DNA from: Pseudomonadota bacterium
GTDB taxonomy: Bacteria > Pseudomonadota > Gammaproteobacteria > Burkholderiales > Rhodocyclaceae
Assembly (NCBI GenBank): GCA_018262195.1
Contig: JAGTRS010000020.1
Coordinates: forward strand, 1-64,000
DNA length: 64,000 nt
Direction of reading: 5' to 3'
The notes under the pieces are model-generated. The model was given only the letters and a program-made list of their open reading frames with translations, was not told the DNA's origin and ran no database searches. A program made the position numbers and the translations under genes. Shown here piece by piece: positions 1 through 64,000 of the stretch. How positions within the stretch are numbered: the stretch's first letter is position 1; each line of letters begins with the position of its first letter.

Positions 1-854
1 CGGTCCAGCGCCTTGACCCGGCTCTGCGCCTGCTTGGCCTTGCTGGCCTTGGCCTTGAAGCGGTTGATGAAGGATTGCAGGTGGGCGATCTTCTCGGCCT
101 GCTTGGCCATCGTTGCCTGCTGGAGGAGCATCTGCTCGGCACGCATGTCTTCGAACTTGCTGTAGTTGCCGCCGTAACGGACCAATTTGGCGTTGTCGAT
201 GTGCAGCGTGACGCCGGTGATGGCGTCGAGGAATTCGCGGTCATGGCTGATCATGACCAGCGTGCCCTGGTAGCGCTTGAGCCAGGCTTCGAGCCAGACG
301 AGGGCGTCCAAGTCGAGGTGGTTGGTCGGTTCGTCGAGCAGCAGGATGTCGGACGGGCACATCAGGGCGCGGGCCAGTTGCAAACGCATGCGCCAGCCGC
401 CGGAGAAGCTGTCGACCGGATTGTGCAGTTCGGAAACCTTGAAGCCGAGGCCGAGGATCAGCGACTGGGCGCGGGCTTCGGCGTCATGCTCGCCGGCGTC
501 GTTGAGCGCCATGTAGGCCTCGGCCATGCGCATCCCGTCGTCACTGGCTTCTGCATCGTGCACCTCGTTGCGGGCGGCGAGCAGCTTGGTGTCGCCATCG
601 ATGACGAAATCGGTCGCGCTCTGCGCGGTTTCCGGCATGTCCTGGGCAACCTGGCCCATCTGCCACTGTTTGGGAATCGAATAATCGCCGCCATCCTCAT
701 GCAACGTGCCGTTGAGCAGCGCGAACAGCGTGGACTTGCCGGCACCGTTGCGGCCGACCAGGCCGACCTTCTCACCGGGATTGATGGTGACGGAGGCCTT
801 GTCGAGCAGCACTTTCGAGCTGCGGCGCAGGGTGACGTTCTTGAGGATGATCAT
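1..854 (-). CDS. yheS: ABC-F family ATPase, YheS-like (3' end cut by window edge)
   Basis: This open frame starts at the ATG on 852-854 and runs off the left edge, so about 284 N-terminal residues are present; the ORF track missed it because no stop lies in the window. It begins MIILKNVTLRRSSKVLLD and has a Walker A (GRNGAGKST), an ABC signature (FSGGWRMRLQLARAL), a Walker B (DILLLDEPTNHLDLDA) and the H-loop (ISHDREFLD), followed by the charged linker (RFKAKASKAKQAQSR) that separates the two ABC cassettes in ABC-F proteins. There is no membrane domain. ABC-F proteins act on the ribosome, and the sequence follows the YheS branch more closely than Uup or EttA. It is probably the last gene of the minus-strand run beginning upstream at rdgC/ychJ, 40 bases away. 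Confidence 0.93.
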   Translation of the reverse strand, partial: MIILKNVTLRRSSKVLLDKASVTINPGEKVGLVGRNGAGKSTLFALLNGTLHEDGGDYSIPKQWQMGQVAQDMPETAQSATDFVIDGDTKLLAARNEVHDAEASDDGMRMAEAYMALNDAGEHDAEARAQSLILGLGFKVSELHNPVDSFSGGWRMRLQLARALMCPSDILLLDEPTNHLDLDALVWLEAWLKRYQGTLVMISHDREFLDAITGVTLHIDNAKLVRYGGNYSKFEDMRAEQMLLQQATMAKQAEKIAHLQSFINRFKAKASKAKQAQSRVKALD

Positions 855-894
855 GGGGTGTTCGTTTCTTCAGAGGGTGGGCGCGCACGCCCGG

Positions 895-1284
895 TCAGGC
901 AATGATGTCGCCATCAACATAGAACCAGCGGCCGTCTTCGCGGACGAAGCGGCTTATTTCGTGGAGGCGGTGGCCGCGTCCGTCAATCCGGTAGCGAGCG
1001 ACGAATTCGACGGTGGCGTGGTTTTCATCCGTTGGCTGGTGGCGTTTCACCTCCAGCCCGAGCCATTTCGTGCCGTCATCTTCAGCCAGATCGAGATTGA
1101 TCGGCCGGGTCGATGGATGCCAGCTGGCCAGCAGGTAATCGTCCAGCTTCTGCACATAGGCGCTGTAGCGCGAACGCATCAGAGCTTCGGCCGTTTGGGC
1201 AATATCCGCCCCGGCGTGCAGGCGGCCGCAGCAATCGGCGTAACGCCTGCCGCTGCCACAAGGACAGGCGTCGCCGGTTTTCAC
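895..1284 (-). CDS. ychJ: YchJ-family SEC-C motif protein
   Basis: A 129-residue protein opening with a SEC-C zinc-binding motif (ACPCGSGRRYADCCG), followed by the YchJ/UPF0225 core (EALMRSRYSAYVQKLDDYLLASWH). The SEC-C motif is the metal-binding tail known from SecA; here it is N-terminal, as is normal in this family. The biochemical function is not established. Its start overlaps the stop of rdgC by four bases (1281-1284), so the two are probably translationally coupled. Length is shorter than two-SEC-C YchJ members because there is no second C-terminal motif. Confidence 0.9.
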   Translation of the reverse strand: MKTGDACPCGSGRRYADCCGRLHAGADIAQTAEALMRSRYSAYVQKLDDYLLASWHPSTRPINLDLAEDDGTKWLGLEVKRHQPTDENHATVEFVARYRIDGRGHRLHEISRFVREDGRWFYVDGDIIA

Positions 1285-2195
1285 TTCGCTTCGACGACTT
1301 CGCCGCCGAGGGCTTCAACCAGTTGCGGCAGGAAGCGCGACAGTTCACCGGTCATCAGTGCGAAATCGGCATCGAACTGCTCATCGGCGTGTTCAGCGCT
1401 TTTCTCGGCTTCTTCCTTGAGAATATCGAGGAAGGCGAGGCGCTTCACTTCCAGCTTTTCGCCGAGCACGAAGGAAATGCGGTCATCCCAGGTCAGCGCC
1501 AGCTTGGTCGGCATCTTGCCGCTGGCCAGATGGGCCTTGATCTCGCCGCTGATTTCATCGCCCAGCGGGTGACGGACATAACGAACCGCCGCTTTTTCCT
1601 CGCCCGCCGCCTTCAGTTCACAATCACGATCAATGGTAAAACCAGCCGGGGCCTCGCCGCCGGCCAGCCAGTCAGCCATCGCCGCTTGCGGCGAAACCTG
1701 GGTGTGCAGCATGGTCAGCGGGAACTCATCGAGGCAATGACGCAGGTGTTCGATCACCTCCTCGGCCTTGGCCGGGCTGCCGGCATCGACACAGAACCAG
1801 CCGTTTTTCGGATCGATCCAGACGTAGGTGGTGCGGCGGCGGGTGAAAGCGCGCGGCATCAGTTCTTCGGTCACGCGCTCGCGCAACTCCTTCAACTGCT
1901 TGCGGCCGGGGGCATAGCCCTGCTGGGCTTCCATCAGTTCAGCGCGCTCCTTGACCTCTTCATTGACCACGGAAGACGGCAGCAAGCGTTGCTCTACACT
2001 CAACGCGATCATCCACTGCTGGCCGAGCGAATAGACCAGTGCGCCATCACGGCGCGGCGATACCCAGCCACGGCTCATTGGCTGGTTGCTGGGGCACTTC
2101 ACGAACGGCCCGCGGGAGAGTTGTTCGTCAAATTTGGCGAGGTCGATATTCCACGGCGTCGGCAGACGATAAAGCTGGAGATTCTTGAACCACAT
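1281..2195 (-). CDS. rdgC: Recombination-associated protein RdgC
   Basis: The 304-residue length and the opening MWFKNLQLYRL match the RdgC family, as do the conserved FVKCPSNQPMSRGW stretch and the acidic C-terminus. RdgC is a ring-shaped dimeric DNA-binding protein that modulates RecA activity and replication restart. The gene lies 25 bases downstream of the trmB stop and overlaps ychJ by four bases. No unusual features were noted. Confidence 0.95.
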   Translation of the reverse strand: MWFKNLQLYRLPTPWNIDLAKFDEQLSRGPFVKCPSNQPMSRGWVSPRRDGALVYSLGQQWMIALSVEQRLLPSSVVNEEVKERAELMEAQQGYAPGRKQLKELRERVTEELMPRAFTRRRTTYVWIDPKNGWFCVDAGSPAKAEEVIEHLRHCLDEFPLTMLHTQVSPQAAMADWLAGGEAPAGFTIDRDCELKAAGEEKAAVRYVRHPLGDEISGEIKAHLASGKMPTKLALTWDDRISFVLGEKLEVKRLAFLDILKEEAEKSAEHADEQFDADFALMTGELSRFLPQLVEALGGEVVEAK

Positions 2196-2220
2196 GTGTT
2201 GTATTCCTTGCAGGCGCTGT

Positions 2221-2952
2221 TCAGCGCTTCTTGAAAATCACGTCCCAGACGCCATGGCCGAGGCGCAGGCCACGGTTTTCGAATTTGGTCAGCGGACGGT
2301 AGTCCGGTCGGGGGGCGAAGCCTTCCGACGAATTGACCAGCGTCGGCTCGCCGGAGAGCACTTCCAGCATCTGGTGGGCGTACTCTTCCCAGTCGGTGGC
2401 GCAATGGAAATAGCCACCCGGTTTCAGTCGTGAGGCCAGCAGCGCAACAAACGGCGACTGGATCAGCCGGCGCTTGTTGTGGCGGGCCTTGTGCCATGGA
2501 TCGGGGAAGAAGACATGGACGCCATCGAGCGAGCCTTCCGGCAACATGTCGCGCACCACTTCCACCGCATCGTGCTGGCAGATGCGCAGGTTGGTCAGCT
2601 CGCGTTCGGCGATCTGCTTGCACAGCGCACCAACACCCGGCACATGCACCTCGACGCCGAGGTAGTCGATGTCGCGGTTGGCATCGGCGATCTTGGCCGT
2701 TGTTTCACCCATGCCGGTGCCGATTTCGAGCACTTTCGGATTATTCCGGCCAAAGAAGGCGGCCAGATCGATCGGCTGCGGCACATAGACCAAGCCGATC
2801 TTCGGCATCATCTCGGCGTAGTAGTTTTCCTGGGCAGACGACATGCGGCCGGCGCGGCGCACGTAGCTTTTAATGTGGCCATAGCCTTCACGGCCTTCTT
2901 CGTAGACGCCTTCGCCAACGTTGGCCGGTTGAATCAGGGGTGTGTTGCTCAT
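2221..2952 (-). CDS. trmB: tRNA (guanine-N7)-methyltransferase TrmB
   Basis: A 243-residue class I methyltransferase that makes m7G46 in tRNA variable loops. The SAM-binding glycine-rich loop is visible ([12 protein letters not shown], about residue 75), followed by the acidic end of strand 2 ([10 protein letters not shown]) and the TrmB signature [15 protein letters not shown] near residue 155. The ATG overlaps the thiG stop in an ATGA arrangement (2949-2952), placing it in the thiS-thiG-trmB transcription unit. Confidence 0.96.
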
Positions 2953-3731
2953 GAGCCGATTAATCCAGAGGTCGGCGACGAAGGGTCGGCCGAGTAGTAT
3001 TTGCGGGCCATGCGGCCCGCCAGGAAAGCCTCGCGGCCTGCTTCAACACCCTTCTTCATGGCGCTGGCCATCAGTACCGGGTTCTTGGCGTGGGCGATGG
3101 CAGTATTCATAAGAACGCCGTCGCAGCCCAGTTCCATCGCAATCGCTGCATCGGAGGCTGTACCAACGCCGGCATCGACGATGATCGGCACCTTGGCATT
3201 GTCGATGATCAAACGCAGATTCCAGGGATTGACGATGCCCATACCGGAGCCGATCAGCGAGGCGAGCGGCATGACCGCCACACAACCGATCTCTTCCAGC
3301 ATCTTGGCCTGAATCGGATCGTCGGCACAGTAGACCATGACCTGAAAACCTTCCTTGACCAGCGTTTCGGCGGCCTTCAGGGTTTCCGGCATGTTCGGGA
3401 ACAGGTTGGTCGGATCGCCAAGCACCTCCAGCTTGCACAGAGGATGACCATCGAGCAGTTCGCGCGCCAGACGCAGCGTGCGCACCGCATCATCAGCGGT
3501 GTAACAGCCAGCCGTGTTGGGCAGGATGGTGAATTTTGACGGCGGAATGGCATCCAGCAGGTTGGGCTGGGTGGCATCCTGGCCAATGTTGGTGCGGCGG
3601 ATGGCGACGGTGACAATCTCGGCACCGGAGGCGTCGATAGCAGCCCGTGTTTCAGCGAAGTCCTTGTACTTGCCGGTGCCGACCAGCAAACGGGAGCGGT
3701 ACGCCTTGCCGGCGATAGTCAGTTGATGCAT
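2949..3731 (-). CDS. thiG: Thiazole synthase ThiG
   Basis: A 260-residue TIM-barrel enzyme that builds the thiazole phosphate moiety of thiamine from 1-deoxyxylulose 5-phosphate, dehydroglycine and ThiS thiocarboxylate. The Schiff-base lysine context is visible (CKLEVLGDP), with the family blocks [24 protein letters not shown] and [14 protein letters not shown]. It sits 12 bases after thiS, its sulfur-carrier partner. No ThiF, ThiO or ThiH is adjacent, so those steps must be encoded elsewhere. Confidence 0.97.
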
Positions 3732-3743
3732 GGAGTTAGCTCC

Positions 3744-3947
3744 TTAACCGCCGCCGACGGCGACGACGATTTCAAGTTGATCGCCTGTCGCCAGCGCCGT
3801 GGTGGCATGCTGGCTCTTGGGGACGATTTCGCCGTTACGTTCGACGGCGATGCGCTTGCCGGCATAACCAAGCTGTTCGATCAGCCCGGCCACGGTCAGC
3901 GCTGCGGAAAACTGGCGAGATTCGCCATTGATTTTGAGTTCGAGCAT
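3744..3947 (-). CDS. thiS: Sulfur carrier protein ThiS
   Basis: A 67-residue ubiquitin-fold protein (MLELKINGESRQF...) ending in a glycine run (VVAVGGG). The C-terminal Gly-Gly is the site adenylylated and thiocarboxylated to carry sulfur to ThiG. Its length is normal for ThiS. It starts four bases after the SDR gene stop and immediately precedes thiG. No TPP riboswitch is visible in front of it, so control is presumably from further upstream in the run. Confidence 0.94.
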   Translation of the reverse strand: MLELKINGESRQFSAALTVAGLIEQLGYAGKRIAVERNGEIVPKSQHATTALATGDQLEIVVAVGGG

Positions 3948-3951
3948 CGGG

Positions 3952-4722
3952 CTATTTTAACAAGCCGCGAGGTTTTCTCGGTGCGCTGGTGAATAGACGG
4001 TCATAGAGCCAGTTGGGCAACAGACGCAGTACTTTGGCCACGACGCCCATCTGCCAGGGGATCACGGCATAGGTCGTACCGCGCTCAATGGTAGCGGCAA
4101 AAAGTTCGGCTGCTTTGTCGACCGGCAGCAAGAACGGCATTTGGTAAGGATTGACCGCCGTCATCGGCGTTTCGATATAGCCCGGCGCGATGGTCACCAC
4201 CTTGATGCCGTACGGTCGCATTTCGAGACGCAGGCTTTCCAGATAGGTGATCGCCGCCGCCTTCGAAGCTGAATAGGCTTCCGCCCCTGGCAGGCCGCGA
4301 ATTCCGGCCACCGAAGCGATGCCAACCAGCCTTTTCTTGCCGCCGGCAGCTTTCATTGCCGGAATGAAGGGCGCAAAGGTCGCCGCCATGCCGAAGACGT
4401 TGGTGTCCATGACGCGCCGGAAGACCGCCAGGTCTTCCTCGTATTCGGTCAGCGTACCGGCCGAAACTCCGGCATTGGCGATGATGATGTCCGGCGCCCC
4501 GAAGCGGGCCAGGAAATCCGCAGCGGCTGCGTGCAAGGCGGGCGCATCGGCGACATCAAGGGCGTAGCAGGCATGGCAGCCGCCGAGGCGTTGATTCAGC
4601 CCGTCGAGAAACCCGGCCCGACGAGCCACCAGACCGAGCGTCGCACCTTTTGCCGCGTAGTAAACGGCAAGCGCCTCGCCGATACCCGACGAGGCGCCCG
4701 TGATGAAGACCTTGAGTGTCAA
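3952..4722 (-). CDS. Short-chain dehydrogenase/reductase
   Basis: A 256-residue classical SDR. The N-terminal cofactor loop is GASSGIG, the NAG structural motif appears as IIANAGVS, the catalytic serine is in VGIASVAG and the catalytic YxxxK is YSASK. The substrate cannot be read from the sequence. It lies directly after dsbA (stop and start abut) and four bases before thiS, but nothing ties it functionally to thiamine synthesis. Confidence 0.9.
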   Translation of the reverse strand: MTLKVFITGASSGIGEALAVYYAAKGATLGLVARRAGFLDGLNQRLGGCHACYALDVADAPALHAAAADFLARFGAPDIIIANAGVSAGTLTEYEEDLAVFRRVMDTNVFGMAATFAPFIPAMKAAGGKKRLVGIASVAGIRGLPGAEAYSASKAAAITYLESLRLEMRPYGIKVVTIAPGYIETPMTAVNPYQMPFLLPVDKAAELFAATIERGTTYAVIPWQMGVVAKVLRLLPNWLYDRLFTSAPRKPRGLLK

Positions 4723-5373
4723 TTATTTCTTGCCACTGCCCTTGCCCGACTTTTCACTGCGTGCCTTGGCAATCAGGCTGTCGGCGATGGCCAGGGTTTC
4801 GTTGAAATCCTTGCCGCCGACCAGGAACTTGCCTTCAACCGCCAGTGCCGGCACCCCGGTGATCTTGTAGGCCTGGGCCATCTGGTCGCCGCGTTTGACC
4901 TTGCTCATGACACCGAAAGAGTTGAAGGTTTCGCCGAATTTCTTCGCATCGACACCTTTCTTGACAACCCATTCGGTCAAAGCCTTTTCCTCGAACAGGT
5001 TCTGGCGCTCCGTGTGGATCGCCCGGAAGATATCAGTCTCAAGGCGATGCAGATCGCCAGTGATTTCCAGCGCGTAATAAAGCTTGGCAATGTTCGCCCA
5101 GGCAGCGCGACCGAAGGTGATCGGCACTTTCTTGACGACGACATCGCCCTGTTGCTTGGCCACCCAGGCGGTCAGCAGCGGATTGAAATCGGCACAGTGC
5201 GGGCAACCGTAGCTGAAAAACTCAAGCACTTCGATCTTCGCGGCATCCTCCGTCGGCTGGGGCGGCGTGATCGGCGTGTAGGGCGCATTCTGGGCAAAGG
5301 ACGGCATTGCCACGGCAAGGGCCGCGCCGAACGCAAAAACGGTGCTGACAAAACTGCGACGTGAAACCTTCAT
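4723..5373 (-). CDS. dsbA: Thiol:disulfide interchange protein DsbA
   Basis: A 216-residue periplasmic thioredoxin-fold oxidoreductase that introduces disulfides into secreted proteins. A signal peptide is visible (RRSFVSTVFAFGAALAVAMPSFA), followed by the active-site CPHC motif (FFSYGCPHCADF, about residue 55) and the cis-proline loop (TGVPALAV). The C-terminus is lysine/glycine rich. It is preceded by a SPOR-domain gene with a nine-base gap, an arrangement common in betaproteobacteria. Confidence 0.95.
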   Translation of the reverse strand: MKVSRRSFVSTVFAFGAALAVAMPSFAQNAPYTPITPPQPTEDAAKIEVLEFFSYGCPHCADFNPLLTAWVAKQQGDVVVKKVPITFGRAAWANIAKLYYALEITGDLHRLETDIFRAIHTERQNLFEEKALTEWVVKKGVDAKKFGETFNSFGVMSKVKRGDQMAQAYKITGVPALAVEGKFLVGGKDFNETLAIADSLIAKARSEKSGKGSGKK

Positions 5374-5382
5374 TCGCTACTC

Positions 5383-5988
5383 CTATTTGGACAGTTGAGC
5401 TTCAATGCCTGATTTGGCAAGCTCGGCACGCACTTTGTTCAATTCATCGATCTTCGTGTAGGGGCCAACCCGAACGCGATAGAAGGTCTTGTCCTGAATC
5501 ATCACCTGCTGGACAACAGCCTCTATACCCATAAACGCGAGCTTGGCCTTTTGGTTGTCAGCATCCTGCGCCGTGCTGAACGAGCCAGCCTGCAGGAAGA
5601 GCGGTGTCTTCGATTCCTTGGATTCTTCCTTCTTGTCGTCTTTTTTCGGCTCTTCCTTCTTGGCATCCGGTTTCGGGGTCTTGTCCGGCACCGCATCCGC
5701 CTTGCCCGGCAGGATGTCGTAGAACTGGAAGCGCTTCTCGGGAATCGGATCGCCCGGCTTGCCCGGCAAGGCCAAAGGCTGGCCCGGCTGCCCGTTGGCG
5801 CCTTCGACCTTGGCCGGAGGCTGCGCTCGTTCGACGAAGGGCAGGGGTGACTTGTTCATGTACCAGACCACCCCGGCCGCAATCCCGACTCCAAGCACCA
5901 GGCCGATGAACATGCCGATCAGCGTACCGCCCCCGGACTTCTTTTTCGCCGGGGCGCTCTTGCGGGATTTCATATCGCGACTCATCAA
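5383..5988 (-). CDS. SPOR-domain inner-membrane protein
   Basis: A 201-residue protein with a basic cytoplasmic N-terminus, one transmembrane segment (LIGMFIGLVLGVGIAAGVVWYM, about residues 24-45), a Pro/Lys/Glu-rich periplasmic linker and a C-terminal SPOR domain (LFLQAGSFSTAQDADNQKAKL through the end). SPOR domains bind peptidoglycan denuded of stem peptides at the division site, and the layout resembles FtsN-like proteins. It lies six bases downstream of argS, as in many betaproteobacteria. Its specific role is not known. Confidence 0.88.
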   Translation of the reverse strand: MMSRDMKSRKSAPAKKKSGGGTLIGMFIGLVLGVGIAAGVVWYMNKSPLPFVERAQPPAKVEGANGQPGQPLALPGKPGDPIPEKRFQFYDILPGKADAVPDKTPKPDAKKEEPKKDDKKEESKESKTPLFLQAGSFSTAQDADNQKAKLAFMGIEAVVQQVMIQDKTFYRVRVGPYTKIDELNKVRAELAKSGIEAQLSK

Positions 5989-5994
5989 ATTTCC

Positions 5995-7758
5995 TTACAT
6001 GGAGTCCGGGCAGCTGACACCGAGAATCGTCATTCCGTTACGGATGGTCTGGCGGACAGCAGCAGCCAGCGCGACACGGGCATCACGCAGGGCGGCATCG
6101 TCAACCAGCATGCGTTCGGCGTTGTACCAACCGTGGAACTCGCCGGCCAGATCCTTCAGGTAGAAGGCAATCAGGTGCGGTGCCAACTCGCGTGCAGCGC
6201 CATCGATGACGTCGCGGAATTCCGCCAGCTTGCTGGCAATGGCCAATTCGCGCGGATTGTCGAGCAGCGCCAGATTTGCATCGGCCAGGGTGGCCAGATC
6301 GCCGCCCCACTGGTTGATCACCGAGCAGACGCGGGCATGGGCGTACTGGATGTAATAGACCGGGTTCTCGTTGGTCTGGCTCTTGGCCAGATCGAGGTCG
6401 AAATCGAGGTGCTGGTCGGACTTACGCAGCGCATAGAAGAAACGGCAGGCATCGTTGCCGACTTCACCGCGCAGTTCGCGCAGGGTGACAAACTCGCCGG
6501 AACGCGTAGACATCGAAGCCTTCTGGCCATTGCGATAAAGCACGGCGAACTGGACCAGCGCCACCTGCAGCTTGCCGGCATCCAGCCCCAGGGCAGTGAT
6601 CGCCCCGTTTACGCGGGAAATATAGCCGTGGTGATCGGCGCCCCAGATGTTGATGACCTTGTCGAAGCCACGCTCGAACTTGTTCAGGTGATAGGCGATA
6701 TCGGAGGCGAAATAGGTGTAGAGGCCGTTCTCGCGCTGGACGACGCGGTCCTTCTCATCGCCGAAAGTCGTCGACTTGAACCAGCGGGCGCCGTTCTGCA
6801 CGTACAGGTGGCCGTTCTTTTCGAGCAGATCGACGCAACGGGCTACTAGGCCGGTATCGAACAGCGCCTGCTCGGAGAACCAGACGTCGAAATGGACGCC
6901 GAACTCTTCCAGATCGTCGCGGCCGTCGGCCAACTGCTCGGACAAGGCATGCTGGTGCACGTAGGCCCAATCGGGGCCGAGCAACGCCTTGGCATTGGCG
7001 ATCAGCGCGTCAAGATGCTGTTCGCGCTGCGCCTTGGCTTCGTCGTCAGCACGATCAGCGCCCGGCTGGCCAGGCGTACCGGCCAATACGGCATCCACTG
7101 CACGCACATATTTGTCACCATGTGCAGCGGTCATCTGGGCGGCCATGTCACGCACGTATGAACCCTGATAGCCATTGGGCGGGAAAGGCACGCTGACGCC
7201 GTGTTGATCGAGATAGCGCAGCCAGGTCGATACGGCCAGAATGTCCATCTGCCGACCGGCATCATTGACGTAATACTCGCGGGTCACATCCCAGCCGGCG
7301 AAAGTCAGCAGACTGGACAAGGAAGCGCCGTAAGCGGCACCGCGACCATGGCCGACATGCAACGGACCGGTCGGGTTGGCCGACACAAATTCGACCTGCA
7401 CCTTTTGCCAGGCCCCCTGCGTCGAACGGCCAAAATTCTCGCCCTCGGCCAGCACCGCCTTGACGACATTGGTCTTGATCCCGGCATCGAGCGTGAAATT
7501 GATGAAGCCCGCCCCGGCCACTTCGGCCTTGGTCACCAGCTTCGAGGGCGGCAATTCGGCCAGCAGCTGGTTGGCAATCTCACGCGGGTTCTTTTTCAGC
7601 GCCTTGGCCAGTTGCATGGCCAGGTTGGTGGCGAAATCGCCATGCGTCGGATCACGCGGGCGCTCGAGTTGAATGGGGGTATCGGTTGCAGCAGGTGCAA
7701 CGCTGGCCAGCGCCTGTTGCAACAGGGCGGTCAGCTGGGTTTTAACGTCTTGGGCCAT
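5995..7758 (-). CDS. argS: Arginyl-tRNA synthetase
   Basis: A 587-residue class I aminoacyl-tRNA synthetase. The HIGH box appears as NPTGPLHVGHGRG near residue 130 and the KMSKS-like loop as GQKASMSTRSG near residue 410. An N-terminal Add-1 domain and the C-terminal DALR anticodon-binding domain (ending RNGMTILGVSCPDSM) are present. Length is normal. It heads the argS-SPOR-dsbA group on the minus strand. Confidence 0.97.
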   Translation of the reverse strand: MAQDVKTQLTALLQQALASVAPAATDTPIQLERPRDPTHGDFATNLAMQLAKALKKNPREIANQLLAELPPSKLVTKAEVAGAGFINFTLDAGIKTNVVKAVLAEGENFGRSTQGAWQKVQVEFVSANPTGPLHVGHGRGAAYGASLSSLLTFAGWDVTREYYVNDAGRQMDILAVSTWLRYLDQHGVSVPFPPNGYQGSYVRDMAAQMTAAHGDKYVRAVDAVLAGTPGQPGADRADDEAKAQREQHLDALIANAKALLGPDWAYVHQHALSEQLADGRDDLEEFGVHFDVWFSEQALFDTGLVARCVDLLEKNGHLYVQNGARWFKSTTFGDEKDRVVQRENGLYTYFASDIAYHLNKFERGFDKVINIWGADHHGYISRVNGAITALGLDAGKLQVALVQFAVLYRNGQKASMSTRSGEFVTLRELRGEVGNDACRFFYALRKSDQHLDFDLDLAKSQTNENPVYYIQYAHARVCSVINQWGGDLATLADANLALLDNPRELAIASKLAEFRDVIDGAARELAPHLIAFYLKDLAGEFHGWYNAERMLVDDAALRDARVALAAAVRQTIRNGMTILGVSCPDSM

Positions 7759-7789
7759 TGATTTGCAGCGGAAAAATCCAAAACGGCGA

Positions 7790-8320
7790 TTATACGCTGC
7801 CGATGCCCGGGTTCTGCTTCGTAATTACCGACCAGGCAGCGAGTTTCTCCGGATAACTGCGCGCCGCATGGGCCGGACTGGTCGATGGCAAGCGGGCGAA
7901 GTGGAGGCCTTTGCCGCCCAGCCCCGGAAGCACATGACGACGAAAGCTGGCCTCGGCCGTGCCGCCATTGAAATAGACGTTTCTGATACTGGGATGAGCC
8001 GCAAAAAATGCTGGAAAGTCATTGACGCAGACCGAGCTATTAACGATATCGGAGTCCAGACTGCCGTAGCGCTCGCAAGTGAAGATCACGTCCCACAAAG
8101 CCACGCCGGCCGCCTGCAGCTTCTCCAGTCGCTGGGCATAAGGAAGGGCCGGCCCTGCACCGATCAGATCCCCGATAATTCGCCAGAAGGCATTCCGCTC
8201 ATTGGCGTAGTACTGCCCGGCCCGCAAGGATGGCTCGCCCGGCATGCTGCCGAGGATGAGAATCCGGGCGCGGCTATCGGCGACCGGCGGAAAGCCTTGA
8301 ATCTGGGAGGCCAGTGACAT
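7790..8320 (-). CDS. DNA-deoxyinosine (hypoxanthine) glycosylase, UDG family 6
   Basis: A 176-residue uracil-DNA-glycosylase-fold protein. The opening ILILGSMPGEPSLRAGQYY and the RNAFWRIIGDL block match the family-6 hypoxanthine-DNA glycosylases, which excise deaminated adenine. Motif 2 is represented by FARLPSTSPAHA near residue 145. It starts eight bases after the GGDEF gene stop and precedes argS on the same strand. Assignment to family 6 rather than the related Mug/TDG group rests on motif pattern only. Confidence 0.85.
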   Translation of the reverse strand: MSLASQIQGFPPVADSRARILILGSMPGEPSLRAGQYYANERNAFWRIIGDLIGAGPALPYAQRLEKLQAAGVALWDVIFTCERYGSLDSDIVNSSVCVNDFPAFFAAHPSIRNVYFNGGTAEASFRRHVLPGLGGKGLHFARLPSTSPAHAARSYPEKLAAWSVITKQNPGIGSV

Positions 8321-8328
8321 TAAAGCGC

Positions 8329-9846
8329 TCAGCCACCCATCACCCGGTTCTTGCCGGCTCGCTTGGCCAGGTACATGGCCTGGTCAGCCCGCCGGATCGC
8401 GTCGGTACCGCTTTCTTCCGGCTTCAACTGGGCCACGCCTGCACTGAAGGTAATCAAAATCTTTTCATTCCCGCTCAGGTAGATCGCCTTGGTAAGCTCG
8501 CGCTGCAAGCGGGTCATCGCCTCGATACCCTGCTCAAGTGTCGTATCCGGCATCAGGACAACGAACTCCTCGCCGCCGTAACGAGCCAGCGTATCGCTCG
8601 GCCGCAGGTTGCTCCGGGTAACGTCAGCCAGATGGATCAAGGCGCCATCGCCGGCATCATGGCCAAGCCGGTCATTGAGTTTCTTGAAATTATCGATATC
8701 GAGCAGGCTGATCGACAGTGGTAGGTCCTTGCGCCGCATGCATGAAACCTCACGCGCCAAGGCCTCATCCAGACCCTTGCGGTTCAGGGCATCGGTCAAT
8801 GGGTCGTGGCGGGCCAGCGCGCTGGCGTTATCCAGTTCCTGATGCAACTGCATCAGCTCCGACTCGGTGATCAACACCTTGTCTTGCAACGTTTTCAATT
8901 GCTCGCGTGATAGCGCGGTTTCTTCGGCCATCGCATGTGTTGCATTGATCACATCATCCAGCAAAGGCCGCAAATCATCGACGCTTGAGACCTTCTCGAT
9001 CTGGCGAGCGCTTTCCTCGATGCGCCCCTCGAACTCACTGCTCGAGCGGTTCATGGTCGCCAGTCGCTCAATGAACTCGGCCAGCATATGGCGCATTTCA
9101 GCCTGCGCCTCGACAGAACGAGACTTGGCACGCCCCTGCCTTTCCATGACATCGCGCAAGCGACGCTCCATCTCGTCGAGATGGCGCAGGGTCAAGGGCG
9201 GGGCAACAGCAGCCAGAAGGCCATCAATCTGCCCCTTGAGCCAGCTGTCATCAACACTCAGCTCGCCAATATTCTCGATGATCATATGCAGGAGCTTGAG
9301 CAAGGCCCCTTTGATCTCTACCTGCTCTTCGGCCGCGGCGCACACCTGGTAAGCCAGACTGGCCAGAAGCTCCTGAACAAGAGTAAGTTCGACCGTCGGC
9401 TGCTTGAGCAGCAGCAGCAATCCACCAGCCATTTCGGCAACACGCGAGTTATCGTCACCCAGCGCCGGCAGAACACCTTCAACCAGACGGGCGAGCTTGC
9501 CGGCAAACTCAGCGGGCAGCGAGGGCGGCTGAGTAGCCTGCTCGCCGGATGGCGGCACAACACCGGCTTGGGCAAATGCATTCAACGCCTCGCTCACACA
9601 CTGCCAGCTACGACGGCCAATTGCCGAACCGAGCAAATCCAGCGACTGCTGTTGCCGCTCATTGCGGGGCACCAGCTGAGTCGACAGTTGCCGCAACGGG
9701 CCTTCCGGAAAAGGAAGGGTATTCGGCACGCCGGCTATCTCGTTGTAGCACGCCTGATAATTGGCCGGCGTCGGCTGCAAGTGACTGGTAGCAAGGCGCC
9801 TTAGCGCTTCTCGCGCAATATCTGAGGGCTGTTTTTGGTCGTTCAT
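8329..9846 (-). CDS. GGDEF-domain protein, probable diguanylate cyclase
   Basis: The ORF opens at 10020, but the first 58 residues look non-coding, so the ATG at 9846 (MNDQKQPSDIAREALRRL) is preferred, giving about 505 residues. An alpha-helical N-terminal region with coiled-coil character covers about residues 1-330. A C-terminal GGDEF domain carries the active-site RYGGEEF and an upstream RPSD inhibitory I-site at the canonical five-residue spacing. This predicts c-di-GMP synthesis with product inhibition. No transmembrane segment or recognisable sensor domain is visible. The start has no clear Shine-Dalgarno sequence. Confidence 0.88.
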   Translation of the reverse strand: MNDQKQPSDIAREALRRLATSHLQPTPANYQACYNEIAGVPNTLPFPEGPLRQLSTQLVPRNERQQQSLDLLGSAIGRRSWQCVSEALNAFAQAGVVPPSGEQATQPPSLPAEFAGKLARLVEGVLPALGDDNSRVAEMAGGLLLLLKQPTVELTLVQELLASLAYQVCAAAEEQVEIKGALLKLLHMIIENIGELSVDDSWLKGQIDGLLAAVAPPLTLRHLDEMERRLRDVMERQGRAKSRSVEAQAEMRHMLAEFIERLATMNRSSSEFEGRIEESARQIEKVSSVDDLRPLLDDVINATHAMAEETALSREQLKTLQDKVLITESELMQLHQELDNASALARHDPLTDALNRKGLDEALAREVSCMRRKDLPLSISLLDIDNFKKLNDRLGHDAGDGALIHLADVTRSNLRPSDTLARYGGEEFVVLMPDTTLEQGIEAMTRLQRELTKAIYLSGNEKILITFSAGVAQLKPEESGTDAIRRADQAMYLAKRAGKNRVMGG

Positions 9847-10065
9847 GGAGGCGATAAATGGCTTCGGTGGCGAGACAAGGCACCTGCAGAGTCGGTAAGT
9901 GAGTTTATCCCATCCGGGCTCTCGACTTGCAAGATAGTTCGCCTCGACTTTCGCCACTTGGCAGCGCATGGCTTGAAGCCCCAAATCGCCGGGCCGCAAC
10001 TTGCGTTGGCGTGTTAACATGCTCGTTTAGCTTTGCAGCCCGGCCCGGCCGGCGTTTACCGTCAA

Positions 10066-11586
10066 ATGCGTATCCTTCGCCTGCTCAAGATCGCCTCTGT
10101 TGCCAGCCGCTTCGGTCTGGACGAGATGGTGCTCGAACACGAGCCGAGCGGCCGTCTCGTGCGCATCGCCAATGCCCTGCAATTCTGGCGCGACCTGACT
10201 ACCCCGCGCGCCGTTCGCCTGCGCCTCGCCCTGGAATCACTGGGGCCGATTTTCGTCAAGTTCGGCCAGGTGTTATCCACCCGCCGCGACCTGATGCCGC
10301 CCGACATTGCCGACGAACTGGCCAGGCTGCAGGATCGCGTCCCGCCGTTCGACTCGGCGCTTGCCCTGGCTGAAATCGAAAAAGCCTACGGACGCCCAGC
10401 CAGCGAAGTCTTTGCCGAGTTCGACGCGACCCCGATCGCCTCCGCCTCGATCGCCCAGGTTCACTTCGCCAAGTTGCGTGACGAGGATGGCGGCCACGAG
10501 GTCGCGGTCAAGATTCTCCGCCCCAACATGCTCGCGGTTATCGAGCACGATCTGGCGCTGATGGACAACCTGGCCATGCTGCTTGAAAAGCTGTGGTCAG
10601 ATGGCAAGCGCCTGAAACCGCGCGAGGTGGTCGCTGAATTCGCCAAATACCTACGCGACGAACTCGACCTGATGCGGGAAGCGGCCAATGCCTCGCAACT
10701 CCGGCGCAATTTCACCGACTCGACACTACTGATCGTTCCCGAGGTGCATTGGGATTTCTGTACCTCGACTGTAATGGTGATGGAGCGCATGAAGGGCACG
10801 CCGATCTCGCAGATCGACAAGCTGCGCGCCGACGGTATCGACCTCTCCAAACTGTCGGCTGCCGGGGTCGAGATCTTCTTCACGCAGGTCTTCCGCGACG
10901 GCTTCTTCCACGCCGACATGCACCCGGGAAACATCTTCGTCGCCCCCGATGGCCGCTACATCGCCCTTGATTTCGGCATCGTCGGCACACTGACCGACTC
11001 GGACAAGAACTACCTCGCCCAGAACTTTCTCGCCTTCTTCCGCCGCGATTACAAGCGCGTCGCCGAAGCCCACATCGAGTCGGGCTGGGCGCCGAAAGAC
11101 ACCCGGGTTGACGAGTTCGAAGCGGCCATCCGCGCCGTCTGCGAACCGATCTTCGACCGCCCGCTAAAGGATATTTCCTTCGGCAAGATCCTGCTCCGCC
11201 TGTTCCAGACCTCGCGTCGCTTCAACGTCGAGATCCAGCCGCAACTGGTCATGCTGCAGAAGACACTGCTCAACATTGAGGGTCTCGGCCGCCAGCTTGA
11301 CCCTGAACTCGACCTCTGGAAGACCGCCAAGCCCTTCCTCGAGCGCTGGATGAGCGAACAGATAGGCTGGCGCGGATTGATCAAGACCTTCAAGCAGGAG
11401 GCGCCCTATCTGGCGCGCACCATTCCACAACTGCCGCGCCTCGTCCATCAGGCGCTGTCCAATCCGACCAAGGCCGACCTGCAACCTCAACTCACCCAAC
11501 TGATCGCCGCCCAGCACCAGCAGAACCGCTGGCTGGCCATCATCGCCCTGTTGCTCGCCCTGCTCGTCGGCGCGCTGTTCGCCTGA
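10066..11586 (+). CDS. ubiB: UbiB, ubiquinone biosynthesis ABC1/ADCK-family protein
   Basis: The ATG at 10066 ([16 protein letters not shown]) is chosen over the ORF-track TTG at 10033, giving 506 residues. It has the UbiB-family KxGQ motif ([14 protein letters not shown], about residue 65), the kinase-like nucleotide-binding and catalytic blocks ([18 protein letters not shown]), and a C-terminal hydrophobic segment ([18 protein letters not shown]) for membrane attachment. UbiB is an atypical ATPase required for ubiquinone synthesis, fitting a respiring proteobacterium. It is divergent from the GGDEF gene and four bases upstream of the helicase gene. Confidence 0.94.
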
Positions 11587-11590
11587 CCCG

Positions 11591-14500
11591 ATGGCTGTAG
11601 TCACCCTCGAAACCTTCACTGCTGAGCACGTTGCCGAGTGGTTCGCCACCCGAGACATCAACAAGGCAAAACCCTACGTCGACCTGGTTCGCGACCTTGA
11701 GATCAATGGCAGCCAGCTCAGTGCCATCGTCCCCGGCTCGGCCAAGATGCCTTATACGGTGCAGGCCTACCTGAGCCAGGCACAAAGCGGCGAAATGATG
11801 GTGGTCAGCCGTTGTACCTGCAATGTCGGCCGCCACTGCAAACACGTCGCGGCCATGCTGCTCAAGGCCATCGAGGAGCGCAACCCGAAGGAACGAGTCA
11901 GCAATAGCGTCCTTTCCTGGGTCGAAGACCTGCGCCGTACCTCGATTGCCGTCGCCAAGAAAAAAGCCCGCCCGGCCAGCGCCCGGCAGCAGCTGTTCTA
12001 CATCCTTAAATGGACGGCCGACAAGCGTCATTTCGGCATCGAGATCCGCAAGGGCAAGTTCCCGGAAAGCGCCGAAGAATGGTGGAAGGTCGACCGCGCG
12101 CTGGTCACCCCGCCGCAGTTCGTCACCGAGGAAGACCTCGGCATCCTGCGCCTGATCTGGGCTGACCGCGGCCACGAGACTGGATTGCGAGCGTTCGGCC
12201 TCGGGCCGGCACACGGCGCTGAAATCCTGCAGCGCATGGCGGCCAGCCACCGGCTTTACCCGGAAGACGATCTTGGCCTGCCGCTCAACGCCAGCGCTAT
12301 CCGCCCGGCCAGCATCGGCTGGCAGGTCGACGGCATGGGCTTCCAACGTCCCTATCTGAAGCCGGAACCATCGGCCGAGATGATCATCAACGTCGATCCG
12401 CCTTGGTACGTCGATCTGGCCGAAGGTGAAGCCGGCCCGCTCGAGGTAACCGGCAACCCCGGTGTGGTCAATCGCCTGTTCTCGCTGCCGCCACTGTCCG
12501 CCAAGGAAGCGGCACTGGTCGCCGAAGCATTGTCCGAACTTGCCCCCGACCTGCCGCTGCCCGGCGACGATGCCGGCGCCCGCCTGCGCCTGGTCGATGC
12601 CCCGCTGCAACCGATCCTCCAGTTCGAAACACTGCATACCCATGGCCATCGCGCCTGGCGCAACTATCCGCAGAATTTCGGCGGCGACTCCTTCGATGTC
12701 GCCAAGGTCGTATTCCGCTACGCCGACACCGATGTCCGCCCCGAAGAAAAAAGTGAATTCATCACCCTGCCCGAAGGCGAGACTATCCGCCTGAAACGCC
12801 GGCCGGAAAAGGAAGCCAGGGCCCTGCAGACACTGGAAGGTTTTGGCCTGCAAAAGATTCCCAGCCACACCCTGCACACCTTTGGCAGCCCGCCGGAAGG
12901 CATCTATGGGCTGGCCGAAGAATCGCTGTGGGTGCCCTTCATGCAGGACGCCCAGCGCCTGAAGGAAGCCGGCTGGCAGATCGAATTCCCCGAGGACTTC
13001 CGCCACCACGTGATCGAAGTTGATGGCTGGGAAGCCGAGCTGTTCGAGGCCGACAACGGCTGGTTTAACCTCGACATGGGCATCATCGTCGAAGGCGAAC
13101 GCCTGCCGCTGGCCCCGCTGCTCGCCAACCTTTTCCGCACCGACCCGCGCTGGCTGGAAGCGACCGAACTCGAACGCGTGCCCGACACCGAGGGCATCGA
13201 CCTCTACACCCCCCGTGGCAAGCGGCTGCGCGTGCCGGCCGGCCGCATCAAGCCCCTCGCCGCGACGCTGATCGACCTGTTCGACGGCTTCTCCGGTGGC
13301 AATGTGCTGCGCCTGTCACGCTTCGATGCGCCGCGTCTGGCCGAACTGTCCGACATCAGCCGCTGGCAGTTCCGCGGTCAGAGCGACATCATGGCCATGG
13401 CCGAACGCCTGCTCGACGCCCAGGGTATTGGCGATGTCGCGCCCCCTGCCGGCTTCCGGCTTGATCTGCGCCCTTATCAAAAGGAAGGCCTGGCCTGGCT
13501 GCAATTCCTGCGCGAACATGAACTGTCGGGTATTCTGGCTGACGACATGGGTCTCGGCAAGACCGCCCAGACCCTGGCTCACCTGCTGCTTGAAAAGGAA
13601 GCCGGTCGCCTGGAAAAACCGGCCCTGATCATCCTGCCGACTTCGCTGATCTTCAACTGGAAGAACGAGGCGGCGCGTTTCGCCCCCGACCTCAAGGTAC
13701 TGTCGCTGCACGGCCCGGAACGCAAGACCCAATTTGGTGAAATCACCAAACACGACGTAATCCTGACCACCTACCCGCTGCTCTGGCGCGATGCCGACGA
13801 ACTGATGCAGCACAGCTACCACCTGCTCATTCTCGATGAGGCGCAGACGGTCAAGAACGCCCAGAGTCAGAGCGCCGAGGCGGTGCGCAAGATCGACGCT
13901 CGCCATCGCCTGTGCCTGACCGGTACGCCGCTGGAAAATCATCTCGGTGAGTTGTGGAGCCAGTTCGACTTCCTGCTCCCCGGCTTCCTCGGCACCAGCA
14001 AGCAGTTCAACCGCCACTGGCGGACACCGATCGAGAAGCAGGGCGACATGGCCCGGCGCAGCCTGCTGGCGCGGCGCATTCGCCCCTTCATCCTGCGTCG
14101 CAAGAAGGAAGACGTGGCACAGGAACTGCCGCCGAAGACCATCATCATCCGCAGCGTCGAACTCGAAGGCGCCCAGCGCGACCTCTACGAAACCGTTCGG
14201 GCGGCGATGGATGCCAAGGTACGCGATGAAATCGCCAGCAAGGGTTTTGCCCGCAGCCAGATCGTCATCCTCGATGCCCTGCTCAAGCTGCGTCAGGTCT
14301 GCTGCGATCCTCGCCTGGTCAAGGCCAACTCCGCCCGCAAGGTAACGGAACGGGCCAAACTCGATCTGCTGATGGCCATGCTGCCCGAGTTGGTCGACGA
14401 AGGCCGGCGCGTCCTCGTCTTCTCGCAATTCACCAGCATGCTGGCACTGATCGAACATGAACTCGACAAGGCCGGGATTACCTACGTCACACTGACCGGC

Positions 14501-14866
14501 GACACCGTCGACCGCGAAGTACCGATCCGCCGCTTCCAGGACTGCGAAGTGCCGATCTTCCTGATCAGTCTGAAGGCTGGTGGTGTCGGTCTCAACCTGA
14601 CGGCCGCCGACACCGTGATCCACTACGACCCGTGGTGGAACCCGGCCGTCGAAAACCAGGCCACCGACCGCGCCCACCGCCTTGGTCAGGACAAGCCGGT
14701 CTTCGTTTACAAGCTGATCGTCAGTGGCAGTATCGAGGAAAAAATTCTCGCCCTGCAGGAACGCAAGGCCGAACTGGCCGCTGGCATTCTGTCCGATGAC
14801 CATCGCGTGGATGTCAAGTTCGGTACTGACGACCTCGCAGCACTGTTTGAGCCATTGCCGGAGTAA
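11591..14866 (+). CDS. SWIM zinc-finger SNF2-family helicase
   Basis: A 1091-residue protein. Near residue 75 there is a SWIM finger with C-x-C-x5-C-x-H spacing (CTCNVGRHCKH). A long central region of unknown fold follows, then a SNF2 ATPase: motif I DDMGLGKTAQT (about residue 650), motif II LDEAQTVKN (about 750), and the helicase C lobe with VFSQFTSMLALIEHEL, LKAGGVGLNLTAA and DRAHRLGQ. Such proteins translocate on double-stranded DNA; the physiological target of this bacterial group is not known. It begins four bases after ubiB, a probable operon of unrelated functions. Confidence 0.93.
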   Translation: MAVVTLETFTAEHVAEWFATRDINKAKPYVDLVRDLEINGSQLSAIVPGSAKMPYTVQAYLSQAQSGEMMVVSRCTCNVGRHCKHVAAMLLKAIEERNPKERVSNSVLSWVEDLRRTSIAVAKKKARPASARQQLFYILKWTADKRHFGIEIRKGKFPESAEEWWKVDRALVTPPQFVTEEDLGILRLIWADRGHETGLRAFGLGPAHGAEILQRMAASHRLYPEDDLGLPLNASAIRPASIGWQVDGMGFQRPYLKPEPSAEMIINVDPPWYVDLAEGEAGPLEVTGNPGVVNRLFSLPPLSAKEAALVAEALSELAPDLPLPGDDAGARLRLVDAPLQPILQFETLHTHGHRAWRNYPQNFGGDSFDVAKVVFRYADTDVRPEEKSEFITLPEGETIRLKRRPEKEARALQTLEGFGLQKIPSHTLHTFGSPPEGIYGLAEESLWVPFMQDAQRLKEAGWQIEFPEDFRHHVIEVDGWEAELFEADNGWFNLDMGIIVEGERLPLAPLLANLFRTDPRWLEATELERVPDTEGIDLYTPRGKRLRVPAGRIKPLAATLIDLFDGFSGGNVLRLSRFDAPRLAELSDISRWQFRGQSDIMAMAERLLDAQGIGDVAPPAGFRLDLRPYQKEGLAWLQFLREHELSGILADDMGLGKTAQTLAHLLLEKEAGRLEKPALIILPTSLIFNWKNEAARFAPDLKVLSLHGPERKTQFGEITKHDVILTTYPLLWRDADELMQHSYHLLILDEAQTVKNAQSQSAEAVRKIDARHRLCLTGTPLENHLGELWSQFDFLLPGFLGTSKQFNRHWRTPIEKQGDMARRSLLARRIRPFILRRKKEDVAQELPPKTIIIRSVELEGAQRDLYETVRAAMDAKVRDEIASKGFARSQIVILDALLKLRQVCCDPRLVKANSARKVTERAKLDLLMAMLPELVDEGRRVLVFSQFTSMLALIEHELDKAGITYVTLTGDTVDREVPIRRFQDCEVPIFLISLKAGGVGLNLTAADTVIHYDPWWNPAVENQATDRAHRLGQDKPVFVYKLIVSGSIEEKILALQERKAELAAGILSDDHRVDVKFGTDDLAALFEPLPE

Positions 14867-14996
14867 GCAGGGCGCCACGGGGTACATGCATCAGGTTGCT
14901 ATCAAATTTCCGGTACAGCCCCCACCGTATCGATACCGCTTAGGCGCGGCAATGCCTACAATAGCCACAACAGGGTTTTCTAATAGAGGATTTGCC

Positions 14997-15437
14997 ATGT
15001 ACCGCATCATCGCTCTGCTTTGCCTTGGGCTCACCACCGCTACAGCCCATGCCGAGGAATGGATGGTCAAGAAAAAATTGGCCGTCAGCTTCGACGATGC
15101 CAAGGAATCAGTCGTCATGGCCATCGAAAACCGTGGCCTAGTGATCAATTACACCTCGCATATCGCCGACATGCTGGCCCGGACCGGGTCTGACATTGGT
15201 GCAACTCGCCAGATCTTCGACAAGGCAGAGATCGTCGAATTCTGTTCGGCCAAGCTGTCGCGCAAGATGATGGAAGTAGACCCGCACAACATCGTGCTCT
15301 GCCCCTTTGCCATCTCGATCTATACCTTGCCTGGCGAAAAAAATACGACTTGGCTGGCCTACCGGCTACCCAAGGGCGAAGCTGCGAAACTGGTCGCGCC
15401 CTTGTTCAAGGAAATCGCTGCCGAAGTCGGGCAATGA
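14997..15437 (+). CDS. Secreted DUF302-domain protein
   Basis: The ATG at 14997 (MYRIIALLCLGLTTATAHAEE) is chosen because it follows an AGAGGA ribosome-binding site and opens a clear signal peptide; the ORF-track start at 14724 lies inside the helicase gene. The mature protein of about 125 residues fits the DUF302 family (SFDDAKESVVMAIENRGLV and NIVLCPFAISIYTL). The function of DUF302 is not established. A possible -10 element (TACAAT, 14957-14962) lies upstream. Confidence 0.85.
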   Translation: MYRIIALLCLGLTTATAHAEEWMVKKKLAVSFDDAKESVVMAIENRGLVINYTSHIADMLARTGSDIGATRQIFDKAEIVEFCSAKLSRKMMEVDPHNIVLCPFAISIYTLPGEKNTTWLAYRLPKGEAAKLVAPLFKEIAAEVGQ

Positions 15438-15472
15438 TTCGCCCCTGAACGGCGCCGACGCAAGCACTTGGC

Positions 15473-18031
15473 TCAGCGTCCGGCGGCAAAGTCCAGCCAC
15501 CGCAGCAGAGCTGCGTACAACAGATTGGGATCAACCGGCTTGCTGACAAAGTCGTTCATGCCGGCAGCCATGCATTGCTCTCGATCCTCGGCAAAGGCAT
15601 TGGCTGTCATGGCAAGAATAGGCAGGCTCTGCCGGTTTTCGAGCTGGCGGATGCGCCGGGTCGCTTCCAGGCCGTCCATATGCGGCATCTGCATGTCCAT
15701 CAGGACCAGCGCATAGTCGTTGCGGCTTACCTTGTTGAGAGCTTCGCGGCCATCCTCGGCCACATCAATGGCCAGCCCGACATCCTCAACCAGCATCTGG
15801 GCGACTTCCCGATTGATCGGATCATCCTCGGCGAGGAGGACAACGCGCCCGGCATGGCGTTGTCGCAACGATGATTCGACATCGGCAGCCTGAGTAAGCA
15901 CGGCGCCCGTTTCGGCAACCCGTGCCTGGTGACGCTTCAGGCGCGCGGTAATCCAGAAAACACTGCCCTTGCCCGGCGTGCTTTCTGCGCCGGTAGCTCC
16001 GCCCATCAAAGCTGCCAGGTGACGGGTAATCGCCAAACCAAGCCCTGTCCCCCCGTATTTTCGGGTAGTCGATGGATCAGCTTGTTCAAAAGGCACAAAC
16101 AGGCGCCCAAGCGCTTCCGGGGATATTCCGATACCGGTGTCTTCCACCTCAAGTCGAATCAGTACGCTTTCGCGATCCTCTTCGATTATCTGGCTCCGCA
16201 GCGTAATCGATCCCTGCTCGGTAAATTTGATTGCGTTGTTGGCGTAGTTGATCAGCGCCTGGCGCAAGCGCGTGGGATCTCCCAGTACATTGGGCGGCAA
16301 ACCAACCGATTCCACCCGGACCGCCAGATTTTTCTCCCGCGCCCGCCCCCTGAGCATCTCTGCCACCTCGCCCAGCAACTGCGGAAGCATCAGCGGAACA
16401 GCTTCCAGCTCCACCTTGCCAGCTTCGATTTTGGACAGATCGAGAATGTCGTCGATGATCGAAAGCAAGTGCTTGCCTGAACCTTCAATCCGCTCCAGAG
16501 GCTCGTTCAGCGCGGCATCCGTCAGCCCGCGGCGCATCAGGTAGGCCGACCCGAGAATGGCATTCATCGGCGTCCTGATTTCATGGCTCATGCTGGCCAG
16601 GAAAGCGCTCTTGGCCTTCGTCGCCTGCTCGGCCTGCTCTTTGGCCTCCCGCAGTTCCAGCTCGCCACGTTTGCGTTCGCTGATATCACTGACAAAAGTG
16701 ATGTAGCGCGCCGGCTCGCGATCAGTTTCGGCACGATAGTAAATATTGATATTGACCGGAACCATATGCCCGGCTCGATGCAGATGTTGCGCATCGACGG
16801 ATACCCCGCCAGCCAGCCTGATTTTTTCGGTCGCCGAGGCAAACTCTTCCAGCGTGAAATTGGGATCTATATCCGGCACGCTCAGTTTCAGCATTTCGTC
16901 GACGCTATAGCCCAGCATGCTGGCAGCAACCTGATTCACGTAGACAAAGCGACCCTGAGCATCCACCCAATGAATGCCAATGCCGACGCGGTCCATGGCA
17001 AACATCGTTTGTTCGAGCTGGGCATTGGCCTGGGCCAAGGCCTGAGTTCGCTCCACAACCAGCGTTTCCAGATGTTGTCGATGTTTGTCGAGCTCTGTCT
17101 CACTAGCCCGGAGAGCCTCCTCAACGCGACGCCGCTCGGTAATTTCCCGGGCAATACCAAGGATACCGATCAAATGGCCTTCGCTATCACGCATCGGCGT
17201 CTTGATGGTCTCGAATAACCCGCGGTACTCATTGTCACCAAAGGTCAGCCACTCTTCGTTGATTGTCGGACCGCCGGCCGCTGCTGCAGCACGATCTTTC
17301 TCCCGGAAAAAATCGGCCAGATCCTTGTCAACAAAATCGTAGTCGGTGCGACCGACAATGTCATATTCGCTGGCATTGTAGAGCCGAGAGAACATCGGAT
17401 TGCAGGACAGGTAAATGCCATTCGTATCCTTGACCCAGACAAGATCTGGAATGGCGTCATAAAGACTATCCAGGAAGGCGCGTTCGCGTTCGCTCTGGGC
17501 CAGCGCCACCGCCAGCTCGGCCCGCGCATCATCGCGGTCAGCCGCCAGCGCCTTGGTCAGGCGGTCATTATTGCGACAAAGAACGATTGCCTTGGCAAGA
17601 TTGGCCAGCACCGGCTGGAAAACCTGGGTCAAGGGCAAGCTGCAAGATGGCGCCCCAGTGGCAAGCAACAAGAGGGTTCGCTGCTCGTCGACCGGCAGGC
17701 GCAAGGCGTGCGTATATGTCTGATCAAGCGAAAACGGCCTTAGAAGTATGGGGTCGGCCAGAAGCTCGACCTTCCCATTCAGCAAGCCTTCTGAAAGGTT
17801 CACCCGGGTACCGCCGAGGTCGACCAACATGTAGTCACCAACAGCTTTTTCCAGCGTCGCTGTCATGCCGAACTCGGAACGATGCTGTGCAGTCAGGACC
17901 ACTCCGGCCGGGAAGGAAGTGTGGAAGAGCAAGCGCTGAAGAACCCGCTTGAGCAGACTGTCGAGGTCGACCTCGCCGCCGATGGTCATCGACAGGTCAT
18001 AGAGAATGCTGAGAATCTGCTCGCGATTCAT
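15473..18031 (-). CDS. Hybrid sensor histidine kinase (GAF-like, two PAS, receiver)
   Basis: The ATG at 18031 ([15 protein letters not shown]) overlaps the FIST gene stop as ATGA and is preferred over the track start at 18052; this gives 852 residues. Domains in order: a GAF-like N-terminal region (about 1-165), PAS (about 190-310, [11 protein letters not shown]), PAS (about 340-460, [12 protein letters not shown]), HisKA with the phospho-histidine in [15 protein letters not shown] (about 478), HATPase ([19 protein letters not shown]) and a C-terminal receiver with [13 protein letters not shown] (aspartate about 780). There is no transmembrane segment, so sensing is cytoplasmic. No separate response regulator lies alongside. 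Confidence 0.93.
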
Positions 18032-19170
18032 GTGCGCTTCAAAGACGTGCACACCAGGGTGGCGTTATGAAACATCGGATAACCCCAACGGACCGTGCTG
18101 CCAATCTCGCCCAGCGACAAGGCCCCTGCCACCTCGCCAACCCCGGTCGCAGCATGCAGTTCAATCAATTCTTTCTCGGCGTCCTGGCCAAGGTGCATAC
18201 GCCGGCCGGCGCAATAGAACGTCAGTAGCTGGGTTCCCGCCAAATCGCCTTGAACCCCGCGCAGATTTTCCGCCAAACGGGCTATGCAACCGTTCGCCCC
18301 GGCACCCGGCGCCTGCAGAAGCACGAGCATCGAATTTTCGGGAATCTCCCCAACGCAGAACAAGGAGCCGTCCTCGGCCAGCGCCACCGGAATGCGCACC
18401 ACGACATCACCATTGGCACGCAGAATACCCACCGGGAAATGCACGGCATACTCGTAGAAATTGTCGCGCGTCAGGTCAATGCCGTATTGCGCCTTGATGA
18501 TTTCCTGATAAACATCGAAAGCCGGGCGCCAATCGATCATTGCGATCCGGTTGCCATCGGTCGAGGTCGCGCTCATGGCATGTTCAGGTTGCAGGAATCC
18601 ATGCTCCAGCACCGGCGCCATCCTGCCCGGCAACAGCAGGCCAAGTATCCCGTCACCCACGACTTCGGATTCATTGAAAAGGCAGGGCATGGGCTGGAAG
18701 GTTTCGCTGCCCGCATTGACGCCAGCGTATTCGACACGGTTCGCGAGTTCCAGATAGAGGCCATCCAGAATGCTCGCAATGTTGGGAATCATGCCGTCAA
18801 ACACCATGAACAGGGTTGGCTTTGGTCCGCTTGATTGGCAATGCTGCAAACAATCCCGGGCAGCTGCGAGTAGCTTATGTACAGCTGACCCGCCTTCCGC
18901 GTTGATGGCCGACAATAGGAAATACGGCGGCATCTGGTCAAAATTCAGCAACCACGCACCACTGGTCGTAAATCCATGGTCTTCGACCAAGGCCGGAAAA
19001 ATCGCCCCGGCCAATGCTAGTCCCCGCTGCCGACAAGCGTCCTGCAGCATGGAGACATGGCCTTTTTCCGCCTCCGGCAGCAAGGCAAAAATTCCAGACC
19101 CGGTCGAGTGGGAACCCCAATCGGTCAGTGCCCGCTCGATGCCCTCTGCCGTCATTTCAATGTGGCGCAT
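18028..19170 (-). CDS. FIST-domain sensory protein
   Basis: The ATG at 19170 ([15 protein letters not shown]) is preferred because the upstream part of the ORF (to 19245) looks non-coding; this gives about 380 residues. The sequence fits the FIST-N plus FIST-C architecture: an N-terminal half with [14 protein letters not shown] and [11 protein letters not shown], and a C-terminal half with [29 protein letters not shown] and [18 protein letters not shown] proteins are proposed small-ligand (amino-acid-like) sensors linked to signal transduction. Its stop overlaps the hybrid kinase start by four bases, so it probably supplies that kinase's input. Confidence 0.85.
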
Positions 19171-19241
19171 TGATGTCAATTTACAAACCGTTGTGGGGGT
19201 TTTTGCAATTTTGTCGATTGTCCGCCAATACCCCGCCAAAC

Positions 19242-19742
19242 TCAAGCCAGATGCGAAGCCCCTTCAATGCGCGCCAACAATCCGGTCAGCGCATGTTTGA
19301 CTGACTGTTCGCGAACGGCCGACCGGTCTCCAGCAAAATGGCAGGTAGCGGCCTCACACCCCGCATCACGTCCGGCCCAGGCAAAGCAGACTGTGCCAAC
19401 CGGCTTTTCTTCGGAACCACCGGAGGGTCCGGCAATGCCGGTAATTGCCACCGTCCAGTCCGCCCGGCTATGCGCCAGAGTTCCCTGGGCCATCGCCCTC
19501 GCCGTTGCTTCCGAAACAGCGCCATGTCGATCAAGCGTCGTCTCGGGCACTCCGAGCATATCCACCTTCGCCGCGTTGGAATAAGTGACGAAGCCCCGGT
19601 CAAACCAGGCAGAGCTACCTGCGATAGCCGTGACCGATTGGGCCAGCCACCCGCCAGTACAAGACTCCGCCGCAGCGAGCCACTCGCCACGCTCAAGAAG
19701 CATGGCACCGAGACGTTCGGCAAGTTTTTCGAGTTCCGACAT
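19242..19742 (-). CDS. pncC: Nicotinamide-nucleotide amidohydrolase PncC (CinA C-terminal domain)
   Basis: The ORF track extends to 20144 through mobA sequence; the real start is the ATG at 19742 (MSELEKLAERLGAMLLER), giving 166 residues. The CinA-C hallmarks are LAAAESCTGGWLAQ with the catalytic serine, GFVTYSNAAKVDMLGV and ITGIAGPSGG. The enzyme deamidates NMN to nicotinic acid mononucleotide in NAD recycling. It lacks the CinA N-terminal COG1058 domain, as do most stand-alone PncC proteins. It is divergent from mobA with a 33-base gap. Confidence 0.94.
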   Translation of the reverse strand: MSELEKLAERLGAMLLERGEWLAAAESCTGGWLAQSVTAIAGSSAWFDRGFVTYSNAAKVDMLGVPETTLDRHGAVSEATARAMAQGTLAHSRADWTVAITGIAGPSGGSEEKPVGTVCFAWAGRDAGCEAATCHFAGDRSAVREQSVKHALTGLLARIEGASHLA

Positions 19743-19775
19743 AATGACTGATCCTAGCACGTTACCCTTTGCACG

Positions 19776-20381
19776 ATGAACACCACCAAACCTGCCATTT
19801 CCAGCCAGTCCGAGGCATCCATTACCGGTGTCATTCTGGCTGGCGGGCTGGGGCGGCGCATGGGTGGCGTCGACAAAGGCATGCAGTTGCTCGATGGCAA
19901 GCCGCTGGTCCAACATGTCGCCGAACGACTCGGTCCGCAGGTCGCTCACCTGCTGATCAACGCCAACCGCAGCCAGGAACAATACGCCACCCAGGGCTAT
20001 CCGCTGATTGCCGACGTGATCGCCGGTTTTGCCGGCCCATTGGCCGGATTGCATGCAGCCCTGACCGCCGCCGATACGGCATTGGTGGCGACCGCCCCCT
20101 GTGATACACCCTATTTGCCACTCGATTTGATCGAACGCCTGCACGCCGGCCTGCTATCCAAAGGGGCGAATCTTGCCATCGCCTCCGCCGGCGGACGCAT
20201 CCACCCGGTCTTCTGCTTGTGCCGAAGAACACTGCGCGACGAACTCGAACGTTATCTCCAATCCGGCGGACGCAAGGTCGCCCTGTGGTGCGCCGAAATG
20301 GGCGCTGTCGAGGTCGATTTTTCGGATCAATCTGACGCCTTCAGCAATTTCAACACGCTGGCCGACCTGCAAAACAACTAA
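19776..20381 (+). CDS. mobA: Molybdenum cofactor guanylyltransferase MobA
   Basis: A 201-residue nucleotidyltransferase that attaches GMP to molybdopterin. The N-terminal GTP-binding motif is GVILAGGLGRRMGGVDKG, followed by PLVQHVAERL and APCDTPYLPLDL. Length is normal for MobA. It implies molybdoenzymes carrying the MGD cofactor elsewhere in the genome. It is divergent from pncC and may run into the 60-residue orphan downstream, although a separate promoter is visible before that gene. Confidence 0.95.
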   Translation: MNTTKPAISSQSEASITGVILAGGLGRRMGGVDKGMQLLDGKPLVQHVAERLGPQVAHLLINANRSQEQYATQGYPLIADVIAGFAGPLAGLHAALTAADTALVATAPCDTPYLPLDLIERLHAGLLSKGANLAIASAGGRIHPVFCLCRRTLRDELERYLQSGGRKVALWCAEMGAVEVDFSDQSDAFSNFNTLADLQNN

Positions 20382-20419
20382 TTCAACAGGCGACTATCGT
20401 CACTTGTGGAAAACCGATA

Positions 20420-20447
20420 TTGCACTGCACCATTTTTTGACTATACT
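20420..20447 (+). promoter_or_regulatory. Probable sigma-70 promoter for the 60-residue orphan gene
   Basis: TTGCAC (20420-20425) and TATACT (20442-20447) are separated by 16 bases. They lie 42 bases upstream of the ATG at 20490, leaving room for a short leader with a ribosome-binding site. This was assigned by inspection only. Confidence 0.5.
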
Positions 20448-20489
20448 TGGCTCGTAGGAATAACAACTACCCATAGAAGGGGAACAGCT

Positions 20490-20672
20490 ATGAACGTCAA
20501 AATCCACTATCGCATTACCCAGGACCGCGCCGGAATACCGCAGGACTACAACGGCGCCCGTCACTTCGTCGTTCGCGAAGGCGAGGCCATTGAAGACACG
20601 GCACGAAGCCAGCTGGCGACCGATTACCAGGTTCCGAACAGCGCCGTCGAAATCTGCCGGATCGAAAGCTGA
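20490..20672 (+). CDS. Small protein of unknown function (60 residues)
   Basis: The frame MNVKIHYRITQDRAGIPQDYN... ends IEICRIES-like (AVEICRIES) and is too short to appear alone in the ORF track, where it is buried in 20406-20672. A GAAGGGGAA purine-rich ribosome-binding site lies just before the ATG, and a promoter-like TTGCAC/TATACT pair lies upstream, so translation is likely. There is no signal peptide or membrane segment; it looks like a small cytoplasmic alpha/beta protein. The family was not recognised. It is followed by about 230 bases of structured, apparently non-coding sequence before a strong terminator. Confidence 0.65.
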   Translation: MNVKIHYRITQDRAGIPQDYNGARHFVVREGEAIEDTARSQLATDYQVPNSAVEICRIES

Positions 20673-20699
20673 GCGCTTGCCGAATGGCAACCCGCTGAA

Positions 20700-20925
20700 G
20701 CACTCAACGATAAAACCGGGTCACCCCGGAGAAAATTCACATGGAATTGCTGCGACGCAGCATAAAATCTATCCAGCCACTGGCAACATTCTGTTACAGA
20801 AGGCTACGAAAGGACGACAGACGAGAGAGGCACCGGGACATACACTGCAAGTGTGCATTGAACCCCTCCTCTCGAAATTCCCCCTTTCGAGAATTTTCTA
20901 CCCCGCCACTGGCGGGGTTTTTTTT
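20700..20925 (+). ncRNA. Candidate structured RNA, possibly a 3'-UTR-derived sRNA
   Basis: The gap between the 60-residue orphan and the cytochrome gene has no convincing coding frame but several perfect short inverted repeats: TGCTGCGACGCAGCA (20748-20762), TTCTGTTACAGAA (20789-20801), ACACTGCAAGTGT (20842-20854) and an 8-bp stem TCTCGAAA/TTTCGAGA with a TTCCCCC loop (20870-20892). These are followed directly by a canonical terminator. CGAGAGAGG at 20822-20830 can pair with CCTCCTCTCG at 20865-20874, competing with the C-loop hairpin. C-rich loops in front of a terminator are typical of sRNAs that pair with ribosome-binding sites. No clear separate promoter was seen, so processing from the orphan gene transcript is possible. 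Confidence 0.45.
20901..20925 (+). terminator. Strong rho-independent terminator
   Basis: CCCCGCC-ACT-GGCGGGG forms a 7-bp GC stem with a 3-base loop, followed by eight T residues. It ends the transcript of the orphan gene or candidate RNA and insulates the cytochrome gene. Confidence 0.93.
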
Positions 20926-20952
20926 GGCTGAGTTCCGGCAGACCGTTATAAT
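20924..20952 (+). promoter_or_regulatory. Sigma-70 promoter of the cytochrome c gene
   Basis: TTGGCT (20924-20929) and a perfect TATAAT (20947-20952) are separated by 17 bases, 33 bases before the ATG at 20986. The -35 element begins inside the T-tract of the preceding terminator, so the two elements are packed end to end. Confidence 0.7.
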
Positions 20953-20985
20953 CGCTGTTTTATTATTCGCACTGGGGTCTTCGGC

Positions 20986-21432
20986 ATGGCTGAACAAAAC
21001 TCTTCCAAGAGCACTATGTGGAAAACGATCGGCGTCGCAGCAGTTCTGATCGCCATTATCTATCCGCTCACCAACAGAACTTACAACTCGGCCGCCGACG
21101 CAGCCAAGGGCACCGACGAATCCGATGTCCGTATCCAGCCGGTCGCCAAGTTCGAACTGGCCAAGGCAGCCCCGGCCGCCGCCAGCGGCCCGAAGGATGG
21201 CGCAACGATTTACAACACCGTCTGTGGCGCCTGCCACAACACCGGTGCCGCCGGCGCCCCGAAGGTTGACGACAAGGCAGCCTGGGCACCGCGCGTTGCC
21301 ACCGGCAAGGAAGCACTCTACAAGAGCGCACTCGGTGGCAAAAACGCCATGCCGGCCAAGGGTGGTGCAGCTGACCTGTCCGATGCTGAAATCAAGGCAA
21401 CCGTCGACTACATCCTGACCAAGGTCAAGTAA
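20986..21432 (+). CDS. Membrane-anchored cytochrome c5-family protein
   Basis: A 148-residue protein with an N-terminal uncleaved-looking anchor (MWKTIGVAAVLIAIIYPL), an Ala/Pro-rich spacer and one class I cytochrome c domain. Haem attachment is CGACH near residue 80, and the likely axial methionine is in KNAMPAKGG near residue 122. The c5 type carries electrons in the periplasm, between respiratory complexes or to terminal reductases; the partner cannot be told here. It stands alone between a strong upstream terminator/promoter pair and a downstream terminator. Confidence 0.92.
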   Translation: MAEQNSSKSTMWKTIGVAAVLIAIIYPLTNRTYNSAADAAKGTDESDVRIQPVAKFELAKAAPAAASGPKDGATIYNTVCGACHNTGAAGAPKVDDKAAWAPRVATGKEALYKSALGGKNAMPAKGGAADLSDAEIKATVDYILTKVK

Positions 21433-21453
21433 GACTTTTCGGTCTGAAAACAA

Positions 21454-21476
21454 GGGAGGCTCCGGCCTCCCTTTTT
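21454..21476 (+). terminator. Terminator after the cytochrome c gene
   Basis: GGGAGGC-TCCG-GCCTCCC with a following run of five T residues, 22 bases after the cytochrome stop codon. Confidence 0.9.
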
Positions 21477-21484
21477 CGTGGACG

Positions 21485-21510
21485 AAGAAAAGGCGCCTCG
21501 TGGGCGCCTT
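21485..21510 (-). terminator. Terminator of the Ala/Lys-rich protein gene
   Basis: On the minus strand AAGGCGCC-CACGA-GGCGCCTT is followed by TTCTTC. It lies about 50 bases after the stop of the gene at 21559-21873. Confidence 0.75.
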
Positions 21511-21558
21511 GGTCAGTGCAGCTTTTGGAGGGCCGCCACCGACTTCCTGCAGGAGTCA

Positions 21559-21873
21559 TTACTTCTTGGCTGGCTCTGCAGCCTTAGCGGCTTCAGGCGC
21601 TGGCTTCGGTTCAGCATGCTTGGCAACTTTCTTTGCCTTCTTGACAGGCTTGGCGGCCGGCTTGGCTTCTTCCTTCTTTACTTCAGGCGCAGCGACTACA
21701 GGCTTGGCTTCCGGGGCCTTGACCGCTTCAGCCGACTTCGGTGCTTCGGCCTTGACCGTTGCTGCGACCGGAGCTGCAGCAGCTTTTACTTCTGCGGCGG
21801 CCGGCTTGACGTCGGCAGCGTGGGCAATACCAAAAGCGGCGGCAAATGCGATGGCGATGAGTTGCTTGGTCAT
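21559..21873 (-). CDS. Exported Ala/Lys/Pro-rich low-complexity protein
   Basis: The ATG at 21873 (MTKQLIAIAFAAAFGIAHA) follows an AGGAG ribosome-binding site and opens a good signal peptide; the upstream 33 residues in the track are discarded. The mature 85 residues are almost only Ala, Lys, Pro, Glu and Val (for example KKEEAKPAAKPVKKAKK), like a histone H1-type tail but predicted to be exported. It is probably disordered. No family was recognised. It has its own terminator and is not obviously in an operon. Confidence 0.75.
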   Translation of the reverse strand: MTKQLIAIAFAAAFGIAHAADVKPAAAEVKAAAAPVAATVKAEAPKSAEAVKAPEAKPVVAAPEVKKEEAKPAAKPVKKAKKVAKHAEPKPAPEAAKAAEPAKK

Positions 21874-22011
21874 TTTGAATCTCCTGATGTTGTTGGTTCG
21901 GTGTCTGATCCGGCTTTGCGTTATTGCGCTGCCTTGTACCGAATAACGCAGGCAGATACAGCCGGATGTCATAAGGAAAGTAACCCGCTGTAACGCGGTG
22001 TGACCAAGCGG

Positions 22012-24003
22012 TTAGCGCTTGTTTCCGGCCAGCATGGCCTTCATGGCGTCGAGGCGGGCATTGCCTGTTGCCTTGTCGGGCAACGCCGCATCCTTGCCGC
22101 CGGAGAAGCGGACATCGTCCTTACCCATTTCGTCGATAAACCGCGATGGTTCGCAGGGAACGAACTCGCGCATCTGCTTGCGGCGCTCGCAGTAGGAAAT
22201 ATTCAGTGTGAACTGGGCACGGGTGATGCCGACGTACATCAGCCGGCGTTCTTCCTCGATCTTGGCGGGATCGATGGACTCCCGATGGGGCAGAATGCCC
22301 TCTTCGATCCCGACCAGGAAGACATGCTTGTATTCCAGACCCTTCGCCGCGTGCAGGGTCGACAACTGAACGGCGTCGTAGTCTTCGTCGTTCTGCTTGT
22401 CCAGCATGTTGATCAGCGCGATGCTCTGGGTCAGGTCGATCAAGGTCTTGCCTTGCTCTTCACCCTTTTTATTCAGCCAGTTGGCAAATTCGCAGACATT
22501 GCCCCAGCGCGTCTGAGCCGTCCGTTCCTCTTCGTGATCGTAGAGGAACGTTTCGTAATCGATCGCCTTGAGCAAGTCGGGCAGCACCTGTTGCGCAGGC
22601 TCGCGGCTGGCGCGGTGCTGCAGGCGGTTGATGAAATTGCAGAACTCAAGCAAGGACTCCAGCTGGCGGTGCTGAATGCGCTGTGCAAACCCCTCTTCAA
22701 AGGCTGCATGAAACAGCGAAATGTGGCGCTCACCGGCGTAGGTGCCGAGCACCTGCAGTGTCGCGGCGCCAATGCCTCGCTTCGGCGTTGTCGCCGCCCG
22801 GATGAAAGCCGGGTCGTCATCCTCGTTGGTCAACAGGCGCAGATAGGCCGTGATGTCCTTGATCTCCGGCTTGTCGAAAAACGATTTGCCGCCGGAAAGC
22901 AGGTAGGGAATGCGGTGGTCACGCAGATACTCCTCGAAACCGCGCGCCTGATGGTTCGAGCGGTAGAGAATGGCGTAATCCTTGAACTTGCTGCGATGTT
23001 GGAAGCGGTGCGCCTGCAGCTTCATGATCACGCCTTCCGCCTCGGCATCGTTGTCACGACAGGCGGTTACGGTGATCTGTTCGCCGTGACCGAGTTCCGA
23101 CCACAACTTCTTGTCAAACAGCTTTTCGTTGTTGGCAATGACGTTGTTGGCAGCCTTCAGGATGCGAACCGTCGAACGGTAGTTCTGCTCCAGCTTGATG
23201 ACCTTGAGCGCCGGAAATTCAGCCGGCAGCTTTTTCAGGTTGTCGATATCCGCGCCGCGCCAGCCGTAGATCGCCTGATCATCGTCGCCCACCGCCGTGA
23301 ACTGAGCCCGAACGCCGGTCAGCAGCTTGAGTAATTGGTACTGGCAGGCGTTGGTGTCCTGATACTCATCGACCAGCAAGTAGCGCAGACGGTTTTGCCA
23401 CTTTTCGGCAATCTCTGGGTGTTTCTGAAAGAGCACGACGGGCAAACCAATCAGGTCATCGAAATCGACCGCCTGGTAGGCTTTCAGCGTTGCTTCGTAG
23501 GTCAGGTATGCATGGGCAGCGAGCGTCTGGTGATCGTCTTTAGCCAGGTTCAGTGCTGCTTCGGGCGTAATCAGACCATTCTTCCAGTTGGAAATGATCG
23601 ACTGCAGGTGGCGCAAGGTGCCTTTATCAACCGTCTTCGCCGCTTCGCCGATGATGCCGGCACAATCGGCCGAATCGAAGATCGAGAAACGCGGCTTGTA
23701 GCCAAGCGCTTTGGCTTCTTCACGCAGAATTCGAACGCCCAGCGAGTGGAAGGTTGAAATCTGCAGATCGTCGGCCTGCGGCTTGGATAGTATCTTGCCT
23801 ATCCGCTCCTGCATTTCCTTGGCCGCCTTGTTGGTGAAGGTGATGGCGGCAATGTTTCGCGGCTGGAAGCCACAGTCCTGCACCAGATAGGCGATTTTCT
23901 GGGTAATCACCCGCGTCTTGCCCGAGCCCGCACCCGCCAGCACCAGCAGGGGGCCGTCGAGATAATGGATCGCTTCGCGTTGCTGGGGATTGAGACCGGA
24001 CAT
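22012..24003 (-). CDS. rep: ATP-dependent DNA helicase Rep
   Basis: A 663-residue superfamily 1A helicase. Visible motifs are the Walker A AGAGSGKTRVI (about residue 22), motif Ia TFTNKAAKEM, the Walker B LLVDEYQDTN, motif III VGDDDQAIYGWRGA, motif IV LEQNYRSTVRIL and motif VI MYVGITRA. The opening LNPQQREAIHYLDGPLLVLAGAG and the length near 670 fit Rep rather than UvrD (about 720). Rep removes protein roadblocks ahead of the replication fork. A GC hairpin lies just upstream of its start. Confidence 0.93.
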   Translation of the reverse strand: MSGLNPQQREAIHYLDGPLLVLAGAGSGKTRVITQKIAYLVQDCGFQPRNIAAITFTNKAAKEMQERIGKILSKPQADDLQISTFHSLGVRILREEAKALGYKPRFSIFDSADCAGIIGEAAKTVDKGTLRHLQSIISNWKNGLITPEAALNLAKDDHQTLAAHAYLTYEATLKAYQAVDFDDLIGLPVVLFQKHPEIAEKWQNRLRYLLVDEYQDTNACQYQLLKLLTGVRAQFTAVGDDDQAIYGWRGADIDNLKKLPAEFPALKVIKLEQNYRSTVRILKAANNVIANNEKLFDKKLWSELGHGEQITVTACRDNDAEAEGVIMKLQAHRFQHRSKFKDYAILYRSNHQARGFEEYLRDHRIPYLLSGGKSFFDKPEIKDITAYLRLLTNEDDDPAFIRAATTPKRGIGAATLQVLGTYAGERHISLFHAAFEEGFAQRIQHRQLESLLEFCNFINRLQHRASREPAQQVLPDLLKAIDYETFLYDHEEERTAQTRWGNVCEFANWLNKKGEEQGKTLIDLTQSIALINMLDKQNDEDYDAVQLSTLHAAKGLEYKHVFLVGIEEGILPHRESIDPAKIEEERRLMYVGITRAQFTLNISYCERRKQMREFVPCEPSRFIDEMGKDDVRFSGGKDAALPDKATGNARLDAMKAMLAGNKR

Positions 24004-24020
24004 GGACCTTGGAAATACAA

Positions 24021-24040
24021 CGCCCCGGACGAGCGGGGCG
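24021..24040 (-). terminator. Weak hairpin between the hypothetical gene and rep
   Basis: On the minus strand CGCCCCG-CTCGTC-CGGGGCG is followed by TTGTATTT. The stem is strong but the T-tract is broken, so termination would be partial. Confidence 0.4.
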
Positions 24041-24119
24041 CATTGATCAGGAGGGGGATTCTAACCCAGCGCTAGGCCTGTGAAAATTTGCTCTCTGATA
24101 CGGCACAACCGCAGGGCAT

Positions 24120-24437
24120 TCAGGCCTTGTCATCGACCCCATGAATGTTCATTGCCAACGACGTCGGCTTGATCAGACCATCAACCGCCGTACCGAGCGA
24201 TGCCAACTGTGCGGCAACTTCGCGCGCGCCTTGCAAGACTTGCTCACCACCATTGAATGCACCAATTGCACCGGGTTCAATTTCGGCGATTTCCTGTTGC
24301 AGGCTGCGCTGGCGGTCACTTTCTGCCCCCTCCAATGCCTCAACGCGACGGATACGTTCATCCGGCACGTGGCGCGCCCGCTCGATGGACTCTTGCGAGG
24401 GGCGCTGCGTGGTTGAAACAAGGCGATTCAGTTTCAT
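24120..24437 (-). CDS. Hypothetical protein (105 residues)
   Basis: The frame starts MKLNRLVSTTQRPSQESIERAR and is preceded by a good AGGAG ribosome-binding site ten bases upstream, supporting translation. The middle is acidic and helical (RRVEALEGAESDRQRSLQQEIAEIE) and the end reads SLAMNIHGVDDKA. There is no signal peptide, membrane segment or recognised family. It lies between a DUF4197 gene and rep on the same strand. Confidence 0.6.
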   Translation of the reverse strand: MKLNRLVSTTQRPSQESIERARHVPDERIRRVEALEGAESDRQRSLQQEIAEIEPGAIGAFNGGEQVLQGAREVAAQLASLGTAVDGLIKPTSLAMNIHGVDDKA

Positions 24438-24487
24438 TTGACGGGCTCCTGAACCCGTCTACGACATCCCGAGCGCCCAGCTTTAGG

Positions 24488-25174
24488 TCAGAGGGCGCCG
24501 AAAACCTTTTTCAGCAGATCGCTACCCGCACCAACCGGGTTGGCGCGTAGCTTCTTTTCCTCTTCGGCGATCATCAGAAACAGTCCGTCCATGGCCTTTT
24601 GCGTCACATAGCCGTCAATGTCGGCATCCTTCTTGTCGACCAGTCCGGCACTGGCTGCCTTGCCGGCGAACTTGTTGTACTGGTCGGCCAGTTGCAGCTT
24701 GTTGGTTTCCTTCTTGACGATAGGCATGAACTTGGCCGTCAGCTGATCCGTGGAAGTGCGCTTGAAGTATTGCGTCACGCTGTCATCGCCACCGGTCAGA
24801 ATTCCCTTGGCGTCCTGAACGCTCATCTTCTTGATCGAATCAGTCAGAATGGGCTTGGCCTCGGCGACCGCATTTTCGGCGGCATGATTCATCGTTTCGA
24901 CCAACTGGTCAGCCTGCTTGCCCATACCGAACATGCGCAAACCCTTCTCCGCCTTCTCCAGATAGCCTGGCAGCGGAATCTTCACTTTGTCATTGCCGAG
25001 GAAACCACCGTTCTTGCCCAGCGATGAAACAGCGTAGTCGGCCCCCTTGGCCAGCGCTTCCTTGACGCCTGCACTGGCGTCTCCCGAGGAAATGGCGTCG
25101 AGCGCCCCAGCCTGTGCCAGAACGGCAGATAACGAAAGCATCAGGGCAAATACAGGCTTGAGCAAACGACGCAT
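24488..25174 (-). CDS. Exported DUF4197-family protein
   Basis: A 228-residue protein with a signal peptide (LLKPVFALMLSLSAVLAQAGALD). The mature sequence fits DUF4197: GVKEALAKGADYAVSSLGKNGGFL, VKIPLPGYLEKAEKGLRMFG and the C-terminal DGYVTQKAMDGLFLMIAEEEKKLRANP. The function is unknown. It starts 18 bases after the pilU stop, so it may be transcribed with pilTU. Confidence 0.88.
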   Translation of the reverse strand: MRRLLKPVFALMLSLSAVLAQAGALDAISSGDASAGVKEALAKGADYAVSSLGKNGGFLGNDKVKIPLPGYLEKAEKGLRMFGMGKQADQLVETMNHAAENAVAEAKPILTDSIKKMSVQDAKGILTGGDDSVTQYFKRTSTDQLTAKFMPIVKKETNKLQLADQYNKFAGKAASAGLVDKKDADIDGYVTQKAMDGLFLMIAEEEKKLRANPVGAGSDLLKKVFGAL

Positions 25175-25192
25175 AGTGTTCTCCTGAAAGGA

Positions 25193-26329
25193 CTAAACAA
25201 TATCCAGATGACCGATACCGGTGGTCAGGTCGCGATCCTTGGATTCCTTGCCGTGCAACTTGATCTGCAGGCGCAGATCATTCAGCGAATCGGCATTGCG
25301 CAATGCGTCTTCGTAGGTGATCTTGCCGGCTTCGTAGAGGTCGAACAGGGCCTGGTCGAAGGTCTGCATGCCCAGTTCGCGCGACTTCTTCATGATTTCC
25401 TTGATCTCGTGCACCTCGCCCTTGAAGATCAGATCGGAAATCAGCGGCGAATTGAGCAGCACTTCGATCGCCGCCATTCGGCCCTTGCCGTCCTTCTTCG
25501 GAATCAGGCGCTGCGAGATCATGGCGCGCAGGTTCAGTGAAAGGTCCATCAGCAGTTGCTGGCGACGCTCTTCCGGGAAAAAGTTGATGATCCGGTCGAT
25601 GGCCTGGTTGGCACTGTTGGCGTGCAAGGTAGCCAAGGCCAGGTGACCGGTTTCGGCAAAGGCGATGGCGTAGTCCATGGTGTTACGGTCGCGGATTTCG
25701 CCCATCAGGATAACGTCCGGCGCCTGGCGCAGCGTGTTCTTCAGCGCCGGCCCCCAGTCGTCGGTATCAACCCCGACTTCACGCTGGGTGACGATGCAGT
25801 TCTTGTGATCGTGGACGTATTCGATCGGGTCTTCGATGGTGATGATGTGGCCGTAGGAATTCTCGTTGCGGTAATCGACCAGCGCCGCCAGCGAAGTCGT
25901 CTTGCCGGTACCGGTACCGCCGACGAAGATGATCAGGCCGCGCTTGGTCATCGCCAGATCCTTCAAGACTGGCGGCAACTGCAGCTCATCGAGCGTCGGG
26001 ATGCTCATGTTGATCGTCCGGCAGACCACACCGACCCGACCCTGCTGAACCAGTGCATTGACCCGGAAGCGGCCAATGCCGGCCGGCGAGATGGCGAAAT
26101 TGCACTCTTTGGTCGATTCAAACTCGGATGCCTGGCGATCATTCATGATCGAACGTGCCAGTTCGGCTGTGTGCTGGGGTGTCAGAATCTGGTTCGAAAC
26201 GGGCGTGATCTTGCCGTCGATCTTGATGGCAGGAGGAAACCCGGCCGTGATGAAAAGGTCAGAGCCTTTCTTTTGCGACATCAGGCGCAAAAGATCGTGC
26301 ATGAATTTCATTGCTTGATCGCGTTCCAT
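25193..26329 (-). CDS. pilU: Type IV pilus retraction ATPase PilU
   Basis: A 378-residue secretion ATPase. The Walker A is GGTGTGKTTS near residue 137, the Asp box is EDPIEYVHDHK and the Walker B is DVILMGEIRD. The extended C-terminus (ESKDRDLTTGIGHLDIV) and its place after pilT identify it as PilU, the PilT-dependent accessory retraction motor. It follows pilT by 32 bases. A Pil chemosensory system for the same machine lies at 35365-44445. Confidence 0.95.
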   Translation of the reverse strand: MERDQAMKFMHDLLRLMSQKKGSDLFITAGFPPAIKIDGKITPVSNQILTPQHTAELARSIMNDRQASEFESTKECNFAISPAGIGRFRVNALVQQGRVGVVCRTINMSIPTLDELQLPPVLKDLAMTKRGLIIFVGGTGTGKTTSLAALVDYRNENSYGHIITIEDPIEYVHDHKNCIVTQREVGVDTDDWGPALKNTLRQAPDVILMGEIRDRNTMDYAIAFAETGHLALATLHANSANQAIDRIINFFPEERRQQLLMDLSLNLRAMISQRLIPKKDGKGRMAAIEVLLNSPLISDLIFKGEVHEIKEIMKKSRELGMQTFDQALFDLYEAGKITYEDALRNADSLNDLRLQIKLHGKESKDRDLTTGIGHLDIV

Positions 26330-26361
26330 ACCTTCCCCTCTATGTTCTATTCCCGACCTGA

Positions 26362-27405
26362 TCAGGCCGGGAAAGCGTCCTTGTTGGCTGCCTTGTAGCG
26401 CGCCTCGTTGCTCGACACCACGTTGCGCCGAACCATATCGATCAGATTCTGATCCAGCGTCTGCATGCCGAAATTCTGACCAGTCTGGATCGCCGAATAC
26501 ATCTGGGCAATCTTGTTCTCACGGATCAGATTGCGGATAGCCGGTGTGCCGATCATGATTTCGTGCGCAGCAACCCGACCGCCTCCATCCTTGGTCTTGA
26601 GGAGCGTCTGTGAAATGACGGCGCGCAAAGATTCGGACAGCATCGAACGAACCATTTCCTTTTCGGCCGCCGGAAACACGTCAACCACGCGGTCCACCGT
26701 CTTGGCGGCGGACGAGGTGTGCAGGGTACCGAACACCAGGTGACCTGTTTCGGCAGCTGTAAGCGCCAGACGAATGGTTTCCAGATCGCGCATTTCGCCG
26801 ACCAGAATCACATCCGGATCCTCACGCAATGCCGAACGCAGTGCGTTGGAGAACGACAGGGTATGCGGCCCGACTTCACGCTGGTTGATGAGGCACTTCT
26901 TCGACTCATGAACGAATTCGATCGGATCCTCAACCGTCAGGATGTGGCCGTATTCGTTTTCGTTGATGTGATTGACCATCGCCGCCAGAGTCGTGGACTT
27001 GCCTGAGCCGGTCGGCCCGGTGACCAGCACGATACCGCGCGGATACTCGGAAATTTCCTTGAAAATCTTCGGGCAGTTCAATTCTTCCAGCGTCAGCACC
27101 TTGGAAGGAATGGTCCGGAACACCGCCGCAGCGCCCCGCTGCTGGTTGAAGGCATTGACCCGGAAACGGGCCAGATTGGGAATCTCGAAAGAAAAGTCGC
27201 ACTCCAGCGTCTCTTCGTAAATCTTGCGCTGACCATCATTCATGATGTCATACACCATGCCGTGCACATCCTTGTGCTCCATGGCGGGCAAGTTGATGCG
27301 ACGAACGTCGCCGTGCACGCGAATCATGGGCGGCAACCCAGACGACAAATGAAGGTCTGAAGCCTTGTTCTTGACACTGAAGGCCAGCAGTTCGGTGATG
27401 TCCAT
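26362..27405 (-). CDS. pilT: Type IV pilus retraction ATPase PilT
   Basis: A 347-residue hexameric ATPase that drives pilus retraction and twitching. It opens MDITELLAFSVKNKASDLHLS, with the Walker A GPTGSGKSTT near residue 133, the Asp box EDPIEFVHESKK and the Walker B DVILVGEMRD. The C-terminal helix that regulates retraction is present in the AIRNLIRENKIAQMYS region. The gene is divergent from yggS across a 56-base gap, the same arrangement seen in many beta- and gammaproteobacteria. Confidence 0.96.
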   Translation of the reverse strand: MDITELLAFSVKNKASDLHLSSGLPPMIRVHGDVRRINLPAMEHKDVHGMVYDIMNDGQRKIYEETLECDFSFEIPNLARFRVNAFNQQRGAAAVFRTIPSKVLTLEELNCPKIFKEISEYPRGIVLVTGPTGSGKSTTLAAMVNHINENEYGHILTVEDPIEFVHESKKCLINQREVGPHTLSFSNALRSALREDPDVILVGEMRDLETIRLALTAAETGHLVFGTLHTSSAAKTVDRVVDVFPAAEKEMVRSMLSESLRAVISQTLLKTKDGGGRVAAHEIMIGTPAIRNLIRENKIAQMYSAIQTGQNFGMQTLDQNLIDMVRRNVVSSNEARYKAANKDAFPA

Positions 27406-27461
27406 ACGGATCGTCCTCGGAGCGCGTGTATACTTGGTTTGTGGTTAATTCCAAAAGGATT

Positions 27462-28151
27462 ATGAGCGCAATCGCTGACAACCTGCAAGCTGTCCGGGCC
27501 CGCATCGCCAATGCCGCCGTGGCGACTGGACGCTCGCCGGACACGGTACGTCTGCTCGCGGTCAGCAAGACGTGGCCGCTGTCGTGCATTCTTGAAGCAG
27601 CCGATGCCGGTCAGTGCGCTTTCGGCGAGAACTACGTGCAGGAAGGCATCGACAAGATTGCCGCCATCACCGGCCGCAATCTGGAATGGCATTTCATCGG
27701 GCCGCTGCAAAGCAACAAGTCCCGGTCCGTCGCCGAGCGCTTTGATTGGGTTCATTCAATCGAGCGCCTGAAAATTGCCGAACGCCTTTCGGCCCAGCGC
27801 CCTGCCTACCTGGCGCCCTTGCAAGTCTGTATTCAGGTCAATGTTTCCGGTGAGACCAGCAAGAGTGGCTGTGCGCCGGATGAAGCGCCTGGGCTGTGCA
27901 AGTCAATTGCAGCACTTCCCGGCCTCCGCCTGCGTGGCCTGATGGCTATCCCCGAACCGACTGACAGCATTGACGCCCAGCGCCTGCCGTTTCGCCAGCT
28001 ACGGCAAATTTACGAACATATCCGGGCCGCCGGCCTGCCACTCGATACACTCTCCATGGGCATGTCCCACGATCTTGAAGCCGCCGTTGCCGAAGGGGCA
28101 ACCATCGTCCGCATTGGCACGGCCATTTTTGGTGAAAGAAACTACGCATGA
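27462..28151 (+). CDS. yggS: YggS-family PLP-binding homeostasis protein
   Basis: The ATG at 27462 (MSAIADNLQAVRARI) follows an AAAAGGA ribosome-binding site; the track start at 27426 is rejected. The 229-residue TIM-barrel protein has the PLP lysine in LLAVSKTWP, plus NYVQEGIDKI, WHFIGPLQSNKSR and SMGMSHDLEAAV. YggS proteins bind pyridoxal phosphate without known catalytic activity and maintain PLP balance. It begins the yggS-proC-yggT-yggU unit and overlaps proC by four bases. Confidence 0.95.
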   Translation: MSAIADNLQAVRARIANAAVATGRSPDTVRLLAVSKTWPLSCILEAADAGQCAFGENYVQEGIDKIAAITGRNLEWHFIGPLQSNKSRSVAERFDWVHSIERLKIAERLSAQRPAYLAPLQVCIQVNVSGETSKSGCAPDEAPGLCKSIAALPGLRLRGLMAIPEPTDSIDAQRLPFRQLRQIYEHIRAAGLPLDTLSMGMSHDLEAAVAEGATIVRIGTAIFGERNYA

Positions 28152-28960
28152 AAATTGTTTTCCTTGGCGGTGGCAACATGGCCAACGCCCTGATCGGTGG
28201 CATGGTGAAGCAGGGCTTCGCGGCAGACGAAATCGAGGTGATTGATCTCGGCGCCGAAGCACGGAGCAAACTGAGCGAGAGCTACGGTGTTCGCTGCCAC
28301 GCCAGCGCTGACACCGCCCCGCGAGCGCCAGACATCCTGGTTCTTGCCGTCAAACCGCAACAGATGAAGGAGGCAGTCGCCCCCTTTGCCGGCCAGCTCG
28401 GCCAGGCACTGGTCATCAGCATCGCGGCCGGCCTCGACATGACAGCGCTATCACGCTGGCTGGGCGGCCATCGGCAGATCGTCCGCTGCATGCCCAATAC
28501 CCCGGCACTGATCGGTGCCGGCATTACTGGTCTGTGCGCCCTGCCGGAAGTCAGTGCCGAACAGCGCGCCGCCGCTGACCGCGTGCTGAAGGCTGTCGGC
28601 ACCACCGTCTGGATCGAAGATGAAGCGAAGATCGACGGTGTCACCGCGATTTCCGGCAGCGGACCGGCCTATGTTTTCCTGTTCATCGAAGCGCTGCAGC
28701 AGGCTGCAGCTGATCTCGGTCTCACACCGGAACAGGGACGTCAGCTTGCCATCGAAACCGTTCAGGGAGCTGCCGCCCTGGCTGCACAGTCTACTGAGCC
28801 GGCCTCAGTACTGCGCGAACGCGTCACCTCTAAGGGCGGCACGACCGCTGCTGCCTTGCAGGTCATGGCCGAACGCGGCGTCAAGGAAGGTATCGTGGCC
28901 GGTTGCCTGGCCGCCGAAGCGCGCGGCAGGGAACTCGGCAAGATTCTTGGAGCCAGCTGA
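28148..28960 (+). CDS. proC: Pyrroline-5-carboxylate reductase
   Basis: A 270-residue enzyme catalysing the last step of proline synthesis. The NAD(P)-binding loop is FLGGGNMANALIGG at the N-terminus, followed by LAVKPQQM, VRCMPNTPALIGAG and the family signature ISGSGPAYVFLFIEAL. It overlaps the yggS stop by four bases, and its own stop overlaps the next start (TGATG). Confidence 0.97.
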   Translation: MKIVFLGGGNMANALIGGMVKQGFAADEIEVIDLGAEARSKLSESYGVRCHASADTAPRAPDILVLAVKPQQMKEAVAPFAGQLGQALVISIAAGLDMTALSRWLGGHRQIVRCMPNTPALIGAGITGLCALPEVSAEQRAAADRVLKAVGTTVWIEDEAKIDGVTAISGSGPAYVFLFIEALQQAAADLGLTPEQGRQLAIETVQGAAALAAQSTEPASVLRERVTSKGGTTAAALQVMAERGVKEGIVAGCLAAEARGRELGKILGAS

Positions 28961-29493
28961 TGCAGGCCATCGCTTTTTTGCTTGACGCCATCGCCAGCTT
29001 CTTCTGTACCCTGTTTTTGTTGCGTTTCATGATGCAGGCGATGCGGGTTTCTTTCGGCGGCCAGATTGGCGACTTCGTCGTCAAGCTGACCAACTGGGCA
29101 GTCAAGCCACTTCGCCGGGTCATTCCCGGGGCAGGTGGCTTCGACTGGGCCAGCCTGATTGCCGCCTTGGGCGTACAACTGCTGCTGTCCGTGCTGCTGA
29201 TCGGGCTGGCCGGCCCGTCGTTGAACGCGGACCCAGGCAGCATCGCGCTGATGGCACTCTGGTTTGCAGTGCGCGCCCTGCTCCGCCTGGCGGTCTATAT
29301 CCTGATCGGCGCCCTGATCCTGCAGGCCGTCCTGTCGTGGATCAATCCCTATTCGCCATTGGCGGCGCCGGCCTACCAACTCACCCGTCCAATCCTCGAC
29401 CCGATCCGCCGCATCCTGCCGACCATTTCCGGTATCGACCTGTCGCCGCTGGTCGCCATCCTGTTGCTGCAGGTCGTGCTGATGCTCCTGTGA
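28960..29493 (+). CDS. yggT: YggT-family inner-membrane protein
   Basis: The ATG at 28960 overlaps the proC stop codon (TGATG); the track start at 28903 lies inside proC. The 177-residue product has two YggT repeats with about four membrane segments (AIAFLLDAIASFFCTLFLLRF, ALGVQLLLSVLLIGLAG, LRLAVYILIGALILQAVLSW, VAILLLQVVLMLL), each repeat with an NW..P or INPYSPL-type motif. The family is conserved beside proC, and a role in osmotic or division-related processes has been suggested but not settled. Confidence 0.9.
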   Translation: MQAIAFLLDAIASFFCTLFLLRFMMQAMRVSFGGQIGDFVVKLTNWAVKPLRRVIPGAGGFDWASLIAALGVQLLLSVLLIGLAGPSLNADPGSIALMALWFAVRALLRLAVYILIGALILQAVLSWINPYSPLAAPAYQLTRPILDPIRRILPTISGIDLSPLVAILLLQVVLMLL

Positions 29494-29780
29494 GCGACTG
29501 GTATCGCGTTGCTGGCGACGGCCGCATCACGCTGACCCTGCACATTCAGCCCGGCGCGAAAAAGACAGAATTCGCCGGGTTGCATGGCGATGCGCTGAAA
29601 ATCCGCCTCGCTGCACCACCGGTCGACGGCAAGGCCAACGAGGCACTGATCAAGTTTGTTGCCGAAACGCTGGGGCTGGCTAAATCTTCAGTAAGCCTGA
29701 AGAGCGGGCAGACTTCCCGGCGCAAGGTGCTGGAAGTTGTGGGGGCCAGCGCCACGACTATCGCCGGGCTGGCTTCCTGA
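29490..29780 (+). CDS. yggU: YggU/DUF167-family protein
   Basis: The start is a GTG at 29490 that overlaps the yggT stop as GTGA; the track places it in a longer frame from 29337. The 96-residue protein reads MSDWYRVAGDGRITLTLHIQPGAKK and carries the family block APPVDGKANEALIKFVAETLG and SGQTSRRK. The function is unknown; it is the small conserved last gene of the yggS-proC-yggT cluster. A hairpin follows directly. Confidence 0.9.
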   Translation: MSDWYRVAGDGRITLTLHIQPGAKKTEFAGLHGDALKIRLAAPPVDGKANEALIKFVAETLGLAKSSVSLKSGQTSRRKVLEVVGASATTIAGLAS

Positions 29781-29809
29781 AAAAAGCGGCCTGCGAAGCA
29801 GCCGCTTTC
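29779..29809. terminator. Bidirectional terminator between yggU and the ComEA-like gene
   Basis: AAAGCGG-C-CTGC-GAA-GCAG-CCGCTTT forms an 11-bp stem with one bulge. On the minus strand it is followed by six T residues (strong), and on the plus strand by a shorter broken T run. It serves the convergent genes on both sides. Confidence 0.85.
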
Positions 29810-29827
29810 GCTTGAAGCTCCCTGCGT

Positions 29828-30109
29828 TTATTTTTTCGCGACAGCCTTGGCAGCACCATCACCCACCGTCAAGTCGCTGCGCAGTTTGGCAACGCTTTTC
29901 TCGCCAAAACCTTTGACGCCTTTCAGGTCATCCACCGATTTGAAGGGACCATTCTTGGTCCGGTAATCGACAATAGCCTTGGCTTTGCTCGGGCCGATTC
30001 CCTTGATTCCGTCAAGTTCGTCGACGCTGGCGGTGTTGAGGTTTACCGCTGCAAAAGCCAGGCTGATGCTGGACAAAAGAACAAGAATCAGGGCTAGTAA
30101 GCGTTTCAT
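29828..30109 (-). CDS. ComEA-like helix-hairpin-helix DNA-binding protein
   Basis: The ATG at 30109 (MKRLLALILVLLSSISLAFA) follows a GGAGGAG ribosome-binding site. After the signal peptide, the mature protein of about 73 residues starts VNLNTASVDELDGIKGIGPSKAKAIVDYR, a tandem helix-hairpin-helix with two GIG/GFG turns. Short ComEA homologues bind incoming DNA in the periplasm during natural transformation, often with type IV pili, which this organism has. The C-terminus is Lys/Ala rich. Confidence 0.88.
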   Translation of the reverse strand: MKRLLALILVLLSSISLAFAAVNLNTASVDELDGIKGIGPSKAKAIVDYRTKNGPFKSVDDLKGVKGFGEKSVAKLRSDLTVGDGAAKAVAKK

Positions 30110-30154
30110 CGGGTGCTCCTCCAGATTGGAAAATAATCGCGCTGCACAAGACAA

Positions 30155-30183
30155 CGGCCTCGCCGGAACGCCCGGCGAGGCCG
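30155..30183 (-). terminator. Hairpin after the pyrimidine operon
   Basis: CGGCCTCGCCGG pairs perfectly with CCGGCGAGGCCG around a five-base loop, 40 bases after the pyrX stop. The following minus-strand sequence, TTGTCTTG, is only moderately T-rich. Confidence 0.65.
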
Positions 30184-30223
30184 CTTCATTCTAATGCAAA
30201 ACAGGTAAATTATTCCAAGTGCA

Positions 30224-31480
30224 TTAACCGAATGCCTGATAGACAAGACGCCCGCCGACTAGTGTAGCCTTGACCTGGCCGGTCATCATGTAGCCCAACC
30301 ACGGTGAGTTCTTGCCGCGGCTCTTGAGGGCTTCCGGCGTCAGTTGCCAGGTCGCTTCCGGATCAAAAACACAGACATCGGCGCTTGCCCCGACCGCCAA
30401 ATGACCGCTGGATAACCCGAGCACTTCGGCTGGCGCCGAGGTAATCCGGGCCAGTGCGGTCGGCAAATCAATCTGCGCCGCTTCAGCCCATTTCAAGGTC
30501 AGCGGCAGAAGAACTTCAAGGCCGGTGGCCCCCGGCTTGGCCTCACCGAAGGGTAGCAACTTGTCATCGGCCCCAACCGGTGTGTGGTCGGAACAGATCG
30601 CCGCCAGACCGCTGGCAGCCGCCGATGAAAGGGCCAGACGGTCGCTCTGGGCACGCAATGGCGGGCAGAAGCGGGCATGCGGATTGAAGAAGCCGATGTC
30701 GTTCTCGGTCAGCAACAGGTGATGCACACCAACGTCGCAGGTGATCGGCAGATGATCGTGCTGGGCGCGCTGGATCAGCGCCATGCCGGCGGCCGACGAG
30801 ATGCGGGTCAGGTGTACCCTGCAGCCGGTGTCGCGCACTAACTGGATGATCGTCCCGATGGCAATCGTTTCGGCCGCCACCGGAATCCCGGCCAGGCCAA
30901 GACGACTGGCCACTTCGCCTTCATGGGCAATGCCGTTGCGCGACAGCCAGTAATCCTGCGGTTGCAGCCAGATGGCAAAACCGAAGGTTGCCGCGTATTC
31001 CATGGCGCGCAGCAGCGCTTCAGTATCGACGACCGTCTTGTTGGCCTGTGAAAAAGCCACACAGCCGGCCTTCTTGAGGCCGGCCAGCTCGGAAAGGCGC
31101 TCACCATTGAGGCCCAGCGTCAGGGCACCAAGCGGCAAGACGCGAGCTCTGCCGATTTCCGCACCACGATGCACGAGGCGATCTGCCAGCTCGGGTTCGT
31201 CCAGCGGGGGATCGGCATCCGGAGGCACGACCACCGAGGTCACGCCCCCAGCCACGGCCGCAGCCAGTTCGGCCTCAATGCTGTTCAGACGGGCACCAAG
31301 ATCGATCAGGCCAGGGCAGACAACGCAACCGGCTGCGTCGATGCTCTGCTCGGCAGCGAAGCCGGCAGGGGCCTCGCCAATACCGGCCACCCTGCCATCC
31401 GCGATATACAGCGAGGTATTGCTACGGTCGATGCCGTTTTTTGGGTCAATGACGCGGCCGTTCTTTATTTCGATGTTCAT
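30224..31480 (-). CDS. pyrX: Dihydroorotase-like protein, probably non-catalytic (PyrX/PyrC')
   Basis: The ATG at 31480 (MNIEIKNGRVIDPKNG) is chosen over 31495. The 418-residue protein has the dihydroorotase fold, but the metal-binding HxH after the first strand is absent: the usual PGLID-x-HxH site reads PGLIDLGARLN, and the later histidine site reads LQPQDYW. AICSDHTP is retained. Such degenerate homologues next to pyrB are known in pseudomonads, where they are structural partners needed for aspartate transcarbamoylase assembly rather than enzymes. It starts one base after the pyrB stop. A true PyrC would be needed elsewhere. Confidence 0.88.
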   Translation of the reverse strand: MNIEIKNGRVIDPKNGIDRSNTSLYIADGRVAGIGEAPAGFAAEQSIDAAGCVVCPGLIDLGARLNSIEAELAAAVAGGVTSVVVPPDADPPLDEPELADRLVHRGAEIGRARVLPLGALTLGLNGERLSELAGLKKAGCVAFSQANKTVVDTEALLRAMEYAATFGFAIWLQPQDYWLSRNGIAHEGEVASRLGLAGIPVAAETIAIGTIIQLVRDTGCRVHLTRISSAAGMALIQRAQHDHLPITCDVGVHHLLLTENDIGFFNPHARFCPPLRAQSDRLALSSAAASGLAAICSDHTPVGADDKLLPFGEAKPGATGLEVLLPLTLKWAEAAQIDLPTALARITSAPAEVLGLSSGHLAVGASADVCVFDPEATWQLTPEALKSRGKNSPWLGYMMTGQVKATLVGGRLVYQAFG

Positions 31481-31481
31481 A

Positions 31482-32441
31482 TCAGTTCCCCGCAACGATG
31501 CTCATGACGGCCATGCGCACAGCAATGCCGAAGGTGACCTGAGGCAGGATGACGGCCTGCGGTCCGTCGGCCACTGCCGAATGGATTTCGACGCCCCGGT
31601 TCATCGGCCCCGGATGCATCACGATGGCATCCGGCTTGGCCAGCGCCAACTTCTGCGGCGTCAGGCCGTAGTGGCGGAAGTATTCACCGGCCGAAGGCAG
31701 CAGCGCGCCAGTCATCCGTTCGTTCTGCAGACGCAGCATGATGACCACATCAACGTCTTTCAAACCTTCGTTCATGTCGTGGAAGACATGCACGCCGAGC
31801 TTATCGAGATGCTTGGGCAGCAAGGTTTCCGGGCCGATGGCGCGGACTTCCGGGACGCCGAGCGTGGTCAGGGCATGAATATCGGAACGGGCGACACGCG
31901 AATGCAGAATGTCACCGACAATGGCCACACGCAGTTGCGTGAAATCCTTCTTGTAGTGGCGGATCGTGTACATGTCGAGCAGGCCCTGCGTCGGGTGGGC
32001 ATGCCGCCCGTCACCGGCATTGACGACGTGGATGTCGTCGCGACCGGCTCGCTGCAAGTGCTCGGCAATGAGGTAGGGCGCACCGCTCGAAGCATGGCGC
32101 ACAACGAACAGGTTGGCGTGCATGGCACACAGGTTGTCGATGGTGTCGAGCAGGGTCTCACCCTTGCTGGCCGAGGACTTGTTGATGTCGAGATTGATGA
32201 CGTCAGCCGACAGGCGCTTGGCTGCAATCTCGAAGGTGGTGCGAGTCCGCGTCGAGTTCTCGAAAAACAAGTTAAAGACGCTCTTACCCCGCAACAGCGG
32301 CACCTTCTTGACCTCACGTGCAGAGACTTCCATGAAGGAGGCGGCGGTATCAAGAATCTGGTTCAGGATGGCCTTGGGCAGGCCTTCAACGGACAACAGA
32401 TGGCTGAGCTCGCCGTTCTTGTTCAACTGCGGGTTATGCAT
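31482..32441 (-). CDS. pyrB: Aspartate carbamoyltransferase catalytic subunit
   Basis: The ATG at 32441 ([16 protein letters not shown]) follows a GGAGGC ribosome-binding site, giving 319 residues. The carbamoyl-phosphate loop is [12 protein letters not shown] (about residue 60), followed by the [15 protein letters not shown] region, [19 protein letters not shown] and the aspartate-loop [11 protein letters not shown]. It performs the committed step of pyrimidine synthesis. It overlaps the pyrR stop by eight bases and abuts pyrX. Confidence 0.96.
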
Positions 32442-32943
32442 TTTCCAGCCTCCAGGCGAGTTGACCGGCATCGTTGCGGGCAAGTACCAGATTCTCCCCT
32501 TCGCTCAACGCCACACCCCAGACACAATAGGTCGCACCAATCGGCAGTTCGCGCCCGCCGCGGTCGGCGAGCAGCGCCAGTTCAACGGCTGCCGGGCGAC
32601 CGTAATCGAACAGTTCGTTGATGGCGGCGCGCGTCGTGCGACCGGTATAGAGGACGTCATCCACCAGAATGATGTGGCGACCTTCGACATCGAAGGGGAT
32701 AACTGTCGGCCGACACTGCGGATGCAGGCCTTTTTCGGCGAAGTCATCACGGTAAAAGGAGACATCAATCATCCCGATGTCTTCCGAGAGCCCGAGCAGC
32801 TCTTTGAGTCGTTCTGCGACCCAGGCGCCACCACTGAAAATACCGACCAGCGCGGGGTTCTTGTGCAAATGTGGACGAATCAGGTCAGCCAGTTGGCGAC
32901 ACTGAGTCTCGGCATCAGGCAGAGGGTTGGGCAGGGATGACAT
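32434..32943 (-). CDS. pyrR: PyrR bifunctional pyrimidine regulator/uracil phosphoribosyltransferase
   Basis: The ATG at 32943 ([15 protein letters not shown]) gives 169 residues, normal for PyrR; the longer track frame overlaps ruvX excessively. The PRPP loop is [19 protein letters not shown], and VDVSFYRDD-like DVSFYRDDF is present. In Gram-positive bacteria PyrR binds pyr mRNA; in proteobacteria the regulatory role is less certain, and no obvious anti-terminator stem was seen before pyrB here. The start overlaps ruvX by about 29 bases. Confidence 0.93.
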
Positions 32944-33355
32944 GGTGCGGGCTTTCGAACCAGGTTTGAAGGATAAGTTGAGCCGCCACTGCATCGAGTA
33001 GCGGCTTGGCGGTTTTGCTGTTGCGGCCGGTTTCGCGCAATCGCGCTTCGGCATCGATTGACGTCAGGCGTTCATCGGCAAAAGAAACCGGCAGATTAAA
33101 ACGTCTTGCCAGACGTTCGGCGAACTTGGTCGCCAGACGCGTCATTTCATGCGGCGTTCCATCGGCATGGGTGGGCAGCCCGACAACCAATAGCACAGGC
33201 TGCCATTCCGCCACCAGCTTGCCAATGGCGGCGAAACGGTCATCGTTGGACTCAGCGTGAATAGTGGTCAATGGATGTGCCGAACAGAGCAAGGTCTCAC
33301 CGGTAGCGACGCCGATGCGCTTTTCGCCGAAATCGAAGGCGAGAACCGTACCCAC
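32915..33355 (-). CDS. ruvX: RuvX/YqgF-family Holliday junction resolvase-like nuclease
   Basis: The likely start is a GTG at 33355, one base after the algH stop, giving 146 residues beginning (M)[18 protein letters not shown]. This is the RNase H-like fold with the first catalytic aspartate in LAFDFG, then [15 protein letters not shown] and FADERLTS. The family acts in pre-16S rRNA 5' end processing and is proposed for junction resolution. It sits in the conserved algH-ruvX-pyrR-pyrB block. Confidence 0.92.
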
Positions 33356-33356
33356 C

Positions 33357-33917
33357 TCAGGCGTGTCCAGCCACGTCGGAAAGCTGGGAAAAGCTGATCC
33401 CGAGTTTCTGCATGGCGGCGGGCAGACGCTCTTCCGGGGGCAGATCGAACAGGATGCTGGCCTTGGCCGGCACCGTGAGCCAAGAGTTCTGCGCGAGCTC
33501 CTCTTCAAGCTGTCCGGCATCCCAGCCGGCGTAGCCCAGGGTAACGAGGATTTCCGCCGGCAAACCGGCACTGCCGACTGAATTCAGCACATCGCGCGAA
33601 CTGGTCAGGCCGACATCGCTATTGACGGCCAGCGTGGACTGCCATTGGCCAATTGGGCGATGGAGCACAAAGCCACGATCCAGCTGAACAGGACCACCGA
33701 AATAAACGGGCAGGTTGGCGAGATTCGTCGCCTCGAGCTTGATATCGATTTTTTCAAGCAAACCAGCCAGATTCATGTCGATCGGACGATTGACGATAAT
33801 GCCCAGCGCACCGTTCTCATTGTGTTCGCAGATATAGACCAGCGCGTTGGAAAAGTACGGATCTTCCAGCGTTGGCATGGCAATGAGAAAGTTATCAGTC
33901 AGATTGACGTTATCCAT
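33357..33917 (-). CDS. algH: AlgH/YqgE (UPF0301) family protein
   Basis: The ATG at 33917 ([15 protein letters not shown]) gives 186 residues. Family blocks visible are [51 protein letters not shown] and [18 protein letters not shown]. The molecular function is unknown. It heads the algH-ruvX-pyrR-pyrB-pyrX unit and is divergent from phrB with a 38-base gap. Confidence 0.94.
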
Positions 33918-33955
33918 GACTGGAATTTTAATCGCCGGGGAGGTACAAACCAACC

Positions 33956-35368
33956 ATGAGCAAAGAAAAAGCCTTGGTCTGGTTCCGTCGCGACCTGCGT
34001 GACAATGACCATGCCGCCCTTAGCGCGGCCCTTGCAGAGACGCAGCAGGTTTATTGCGCCTTTGTTTTCGATAGCGATATTCTTGATGCGCTTCCCACAC
34101 GCCACGACCGCCGGGTGCATTTCATCCGGGAATCACTGGTCGAACTGGATATGGCTTTGCGCGCAAAAGGCGGCGGGCTGATCGTTCGCCATGGCCGGGC
34201 AGTTGACGAAATATCTGCCCTCGCCAAGGAACTTGGCGTGTCTGCCGTATTCGCCAATCGAGACTACGAACCCTCAGCCAAACACCGAGATACCCAAGTT
34301 GCCGAACAACTCCAGGCTGACGGTATCGCCTTCCACAGCTTCAAGGATCAAGCCATTTTTGACGGCGATGAAGTATTGACTCTGGCAGGAAAAGCCTTTT
34401 CCGTCTTCACGCCCTACAAAAATGCCTGGCTGAAACGACTGACTGCAGTCGACTACGCTACTTGGCCTTGCAACGGACAATTTGCCGGCAAAGAATTGGC
34501 AGGCGTTCCAACGTTGGAAGAGATTGGCTTCATCTCAACTGAACTGGCCAAACTCGGCATCCAGCCGGGCATGTCCGGCGCCGAGGCGCTCTGGAATGAT
34601 TTTGCCGGCGGCCGTATCGTGCGCTATGGCAGCTTGCGCGACTTCCCTGCCGTAAAGGGCGTCTCCTACCTGTCCGTTCATCTGCGCTTCGGGACGATCT
34701 CGATTCGCCAACTGGTACACAAGGCACTGGAACCGAAAGCTGACACTTGGCTCAGCGAACTGATCTGGCGGGATTTCTACTTCATGATCCTCGACCACTT
34801 TCCCCGTGTCGTCGGCCACGCTTTCAAGCCCGAATATGATGCGATTGAGTGGGCCAATCGCCCCGAGGCATTCGCGGCTTGGTGCGAGGGGTGCACCGGT
34901 TACCCGCTGGTCGACGCCGCCATGCGCCAGCTCAATCACAGCGGCTGGATGCATAACCGCCTGCGCATGGTCGTCGCCTCCTTCCTGACCAAGGATCTCG
35001 GCCTCGACTGGCGACTCGGTGAGCGGTATTTTGCCGAGCAACTCAACGATTTCGATCTGTCGGCCAACAATGGTGGCTGGCAATGGGCCTCATCAAGCGG
35101 CTGCGATGCCCAGCCCTATTTCCGGATATTCAATCCGATCACGCAGTCTGAAAAGTTTGACGCAGAAGGCAAGTTCATCCGCCGCTACGTACCGGAGCTG
35201 GCCAAAGTGCCGGACAAGTACATCCATGCGCCATGGAGGATGGGACGCATCGAGCAGGAAGCCTTGGGGGTGGTGATCGGCCGCGACTACCCTGCACCGA
35301 TCATTGATCACGCAACGGCCAGGGATGAAACCCTGGCCCGTTACGCGGTCGTCAAAAAGCAGGCTTAG
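33956..35368 (+). CDS. phrB: Deoxyribodipyrimidine photolyase
   Basis: A 470-residue class I photolyase/cryptochrome-family protein that repairs cyclobutane pyrimidine dimers with light. It begins [18 protein letters not shown] (antenna-domain Rossmann start). The FAD domain has [26 protein letters not shown], the photolyase signature [17 protein letters not shown], and [23 protein letters not shown]. The tryptophans expected for electron transfer lie in these blocks. Its stop codon overlaps the stop of the convergent CheA hybrid gene (shared bases 35366-35367). Confidence 0.96.
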
Positions 35369-38300
35369 TGAGCCCTTCTCGCCTTGGTATAGCCTTCGAC
35401 GAGGCTGAGCAATTCAACTTCGTCGTAGGGCTTGCCCAAGTAATGGTTTGCACCGATTTCCAGAGCGTAGTTGCGATGCTTGTCGGCCGTCCGTGAGGTG
35501 ATCATGATGATCGGCACAGAACGCAGACGCTCCTCGGCGCGAATGTTACGCACCAGATCGAAGCCATCCATGCGCGGCATTTCGATGTCCGACAAGATCA
35601 CATCCGGCATCACGTCGATCAGCTGCTCCAGGGCATCGACACCATCCTTGGCCAGGATGACCTGATAGCCTTCGCGCATCAGCAGACGGCTGGTGATCTT
35701 GCGTACAGTCAATGAATCGTCGACAACCATGACCGTCGGCTGGGTTTCCATCGCCGTTGCGACCGGCTCAGGCGCTGCCGGCACGGCAGCCACTGCGGCC
35801 TGGGTACCAACCACCGGCGCACGACTGGCCAATGCCACCGGATTCAGGATCAGCACAACTCTACCGTCACCAAGCACCGTGGCGCCTGCAATGCCGACCA
35901 CCCGGGCCAGTTGCACCCCGATATTCTTGACGACAACTTCCTGGTTACCCTTGAGTTCATCGACAAGAATAGCCACCCGCTGCGAACCGGAACGCAGTAG
36001 CAGCACCCAATATTGGCGATGCAATTCCGGAACTGCCTGGGTATCACCCAGCAGATGCGGCAGGTACTGGAAGGGGTAACGATTGCCCTGCCACGTTACT
36101 TCGCCTTGTTCGCGGTAAGCAGCGAGGGCCTTCTCCTTCATTTCCATGACCTGTTCGATCATCGTTGAAGGCACCGCATACAGGTGGCTGCCGGCCCGGA
36201 TCAACAAGGTCTGCGTCACCGCCAGGGTCAGCGGCAGGTAGAGTCGGAAGGTCGTTCCCTGCCCCGCCTGCGACAGGATTTCGATACGCCCGCCCAGTTC
36301 GGCCACTTCGGTCTTCACGACGTCCATACCGACACCGCGACCGGCGAGTTGAGTCAGTTCGAGAGCGGTCGAGAAACCAGGCTGGAAGATGAAGTCATAG
36401 AGCGTTGCCTCGTCGGCTTCCTGCCCCGGCTGGAGAAGGCCCATGGCCTCGGCGCGAGCACGGATACGAGCGATATCCAGACCCTTGCCATCATCGGACA
36501 TGGAAAGAATGATTTCATTACCTTCCTGGGCGATCTTGACGACGATTTCGCCGGCTTCCTGCTTGCCAGCAGCGAGGCGGTGATCGCGATCTTCGATACC
36601 GTGCGTCACGGCATTGCGCAACATGTGCTCAATCGGCGCCAGCATCTTGTCGAGCACCGAGCGGTCGATATCAACCTGGCCGCCCACGATGTCCAGATTG
36701 GCCCGTTTCCCGGTTTCCTTGGCGGTCTGCCGCACGATACGGTAAAGACGCTCAGTCTGACTGGAGAACGGCAGCATGCGAACGCCCATGAGCTCTTGCT
36801 GCAGGCTGCGATTCAGGCGCGACTGCGCCAGAATCGCCGCATTGGCATCATCGAGATTCTTCAAGAGGTTCTGCTGAACGGTCGCCACGTCATTGACCGA
36901 TTCGGCCATGAAGCGCGTCAGTTCCTGGAAGCGTGTGAAGCGGTCGAGTTCCAGCGGATCGAAATCGGCATCACCTTCCGGGGTATGGGCAACGTGTGCC
37001 TGGATCTGGGATTCGGCCTGAATTTCAATTTCGCGTAGCTGACGGCGCAGACGAATGACGTTTTCTGTCAATTCAAGCAGCGAGCCTTTCAGGCTGCGCA
37101 TTTCACCTTCAATCCGGGTTCGGGCAATGGACAACTCGCCCGCTTCGTTAACCAGACGATCAATGAGGTCAGCACGAACACGCAACGTGGCGCGCTGGCC
37201 GCCGGCATCGGATTCCGCTTCCGCTTCGACATGAAGCGGCTGCACGACAGCAGGCGTTGCCGTTTCACCAGCAACAGCGGGAACCTCCTCAACAGCCATC
37301 TCTTGCGGTCCGGCCCGCAGGCGTTCAACCGCTTGCACCAGCGTGTCGCATCCCGCTTCAATTTCATCAATGAATGCCGGTGTCGCCTGTCCTGCACGCA
37401 TGGCCTCTTCGACCCGCGCCTCAAGCATGTGCGTTACTTCACCGAGATTCATCGCCCCCGCCATCCGAGCACTACCCTTGAAGGTATGCATCAAACGGGC
37501 AATTGCCTTGGGCGCGGCGCCAGCAGCCGGGTCTCCACGCCAGGCGCGAAGTTGCATCGTCAGGTCACGCGTCAGGTCCACCGCCTCTTCTAGGAAGATC
37601 GGCAGTAGCTGTTCGTCGAATTCGTCAGTCAGCAGCGGTAGAACGGGTGCCTGCGCCACGGCGGCGGGTTCCGGTTCCAGTTCTGCAACAGCAGTCTGCG
37701 TACCAGGCAGCTGAATAATCTCTGCGCTAGCCGGCGGCAACGACTCCTCAACGGGAGCCGGATGGTAGATATCATCCAGCGCGGAAATCAGTTGCTGCTG
37801 CTCGTCCGGCGCGCGCTGCTGCGCCAGTGCGTCAAACATTCCCTCAAGGGTAATGATGCTCTGCCGAACGGTTTCCAGCCCCTCGATACTCTCCGGATGG
37901 GCTGAACCATCCCGGCGCAACAAGGCATGCTCAAGGGCGAGAGCCAGTCGATGCAGCGGCATCAAGCCAACGGTTGCCGCAATACCACCCAAGGTATGGG
38001 CAGCGCGAGTCATTTCGAAAGTAGTGGGCCCGGACGGGTTGGCATCAAGCACCGCATAGCTGTCAACCAGCGTCTGAAGATAACCACGCGCTTCGTCACG
38101 GAAAATATCGTACAAGGTTGGCGATGCCGTCACCATTGACGGCACGCTCGACGACTCAAGTACCGGTTCTGTCACCAGCGTGGGTGACTCCTCGGGGGAC
38201 TCCTCTTCAGGAAACTCCACGAGAGCTATTGTTTCGGGCAACTCCTCGACGACAGGCAACTCGGCAGCATCGAACTGCTCCACTTCGACGAAGCCTGCCT

Positions 38301-40959
38301 CAGCTTCCGGCTCAAGTGCCTGCGGAGCCTGCTCAAATTCTGGCGCTGCCACGAACTCGACGACTTCAGGCTGCTCCTCGGCAATCGTCGGTTCGGGTGC
38401 AACAAATTGCTCGACCTCAAACGCCCCGAGTTCGAGCTCCGGTTCCGGTTCCGGTTCCGGTTCCGGTTCCGAAAATTGGATCTGTTCAGTAACTTCCGGG
38501 GCAACCTCTACCGGTGCTACGGCGACGGGCGCTGGCTCCAGGCCACGCAGTCGACCGGCCAGCGCAACGAGAGCAGATGGATCAGGCGCTACGCCTTCGC
38601 CGGACTCAAGATATCGAACCCAAGTTGAGAACAAAGCGTGCTCGCTGTTGATCATCTGCATCAGTTCGGGCGTCGCCCACTGATCCTGCCGCAACCAGAT
38701 ATTCAGGGTCTGCTCAAGCTCCCAGGCGGCTTCACCAAGGTCGTTCAATCCAACCATGCGACCGCTACCCTTGAGGGTATGCGTGGAACGACGAATCGTC
38801 GTCAGCGCTTCCGCATTGTGCGGATCAGCAACGAGCAACTCAATCTGCTCGCTCATGGTTGCCAGGACTTCGTTAGCTTCCTCAAGGAAGATCGACAACA
38901 GTTCAGCGTCGATTGCTTCATGCGTCGATTCGGCCAGCTGCAGCGTTTCGGCCGAAGGCGCTGTCACCTCAGGCTGCTGAGGCATCAGGGCGGCCAGTGC
39001 GGCATCGACATTTTCACCTGCCAGGTCGCCGGTCTTCAAAGCCTCCAGCGCTGCCTTGGCGGATTCTCCCAGCTCGTGATTGGCGACGAGATCCGCATCC
39101 TGTTTCAGGGCCTGAAGATTATGCTTGAGCTCCTGCTGCAGGCGCTCATCTGCCGGCGCCTCTTTCAGCGCCGCAACCAGCGCGTGGGTGTCGCGTGCCT
39201 GCTGAGCGAGTTCAGCTTCGACACTCGACGCCGCCTCAGTTTCAAGGAAAGTGTCCTCGGTGTCCTCATCAATCGTCTGGCCACCCTGCATCTTGCTGAC
39301 GAATGCTTCGAAGTCGGTTTCCCCACTAGGCAATGCATCAACAAAAAAGCCGAGGATGGAAAGTTGCTGAGCAATCTTTTCGAAATCTTCCGGCGAATGG
39401 GTTGAACCCGGCTCGGCAAAGCGGTGAATTTGTTCCCCGCAATCCTTGACGCTAGCCATAGCCCCCATGTGGCCGAGCATGGCCAAGGCGCCGCCAATCT
39501 GTTTCAGCGGACCATCAAGTGGCGCCAGATCGTGTTCAGCCGAGGGATCCCTGAAAAATGCATCGAGTGATTGCTCTACTTGCGCCAGATTGTTCTGGAT
39601 TTCCCGCGCAACCTGACTGATCAGCAGCTTTTCCTGAGCCCGCCGGGTCATTTCGTCGAGCAGGGGCAGCGCTTCGTCGGTCGCCGGTCGGCCAGCAATA
39701 CATGCATAAAGCCGGGCAACCATCAGGTCGACCTGCTGGGCGAAATCTGTTCCCAGGCGCTTGAAACTCTCTTGGGCATTCTGCAAAAGAAGAATCGCCG
39801 TTGCCACTTCCATCGCCACCGTATCAGAGTAACGAGCGGGATCTTCGGTCAACCAGTTGGCAATTGCCCCCAGGCCCTGGCCAAGGCGTTTCAGGTCGGT
39901 ATGTGCGATTTCTTCAGTTATTGCTGCAACGCTCCGCGCCTGTTCGCCAAAGGCGGACAGGGTCGCCGGGCTACCTGATGCGCAGACCTTGTTCCAAAGC
40001 TCTTCAGTACTGCCCAGTACCTCGCGCAGACGCCGCAACACGGCATCCTGCGGTAGCGTGGCCGTTGCTGCAGCACTAGGAAGCTGGGATGGCAAACCGA
40101 AGGTCGACTGAACCTGTGTCACCACGTTGCTCAAGCCAGCCGGCGCCTGAGCAACGTGATAGAGCGCTTCGCGCATCAGGCGCTCGGCAAGACTGTTCGA
40201 GCCTTCGAGTAAACGACGAATCTGCAGGTCGATGCGCGCACTGACCTGGCGCACCGAACCATCGGCGCTGACCGCCGGATCCTTCAAGGCCTCGATAAAA
40301 GCCTGCGCAGTCCACCAGAACGAACGGGCAGCCGGCGTTTCCTGAGTGGCCTCGATCCCCGCCAGCGCATCGAGCATCATCTGGCGACCCGACTCTGCCT
40401 CTGCCGGTTTGGTCAGCCAGCAGAGCAAACCCTTCTGGTAACGCCCTCGCTCGGCTTTCAATAGCAGGCGTAACTCTTCCTGCCCCAAGTGCTTGGTCGC
40501 ACTGATCCGCTTTGGTGGGCGCAACGACAGATCAGGGAAAAACAGATCACTGGCCCGCGCCGTTGGCAGCCCGCGAACCTTTGCCAAAGCGAGGTAGACA
40601 GGCAGGAGGCGGAGCGGCTGATTCGGTTCACCAGCCATCAGCTCATCAAGGTAGAGGCGAATGCCAGCCAATGCCTGATGCACAGCAGCCACCGCCGCAT
40701 GATCTGACACCTGCCGGCCGTCCTCCATGGCCGACAGCAGAGCCTCCAGCGATTCGGTGACTTGCGTTATTCCATCCAGACCAACAATTGCCAATGCGCC
40801 ATGCACTTGATGAACATGGGTGCGGCAAAACTTGAGCTGCGCGTCGTCAGCACCTGAGACATGGAGGCCAAAGGCCTCCTCCGCTCGCTCCAGCGCCAGA
40901 TCAATCTCGCCCTTGACCCAAGTCAGGGGGCCCAAATCAAATTCAGTTGCCGCGTTCAT
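35365..40959 (-). CDS. pilL: Giant hybrid CheA of the pilus chemosensory system (PilL/ChpA type)
   Basis: A 1864-residue protein. N-terminal Hpt-like regions appear degenerate. Recognisable Hpt histidines are HTLKGSGRMVG (about 731), HTLGGIAATVG (about 990) and HTFKGSARMAG (about 1160). The kinase core follows with HMLRNAVTHGIEDRDH (about 1450) and GRGVGMDVVKTEV, then a CheW-like domain, and a C-terminal receiver with PDVILSDIEMPRMDGFD. A proline/glutamate stretch near residue 840 is encoded by a hexanucleotide repeat. It is the central kinase controlling type IV pilus extension/retraction through PilG and PilH. It follows pilJ by 22 bases and converges on phrB. Confidence 0.95.
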   Translation of the reverse strand: MNAATEFDLGPLTWVKGEIDLALERAEEAFGLHVSGADDAQLKFCRTHVHQVHGALAIVGLDGITQVTESLEALLSAMEDGRQVSDHAAVAAVHQALAGIRLYLDELMAGEPNQPLRLLPVYLALAKVRGLPTARASDLFFPDLSLRPPKRISATKHLGQEELRLLLKAERGRYQKGLLCWLTKPAEAESGRQMMLDALAGIEATQETPAARSFWWTAQAFIEALKDPAVSADGSVRQVSARIDLQIRRLLEGSNSLAERLMREALYHVAQAPAGLSNVVTQVQSTFGLPSQLPSAAATATLPQDAVLRRLREVLGSTEELWNKVCASGSPATLSAFGEQARSVAAITEEIAHTDLKRLGQGLGAIANWLTEDPARYSDTVAMEVATAILLLQNAQESFKRLGTDFAQQVDLMVARLYACIAGRPATDEALPLLDEMTRRAQEKLLISQVAREIQNNLAQVEQSLDAFFRDPSAEHDLAPLDGPLKQIGGALAMLGHMGAMASVKDCGEQIHRFAEPGSTHSPEDFEKIAQQLSILGFFVDALPSGETDFEAFVSKMQGGQTIDEDTEDTFLETEAASSVEAELAQQARDTHALVAALKEAPADERLQQELKHNLQALKQDADLVANHELGESAKAALEALKTGDLAGENVDAALAALMPQQPEVTAPSAETLQLAESTHEAIDAELLSIFLEEANEVLATMSEQIELLVADPHNAEALTTIRRSTHTLKGSGRMVGLNDLGEAAWELEQTLNIWLRQDQWATPELMQMINSEHALFSTWVRYLESGEGVAPDPSALVALAGRLRGLEPAPVAVAPVEVAPEVTEQIQFSEPEPEPEPEPELELGAFEVEQFVAPEPTIAEEQPEVVEFVAAPEFEQAPQALEPEAEAGFVEVEQFDAAELPVVEELPETIALVEFPEEESPEESPTLVTEPVLESSSVPSMVTASPTLYDIFRDEARGYLQTLVDSYAVLDANPSGPTTFEMTRAAHTLGGIAATVGLMPLHRLALALEHALLRRDGSAHPESIEGLETVRQSIITLEGMFDALAQQRAPDEQQQLISALDDIYHPAPVEESLPPASAEIIQLPGTQTAVAELEPEPAAVAQAPVLPLLTDEFDEQLLPIFLEEAVDLTRDLTMQLRAWRGDPAAGAAPKAIARLMHTFKGSARMAGAMNLGEVTHMLEARVEEAMRAGQATPAFIDEIEAGCDTLVQAVERLRAGPQEMAVEEVPAVAGETATPAVVQPLHVEAEAESDAGGQRATLRVRADLIDRLVNEAGELSIARTRIEGEMRSLKGSLLELTENVIRLRRQLREIEIQAESQIQAHVAHTPEGDADFDPLELDRFTRFQELTRFMAESVNDVATVQQNLLKNLDDANAAILAQSRLNRSLQQELMGVRMLPFSSQTERLYRIVRQTAKETGKRANLDIVGGQVDIDRSVLDKMLAPIEHMLRNAVTHGIEDRDHRLAAGKQEAGEIVVKIAQEGNEIILSMSDDGKGLDIARIRARAEAMGLLQPGQEADEATLYDFIFQPGFSTALELTQLAGRGVGMDVVKTEVAELGGRIEILSQAGQGTTFRLYLPLTLAVTQTLLIRAGSHLYAVPSTMIEQVMEMKEKALAAYREQGEVTWQGNRYPFQYLPHLLGDTQAVPELHRQYWVLLLRSGSQRVAILVDELKGNQEVVVKNIGVQLARVVGIAGATVLGDGRVVLILNPVALASRAPVVGTQAAVAAVPAAPEPVATAMETQPTVMVVDDSLTVRKITSRLLMREGYQVILAKDGVDALEQLIDVMPDVILSDIEMPRMDGFDLVRNIRAEERLRSVPIIMITSRTADKHRNYALEIGANHYLGKPYDEVELLSLVEGYTKARRAH
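38439..38471. repeat. Hexanucleotide tandem repeat (CCGGTT) in pilL
   Basis: About 5.5 perfect head-to-tail copies of CCGGTT. On the coding strand they encode Glu-Pro dipeptides (EPEPEPEPEP). Copy changes would keep the frame and alter linker length by two residues each. Confidence 0.95.
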
Positions 40960-40981
40960 AGTCTCTCGCGATCGATGTCCG

Positions 40982-43099
40982 TCAATCCACCTTGAAGCCA
41001 GCGACGGAACCCTTCAGTTCGGAAGCCAGTGCAGTCAGTTCGTCAACAGCCTCGGCAGTGCGCTGCGTACCAGCCGTCGTTTGCTCAGTCACGTGGAGAA
41101 TGTCCTGCATCAGACGAGCCACCTGCGTCGCAGAATCAGCCTGATTCTGCGTCGAACTCGAAATGTCCTGAATCAGGTCGGCAAGGTCGCGTGACACCTG
41201 ACCAATTTCGGACAGCGCCTGACCGGCCGCATCAGAAAGCTTCGCCCCTTCAACCACGCCTCGGGTCGACTGTTCCATAGCCGAAACAGCATCCTGGGTA
41301 TCGGTCTGAATTGTTTTCACAATCGCCGCGATCTGTTTCGTTGCTTCGGCAGAACGTTCAGCCAGTCGCTGCACTTCCTCGGCAACCACTGTAAAGCCTC
41401 GGCCTGCATCACCGGCAGAAGCCGCCTGAATGGCTGCGTTCAAGGCAAGAACGTTGGTTTGTTCAGTAATGTCAGAAATCAGTTCCACGATTTCACCGAT
41501 CTCCTGCGAGCTTTCGCCGAGTCGCTTGATCCGCTTCGAGGTTTCCTGAATCTGATTACGAATTTCATTCATGCCCTTGATGGAGTCCTGCACAGCCTGC
41601 GTACCCTTTTCAGCGGCTGTCAGCGATTGTCGGGCAACTTGGGCGGACTGCGTTGCACTGCCAGACACCTCGGTCATCGAACGTGCCATTTCCAGTGCTG
41701 ACTGACCGGCTTCCTGAATTTCAGTCGATTGCCGTTCAGCAGCATCAAGCAGTTGCGCCGAGTTCAAGCGGGCGATTTCTGTCGCTGCCGTCACACGGTT
41801 CGCCGCGTCGTTGATCCGGCCGACCAGCACTCGAAGTTCTTCAATGGTGTAGTTGATCGAGTCGGCAATGGCGCCCGTGATGTTCTCGCTCACTGTTGCA
41901 GTTACAGTCAAGTCACCGTCAGCCAGGTCACCCAGTTCATTCATCAGGCGCAGAATGGCGTCCTGATTATCGCGATTGGTCTGGTCAGCGGCATGTCGCT
42001 GCAGTTCGGCCGCTTCAGCGCGGCGTTCCGTATCGTTCAGGTAGATCTTGGCCAGAAGTGCCAGCGTCGCAATGGCAATGATCGTCAGCACAATCAGCAG
42101 CACGATGTAGAGCCCGCGTTCGGACAAGGCACTCTGGTAAGCCAGTGCCAGTTCGTCCGTCGCCTTCAGCAGATCCTCACTCTCGCGGAAAATGCGCGAA
42201 CCGGCCTGCTTGGAAAGAACCAGCGGCTGCATATTGCCGAGAATGCTGGCAATAGCGCCTTGATATTCCTTGAACGCGCCGTCCAACTCGTCCAGCTTGG
42301 CGCGAGTGTCCGCATCGGCACCGCCCTTGGTCAAGCCACCGAGAATGTCACGGAAGGCATTGGTGTCCTTGCCGAGCAGGAAGGCCACTTCAGGGTTGAT
42401 TTCATTACCAACGAGCAGCGCAGAGGCATTCTTGGCAATCCGCTGCGTCAGCATGACCAACTGGTTGGCAGCAGCAATTTCGCGCGAAGCCGCTCCGGAT
42501 TGCAATTTCAGCGTAGCGATCTGCTCGGTCAATTCGAGCATGGTGGCATTGTTGTTGTCGATCAGCGCGACGCTCTTACCCAACGCAACGAGATTCTTTT
42601 CCTGGCCAATCACGGTTTCCGAGTCTTTGTCAGTCGCAACCCAGCGCTGAGCAAGTGTATCCAGCTGCGGACGAACATCACTCGGCGAAGAAGGAACGCT
42701 GACGTTACCGATTTCACCGCCATTGGTCAGTTGATCGAGGAGCTTGCCGAAGGTATCGCGTGATTCCTTCAACTGACTAAAGGCGACAGCATTACCCTGA
42801 AGCGCCAGCGACGAAGCCTTGGCCAGTCGCTGGGAGAGCATGCGCATTTCGCCCGATGCTGCAATGTAGGCAGTATTGTGCGTCGATTCCCGATTGTCAT
42901 GAAAGACCAAGGCTGCAATCAGGAGCAGCAGGGCAACGAAAATTCCACCCAGCGTTTTCATCTGCTGAATGACTGGTTGCTCGGCCAAGAATGCCGGCAA
43001 TGCCATCTTAGATGGCATTGCATCTGCAGAAACAGTCATGGGAGCAGCCCCACCTCTCCCTGCATTACCAATTTTCGGAAACTTGAAGCTGAAAGCCAT
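40982..43099 (-). CDS. pilJ: Methyl-accepting chemotaxis protein PilJ
   Basis: A 705-residue receptor. A short cytoplasmic N-terminus is followed by TM1 ([16 protein letters not shown], about 52-68), a periplasmic domain containing two PilJ/type-IV-pili sensor modules ([20 protein letters not shown] and [19 protein letters not shown]), TM2 ([25 protein letters not shown], about 325-350), a HAMP region and a signalling domain with the tip [24 protein letters not shown]. It feeds the PilL kinase via PilI. No CheR or CheB homologue is present in the cluster. Confidence 0.95.
42998..43020. repeat. Perfect 10-bp inverted repeat inside pilJ
   Basis: CAATGCCATC-TTA-GATGGCATTG, within the first 35 codons of pilJ (encoding AMPSKMAL). 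It would form a stable hairpin near the 5' end of the pilJ mRNA. Confidence 0.8.
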
Positions 43100-43137
43100 G
43101 GAAATCCTCCACTGGGGCTAGGGGCTAACGCCCTCTG

Positions 43138-43650
43138 TCAAACCCCGATATTCATGAAATCCTGATCGGCGAGCAATTCGCGAACCGACAGTTTGTGCCA
43201 GATTTTTCCGTGCGTATCGGCAAAACGCTGCGCCCCCCAGGCAGGCATGGATGCATCAGCCGACTCAGGTGTGAAATCTTCAGGATTCTTCAAACCCAGC
43301 ATCCGCGACACCAACAGCGCCGCATTGATACCGTAACGCGCCCCAATCAACAGCAATCGTGCATTGGAATTCTGAACGATCGGCGGACCACCCCGAAACA
43401 ACGAAAAATCACTGACCGCATGCAGATTGCCGCGGATATTCGATATCCCGACGAACCAGGGACGGGTAAGCGGAACCGGCGCCATCTGGGAGGCCTGAAC
43501 GATCTCTCCACCATCGGAAAGGTCAACCAGCCAAGCCTCACCACCCGCTTCCACCCCAAGCCAGGATGCCGAACCTTTGCCACGAGCCGCTTGGCTCAGA
43601 CGAGACGCAAGGTACTCCTGGAAATCGCGAAGACTGGTTTTCCGGGCCAT
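43138..43650 (-). CDS. pilI: CheW-like adaptor PilI
   Basis: A 170-residue CheW-domain protein (SWLGVEAGGEAWLVDLSDGGEIV, PWFVGISNIRGNLHAVSDFSLF). CheW adaptors link the receptor (PilJ) to the kinase (PilL). It lies between pilH (five bases upstream) and pilJ (38 bases downstream), as in the Pseudomonas pilGHIJ cluster. Confidence 0.93.
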   Translation of the reverse strand: MARKTSLRDFQEYLASRLSQAARGKGSASWLGVEAGGEAWLVDLSDGGEIVQASQMAPVPLTRPWFVGISNIRGNLHAVSDFSLFRGGPPIVQNSNARLLLIGARYGINAALLVSRMLGLKNPEDFTPESADASMPAWGAQRFADTHGKIWHKLSVRELLADQDFMNIGV

Positions 43651-43654
43651 TTGG

Positions 43655-44020
43655 CTATGGCAGCGCGGCGATACGTTGCAATAGCTCTTCCGGATTCAAG
43701 GGCTTGACCAGATAGTCAATGGCTCCTTGACGCAAACCCCAGATCTTGTCGGTCTCTTGGCCTTTGGAGGTGCAGACGATGATTGGAATGCCCTTTGTTT
43801 CTTCATCCCGGGTCAGCGTACGTGTGGCCTGATAACCGTTCAGCCCAGGCATCACGACATCCATCAGGATCAGGTCAGGCTTGCTGGCCTTGGCCTTGGC
43901 AATACCTTCTTCTCCTGTTTCAGCGGTGGAAACCTGATAGCCAGCCTTGGTAAGAACATCGACCGTAAAAAACCGTTCGGTAGGTGAATCATCAACGACG
44001 AGAATATTCTTGATGGGCAT
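43655..44020 (-). CDS. pilH: Response regulator PilH
   Basis: A 121-residue single-domain CheY-like receiver: ILVVDDSPTERFFTVDVL (acidic pocket), the phospho-aspartate in DLILMDVVMPGLNGYQ, the conserved threonine/serine in IIVCTSKGQETD and lysine in YLVKPLNPEEL. PilH-type regulators modulate pilus retraction and act as a phosphate sink. It follows pilG by 14 bases. Confidence 0.94.
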   Translation of the reverse strand: MPIKNILVVDDSPTERFFTVDVLTKAGYQVSTAETGEEGIAKAKASKPDLILMDVVMPGLNGYQATRTLTRDEETKGIPIIVCTSKGQETDKIWGLRQGAIDYLVKPLNPEELLQRIAALP

Positions 44021-44034
44021 TTTTTCTTCCTGGA

Positions 44035-44445
44035 CTACGAATTGGATTCAGTTTCAGACGGCAACGCAAAGGCGGCTACCGTTTGCAGCAGACTATCTTT
44101 GGTAAATGGCTTGGTCAGGTACTGATCTGAGCCGACCATGCGGCCCCGCGCCCGATCGAACAGGCCATCCTTGGAGGAAAGCATGATCACGGGTGTTGCC
44201 TTGAACCGGGGATTTTTCTTGATCAGGGAACAGGTCTGGTAACCGTCGAGCCGCGGCATCATGATGTCGCAGAAGATCACACTTGGCTGGTGATCGGCAA
44301 TCTTGGCCAGCGCGTCAAATCCATCTTCAGCCAAGACGACCTGACACCCGGCCTGCACGAGAAATATCTCTGCACTGCGCCGTATCGTGTTGCTGTCGTC
44401 AATGACCATAACCCTGACACCACGCAGTCTGGATAAATCAGTCAA
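44035..44445 (-). CDS. pilG: Response regulator PilG
   Basis: A 136-residue single-domain receiver: VRVMVIDDSNTIRRSAEIFL, the phospho-aspartate in PSVIFCDIMMPRLDGYQ, the switch serine in VIMLSSKDGLFD and lysine in YLTKPFTKDSL. PilG transmits the PilL signal toward pilus extension. It is the first gene of the pilGHIJ-pilL run and is divergent from thiD across 192 bases. Confidence 0.94.
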   Translation of the reverse strand: MTDLSRLRGVRVMVIDDSNTIRRSAEIFLVQAGCQVVLAEDGFDALAKIADHQPSVIFCDIMMPRLDGYQTCSLIKKNPRFKATPVIMLSSKDGLFDRARGRMVGSDQYLTKPFTKDSLLQTVAAFALPSETESNS

Positions 44446-44580
44446 TTTCCCTGTCCCCTCGGCCTCTGACGAGGCACTATCACTATCAGCACATCATACT
44501 ACGGAACTATTCCAGCAAATCAATAGCGGAAACGGTGTGTCAGCATCCTGATGATGGCTTCGGCAACTACCAGATTCGGA

Positions 44581-44586
44581 TAAAAT
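44581..44586 (+). promoter_or_regulatory. Possible -10 element for thiD
   Basis: TAAAAT lies 52 bases before the thiD ATG, with only a weak -35 (TTCGGC, 16 bases upstream). The 192-base pilG-thiD gap shows no TPP riboswitch consensus. Confidence 0.35.
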
Positions 44587-44637
44587 CGCTTCCATCTTAC
44601 CCAATTCCCTTCGCGACCGCCAAGGGCGCGAATATCA

Positions 44638-45513
44638 ATGACTGTCAGCCCCACCCCCCCCCCCAGCCCGCCGCTGGTTCTTGTCTTTGCAGCCAGTGAT
44701 CCGTCATCCGGCGCCGGCATCCAGGCTGATCTGCTAACGCTGGCCAGCCTGGGTTGCCACCCACTGACTGCCCTGACTGCGGTCACCGTGCAGGATACCG
44801 TTGGTGTACAGAGCCTTCATCCGCTGACAGCCGAGCTGGTTGAGCAGCAGGCGAGAACCATCCTTGAAGACATGCCGGTTGTCGCCTTCAAGATTGGCCT
44901 GCTCGGCAGCGTCGAAAACGTACTGGCGGTGGCCGAAATTGTTTCCGACTACCCGGAAATCCCGCTGATTCTCGATCCGGTGCTTGCATCCGGACGTGGC
45001 GACGACCTGTCGAGCGAAGAGATCATTTCCGCGATCCGTGAAATGCTGCTTCCCCAGACCACGCTACTCACGCCAAATGCACCGGAAGCCAGGCGACTGG
45101 CCGAAAGCGACGAAGACGATAGCGAGCCCTCGATCGACATCTGCGCCCAGCGCCTGATCGAGATGGGCGCCCAGTATGTGCTGATCACCGGAACCCACGA
45201 AAACACGCCGCAGGTCATCAACACGCTCTACGGCCCGGATGGTGTCGTCCGTCGCGACGAGTGGGAACGCCTGCCCGGCAGCTATCACGGATCTGGATGC
45301 ACCCTGGCCTCGGCCATCGCTGGCTGCATCGCCGGCGGAGCGAGCGTCGAGGATGCCGTGCGTGATGCACAGGATTACACCTGGCAAACACTTAAAAATG
45401 GTTTTCGCGCCGGTATGGGCCAGTACATTCCGGACCGTTTCTTCTGGGCACGCGGCACAGACGACGCTGCCGAAGAAAATACGCCAGAAAAAGCTGCCAA
45501 TGGCAAAGAATAA
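44638..45513 (+). CDS. thiD: Hydroxymethylpyrimidine/phosphomethylpyrimidine kinase ThiD
   Basis: A 291-residue ribokinase-fold enzyme that phosphorylates HMP and HMP-P for thiamine synthesis. It shows [41 protein letters not shown] and the anion-hole/catalytic [14 protein letters not shown]. The N-terminal [12 protein letters not shown] is encoded by a C11 homopolymer (44654-44664), and no alternative ATG, GTG or TTG lies in frame between that tract and the conserved core. The 3' end overlaps thiE by 14 bases. Confidence 0.95.
44654..44664. repeat. C11 homopolymer in the start of thiD
   Basis: Eleven consecutive C residues beginning 16 bases into the thiD coding frame. Gain or loss of one base would frameshift the gene. 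Confidence 0.9.
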
Positions 45514-46135
45514 ACTACGTGGCCTCTATGCCATCACGCCTGATCTCGCCGACGGCGCCCGCTTGCTCGCCGATGTCGAAGCTGCGCTGGCCGGAGGCTG
45601 CCGCATCGTGCAATACCGCGACAAACTAAGCGCTATGCCCGAACAGGTCGCCCGCGCCCGGGCGCTGCGCGAACTGACCCGCCGTTTTGCAGCAACCCTG
45701 TTGATCAACGACGATCTGGCACTGGCTGCACTGGTCCGGGCTGATGGCGTGCACCTCGGCAAGGATGACGGCAATCTGGTGGCCGCCCGCGCCATTCTCG
45801 GCCCGGACAAGATTCTCGGCGCCTCGTGCTACGCCGACTTTTCCGCTGCCGAGACTGCCAGCCGGACTGGCGCCGATTACGTGGCCTTTGGCGCAGTCTA
45901 TCCATCACCAACCAAGCCCGACGCAGCGAAGGCAACGCCCGATCTGTTTGCTCGAGCCCAGGCCGAATTGGCGGCTGGAACCTGCGCCATCGGCGGAATC
46001 ACACTGGACAACGCCCCACCTTTGATCGTCGCCGGCGCCGATCTGCTCGCCGTCATTACCGATTTGTTCAGCGCCCCCGACATCACGGTGCGCGCTGCCG
46101 CCTACCAACGTCTTTTCGAGGAAGCCCACCTATGA
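45500..46135 (+). CDS. thiE: Thiamine-phosphate synthase ThiE
   Basis: The ATG at 45500 ([16 protein letters not shown]) is chosen; the track start at 45239 lies inside thiD in another frame. The 211-residue TIM barrel couples HMP-PP and thiazole phosphate: [63 protein letters not shown] and IGGITLDN. It overlaps thiD by 14 bases and hemL by four (ATGA). Confidence 0.96.
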
Positions 46136-47415
46136 CCTCTCGCAACCAGCAACTGTTTGAACGCGCCCAGCGCCACATTCCCGGCGGCGTCAATTCACCG
46201 GTGCGAGCCTTCCGGTCGGTCGGCGGCACGCCCTGTTTCTTCCAGAAGGGCGTCGGTCCCAAGGTGCAGGATGCAGACGGCAAGTGGTACACCGACTATG
46301 TTGGCTCATGGGGTCCGATGATCCTCGGCCACGCCCATCCTGAAGTCATCGCCGCCGTCCAAGCTGCGGTCGTCGATGGCCTTTCCTTCGGCGCACCGAC
46401 CGAGAAGGAAGTCGACATCGCCGACCTGCTCTGCGAACTGGTACCGTCAATGGACATGGTGCGCCTGGTTTCCTCCGGCACCGAAGCGACGATGAGCGCC
46501 ATCCGTCTGGCCCGTGGTTATACCGGCCGCGACATACTGATCAAGTTCGAAGGCTGCTATCACGGCCACTCCGATGGCCTGCTGGTGAAGGCGGGTTCGG
46601 GCCTGCTGACCTTCGGCAACCCCTCTTCCAGCGGCGTACCGGCGGGCGTTGCCGAGAACACCATGGTGCTGACCTACAACGACCCGCAGGAACTGGCTGA
46701 CGCTTTCGCCAAACATGGCGACAAGATCGCCGCAGTGATCGTCGAACCAGTCGTTGGTAACATGAACCTGATCGCCCCCACACCGGAATTCCTCAAAGCC
46801 ATGCGCGAGCTGTGCACGAAAAACGGTTCGGTGCTGATTTTCGATGAAGTAATGACCGGCTTCCGCGTCGGCCTGAAAAGCGCGCAGGGCCTGTTCGGCA
46901 TCACACCAGACCTGTCCACCTTCGGCAAGGTGGTCGGCGGCGGCATGCCGCTCGGCGCCTTTGGCGGCAAGCGCGAAATCATGGAACAGATCGCCCCGCT
47001 CGGCCCGGTCTATCAGGCTGGTACGCTGTCCGGCAACCCGATCGCCACGGCCGCTGGCCTGGCCACTTTAAAGCTCATTCAGGCGCCCGGTTTTTACGAA
47101 AACCTGACCGCCAAGACCAAGGCCCTGTGCGATGGTCTGGTCACCGCCGCGAAAAAGCATGGCGTCGCCTTCTCCGCCCAGAACATTGGCGGCATGTTCG
47201 GTCTCTACTTCGCCGAAAATTGCCCGGGCACCTACGACGAAGTGCTGGCCTGCGACAAGGAAGCCTTCAACCGTTTCTTCCACGCCATGCTCGACGCTGG
47301 CCACTACTTTGCACCGTCGGCCTTCGAGGCCGGCTTTGTGTCAGCCGCCCACTCAGATGCCGACATCGCCGGCACCATCGCGGCGGCTGATGCGTATTTC
47401 GCCACTCTGAAATAA
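46132..47415 (+). CDS. hemL: Glutamate-1-semialdehyde 2,1-aminomutase
   Basis: The ATG at 46132 overlaps the thiE stop, giving 427 residues; the track frame from 45826 is an artefact through thiE. This PLP enzyme makes 5-aminolevulinate in the C5 haem pathway. It shows [68 protein letters not shown] and the PLP lysine in [17 protein letters not shown]. Use of the C5 pathway agrees with cytochrome-rich proteobacterial metabolism. Confidence 0.97.
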
Positions 47416-47754
47416 GTGAGCACCGGTTTCGCCTGGCTGGTCCTGTTCGTCGCCGGTCTCTGTGAGATCGGCTGGGCTGTCGGCATGAAATATACCGATG
47501 GCTTCAGCCGCCTTTGGCCGAGCATCTGGACGGTAATCGGCATGGCCGCCAGCGTCATCCTGCTCGGCTGGTCGCTCAAGACCCTGCCACTGGGTACTGC
47601 CTACGCCGTGTGGACGGGCATAGGCGCCGTAGGAACGGCGATTCTCGGCATCTACCTTTTTGACGAATCGCGTGAGGTGCTGCGCTTTGTCTGCATCGGC
47701 CTGATCGTCGCAGGCATTGTTGGATTGAAGCTGGTGACGCCCGACACACCCTGA
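47416..47754 (+). CDS. sugE: SMR-family transporter, SugE/Gdx type (guanidinium exporter)
   Basis: A 112-residue four-helix small multidrug resistance protein starting with GTG directly after the hemL stop. It shows the membrane-embedded glutamate in [21 protein letters not shown], and [21 protein letters not shown]. The W[10 protein letters not shown] pattern fits the SugE/Gdx subgroup that exports guanidinium rather than the EmrE multidrug subgroup. No guanidine riboswitch precedes it, as there is no untranslated space after hemL. It is convergent with mgtE. Confidence 0.88.
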
Positions 47755-47757
47755 TCT

Positions 47758-49200
47758 CTACATCAAGAACAGCGTCGCCAATCCGAGGAAGATGAAGAAT
47801 CCACCAGAGTCGGTCAGCGCAGTAATCATGACCGAACCGCCAACCGCAGGGTCGGCACCAAATTTCTGGCGCAGCAGCGGGATGCCAACACCCGCCGAAG
47901 CAGCCAGCAGCAGGTTCAAAGTCATCGCCGAAGTCATCACGAAACCGAGCTGGGCGCTACCATAGAGCCACCAGGCAGCAATGCCTAGCAAGCTGCCCCA
48001 GATCAGGCCGTTGATCGTCGCCACCCCGAGTTCCTTGCGCAGCAAGCGGCGCATGGCGTCGGGCTGGACTTGCCCCATGGCGATGGCACGGACGATCATC
48101 GTGATCGTCTGATTACCGGAATTGCCACCGATACCCGCGACAATCGGCATCAAGGCGGCCAGGGCAACCAGTTTTTCGATGGAGTCCTCGAAAGCACCAA
48201 TCACCCGCGAGGCGACGAATGCAGTCACGAGATTGACCGCCAGCCAGGCCCAGCGGTTTTTCACCGAATCCCAGACGGAAGCGAAAATATCTTCTTCCTC
48301 TTTCAGGCCGGCCTGCGCCAGCTGCTCGCTGTCAGCTTCTTCGCGGATGAAGTCCACCACCGCATTGACGGTGACGCGGCCAACCAGCTTGCCCTCGGGA
48401 TCAAGCACCGGCGCCGAGACCAGATCGTAACGTTCGAACGCCTTGGCAGCCTCTTCAGCCAGGTCATCGGGCTCGAATTCGACGAAATCGGTCTGCATCA
48501 GGCTGCCAACTTCGACCTCGACCTCATTGACCAGCAGGATGTTCAGGGGCAGCACCCCGGTCAGGTGCTCATTGCGATCAACAACGAATAACTGGTCAGT
48601 ATGATCTGGCAGTTCGTCAAAACGACGGAGATATCGCAAAACGACTTCCAGCGACACATCCTCACGTACGGTGACCATGTCGAAATCCATGATCGAACCG
48701 ACCGACTCCTCAGGATAGGACATCGCGGCGCGCAACTGCTCGCGCTCTTCGATGGTCAAACCACGGAAAACATCGTCGATAACGCCCTGTGGCAGGTCGG
48801 GCGCAAGGTCGGCCAGTTCGTCGGCATCCAGCGTTTCGGCGGCAGCGACCAGCTCGGTCCGCTCCATCGAATCGATCAGCGTTTCCCGAACCGCATCCGA
48901 GACTTCGAGAAGGATTTCGCCTTCGAGCTCGGGATTGACCAGTTCCCAGACGATCAGACGTTCATCGGTGGGCAGCGCTTCGAGGACGTAGGCGATATCC
49001 GCCGGGTGCATCGGCTCAAGTCTGGCCTGCAGCTCATTCAGATGCTGCTTGTGGACAATGTCCTCAACCAGATCGTGGCGCGGTCCTTCCTGCCGGTGCA
49101 CCAAATCCTCGACCAGCTTGTGCCGGGCGAGCAGGGTTTGCACCTCGGCGAGGCGCTCCTGCAAGTCTTCGGTATCGGTCAGCTGGGATTCTTCGCTCAT
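47758..49200 (-). CDS. mgtE: Magnesium transporter MgtE
   Basis: The ATG at 49200 (MSEESQLTDTEDLQERL) gives 480 residues. An N-terminal superhelical Mg-sensing domain (EPMHPADIAYVLEALP, LPQGVIDDVFRGL) is followed by two CBS domains, and then five membrane helices including RWAWLAVNLVTAFVASRVIG and PIVAGIGGNSGNQTITMIVRA. The IGGNSGNQ motif lines the Mg pore. It stands alone, convergent with sugE and followed upstream by mtgA on the same strand. Confidence 0.95.
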   Translation of the reverse strand: MSEESQLTDTEDLQERLAEVQTLLARHKLVEDLVHRQEGPRHDLVEDIVHKQHLNELQARLEPMHPADIAYVLEALPTDERLIVWELVNPELEGEILLEVSDAVRETLIDSMERTELVAAAETLDADELADLAPDLPQGVIDDVFRGLTIEEREQLRAAMSYPEESVGSIMDFDMVTVREDVSLEVVLRYLRRFDELPDHTDQLFVVDRNEHLTGVLPLNILLVNEVEVEVGSLMQTDFVEFEPDDLAEEAAKAFERYDLVSAPVLDPEGKLVGRVTVNAVVDFIREEADSEQLAQAGLKEEEDIFASVWDSVKNRWAWLAVNLVTAFVASRVIGAFEDSIEKLVALAALMPIVAGIGGNSGNQTITMIVRAIAMGQVQPDAMRRLLRKELGVATINGLIWGSLLGIAAWWLYGSAQLGFVMTSAMTLNLLLAASAGVGIPLLRQKFGADPAVGGSVMITALTDSGGFFIFLGLATLFLM

Positions 49201-49295
49201 GGTGCGGTGCCGCAAAATGGTGGGCCATTTTAGCACCGGGCGAATGACCGGACCCTTACAAAATCACTGAGGAAAACCCGTATTCCGGCGATATT

Positions 49296-49991
49296 TCACG
49301 GAACATCGGCGCCCGGCATTCGGCCGAGAATGATCGCAGTCTTGCGCCCGAGGCCAGGTGCATTGCGATTGCGTTCGTAAAAGCGCGGATTCGGCACCAT
49401 GCCAGCCAGACGTGCCGCCTGCTCCGGACCCAGTTGGGCTGCGCCGACGCTGTAGTAATGACGGGCAGCGGCCTCGGCACCAAAGACCCCGTTGCCCCAC
49501 TCGATCACGTTCAGGTAAACCTCGAAAATCCGCTTTTTGCTCCACAGATTTTCCAGCATCAAGGTGATGATGGCTTCCTCCACCTTGCGGAAATAGGACT
49601 TGGTGGGTGTCAGGAAGAGATTTTTCGCCAGTTGTTGGCTGATGGTCGAACCGCCGGCGACAAAGCGCCCCTTCTTCTGGTTCTTTTCCATCGCTTTCTG
49701 CATGCCTTCCCAGTCGAAGCCTTCATGATCGACGAACTTGGCGTCTTCGGCCGCGATGATGGCGCGCTTCAGATGGATGGAAATTCGCTCGTAAGGCACC
49801 CATTGTTGCTTGAGTTGCGCCCCCGGATTTTTCTGGCGCAATTCAGCCAGGCGGATTTCCATGAAGCGTGTTTCACCGGGATTGACCCAACCCCACAGCA
49901 AAACCCAGCCAAGCAGCCATAACTGCCAGACGAGAAACAGACCGACCAGCCCGAGCAACAACCATTTCAGCCAGCGGCCGAGGGTTTTCAT
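49296..49991 (-). CDS. mtgA: Monofunctional peptidoglycan glycosyltransferase MtgA
   Basis: A 231-residue GT51 enzyme with one N-terminal membrane anchor ([24 protein letters not shown]). The catalytic glutamate lies in [18 protein letters not shown], followed by [24 protein letters not shown] and the second glutamate in [13 protein letters not shown]. It polymerises lipid II and lacks a transpeptidase domain. It overlaps the aroE stop by four bases, at the end of the uppP-to-mtgA run. Confidence 0.95.
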
Positions 49992-50812
49992 GCGGCCAGC
50001 TTGGCTCGCAGATCTGCCAGCACCTCTTCAGTGGTCGGGCGTACGCCGCGCCAGACAAAGAATGCTTCCGCCGCCTGCTCGACCAGCATGCCGAGGCCAT
50101 CGGCCCGTGTTGCCGCCCCCTGCACCCGAGCCAGCGTCAGAAACGGCGTTTCACCTTTGCCGTACATCATGTCGTAAGCCAGACTGCCCGGCGCAAAGAT
50201 ACCGGCAGGCAGAGGCAGGCTTTCGCCGGAAAGGCTTGCTGAAGTAGCGTTAATGACCAAATCGAAGCATTTGCCGTCAATTTCTGCAAAATTCCCAGCC
50301 CCCAGCAAGGCGACATCGGCAAATGCCTGCGCCAACGCGACCGCCTTGTCGGCACTGCGGTTGGCAATAAACAGCGAAGCCGGTTTTTCGGCCAACAAAG
50401 GCGCAATTACTCCGCGCGAAGCGCCACCGGCACCAAGCAATAGAATGCGCTTGCCGGCCAGCGGAAAATCGAGGTTTTGCGTAATGTCGCGAACCAGCCC
50501 TGCGCCGTCCGTGTTGTCGCCAAAAATCTCAGAGCCGTTGAAAGCCAGGGTATTGACCGCCCCGGCCCGCGCTGCGCGATCAGACAGGCGGGTCGCCAGG
50601 CGATAGGCTTCTTCCTTGAACGGCACAGTGACATTTGCCCCCTTGCCACCCGCCGCAACAAATTCTGAAACCGCTTGCGGGAAGCCATCAACCGGTGCCA
50701 GACGAGCTTCGTAGACAAGATCCTGCGCAGTCAGGGCAGCAAAAGCGGCATGAATGGCCGGCGATCTGGAATGGGCAATCGGATTGCCGAAGACGCAGTA
50801 CAAGTCGCTCAT
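49988..50812 (-). CDS. aroE: Shikimate dehydrogenase
   Basis: A 274-residue enzyme reducing 3-dehydroshikimate in aromatic amino-acid synthesis. The shikimate site is [15 protein letters not shown] and the catalytic lysine is in [14 protein letters not shown]; the NADP loop is [16 protein letters not shown], followed by NRSADKA and [13 protein letters not shown]. It overlaps its neighbours by four bases on both sides (tonB gene and mtgA). Confidence 0.96.
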
Positions 50813-51699
50813 TTGGTGGCTGTATTCAAGGCATCGCCCTGGGTGAAATACCAGGTACGGGCAAAGGACAGCACGGTCGCGCCACCCAGCGCCTGCTGAG
50901 GAATGGCACCAAAAGGGGCCGACATTCGGAGAATGCGCAGGGCAGCCTGATCAAGCACCTTGTGACCGGAGGAACGTGAAATCTCCGCGTTATACAGGCT
51001 ACCGTCCTCGGCGCGCAGTTCAACAAAGATCACCACCGCACCGTAGAGCTTGCCACGTGCCTCGGCTGGATAATTCAGCGTGCCGATCCGTTCGATTTTC
51101 TGCTTCCACCCATCCAGATAGGCTGCCAAGCCATATTCTTCAGTGCGTGCCCCGACAAATTTCTTGCGCGGCCGCTTGCTGTATTCGTCCGCCGTCTTGC
51201 TGATCTCGCCCTCCAGCCGCGCCATCGCGCGGGCTGATTCGGCAAGGTCGAGACCGCTGACACTGGGCACCGGCGAGGGCTGCTCGCTGGCCGTTTTTGC
51301 TGCAGCCACATTGCGCAGACTCTTGGCCTGAGTCAGCAGTTTTTGCTGGGCGCTCTCCAGCTCCTGAACGCGGCGCTGCATCTGCTGGATGGAATCGCCT
51401 TCAGTCTGCTGATGCGTTGGCGGCAGCGGCGTCTTGGCCCGACGGTTTTCGTCGGTATTACCACCACCATCGAGATTCGCTTGCGCCAGCGCCTGAGCAT
51501 CTGTCGGCTTGCGCGCCGATTTGGCGTTGACCAGGATGATGTCCATGGCCTTTTCACGAAAGGCCTTGGAAGCATCGGGAAACTTGAATTCCAGCGCGAG
51601 CAGAACTGCATGAATCAATAGCGAAATACCAAGCGCGATCCACAGACGGCGGTCTTGCTTCGCCGCCGGCACTTTTCGCAGCTTGGCCGCCTTCTTCAC
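50809..51699 (-). CDS. TonB-family energy transducer
   Basis: A 296-residue protein with one N-terminal membrane anchor ([21 protein letters not shown]), a Gln/Lys-rich coiled-coil periplasmic stretch ([25 protein letters not shown]) and a C-terminal TonB domain ([49 protein letters not shown]). It would couple the proton-motive force to outer-membrane receptors, but no exbB/exbD lies nearby. It overlaps the RNase II gene and aroE by four bases each. Confidence 0.9.
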
Positions 51700-53609
51700 G
51701 CGCCCTCTCCTTCTTCGGCTTCCTCCACGGCTTCCGCAGCGTCGCTTTCGCCAAGCAGATTGAGGAAACGGCAGGTTAGCTCCGGCGCCAGCAAATCAAT
51801 GCTTTCCACGGCGAGACGAATGCGCTGCCCCGGCAACAGATCAGATGGAATCGACGGCACACGCAACAGCACGGGCAAATGATCGAGCTTGACGCTCTGC
51901 TCGCGGCGCACGGTAGCGTCGATTTCGGTCATTTGATGCTGTTGAATCCAGCGCAGACACCAGTAACGCTCCATCTGGCGCTGAAAATCGGCATAGGCGG
52001 CGTAAGTCAGCTCAAAATCGCGCATGGCGCCGAACAACTCAGCCGATTTTTGGGCGAAAGCCGGTGTTTCGCCCTTCAGACAGGCAATTAGCTGCCATTG
52101 ATTGACCATATCGCAGTAACGGCGCAGCGGCGAGGTCATCCAGGCGTATTGCGGCACGCCAAGGCCTTCGTGTGGCAATGGCGAGGTGGTCATCCGGACC
52201 TTGCCCTGCGTCTGCGCCCGGTACAGGCAGGCGATGTTCTTCTCGGCGAGCAGGCCGCCCCAGGTCGAGTTGGCAACGATCATCAACTCGGCGACCAGCT
52301 TGTCGAGCGGACTGCCGCGCTTGCGCTCGGAAATCCCGACCGTACAGTTATCCGGATCGGCCAGATCGCCGACGATCTCGAAGTTGTAGTCGTTGATACC
52401 CTGCATGGCCGAGGGCTTGCCGCGCCGGCCTTCGCAGGCGTTGGCGAAGTGCCAGAGGTGCACCAGTTCGTCCTTGAACGGCTGGTCGGGCAGCGGGCCA
52501 TTGATGGTTTCGGCGTTGAACCACGGTTCTATTTCGTGGTGGCGCAGGTTGGCGGCGATATGTACCATTTCCAGCCGAGATTCGTGGCTGAGGATTTCCA
52601 GCGAGTCGTTAACCGTCAGGTAGAGCGACACAGCCGGGCAATCCACCCCACCGGCCAGTGTGTAGTTTTGCACCACGGCGTCAGGCAGCATGGTGATCTT
52701 GTTGCCGGGCATATAGACCGTGGACAGCCGGGCGCGAGCAACACCATCGAGCGGCGATCCGTGCTCGATGGCCAGCCCCGGCGCAGCGATGTGAATGCCG
52801 ATGCGCGAACCGATGCCAGGCAGTTTGACGACGGACAGCGCGTCGTCGATTTCAGTGGTATTGGCGTCGTCGATCGAGAAGGCACGGACGTCGGCACGCG
52901 GCAGATCACGCGGCAATTTCGGCGCCTCAAGGGCGGGAAAGGCCACGCCCTTGGGGAACTGTTCATGCAGAAAGCGGCGGTAATGCAGAAAGTAGGGCGA
53001 CTTGATGGCACCGCACTTGAAAAGCATTTGCGCCGCCGTCAGGCCGGTTTCGGCGCAGGCGGTTTCGAAGGCCTTGGTTTCCGGCTTGTTGCGGTCCGGT
53101 GCGTAGAGCAAGGCATCGGTCATGGCGCCGATTTCCGGCGGCAGACGGAATTCTCTCAGCTCACCAATCCAGCCTTCCATCGTGAGCGCTTGCTGACGCT
53201 TTTTTTCAAGACTGGCCAGAGCAGCTGCGAGAATGTCGGCAGGCGCTTTACGGAAGCGGCCCTTGCCTTTGCGGTGGAAATAGACGGGCGCGGCGTGCAG
53301 GGCAAGCAGCACCGCCGTCGCTTCGATCGGCGCGGGTTCGTGTCCGTAGTAATCACGGGCAAAATCAAGAAACGAAAACTCGCCATCGTTGACGCACTCC
53401 CACAGGAATTCAGCTTCGATTTCTTCGGCCAGCGGCGTGGCCTGGTCAAGCAAGGCAGCCGCGGAGGGCTTTTCAAAGCGCAACAATACCGTTGCGGCCT
53501 TGATCTTGCTGCGCTTGCCGGTAGGCATTTCGACCTGCAACGAGCTGTCGTTGTCGGCCATGATGCTGCCGGCCTTAAAGCCGCCATCTTCTTCAAACAA
53601 TACGTTCAT
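51696..53609 (-). CDS. RNase II-family (RNB domain) exoribonuclease
   Basis: The ATG at 53609 (MNVLFEEDGGFKAGSI) gives 637 residues; the longer track frame reads into the yqiA-like gene. The RNB catalytic block is RAFSIDDANTTEIDDALSV with its cluster of aspartates, followed by GIHIAAPGLAIEHGSPLDGVAR, and APQYAWMTSPLRRYCD-like VPQYAWMTSPLRRYCDMVNQ. N-terminal cold-shock-like and C-terminal S1-like regions are weak. It degrades single-stranded RNA 3' to 5'. It is coupled to the TonB gene by an ATGA overlap. Confidence 0.92.
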   Translation of the reverse strand: MNVLFEEDGGFKAGSIMADNDSSLQVEMPTGKRSKIKAATVLLRFEKPSAAALLDQATPLAEEIEAEFLWECVNDGEFSFLDFARDYYGHEPAPIEATAVLLALHAAPVYFHRKGKGRFRKAPADILAAALASLEKKRQQALTMEGWIGELREFRLPPEIGAMTDALLYAPDRNKPETKAFETACAETGLTAAQMLFKCGAIKSPYFLHYRRFLHEQFPKGVAFPALEAPKLPRDLPRADVRAFSIDDANTTEIDDALSVVKLPGIGSRIGIHIAAPGLAIEHGSPLDGVARARLSTVYMPGNKITMLPDAVVQNYTLAGGVDCPAVSLYLTVNDSLEILSHESRLEMVHIAANLRHHEIEPWFNAETINGPLPDQPFKDELVHLWHFANACEGRRGKPSAMQGINDYNFEIVGDLADPDNCTVGISERKRGSPLDKLVAELMIVANSTWGGLLAEKNIACLYRAQTQGKVRMTTSPLPHEGLGVPQYAWMTSPLRRYCDMVNQWQLIACLKGETPAFAQKSAELFGAMRDFELTYAAYADFQRQMERYWCLRWIQQHQMTEIDATVRREQSVKLDHLPVLLRVPSIPSDLLPGQRIRLAVESIDLLAPELTCRFLNLLGESDAAEAVEEAEEGEGA

Positions 53610-53616
53610 CGACGGA

Positions 53617-54186
53617 TTATAGCCCAGCGTATTCAATGATTTGCGGCACAAAGTCGGGAAACTTCGTGAAGCTGTGATCGCCGCCCGGCAGGACGGTTTG
53701 CCGACAGCCGGCGTAGAAGGCCTGCGCCTGACGGTAATCCAGCACTTCGTCTCCCTCCTCGACCAGCAGCCAGTAACGCCCCGGCGTCGGCCTGGCAACC
53801 TGCTCGAGCAACTGGGCGGCGTGTGCTTTGGTGAAGGTAAATTGCTCCCCAGTATGGAAATTGGCGTGATCGCCGACAAACTTTTCCAAATCGAGGCTGG
53901 CGCTCACCGCCGGGTTGATCAGTACGGCGTTCAGGCTAAACTTTTCGGCCAGATGATTGGCGTAATGCCCGCCCAGCGAACTGCCGATCAATGTCACCGG
54001 CCTGGCGGCCTGTTCGATCAGGCGGCTGACACTGGCCACCGCTTCATCGGGTACCCACGACAGTTGCGGGCAGACGAACTGCGCCGCCATGCCGCGCCGC
54101 GCCATCTCTTCGCCCAGCAACTGCGATTTCCACGAGGCCGGCGACGAGCAGAAGCCGTGCAGGTAAATGATCAGTGGGCGGTCCAT
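53617..54186 (-). CDS. YqiA-like alpha/beta-hydrolase esterase
   Basis: The ATG at 54186 ([16 protein letters not shown]) overlaps the uppP 3' end by 16 bases and gives 189 residues. The serine nucleophile is in [15 protein letters not shown], the acid is probably in [15 protein letters not shown], and the histidine is in [11 protein letters not shown]. This is the UPF0227/YqiA type of small esterase; the substrate is unknown. Confidence 0.88.
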
Positions 54187-54995
54187 TGCACCCAGCCGAA
54201 GTGGGCGGTCATCAGGACGACAATGCCGAAGACGATGCGATACCACGCGAAGGGCGTGAAATCGTGGCTGGAAATAAAGCGCAGCAGCCAGCGAACACAA
54301 AGAAAGGCCGAAATGAAAGCGGAAATGAAGCCGACCACCCACATGCCGATATCGTCGGCGCTGAGCAGGGCACGCTCCTTGTAGAGCTGATAGACAGTTG
54401 CCGCGCCCAGCGTCGGGATGGCGAGGAAGAAGGAGAACTCGGTCGCCGCCTTGCGCGACAGGCCGAACAGCAGGCCGCCGATGATCGTCGCGCCGGAACG
54501 CGAGGTGCCGGGAATCAGCGCCACGGCCTGGGCGAAGCCCATTTTCAGGGCATCGAGCAGGGTCATTTCCTCGACCGTCTGGACGCGAATGGTGTGCTTG
54601 CGCTTTTCGGCCCACAGGATGACGAAGGCGCCGAGAATGAAAGTCGTCGCTACAGCAATCGGGTTGAACAGATTGGCCTTGATTGCCTTGCCGAAAGCCA
54701 GCCCGAGGATGGCCAGCGGCAGGAAAGCGACGAACAGGTTGAGGATGAATTTCTGTGCCGCCTTGTCGCTGAAGGCGCCACGCGCCACGACGAGCAGACG
54801 TTCGCGATACTCCCAGACGACGGCCAGAATGGCGCCGGACTGGATGACGATCTCGAACAATTTGCCGCGATCATCGTTGAAATCCAGCAGATCGCCGGCC
54901 AGAATCAGGTGGCCGGTCGAGGAAATCGGCAGGAATTCGGTCAGGCCTTCGACGATGCCGAGGATGAGGGCTTTGAGGAGAAGAATCGGGTCCAT
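54171..54995 (-). CDS. uppP: Undecaprenyl-diphosphatase UppP (BacA)
   Basis: A 274-residue polytopic membrane phosphatase recycling the lipid carrier of peptidoglycan. The signature motifs are [17 protein letters not shown] near the N-terminus and [15 protein letters not shown] near residue 165. It is the first gene of the uppP, yqiA-like, RNase II, tonB, aroE, mtgA run, so two envelope-synthesis genes bracket it. Confidence 0.96.
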
Positions 54996-55040
54996 GGCGT
55001 GCGGCCTGTGCTTTTACCAAGTTGGGGAGGCCGCATTCTA

Positions 55041-55316
55041 CTATCCCGGATGTGTCAAAACTTCGAGTTCGGCCAGCCAATTCAGCGCATGCTCGCGGGA
55101 TAAGCCGCACATCTCGGCCGACGCTTGCAGGCCAGCACAGCAATCCGGGCGCTCCGGACTATTGAAAATAAGGCAACGAAATTCGCCATCGAGATGCTGA
55201 CAAGGCAACCCCGCCGGCTTGTTGAGCGAACTGATCGACGGCGCAATACAGCAGGCGCCGCAATTGGGGCGGCAGGCCATCGGCGACGGAACGGCGGGGC
55301 AAAGCTTTTCGGGCAT
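55041..55316 (-). CDS. YkgJ-family cysteine-cluster protein
   Basis: A 91-residue protein with eight cysteines, including [15 protein letters not shown], the UPF0153/YkgJ zinc- or iron-sulfur-binding pattern, and later [13 protein letters not shown] and PDCCAGLQ. The function is unknown. It is 45 bases upstream of uppP on the same strand. Confidence 0.86.
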
Positions 55317-55376
55317 GCCCGATTCTCGCAGATTCGGCTTATCCGTTCGGCGCCAATGAACTCCATGGTCACTCAG

Positions 55377-55418
55377 GCTTGCTACGGTCTACCGTAAAAA
55401 ACAGCCAAAAATGAAATG
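55377..55418. repeat. Dispersed short repeat, copy 1
   Basis: GCTTGCTACGGTCTACCGTA... reads on the plus strand and matches copy 2 (56167-56208) at most positions over 42 bases, and copy 3 (60759-60793, inverted) over about 35. This copy contains ACGGT-CT-ACCGT and a T-rich stretch on the minus strand, next to the spy1 terminator. Confidence 0.8.
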
Positions 55419-55436
55419 GGGGCCTTCCGCCCCCAT
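55416..55436 (-). terminator. Terminator after spy1
   Basis: ATGGGGGC-GGAAG-GCCCCCAT on the minus strand forms an 8-bp stem followed by TTCATTTTTGG, 17 bases after the stop codon of the Spy-family gene. Part of the T-rich tail comes from repeat copy 1. Confidence 0.8.
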
Positions 55437-55452
55437 GCTTCAAAAACCCTGA

Positions 55453-56001
55453 TCAACGACCGGTCGGCTTGGCAGCATCAACCGCCGCCCCGCCGCGCGG
55501 ACCATCGCCACGAACGCGCGGTCCTCGCTCGGTCGGCTTCATTTCCGACAGTTGCTTGCGCTGCTCCGGCGTCAGCACCTCAAACACCTGACGATCCGCC
55601 TTGGCCCGCGCCAGCGTCATTTCCGACATCGCCTTGGCCGCCTCGTCAGCCAGACCGCGCGCCTTGGCTTCGCTGTAATCTGCCGCCGAAGTCAGCGCCC
55701 GCAGATCGGTTTCGGCCTTGCGCAACGCCTTGGCCTTGTCGCGCATCACCGGCGCTTGGGCATGCATGATCTCGAACACTTTATCCTGCTGCGCCTCGGT
55801 CAGGTTCAAGGCGCGCAGATGCGGCGGCATCATGTTGCCACCCATCATGTGGTGGCCGGCGCCGCCATGCGCCTCCATGCCGCAGCCGGCATGACCACTG
55901 TGACCGCCAAAAGCCGCCGCGGAAAGCGGAATGGCCAAAGCCACGCTGGCGGCGATCAGGAAACGTTTGATATTGGTATTGGTATTGGGGGTAGTTTTCA
56001 T
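55453..56001 (-). CDS. Spy/CpxP-family periplasmic protein 1, His/Met-rich
   Basis: A 182-residue protein with a signal peptide (RFLIAASVALAIPLSAAAF). The mature N-terminus is His/Met/Gly-rich (GGHSGHAGCGMEAHGG, GHHMMGGNMMPPH), a likely metal-binding segment. Two LTxxQ-type motifs follow (LNLTEAQQDKVFEIMHAQAP and VLTPEQRKQL), as in Spy and CpxP chaperones and the periplasmic heavy-metal sensors. It is clearly paralogous to the protein at 61136-61627 but has the additional metal-binding head. It has its own promoter region with three GTAAA half-sites. An AATACC-type hexanucleotide repeat encodes NTNTN before the signal peptide. Confidence 0.88.
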   Translation of the reverse strand: MKTTPNTNTNIKRFLIAASVALAIPLSAAAFGGHSGHAGCGMEAHGGAGHHMMGGNMMPPHLRALNLTEAQQDKVFEIMHAQAPVMRDKAKALRKAETDLRALTSAADYSEAKARGLADEAAKAMSEMTLARAKADRQVFEVLTPEQRKQLSEMKPTERGPRVRGDGPRGGAAVDAAKPTGR

Positions 56002-56046
56002 CTCTTCATCCTCTTGTTCAAATTAGCCGGCCCAAGCGGGCCAAGC

Positions 56047-56112
56047 GACAGGACGAATACTCCCCCGAGAGCCTGTAAAGGTGGGTGACAGGGCTGTAAA
56101 TGAAAGTAAATG
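56047..56112 (-). promoter_or_regulatory. Promoter/operator of spy1 with CpxR-like box
   Basis: On the plus strand GTAAA occurs at 56075-56079, 56096-56100 and 56106-56110; the last two form GTAAA-N5-GTAAA, the published CpxR consensus, and the first is 21 bases (two helical turns) away. On the minus strand, CCTTTA and TATTCG 16 bases apart could be -35/-10 elements. The 66-base block matches 61670-61735 at about 52 positions without gaps, by hand alignment. Confidence 0.7.
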
Positions 56113-56166
56113 GCGTAACTGGACGCAAAACCTTTGGTGCCGGCGATGAAAAGCAGGAACAACCGG

Positions 56167-56208
56167 GCTTGCTACGGTCAACCGGAAAAACCGGCCAAAA
56201 ATGAAACC
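56167..56208. repeat. Dispersed short repeat, copy 2
   Basis: GCTTGCTACGGTCAACCGGA... on the plus strand, ending three bases from the macB permease stop codon. It contains CCGG-AAAAA-CCGG. Confidence 0.8.
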
Positions 56209-56210
56209 GC

Positions 56211-57419
56211 CTACTCGTGCCGCAGCGCCTCAATCGGGTCGAGTTGCGCCGCCCGGCGCGCCGGCACATAGCCGAAAATCACGCCGATCGCTGCCGAGAA
56301 GCCAAAGGCCGTCAGGTTGATGGCCGGGTTGAACATAAAAGGAATGTGCATCAGCGACGACAGCCCGAGGCAGGCGACAAAAGCCAGCGCCACGCCGACC
56401 AGCCCGCCGCAGGCGGAGAGGACGACGGCTTCGATCAGGAATTGCCAGAGCACCTCGTTTTCCAGCGCGCCGATGGCCAGCCGGATGCCGATTTCCCGCG
56501 TTCGCTCGGTGACCGACACCAGCATGATGTTCATGATGCCTATGCCGCCGACGAGCAGGCTGACGGCGGCCACCGCGCCGAGCAGCGCGGTCATCGTGCC
56601 GATGGTGCCGGAGAGCGTTTCGGCGATCTGTTTGGTGTCCATCACGTTGAAATTGTCGTCGGCGTTCTCGGCCAGCTTGCGCCGTTCGCGCAGCAGGCTA
56701 CGCAGTTGGGCGATGGCGACGGTCGCGTCGGTGCCGTCCTTGAGCGAGACCATGACACTGCTGATGTCGAGCGTGCCGGTGAGCCTGCGTTGCGCGGTGC
56801 GCAGCGGCATCAGCACCGCGTCGTCCTGGTCCTGGCCCATGCCGCCCTGGCCCTTGGCGACGAGCAGGCCGATCACCTCGCAGTCGAAGGTCTTGACGCG
56901 GATGCTGCTGCCGACCGGATTGCCGGCGCCGAACAGCTCCTTCCTGACGGTATTGCCGATCACGCAGACGGCCTTGCCGGCGCGTTCCTCGTCATCGGTG
57001 AACTGCCGCCCGGCGGCGATTTTCCTGTTGCCGGCGATGAAATAGTCGTTGCTCGTGCCGCTCACCGTCGACGACCAGTTCTGCGTGCCGGCGACCAGCG
57101 TTACGGGGCTGCCGACGACGGGCGCCACGGCCTTGAGGCCATTGACCTGTTGCTGGATGGCCTCGATGTCGGCGATCTTGAATTTCGGCGCGCCGGCACT
57201 GTCGCGCCCCGGACCAAGGCGCTGGCCGGGCATGACCATGAGCAGGTTGCTGCCGAGGCTGGCAATCTGGTCGGAAACCATCTTCGTGGCGCCGTTGCCC
57301 AGCGTCACCATGGTGATCACCGCGCCGACGCCGATGACGATGCCGAGCACGGTCAGGAAAGAGCGCAGCAGGTTGCGGCGAATCTCGCGCAGGGCGAGCA
57401 GGAGTGCGTTGAGGATCAT
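56211..57419 (-). CDS. macB: MacB-type ABC transporter permease
   Basis: The ATG at 57419 (MILNALLLALREIRRNL) overlaps the ATPase stop as ATGA and gives 402 residues; the track frame to 57854 runs through the ATPase gene. It has the MacB/FtsX fold: TM1 (FLTVLGIVIGVGAVITMVTLG), a large periplasmic domain (GNRKIAAGRQFTDDEERAG), and three C-terminal helices (LLGAVAAVSLLVGGIGIMNIMLVSV, VVLSACGGLVGVALAFVACLG, AIGVIFGYVPARRAAQLDPIEALRHE). Unlike E. coli MacB, the ATPase is a separate protein. Confidence 0.93.
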   Translation of the reverse strand: MILNALLLALREIRRNLLRSFLTVLGIVIGVGAVITMVTLGNGATKMVSDQIASLGSNLLMVMPGQRLGPGRDSAGAPKFKIADIEAIQQQVNGLKAVAPVVGSPVTLVAGTQNWSSTVSGTSNDYFIAGNRKIAAGRQFTDDEERAGKAVCVIGNTVRKELFGAGNPVGSSIRVKTFDCEVIGLLVAKGQGGMGQDQDDAVLMPLRTAQRRLTGTLDISSVMVSLKDGTDATVAIAQLRSLLRERRKLAENADDNFNVMDTKQIAETLSGTIGTMTALLGAVAAVSLLVGGIGIMNIMLVSVTERTREIGIRLAIGALENEVLWQFLIEAVVLSACGGLVGVALAFVACLGLSSLMHIPFMFNPAINLTAFGFSAAIGVIFGYVPARRAAQLDPIEALRHE

Positions 57420-58114
57420 GCGACCTCCGTCGCGCTGTCGCTGTCCACTAGGCCGTCTACAAAATGCACGATGCGCCGTGCGTACTGGGCCATGTCCGGC
57501 TCGTGGGTGACCATGATGATGGTGATGCCTTGTTCGCTGTTCAGCCGCCCGAGCAGCTCCATGATCTCGTGGCTGCGCTTGCTGTCGAGGTTGCCGGTTG
57601 GCTCGTCGGCAAGCAGAACGAGCGGGTTGGTGACGATGGCCCGGGCGATGGCGACGCGCTGCTGCTGGCCGCCGGAAAGCTCGGCCGGAGTGTGCGTTTC
57701 CCAGCCGTCGAGGCCGACCTTGGCGAGTGCGGCGCGGGCCGCCGTATGGCGCGCTTCGGCCGGCTCGCCGCGATAGAGCAGCGGCAGTTCGACGTTCTCC
57801 TGCGCCGAGGTTCGCGCCAGTAAATTGAAGCCCTGGAAAACAAAGCCGAGACATTGCCGACGCAGCAGCGCCCGCTGGTTGCGGTCGAGTTGCTCGACAT
57901 TGATGCCCTGAAAACGGTACTCGCCCGAGGTCGGCGTATCGAGGCAGCCGAGCAGGTTCATCGCCGTCGATTTGCCGGAACCGCTCGGCCCCATGACCGC
58001 CACGAATTCACCCGCCTCGATCTTCAGATCAACGCCGGCCAGCGCCTGAAACGCTGCCTGTCCCTGACCGTAGGTCTTGGTGATACCGCGCAGTTCGATC
58101 AAGGGCGCGCTCAC
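57416..58114 (-). CDS. MacB-type ABC transporter ATPase
   Basis: The start is a GTG at 58114 behind a GAGG ribosome-binding site (MSAPLIELRGITKTYGQG), giving 232 residues; the upstream residues in the track look non-coding. It has a Walker A (GPSGSGKSTAMNLLG), Q-loop (FVFQGFNLL), signature (ELSGGQQQRVAIARA), Walker B (LLADEPTGNLDS) and H-loop (MVTHEPDMA). This is the LolD/MacB class that powers mechanotransmission exporters. It is coupled by ATGA overlap to the permease. Confidence 0.95.
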   Translation of the reverse strand: MSAPLIELRGITKTYGQGQAAFQALAGVDLKIEAGEFVAVMGPSGSGKSTAMNLLGCLDTPTSGEYRFQGINVEQLDRNQRALLRRQCLGFVFQGFNLLARTSAQENVELPLLYRGEPAEARHTAARAALAKVGLDGWETHTPAELSGGQQQRVAIARAIVTNPLVLLADEPTGNLDSKRSHEIMELLGRLNSEQGITIIMVTHEPDMAQYARRIVHFVDGLVDSDSATEVA

Positions 58115-58196
58115 AGCAACCTCGTCGCCATTTCGATGTCGGCCGCTTTTTCTCCCCCAAGGGGACTTCCTTCGGGGCACGGTTGATCGTAACAAC

Positions 58197-59498
58197 TCAC
58201 TTTTTCGCCGCCTGATAGTCGGAAATCACCGCCGCACCCACCGGCAAATCGCCGCCCAGCACTTCGGTCTGGCGCCCGTTGCTGACGCCGGTTTTCAACG
58301 CCACTGCCTGCGGCTGGCCATCGACCAGCACCCAGACCTGCCCGTCGCCGCTGCCCTTGGCTGCCACCGGGCGATTCTTCGGCGCCTCCGGTGGCGGGCC
58401 GGGCATCAGGCGGGCGACCAAGCCGCGCTCTTTCTCCGCCGCCCCCTCGCCCGGCGGCGTGAAACGCAGCGCTGCATTGGGCACCAGCAGGGCCTTGTCA
58501 CGGCTCGCCGTGACGATAGTAGCCGTCGCCGTCATCCCCGGCCGCAGCGCCAGATCGTCGTTATTGACCTGCAAAATGGTCTTGTAGGTGACCACGTTAT
58601 CGGTCGTCGTCGAACCCAATCCAACACGCTGAATGCTCGCCGGAAACTGGCGCCCCGGCCAGGCCGACACCGTGAAGCTCGCCGTCTGGCCGGTTTTGAC
58701 ATTGCCGACATCGGCCTCATCGACCTTGACCTGCAACTCCATCTTGGCCAGATCCTCGGCCAGCACGAAAAGCACTGGCGTTGTCATCGCCGCCACCACG
58801 GTCTGGCCCGGCTCCACCTTGCGGGTCAGCACGACGCCATCGACCGGCGAACGGATGGTCGCCTTGCCGAGATTGGTTTCATCCGTTTTCAGCGACGCCC
58901 GCGCCTGCACCACGTCGGCCCGGGCGCTGGCCAGGCTGGCGATGGCCCGTTGCCGCGCCGCATCGGCCGTCTCCAGCTCGGTCTTCGCCGGCACCTTGCC
59001 GCCGGAAAGCTCTGCCACCTGCCGCATACGATTCAGCGAGGCCGTCGTTTCGGCCAGTGTCGCCTGCGCCAGCGCCACCGAAGCCTCGGCCGCCGCCACG
59101 GCGGCCTGCGATTTGGAAACGGCGTCCTTTAATTTGGCGGTATCGAGCTGGGCCAGCAACTGGCCTTTCTTGACCACGTCGTTTTCCTGCACCAGCACGC
59201 TGGACAGCGTCCCGGAAAGCTCGGAACCGACATCGACCGACTTGGTCGGCTGCAGCGTACCGCTGGCCGAAGCGGTGACCACCAGATTGCCGACCACCGC
59301 CTCCTCGGTCACGAACTGCCCGGCCGGCTGGCCGTTGCCGCCGGAAAAGGCCAGCCACAGCACAGCCACGACGGAAATGCCGCCGCCGATCAGCCACCAC
59401 CGTCGCCGGCTGCTACCCTCGTGCTTGTTCTGGCTGAGCAGCGCAATGAGCGCCTCCGATGATGTATCCGTACTTTGGGTATCCGTACTTTTTGTCAT
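58197..59498 (-). CDS. macA: MacA-type periplasmic adaptor (membrane fusion protein)
   Basis: A 433-residue HlyD/RND-type adaptor with one N-terminal membrane anchor (WWLIGGGISVVAVLWLAFSGG). A split lipoyl domain (VDVGSELSGTLSSVLVQENDVVKKGQLLAQLD and ATIRSPVDGVVLTRKVEPGQTV) brackets an alpha-hairpin rich in Ala/Gln/Glu, followed by the beta-barrel and membrane-proximal domains. It bridges the MacB permease and the outer-membrane channel. Its start overlaps the outer-membrane gene stop by four bases. Confidence 0.94.
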   Translation of the reverse strand: MTKSTDTQSTDTSSEALIALLSQNKHEGSSRRRWWLIGGGISVVAVLWLAFSGGNGQPAGQFVTEEAVVGNLVVTASASGTLQPTKSVDVGSELSGTLSSVLVQENDVVKKGQLLAQLDTAKLKDAVSKSQAAVAAAEASVALAQATLAETTASLNRMRQVAELSGGKVPAKTELETADAARQRAIASLASARADVVQARASLKTDETNLGKATIRSPVDGVVLTRKVEPGQTVVAAMTTPVLFVLAEDLAKMELQVKVDEADVGNVKTGQTASFTVSAWPGRQFPASIQRVGLGSTTTDNVVTYKTILQVNNDDLALRPGMTATATIVTASRDKALLVPNAALRFTPPGEGAAEKERGLVARLMPGPPPEAPKNRPVAAKGSGDGQVWVLVDGQPQAVALKTGVSNGRQTEVLGGDLPVGAAVISDYQAAKK

Positions 59499-60997
59499 GT
59501 TCGATCACTTTCATAGGCCGACCAACCGCCGCCGAGCGCCTTGTAGAGCTGGATCAGCGTGGTCAGCACGGCCGACTGGGCGGTGGCCAGCGAATCCTCG
59601 GCCGTCAATTGGGTGCGCTGGGTTTCCAGCACTTTCTGGAAGTCGGCGAGGCCGGCTTCGTACATCTGTCGGCTCAGCGTCGCCGCGTTGCGCGCCGAAA
59701 CGGCCGCCGCTTCCCGGGCGACCACCCGGTCGCGGGCCTGGGCGTGGGCGGTCAGCGCGTTTTCGACCTCTTCCAGCGCCGTCAGCACGGCGCTTTCGTA
59801 GTCAGCCAGCGCCGCTTCCTGCACCGCCGTCTGCAAATCCACGGCGCTGCGCAGCTTGCCGCCGTCAAACAAGGTCGCCGCCAGCGTACCGCTCAGGGCA
59901 CGAACGAGACTGTCGCTGCCGCCCAGCGCGCCGAGGCTGTAAGCCTGCCAGCCGAACGAGCCGCCGAGCGACAGGCTGGGAAAACGTGCCGCCTGCCGCT
60001 GCCCGATGCGCGCCGTTTCCGCCGCCAGCGTGCGCTCGGCGACGATCAGATCAGGTCGCTGGGTGAGCACATCGGCCGGGATGCCGGTCGCTACAGTCGG
60101 CGGCGCCACCGGCCGGGCCTGCGAGGCCAGCAACTGTTCATGCAGGGCGCCGGGTTGCCGGCCAAGCAAGGTAGCCAGCCGGTTTTCCGCCGCCGCCAGC
60201 CCGACCTCAAGGTCCGGCATACTCGCCCGCGTTTGCTCACGGTTGGTCCGCGCCTGCTCGACATCGGCGCTACTGGCCAGCCCGGCCTGCTCGCGCCATT
60301 CAGTGATCTGCGCCGTTTCGCTCTGGCTGGCCAGATTGGCCCGGGCAATCGCCAGCCGCGACTGGTAGGCGCGGAACTCGACATAGTTCTGCGCCACCTC
60401 GGCAACCAGCGAAACCCGGACGTTTTCCAGACTGGCCTCGCTCGCCGCCAGATCAGCACTCGCCGCCTCGACCGCCCGGCGCGTACCGCCGAAAAGATCG
60501 AGCTCCCAACTGGCGTCGAAACCGGCGTCGTACAGCGTGCGCGTCGGCAGGGCGTTGACTGCCGTGGCGTTCTTCGTCCGGCTAACGCCAGTCGACGCCG
60601 ATACTTGCGGAAAATAACCGCTCACCGCCTGCGCCCGACTGGCCCGCGCCTGCCGCAAGCGAGCCTGCGCCGCCTTGAGGTCGAGGCTACCGGATTGGGC
60701 GGTGGCGATCAGCTCATCCAGCGCCGGATCGCCCAGCTGCCGCCACCAGTCACTTTGCGATTTTGGGCTGTTTTTCCGGTTGACCGTGGAAGCAGTGGAA
60801 ATGGTGGAATCGGTCGCCGGCGGCGGCGAATCACCCGCTTTGGTCGCCAGCCAACGGCTCGGCATGGCCCACCCGGGAACCTGATAATCCGGCCCGACCG
60901 AAGGCAGGCCTGAACAGGCGCTCAGCGAGCCGACGGCGAGCAAAACAACAAGCGACAAGCGCCAATTCGGCGCTCTTGAAAATGACGTGGTATTCAT
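59495..60997 (-). CDS. Outer-membrane efflux lipoprotein (TolC/NodT family)
   Basis: The ATG at 60997 (MNTTSFSRAPNWRLSLVVLL) gives 500 residues with a lipobox (VGSLSACSG, cysteine about residue 28). Two outer-membrane efflux-protein repeats are visible (WWRQLGDPALDELIATAQSGSLDLKAAQARL, and QRPDLIVAERTLAAETARIGQRQAARFPSLSL). The linker before the first repeat (STVNRKNSPKSQSD) is encoded by copy 3 of the dispersed repeat. It forms the channel of the tripartite system with MacA and MacB downstream. A terminator and a GTTAA-N5-GTAAA box lie between it and spy2. Confidence 0.92.
   Translation of the reverse strand: MNTTSFSRAPNWRLSLVVLLAVGSLSACSGLPSVGPDYQVPGWAMPSRWLATKAGDSPPPATDSTISTASTVNRKNSPKSQSDWWRQLGDPALDELIATAQSGSLDLKAAQARLRQARASRAQAVSGYFPQVSASTGVSRTKNATAVNALPTRTLYDAGFDASWELDLFGGTRRAVEAASADLAASEASLENVRVSLVAEVAQNYVEFRAYQSRLAIARANLASQSETAQITEWREQAGLASSADVEQARTNREQTRASMPDLEVGLAAAENRLATLLGRQPGALHEQLLASQARPVAPPTVATGIPADVLTQRPDLIVAERTLAAETARIGQRQAARFPSLSLGGSFGWQAYSLGALGGSDSLVRALSGTLAATLFDGGKLRSAVDLQTAVQEAALADYESAVLTALEEVENALTAHAQARDRVVAREAAAVSARNAATLSRQMYEAGLADFQKVLETQRTQLTAEDSLATAQSAVLTTLIQLYKALGGGWSAYESDRT
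60759..60793. repeat. Dispersed short repeat, copy 3 (inverted, inside a gene)
   Basis: The reverse complement GCTTCCACGGTCAACCGGAA... matches copies 1 and 2. It lies in frame inside the outer-membrane lipoprotein gene, in the variable linker just before the first conserved efflux repeat. Confidence 0.75.
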
Positions 60998-61031
60998 CCG
61001 GATATTTTCACCGCCTGCGATCTTCACAGGT

Positions 61032-61046
61032 GTTAAACGGTGTAAA
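61032..61046. promoter_or_regulatory. CpxR-like box before the outer-membrane efflux gene
   Basis: GTTAA-ACGGT-GTAAA on the plus strand has the same 10-base periodicity and orientation as the boxes upstream of both Spy-family genes. It lies 35 bases upstream of the ATG at 60997 and overlaps the T-tract of the spy2 terminator. Confidence 0.5.
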
Positions 61047-61083
61047 AAGGCCCGCCGCGACCACAAATTCTGCCGGGGCGGGC
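61044..61083 (-). terminator. Terminator between spy2 and the efflux operon
   Basis: On the minus strand GCCCGCC...GGCGGGC (20-base loop) is followed by CTTTTT, 53 bases after the spy2 stop codon. The long loop makes it moderate rather than strong, so read-through into the efflux genes is possible. Confidence 0.6.
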
Positions 61084-61135
61084 AAGGGGGGTAGATCGCG
61101 CGGCGGGCGCCGTTCTGGCAGCCGCCGGACATTGG

Positions 61136-61627
61136 TTAATCGCCGGGAGGCGGACGGCGGTCAGCACCTCGCCCGTCCATTGGTGCCTTGCCGGCGGCCT
61201 TCAACTTGGCCAGTTGGCTGCGCTGCTCGACAGTCAGCACGTCGTAAATCTGGCGTTCGGCCTTGGCCCGGGCCAGCGACAAATCAGCCGTCGCCCTCGC
61301 CGCGTCATCAGACAACTCTCGCGCCTTCGGCTCGGTATATTCAGCCGACAACACCAGCTTGCGCAGCGACTCCTCCGCACTACGCGCCGCCTTCACCTTC
61401 TCGCGCATGGCCGGCGCCTGCCCGTGCATGATCTCGAAACCCCGGTCGCGCTGCGCCTCGCTCAAATCCAGCTGGCGCAAATACGACGGCATCTTTCCCG
61501 ATTCCGTAGCCGGCCAGACACCGCAACGATCACCACGCTGACCAACCCCCAGGGCAGCCAACGGCAGCACCAGCGAAATCGCCGCGGCAATCAGAAACCG
61601 CTGCAAACTCAATTTTGGAAAATTCAC
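61136..61627 (-). CDS. Spy/CpxP-family periplasmic protein 2
   Basis: The likely start is a GTG at 61627 (MNFPKLSLQRFLIAAAISL) with AAGGG upstream, giving 163 residues; the track start at 61696 reads through the poly-C tract. A signal peptide (FLIAAAISLVLPLAALG) is followed by LTxxQ-like motifs (LDLSEAQRDRGFEIMHGQAP and VLTVEQRSQL). It is paralogous to the 55453-56001 protein (shared EIMH-x-QAP and LARAKA-x-RQ blocks) but lacks the His/Met-rich head. It precedes the efflux genes on the same strand. Confidence 0.83.
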   Translation of the reverse strand: MNFPKLSLQRFLIAAAISLVLPLAALGVGQRGDRCGVWPATESGKMPSYLRQLDLSEAQRDRGFEIMHGQAPAMREKVKAARSAEESLRKLVLSAEYTEPKARELSDDAARATADLSLARAKAERQIYDVLTVEQRSQLAKLKAAGKAPMDGRGADRRPPPGD

Positions 61628-61652
61628 ATTCAGCCCTTTGACTTCAAGTTTC

Positions 61653-61663
61653 GGGGGGGGGGG
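61653..61663. repeat. G11 homopolymer in the spy2 leader
   Basis: Eleven consecutive G residues on the plus strand lie between the predicted promoter (-10 near 61677-61682) and the GTG start at 61627. The equivalent spy1 leader has no such tract. Confidence 0.9.
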
Positions 61664-61669
61664 CCCGAC

Positions 61670-61735
61670 GACAGGACGAATAGTCACCCGCGGCACAGTT
61701 AAGGCGGGTTAGGGAGCTGTAAATGAACGTAAATG
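61670..61735 (-). promoter_or_regulatory. Promoter/operator of spy2 with CpxR-like box
   Basis: GTAAA at 61719-61723 and 61729-61733 (N5 spacing), with a degenerate GTTAA at 61698-61702, 21 bases away. All three positions match the spy1 region exactly in spacing. CCTTAA and TATTCG 16 bases apart on the minus strand are candidate -35/-10 elements. Confidence 0.7.
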
Positions 61736-61780
61736 GGAGAAGGATTTGTAACCCAACATCTCTTGGGCCCTGTCCATGCA

Positions 61781-63751
61781 TTAGCCCAAATACTCTCGCA
61801 AGCCACAACGACGCAGATACTCGAAGGTATGCTCATAAAATTCTGGCAGACGTGTCCGATCCGCCGCATCGCCGCGAGGGATAAAGATCGCCATTCCTTG
61901 CCGTGCGCGAGTAAGCAAAACCCGATAGGCATTCTTCAAGTAAGTCTGGCGCTCAACCGCGTTCATGCGCATCCAAGCAGTGCCGCGAAAACTGAAGTGC
62001 CGCCACTCGCCGTTATCGCGGCGAAAATCAGCATCCCAGCAGACGGCCGCCCAATCCAGTTCAAGTCCTTGCACATCGAACTCAGTTGCGACTTCTTCGA
62101 GGTAGAAAGATGAGCGTACGTCAGTGCGCTCATTCAGGAACCACACTGGCGCATCAATTTTCGCCTTGACCCAGACACTTTCCGGGCGGAGCCGATACCC
62201 GCCAGACGAGGCAAGCAGCCCATAGCGTTCGCTGCCTCGCGCCTGTCGCCGTACCCAATCGCGACCCAACTCTAGATCGCGCACGAGAGCAATCGGATAT
62301 CTTTCAGCAATTGCCGCGTAGGCCGTTTGCGCAAGCTCAGGCCGATTTTCAACAACATGCCCGACGAAATCGGACAGCGCCTCAGCCCGAAATGATCGCA
62401 GCGAAACAGCTAGATGAAGCGCCTCGTCCCTTTGGACGCGAGCCTCCTTAAGCACTCGCCCAGCCTCTTCCCTCCAAAGGTAATCCGGATCCTCGACGCG
62501 TGGCGATACATGCACCTGCCAATCCGGAAACTGTTCCCGCAGCACGATGAGCCATTCGCTCAGCCCGGCCTCGCCAGTATTGATTTCCTGCCCGCCACCG
62601 ACCAGACACACGATGACGCACCAATCCTCATGGCGATCCATCACGCTAATCAGGAATGCGGGCTCGGACATGTCGAAATTCAAATGCCCGCGCTTCTGCT
62701 GCATGAACCTGGTGGCCTGCTCACGGCTCCAGGCACGCTGGGCTTCGTCAAAAACAACAACGCGCTCGACAGGAGGAGCACTTCCCCTCAACGCATCGTC
62801 TCGAAAATGATGGATATTCTGAACGAAGCTCGCCACCTTACGATGCGCATCCTTCTTTGAGATCCCTTCCCGTGCTGCCTGATCGCGGGCAAGCGCCTCA
62901 CGCAAGACATCAACCAAAGGGCCATTGCCAGACAAAAACACGGCATGTTCGTCGGCATGCTCATCTGCCCGTGCCGTCGCGACATTGAGCCCGGCCAGCG
63001 TTTTACCTGCGCCGGGAACGCCGGTCACGAAACAGATTGCCTTCCGTCGAGTCAGCTTGGCGTCTTCGATGATGGCTGCTATGCAGTCCGATGTTTGACC
63101 AAGGTTCTGCGCACTGGCATCCGAACGCGCGATCTCCAGCACGTCGTGGTTCCGATAAAGCGCCAAGGCTGCCTCAATGATGGTCGGCGTTGGCTGATAG
63201 CCTGAAACAGCCCACTCCGGCGAATTTATCGGCATTGCTTCGGCCTGCTCAAGCACACCGCCATGGATGAGCGACAACAAATTGGCGGGACTTACGCCAA
63301 TCGGCACAGCAACCCCGTCGTCCGCCCAGTCAAGCAAGGGTAGTTCATGGGGCTTGACGTTTGTGCACACGAGAACAGGAACGATAGGCTGCCAATGGCT
63401 ACCCAAATGAAAATTCTTCAGATCAAGCGCATAGTCATGCACCTGTTCGATGCCAGAGCGCTCAAAGTGATGTGCCCCGATCTTGAACTCAATAACAAAA
63501 ATCACCCCGCCGATAATAAGAACAAGGTCCGCACGCTTGCCCATTCGCGGTATAGAAAACTCGAAAAAGATCTGCCCTTCCAGATCAGCAGGCAGCACCT
63601 CTTTCAAGATGCTGATCTGTGCCTGCCAAGCGTGCTTTTGCTGATGTTCAAGACTGAACCCGTGGCGGCGGGTCAGCGCACCGAGTATCTCGTCATCATT
63701 GGCAACCAGGAATTCGGCAATACTCGCGTTGAAATAGGAGGCGTTGATCAT
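61781..63751 (-). CDS. DUF2075-type nuclease/helicase-like ATPase
   Basis: A 656-residue protein. Residues about 60-95 contain a PD-(D/E)xK-like nuclease pattern (FFEFSIPRMGKRADLVL, then VIFVIEFKIG). The P-loop ATPase follows with Walker A FVTGVPGAGKT (about 241) and Walker B VVVFDEAQRAW (about 333), a sensor-like VCLVGGGQEIN, and a C-terminal helicase-like block (EFDVQGLELDWAAVCWD, NAYRVLLTRARQGMAIF). This fits the DUF2075/Schlafen-like superfamily 1 group, some of which have roles in phage defence. The function here is unknown. It stands alone between the spy2 promoter and thiC. Confidence 0.85.
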   Translation of the reverse strand: MINASYFNASIAEFLVANDDEILGALTRRHGFSLEHQQKHAWQAQISILKEVLPADLEGQIFFEFSIPRMGKRADLVLIIGGVIFVIEFKIGAHHFERSGIEQVHDYALDLKNFHLGSHWQPIVPVLVCTNVKPHELPLLDWADDGVAVPIGVSPANLLSLIHGGVLEQAEAMPINSPEWAVSGYQPTPTIIEAALALYRNHDVLEIARSDASAQNLGQTSDCIAAIIEDAKLTRRKAICFVTGVPGAGKTLAGLNVATARADEHADEHAVFLSGNGPLVDVLREALARDQAAREGISKKDAHRKVASFVQNIHHFRDDALRGSAPPVERVVVFDEAQRAWSREQATRFMQQKRGHLNFDMSEPAFLISVMDRHEDWCVIVCLVGGGQEINTGEAGLSEWLIVLREQFPDWQVHVSPRVEDPDYLWREEAGRVLKEARVQRDEALHLAVSLRSFRAEALSDFVGHVVENRPELAQTAYAAIAERYPIALVRDLELGRDWVRRQARGSERYGLLASSGGYRLRPESVWVKAKIDAPVWFLNERTDVRSSFYLEEVATEFDVQGLELDWAAVCWDADFRRDNGEWRHFSFRGTAWMRMNAVERQTYLKNAYRVLLTRARQGMAIFIPRGDAADRTRLPEFYEHTFEYLRRCGLREYLG

Positions 63752-63790
63752 GATGCCTGGATCATACGGAACCCCCTGAACCCAGCAAAG

Positions 63791-63819
63791 AAAAAGGCGG
63801 CCATTTCAGCCGCCTTTTT
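63791..63819. terminator. Bidirectional terminator after thiC
   Basis: AAAAAGGCGGC-CATTTCA-GCCGCCTTTTT is symmetrical with A/T runs on both sides, 25 bases after the thiC stop and 40 before the start of the DUF2075 gene. It ends thiC transcription. Confidence 0.9.
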
Positions 63820-63843
63820 GCCTGTTTTTTGGCGTTGACCGCA

Positions 63844-64000
63844 TCAGACCTTGCTGTAAACCTCAGCCCCGGCCTTCACAAACTCCACCGATTTCACTTC
63901 CATCCCCTTTTCCAGCGCCTCGGCTTCGGCGATACCCTGGGCGGCGGCGAATTCGCGGACGTCCTGGGTGATCTTCATCGAGCAGAAGTGCGGGCCGCAC
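63844..64000 (-). CDS. thiC: Phosphomethylpyrimidine synthase ThiC (C-terminal fragment, cut by window edge)
   Basis: The last 52 codons before the TGA at 63844-63846 read [22 protein letters not shown] and end EVYSKV. This is the C-terminal end of ThiC, including two cysteines of the 4Fe-4S-binding CxxCx4C motif. ThiC converts AIR to HMP-P, the substrate of ThiD, which is encoded at 44638. The 5' end and any TPP riboswitch lie beyond the window. The gene was missed by the ORF track because it has no start here. Confidence 0.95.

Follow-up and report, generated by a model that had tools for sequence, protein, structure and literature searches.

A conserved small RNA gene in front of a cytochrome c gene in Azonexus/Dechloromonas and its probable control by an RstA-type regulator

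Introduction

CU-rich double-hairpin sRNAs are widespread in Betaproteobacteria, and what induces them is largely unknown; the accounts consulted for this work name either a common upstream motif without a regulator or a suspected repressor. Here we ask whether the intergenic gap 20673-20985 of the window (the whole 64,000-nt stretch of DNA that was analysed), which lies in front of a cytochrome c gene, contains such an RNA gene, where this gene begins and ends, and what might switch it on. An earlier note on the same DNA had read positions 20700-20925 as a candidate sRNA with a C-rich hairpin loop, which might switch between two structures. Comparative genomics now points to a candidate for the regulator, defines a precise promoter element and reveals a sibling RNA downstream of the operon that encodes this regulator. 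The sRNA family concerned is beyond those recognised by Rfam 15.

Results

The gap spans 313 bases. Upstream of the sRNA lies a 60-aa small protein (20490-20672), which was recognised in 21 of 50 loci with 65-98% identity outside the window itself and has no Pfam or NCBIfam match. An inverted-repeat search of 20673-20985 returned six perfect, non-palindromic repeats (Table 1). The length of the gap, the at least four perfect inverted repeats, the 8-bp C-loop stem and the terminator described in the earlier note are all confirmed, and stem and terminator were also picked up by a terminator scan. Its statement that the gap has no convincing coding frame is borne out on both strands, as the minus-strand ORF discussed below is broken in many relatives. 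The 73-nt segment 20853-20925 folds into exactly two hairpins, the C-loop hairpin and the terminator, at -24.1 kcal/mol (z = -5.1); none of 200 shuffled sequences was equally stable.

A search with 20680-20935 gave matches in 61 of 101 genomes. They comprise the own genome, nearly all of the 60 others that belong to the genus (Azonexus/Dechloromonas) and, elsewhere, a single short match to the terminator alone. An orthologue or paralogue of the window sRNA is found in about 58 of these 60 genomes, the orthologues sharing its 5' tail, C-loop hairpin and terminator. The alignment of 50 loci shows four blocks. Upstream of about position 20785 the sequence is unconserved (mean pairwise identity 31%), conservation is strong in the block ending in ACAGAC (its last 24 nt reach 86%), the spacer behind it drops to 36% while its length is exactly 18 nt in every locus, the TANANT block rises again to 85%, and TGAACCCCTCCTCTCGAA...TTTCGAGAA together with the terminator is near-invariant (92% over the first 24 nt). 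The span 20700-20925 was hence drawn too wide, conservation being limited to 20785-20925, and the likely gene is 20853-20925.

Of the stems whose conservation the earlier note had set as the test of its reading, those of the C-loop hairpin and the terminator are kept in the relatives, unlike the switch pairing (see Discussion). The C-loop stem is paired in all 49 distinct orthologue sequences, six of which carry a compensatory change of an A-U to a U-A pair, and the terminator is present and conserved. Since most stem positions are invariant, covariation support is modest, and it is the conservation of the sequence itself that carries most weight. The window-type covariance model (R1) gives 105.5 bits for the window sRNA in its own genome. 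The suggested reading as an sRNA gene whose RNA has a C-rich loop and ends in an intrinsic terminator is strongly supported, and we consider it very probable that the gap holds a real, conserved sRNA gene.

Table 1. Features of the sRNA locus, its neighbourhood and the sibling locus (window positions unless a contig is named)
Feature	Position	Strand	Remarks
Conserved activator element AACATTCTGTTACAGAAGGCTACGAAAGGACGACAGAC	20785..20822	+	Four ACA/ACG half-sites ~10-11 bp apart; genus-conserved
Promoter spacer	20823..20840	+	18 nt in 50/50 loci, sequence unconserved; with base 20822 contains CGAGAGAGG
Predicted -10 element TACACT	20841..20846	+	TANANT in relatives
Predicted sRNA, ~73 nt	20853..20925	+	5' end inferred from -10 element; fold z = -5.1
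Single-stranded 5' tail GTGCATTGAACCCCTCC	20853..20869	+	CU-rich part TGAACCCCTCC near-invariant; predicted pairing site 1
Hairpin 1, 8-bp stem TCTCGAAA/TTTCGAGA	20870..20892	+	Loop TTCCCCC 20878-20884, predicted pairing site 2
Intrinsic terminator ACCCCGCCACTGGCGGGGT then T	20900..20925	+	8-bp GC stem, 8 T at 20918-20925
Separate promoter of cytochrome gene, TTGGCT-17-TATAAT	20924..20952	+	TATAAT kept in most relatives
Cytochrome c gene (class I c-type, 148 aa)	20986..21432	+	Syntenic neighbour in 48/50 loci; outside sRNA unit
Sibling hairpin-terminator RNA	L373:466-547 (G000:C74:59265-59346)	-	
Inverted repeat, C-loop stem	20870-20877/20885-20892		8 bp, loop TTCCCCC
Inverted repeat, terminator	20900-20908/20910-20918		Then 8 T
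Inverted repeat	20748-20754/20756-20762		
Inverted repeat	20875-20880/20891-20896		
Inverted repeat	20789-20794/20796-20801		
Inverted repeat	20825-20830/20868-20873		Part of CGAGAGAGG pairing

Two conserved blocks held at a constant distance by a spacer of variable sequence are characteristic of a promoter, and the sRNA thus most likely starts about 7 bases after TACACT, near 20853. The full element reads GTTAC-N8/9-ACG-N8-ACAGAC-N18-TANANT. Its part up to ACAGAC has 63 matches in 41 genomes of the genus versus 3 for the reversed control. All 30 pattern loci examined are either window-type sRNAs (19) or linked to RstB (11), and in 28 of them TANANT follows exactly 18 nt downstream. Among 200 genomes of the family, only 9 contain the pattern. 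These counts suggest that the element is nearly confined to two loci in each genome, the window sRNA and a promoter behind rstAB.

The first part of the activator element resembles the RstA box TACATNTNGTTACA, a consensus with tandem TACA (PMC4117788): 10 of the 12 specified positions match in the window and 11 in some relatives. Tandem TACA half-sites carrying no more than one mismatch stand upstream of 49 of the 50 window-type loci and, at a fixed place about 59 nt upstream of the conserved 5' end, of 10 of 17 bdhR-type loci of the Rfam family RF02278. Among the controls, they occur in 1.6% of random stretches and, once the upstream regions are shuffled, in 6%. All these loci are related to each other, so that the proportions are not independent counts.

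The window-type covariance model reports one second clear copy in the same genome (contig C74, 43.2 bits). This sibling RNA has the same hairpin and terminator and forms the 3' end of a short predicted transcript, which follows immediately on RstA/RstB-like two-component genes, and the promoter between rstB and a short ORF has the same architecture as that of the window sRNA. Both proteins are closest to RstA and RstB, yet stay below the NCBIfam equivalog cut-offs: the response regulator gives 296 bits for RstA (next family OmpR, 213; cut-off 330) and the histidine kinase 332 bits for RstB (next CpxA, 166; cut-off 478). The DNA-binding domain of the regulator is closest to solved RstA structures, and of the base-contacting residues of Klebsiella RstA, Arg199 and Arg207 are conserved here and Val203 is Ala. 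The arrangement of rstAB and sibling recurs in about 20 relatives, other genera included. At the sibling locus (L373), the region between the stop of the histidine kinase gene (979) and the sibling RNA holds a small conserved ORF, which encodes about 60 aa including a hydrophobic segment; it ends ...AGGIIAIARYLLKGRSKR, and another short ORF precedes it.

At the gathering threshold, Rfam (15) returns no match for the window sRNA. Among Rfam families of resembling architecture, anti-hemB (RF02837, Burkholderia RNA 7) scores best, its 28.5 bits lying below the cut-off of 49.5; its members likewise have a C-rich-loop hairpin followed by a terminator, but align poorly with the window RNA outside the two stems. 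The architecture of RF02278 (Betaproteobacteria toxic sRNA or double-hairpin RNA; B. cenocepacia ncS03/ncS05/ncS27/ncS62, bdhR1) is found in full in the window RNA, i.e. two hairpins of which the second is the terminator, a CU-rich 5' tail and a CU-rich first loop. The tail is UGUCUCCUCC in RF02278 versus GAACCCCUCC in the window RNA, and the loop is CU-rich with CUCC versus UUCCCCC. RF02278 is further alike in having multiple copies per genome and, among published members, a common upstream motif. The score of the window RNA for this family, 23.7 bits, is below the gathering threshold of 50.

Two true RF02278 sRNAs are encoded in the same genome (L217, G000:C48:38016-38079, and L218, G000:C75:18430-18488; 64 and 55 bits), the one on C48 being S17S-like and the other bdhR-like. 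The window-type covariance model reports neither of them. Given this and the score below the RF02278 threshold, the window RNA forms a separate branch: it probably works like RF02278 RNAs but, by Rfam's test, is no member of the family.

The window RNA is also similar to S17S of Bordetella pertussis, a close relative of the RF02278 RNAs. Both are about 67-73 nt long, end in a terminator and have conserved CU-rich sites, one in the 5' tail and one in the first loop; S17S represses translation at ribosome sites, and its 5' tail acts directly on a target (PMC11722255). In contrast, S17S is released by RNase E from a precursor of 190 nt (PMC11722255), whereas transcription of the window RNA appears to begin at a promoter of its own. 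A 27-nt invariant 5' sequence of S17S has been reported across Betaproteobacteria (PMC11722255), and the S17S-like RF02278 copy on C48 has another tail (TGTCTCCTCCACCCTCCTCC...) than the window RNA. NmsRA and NmsRB of Neisseria (NgncR_162/163) are, by their description, comparable sibling sRNAs with an anti-Shine-Dalgarno CU-rich tail and loop; unlike the window RNA, they have three stem-loops, tandem genes and RelA-linked control (PMC5362039).

Discussion

With these data in mind, we propose that the locus is a self-standing sRNA gene (20785-20925) activated by RstA and that its RNA and the sibling form a pair blocking Shine-Dalgarno sequences, a model that we hold with moderate confidence. 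An activator, most likely the organism's own RstA-type response regulator, would bind the tandem element 20785-20822, and transcription would start near 20853 and end at the terminator (20925). The resulting 73-nt RNA would present two CU-rich sites, the 5' tail and the loop, both of which may pair with the Shine-Dalgarno sequences of several mRNAs and so block their translation, probably with the help of Hfq; hfq is present in the genome (103 bits). The sibling would be made from the 3' end of the short transcript behind rstAB through the same promoter element. Since one element would drive both, a single two-component system would have two related anti-Shine-Dalgarno RNAs at its disposal.

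The suggestion that the C-rich loop can pair with Shine-Dalgarno sequences extends to the near-invariant CCCCTCCTC tail, as loop and tail are both complementary to such sequences, and an action of the RNA on these sites is likely. The close analogues S17S (PMC11722255), the NmsRs (PMC5362039) and ncS27 (PMC5688073) have been shown or reported to act likewise. In the double-hairpin RNAs of B. cenocepacia, tail and loop are both CU-rich and are predicted to mask ribosome sites, and cells that overexpress ncS27 grow more slowly (PMC5688073). Sequence complementary to the tail occurs near start codons 92 times in ten genomes, versus 17 for the reversed control, an excess expected from Shine-Dalgarno sequences alone. 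Matches of AGGAGGGG near an ATG include genes that by eye are CheA-like, HppA-like and TonB-receptor-like, and a simple complementarity scan for targets gave none conserved beyond two genomes.

Three other accounts of the transcribed segment were weighed against a self-standing sRNA gene. The minimum-energy fold of the longer segment 20820-20925 replaces the C-loop hairpin by a pairing of an upstream GAGAGG with CCTCTC, and the alternative pairing noticed earlier is in this sense physically possible in a longer transcript. As a regulatory switch, in which pairing of CGAGAGAGG with CCTCCTCTCG would undo the C-loop hairpin, it is very improbable. Indeed, CGAGAGAGG (20822-20830) belongs to the 18-nt promoter spacer, where identity is 36% versus 85-92% on both sides, the pairing fails to be conserved in relatives, and since the segment is located upstream of the conserved -10 element, it is probably untranscribed. 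The C-loop hairpin moreover folds in 50 of 50 relatives in the mature form and persists in 38 of 50 in the extended form. The same pairing could be invoked for a 5' leader or attenuator of the cytochrome gene, with a conditional terminator whose read-through is set by either the C-rich hairpin or the upstream pairing, and this gene indeed comes next in 48 of the 50 loci at a near-constant distance. We nevertheless reject this account as the main reading and regard it as improbable: in most loci a separate TATAAT box for the cytochrome gene lies just past the sRNA terminator, the upstream pairing is unconserved, and related hairpin-terminator units occur in other contexts, namely behind rstAB without a cytochrome gene and at the B1 loci (L051, L053, L055, L057, L059), where no cytochrome gene was recognised. 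On the minus strand, finally, the reverse complement of the conserved tail forms a perfect ribosome site with an ATG (20870-20841; AGGAGGGGTTCAATG), and a frame running from the ATG behind AGGAGGGGTTCA, from 20858 downwards, is open in many relatives (MHNCSV...VCRxFVAFCN). A small protein encoded there is scarcely credible and was rejected, as the frame stops after three codons in several relatives, loses its start codon in others, is shifted in the L041 group, and is lost in paralogues that keep the hairpin. With the frame broken in this way, ribosome site and ATG are probably a by-product of the anti-Shine-Dalgarno sequence.

For the self-standing sRNA gene, the choice of activator is less clear-cut. 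A promoter shared almost exclusively with the RNA behind rstAB makes the RstA/RstB-type system the likely switch, and the window promoter carries tandem TACA-like half-sites, as does the RstA box; we judge RstA-type control to be somewhat probable. However, sites of OmpR-family regulators look alike, the binding of RstA at the window is a prediction, and a search of rstA's own promoter gave no obvious element, so that the sRNA may be real and yet answer to another OmpR-family regulator recognising tandem TTACA half-sites. We consider this unlikely, though a serious contender, as most genomes have the element at just one further locus, immediately behind rstAB, and its half-sites are similar to the RstA box. 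In our literature search, we found no paper linking RstA to CU-rich double-hairpin sRNAs.

More tentatively, the RstA/RstB-type system of Azonexus/Dechloromonas might possess a very small regulon of its own, made up mainly of anti-Shine-Dalgarno sRNAs, including the window RNA, its sibling and the bdhR-type RF02278 copy. If so, this system would act mainly by post-transcriptional repression.

The five B1 copies have a similar promoter and a degenerate terminator and are possibly a duplicated sRNA; two of them (L053 and L059) are located near apparent cobalamin-synthesis genes.

Follow-up and report, generated by a model that had tools for sequence, protein, structure and literature searches.

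A MacAB-type exporter and the two Spy-like periplasmic proteins encoded on either side of it in a Dechloromonas-like bacterium are best read as effectors of a Cpx-type envelope-stress response, in which CpxR would drive spyU, the exporter, spyM and its own gene (probability about 0.8). The promoter block shared by the two spy genes carries a CpxR site, so the set most likely forms one response to envelope damage, and the predicted co-induction of the Spys and the exporter under envelope stress is well supported comparatively. A first-pass annotation of this DNA had proposed joint induction by envelope or metal stress; CpxR boxes here and in relatives favour the envelope-stress half of that proposal, while metal induction found no support.

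Results

The locus is encoded by the minus strand of contig C85 (64,990 bases) in a genome of 4.23 Mb whose best named matches are Dechloromonas species, and it falls within the window, meaning the whole stretch of 64,000 nucleotides that was analysed. The order of transcription is spyU (61136..61627), a NodT-type outer-membrane efflux lipoprotein gene (omp, 59495..60997), macA for the periplasmic adaptor (58197..59498), macB(ATPase) (57416..58114), macB(permease) (56211..57419) and spyM (55453..56001), all on the minus strand. Profile matches thus bear out the gene content and order first described, an exporter bracketed by two LTXXQ genes. The GTG start of spyU was inferred by alignment with the orthologue in G112. 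Between spyU and omp lies a terminator-like GC-rich stem-loop with a T run after it (61049..61109, minus strand; −35.8 kcal/mol, z −2.5), a region that is retained in L153, and a second terminator-like hairpin (55416..55436, minus strand) lies 3′ of spyM. A Schlafen-group-3-type helicase gene (PF09848; 61781-63751) sits directly upstream of spyU, as it also does in G112.

All parts of a MacAB-type tripartite exporter are present, namely a MacA adaptor (MacA/RND-type), a MacB ATPase with Walker A GPSGSGKS and signature LSGGQ, a permease with MacB_PCD and FtsX domains, and an outer-membrane channel. The channel component is NodT rather than TolC (NodT efflux family match of 361 bits against a cut-off of 210) and has a lipobox. 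MacB is split over two genes, with the ATPase aligning to residues 2-227 and the permease to residues 256-648 of the 648-residue protein; the halves score 268 and 244 bits against the fused-MacB equivalog PRK10535 (NCBIfam), whose cut-off of 966 bits is not reached.

Both flanking proteins belong to the LTXXQ family (PF07813), with scores of 40.2 bits for SpyM and 29.9 bits for SpyU (curated cut-off 24.3 bits), and both also exceed the curated cut-off of Metal_resist (PF13801; 50.6 and 29.9 bits, respectively). The predicted SpyM fold, from a model of moderate quality (mean pLDDT 75), has CpxP (3itf; TM by target 0.70, E 0.0038) and Spy as its best PDB matches, and it resembles CnrX and ZraP as well. 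By sequence, SpyM matches Spy (3o39, E 1e-6) and is closer to Spy than to CpxP. Its N-terminal head contains six His, five Met and one Cys, while SpyU has no His/Met-rich head. The first-pass annotation had presented one protein with a metal-binding head and one without as a special pair; the comparison with relatives suggests otherwise, as His/Met-rich heads are the usual state among these Spys and common in the clade linked to cpxRA, and SpyU is, on this comparison, the diverged copy of the pair. Most Spys linked to cpxRA or to the exporter, SpyU included, retain a single head Cys (Cys40 in SpyM, codon 55882-55884), and almost no Cys occurs in the core. This conserved residue could possibly form a disulfide or act as a metal ligand.

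Comparison of the blocks upstream of spyU and spyM gave 52 of 66 identical bases, exactly the count previously made by hand, and 78% identity over 76 nt. The best-conserved part is the motif GTAAA-N5-GTAAA, which is exact at both genes: GTAAATGAACGTAAA at 61719..61733 on the plus strand, about 91 nt upstream of spyU (TTTAC-N5-TTTAC in gene sense), and GTAAATGAAAGTAAA at 56096..56110 on the plus strand, 94 nt upstream of spyM. The motif is the published CpxR consensus (PMC5063474). The block is conserved across species of the genus, including D. agitata and D. hortensis, and both boxes are retained in orthologous spy promoters; the proposed duplication of the spy gene together with its promoter is supported. 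A search for sigma-70 core promoters at the spy starts found nothing. Copies of a dispersed, roughly 40-nt repeat (CTTGCTACGGTCAACCGGAAAAAACGGCCAAAAATGAAA-like) also flank spyM (55378-55415 and 56168-56206), a pair that the first-pass annotation had not distinguished. This repeat is unrelated to the promoter block and was rejected as a trace of promoter duplication, since the genome holds 11 close copies, mostly intergenic. Another copy (60761-60790) falls within omp and is read in frame as part of the lipoprotein's linker, as it is in L153, and D. denitrificans and G178 carry copies too.

Allowing at most one mismatch, the window contains three boxes, against 0.47 expected, one upstream of each transcription unit. 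The third, GTTAAACGGTGTAAA (61032..61046, plus strand), has one mismatch, lies 34 nt upstream of omp and is weak evidence when taken alone because it overlaps the T run that follows the GC-rich stem-loop. Only six exact boxes occur in the 4.23 Mb genome, at spyU, spyM, a cpxR-like gene on contig C72 and three other sites. This is no genome-wide excess (a reversed control pattern gave 11), so the significance of the exact boxes lies in their position and not in their count. At related exporter promoters, a box with at most one mismatch was found in a conserved orientation at 20 of 72 loci (shuffles: mean 0.29, maximum 3) and in the opposite orientation at one of 72; 52 of the 72 have no recognisable box, including some with cpxRA directly upstream. 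D. denitrificans has three exact boxes in total, at cpxR, the exporter and spy. In G000, a CpxR box lies about 100 nt upstream of a gene for a Pvc16_N protein of contractile injection systems (L007 835-1404); in G112, such a gene (L226 826-1395) is preceded by tandem boxes.

The box on contig C72 lies 73 nt upstream of a gene for an OmpR-family regulator with receiver and winged-helix domains. Among curated NCBIfam models its best match is CpxR, at a score below the equivalog cut-off (193 vs 341 bits); the partner kinase has HAMP, HisKA and HATPase domains and matches CpxA models best, also below the equivalog cut-off (213 vs 486 bits). Analysis of CpxR orthologues in the family revealed a same-strand exact box upstream of the gene in 30 of 30 tested, nearly all at 60–90 nt, which identifies the CpxR-like protein on C72 as the cognate regulator as far as sequence evidence allows. 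The kinase (L051 3362-4510) has two membrane helices and a Pro/Gly-rich periplasmic loop of about 60 residues, in which a Pfam search found no folded sensor domain. Most Dechloromonas and some other genera have this sensor-less form; in other members of the family the periplasmic part is longer. In G000, G112, G148 and G241, the CpxR box separates cpxR from a divergent gene for an EF-hand protein (L051 5524-6195); in G069 this gene has a CpxR box of its own, and it is probably a further member of the regulon.

Related bacteria have the same parts in other orders. In D. agitata, a box, spy, cpxR, cpxA, a box with one mismatch, omp, macA and macB follow each other in one direction; in G167 and G175, spy and cpxRA-omp-macAB are transcribed divergently; and in a Thiothrix MAG (Gammaproteobacteria), cpxRA is divergent from box-omp-macAB. 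The double-Spy bracket itself was found in no other related locus compared, and the nearest relatives have one Spy. Absence of the arrangement from all relatives had been named in advance as a result that would refute it; the exact bracket is indeed absent from the loci compared, but the wider module recurs.

Phylogenetic analysis placed the cpxRA- and mac-linked Spys in a single clade (100/100 support), apart from unlinked LTXXQ proteins, among them the third LTXXQ protein of the host genome. Within Dechloromonas, SpyU pairs with the exporter-linked Spy of G112 and SpyM with that of HGW-Betaproteobacteria-6 (both 100/100), and the splits between these two pairs have weak support. In HGW-Betaproteobacteria-6 the promoter block is still present upstream of omp and the spyU reading frame is lost; in G112 spyU is present and a RES/Xre toxin-antitoxin pair (L054 2280-3292) occupies the spyM site. 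On these gene histories the bracket is lineage-specific, one state of a fluctuating Spy copy number. The bracket as a system in its own right is not supported, as the closest relatives have only one of the two Spys.

Discussion

In the proposed mechanism, damage to the envelope would be detected by the CpxA/CpxR-like pair from contig C72, and phosphorylated CpxR would bind GTAAA-N5-GTAAA. Three neighbouring units would then be turned on, spyU, omp-macA-macB(ATPase)-macB(permease) and spyM, and the box upstream of cpxR points to putative autoregulation. The Spy proteins would serve as periplasmic chaperones that need no ATP, and the pump, of MacAB type, may clear harmful or misplaced molecules out of the periplasm. 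The second Spy most likely reflects a duplication of spy with its CpxR-dependent promoter within the Dechloromonas lineage.

The role of the Spys leaves most room for a different reading, in which one or both act mainly as CpxP-type feedback inhibitors of the kinase and not as chaperones. Many relatives have spy divergent from cpxRA, the position of E. coli cpxP, and E. coli CpxP binds the sensor domain of CpxA (PMC4160245). In the kinase here and in most Dechloromonas, a short Pro/Gly-rich loop stands in place of a folded periplasmic domain, so that the contact site known for CpxP is missing, and SpyM is closer in sequence to Spy than to CpxP; we regard feedback inhibition as unlikely. The same kinase undercuts the sensor role that the first-pass annotation had suggested for the Spys, since CpxP acts on a sensor domain that this protein does not have and CpxP-like sensing cannot be assumed. 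It is likewise improbable that the system is a reduced Cpx in which a sensor-less kinase has passed detection to the Spys, with SpyU as regulator, SpyM as a chaperone that responds to metal or oxidants, and MacAB as the core output.

Stronger doubt attaches to a metal-resistance locus, in which SpyM would be a metal sensor or buffer like CnrX or ZraP and the pump would export metal or metal-damaged cargo. The Metal_resist matches of both proteins, the composition of the SpyM head and the likeness of its model to CnrX and ZraP would all fit, but CpxP and Spy rank first by both sequence and fold, neither a sigma/anti-sigma pair nor a metal transporter lies near the locus, and the exporter is of MacB type and not a metal RND or P-type pump. 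Much of the cpxRA-linked clade also has His/Met-rich heads, and SpyU has none. Control by another OmpR-family regulator, BaeR-like or similar, instead of the CpxR orthologue appears improbable. Half-site types of this kind are common to OmpR-family regulators, E. coli spy responds to BaeR as well as CpxR (PMC12503329), and BaeSR raises macAB-tolC expression in Acinetobacter baumannii (PMC4498774); even so, the box has the published CpxR sequence and precedes the CpxR orthologue's own gene in every genome tested, and several genera have cpxRA in physical linkage with spy and the exporter. That the promoters are alike through recent duplication only, with Spys and exporter regulated independently as mere neighbours, is very improbable: the double bracket is confined to this locus among those compared, as such a view would expect, but different species share the promoter block, and the box is also found at exporter promoters that have no adjoining Spy.

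Dechloromonas includes perchlorate reducers. E. coli Spy responds to chlorite (PMC12503329). A link to chlorite stress was dropped, as no chlorite dismutase was found in the host genome.

Control by CpxR would tie a MacAB-type exporter to Cpx as part of a near-minimal regulon (cpxRA, spy and exporter) in environmental betaproteobacteria. D. denitrificans, with its three exact boxes only, offers a clean test case for the native role of the pump in envelope stress, and the sensor-less CpxA-like kinase makes it possible to study how Cpx sensing works when the periplasmic domain is missing. In the open-licence literature we found no description of a linkage between Cpx and MacAB in these bacteria, and no study of Cpx in environmental betaproteobacteria.

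Known systems share individual features with this locus. As in E. coli cpxP/cpxRA and spy, a GTAAA-N5-GTAAA box accompanies an LTXXQ protein and cpxRA has its own box, and relatives have a divergent cpxP-like gene; the E. coli cpxRA locus has no MacAB pump, however, and its CpxA has a folded sensor domain. CnrX, ZraP and NccX have the same helical-hairpin fold and Metal_resist match, but here there is no sigma factor or metal pump partner and the sequence is closer to Spy and CpxP. In A. baumannii a MacAB-type pump, MacAB-TolC, is also raised by an envelope-stress two-component system, although there the regulator is BaeR and its direct binding to the macA promoter was not seen (PMC4498774); the available text describes no linkage to Spy. 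Pseudomonas CpxR controls cpxP, muxABC-opmB and mexAB-oprM, with a box that is conserved across species for cpxP and muxA (PMC5063474); as here, tripartite pump operons have boxes, and so does an LTXXQ gene that neighbours cpxR. The Pseudomonas pumps are of RND type, whereas the pump here is a MacAB ABC exporter flanked by spy genes. CpxR-driven pumps together with CpxP are thus already known in Pseudomonas, and the MacAB version is a variant of that arrangement.
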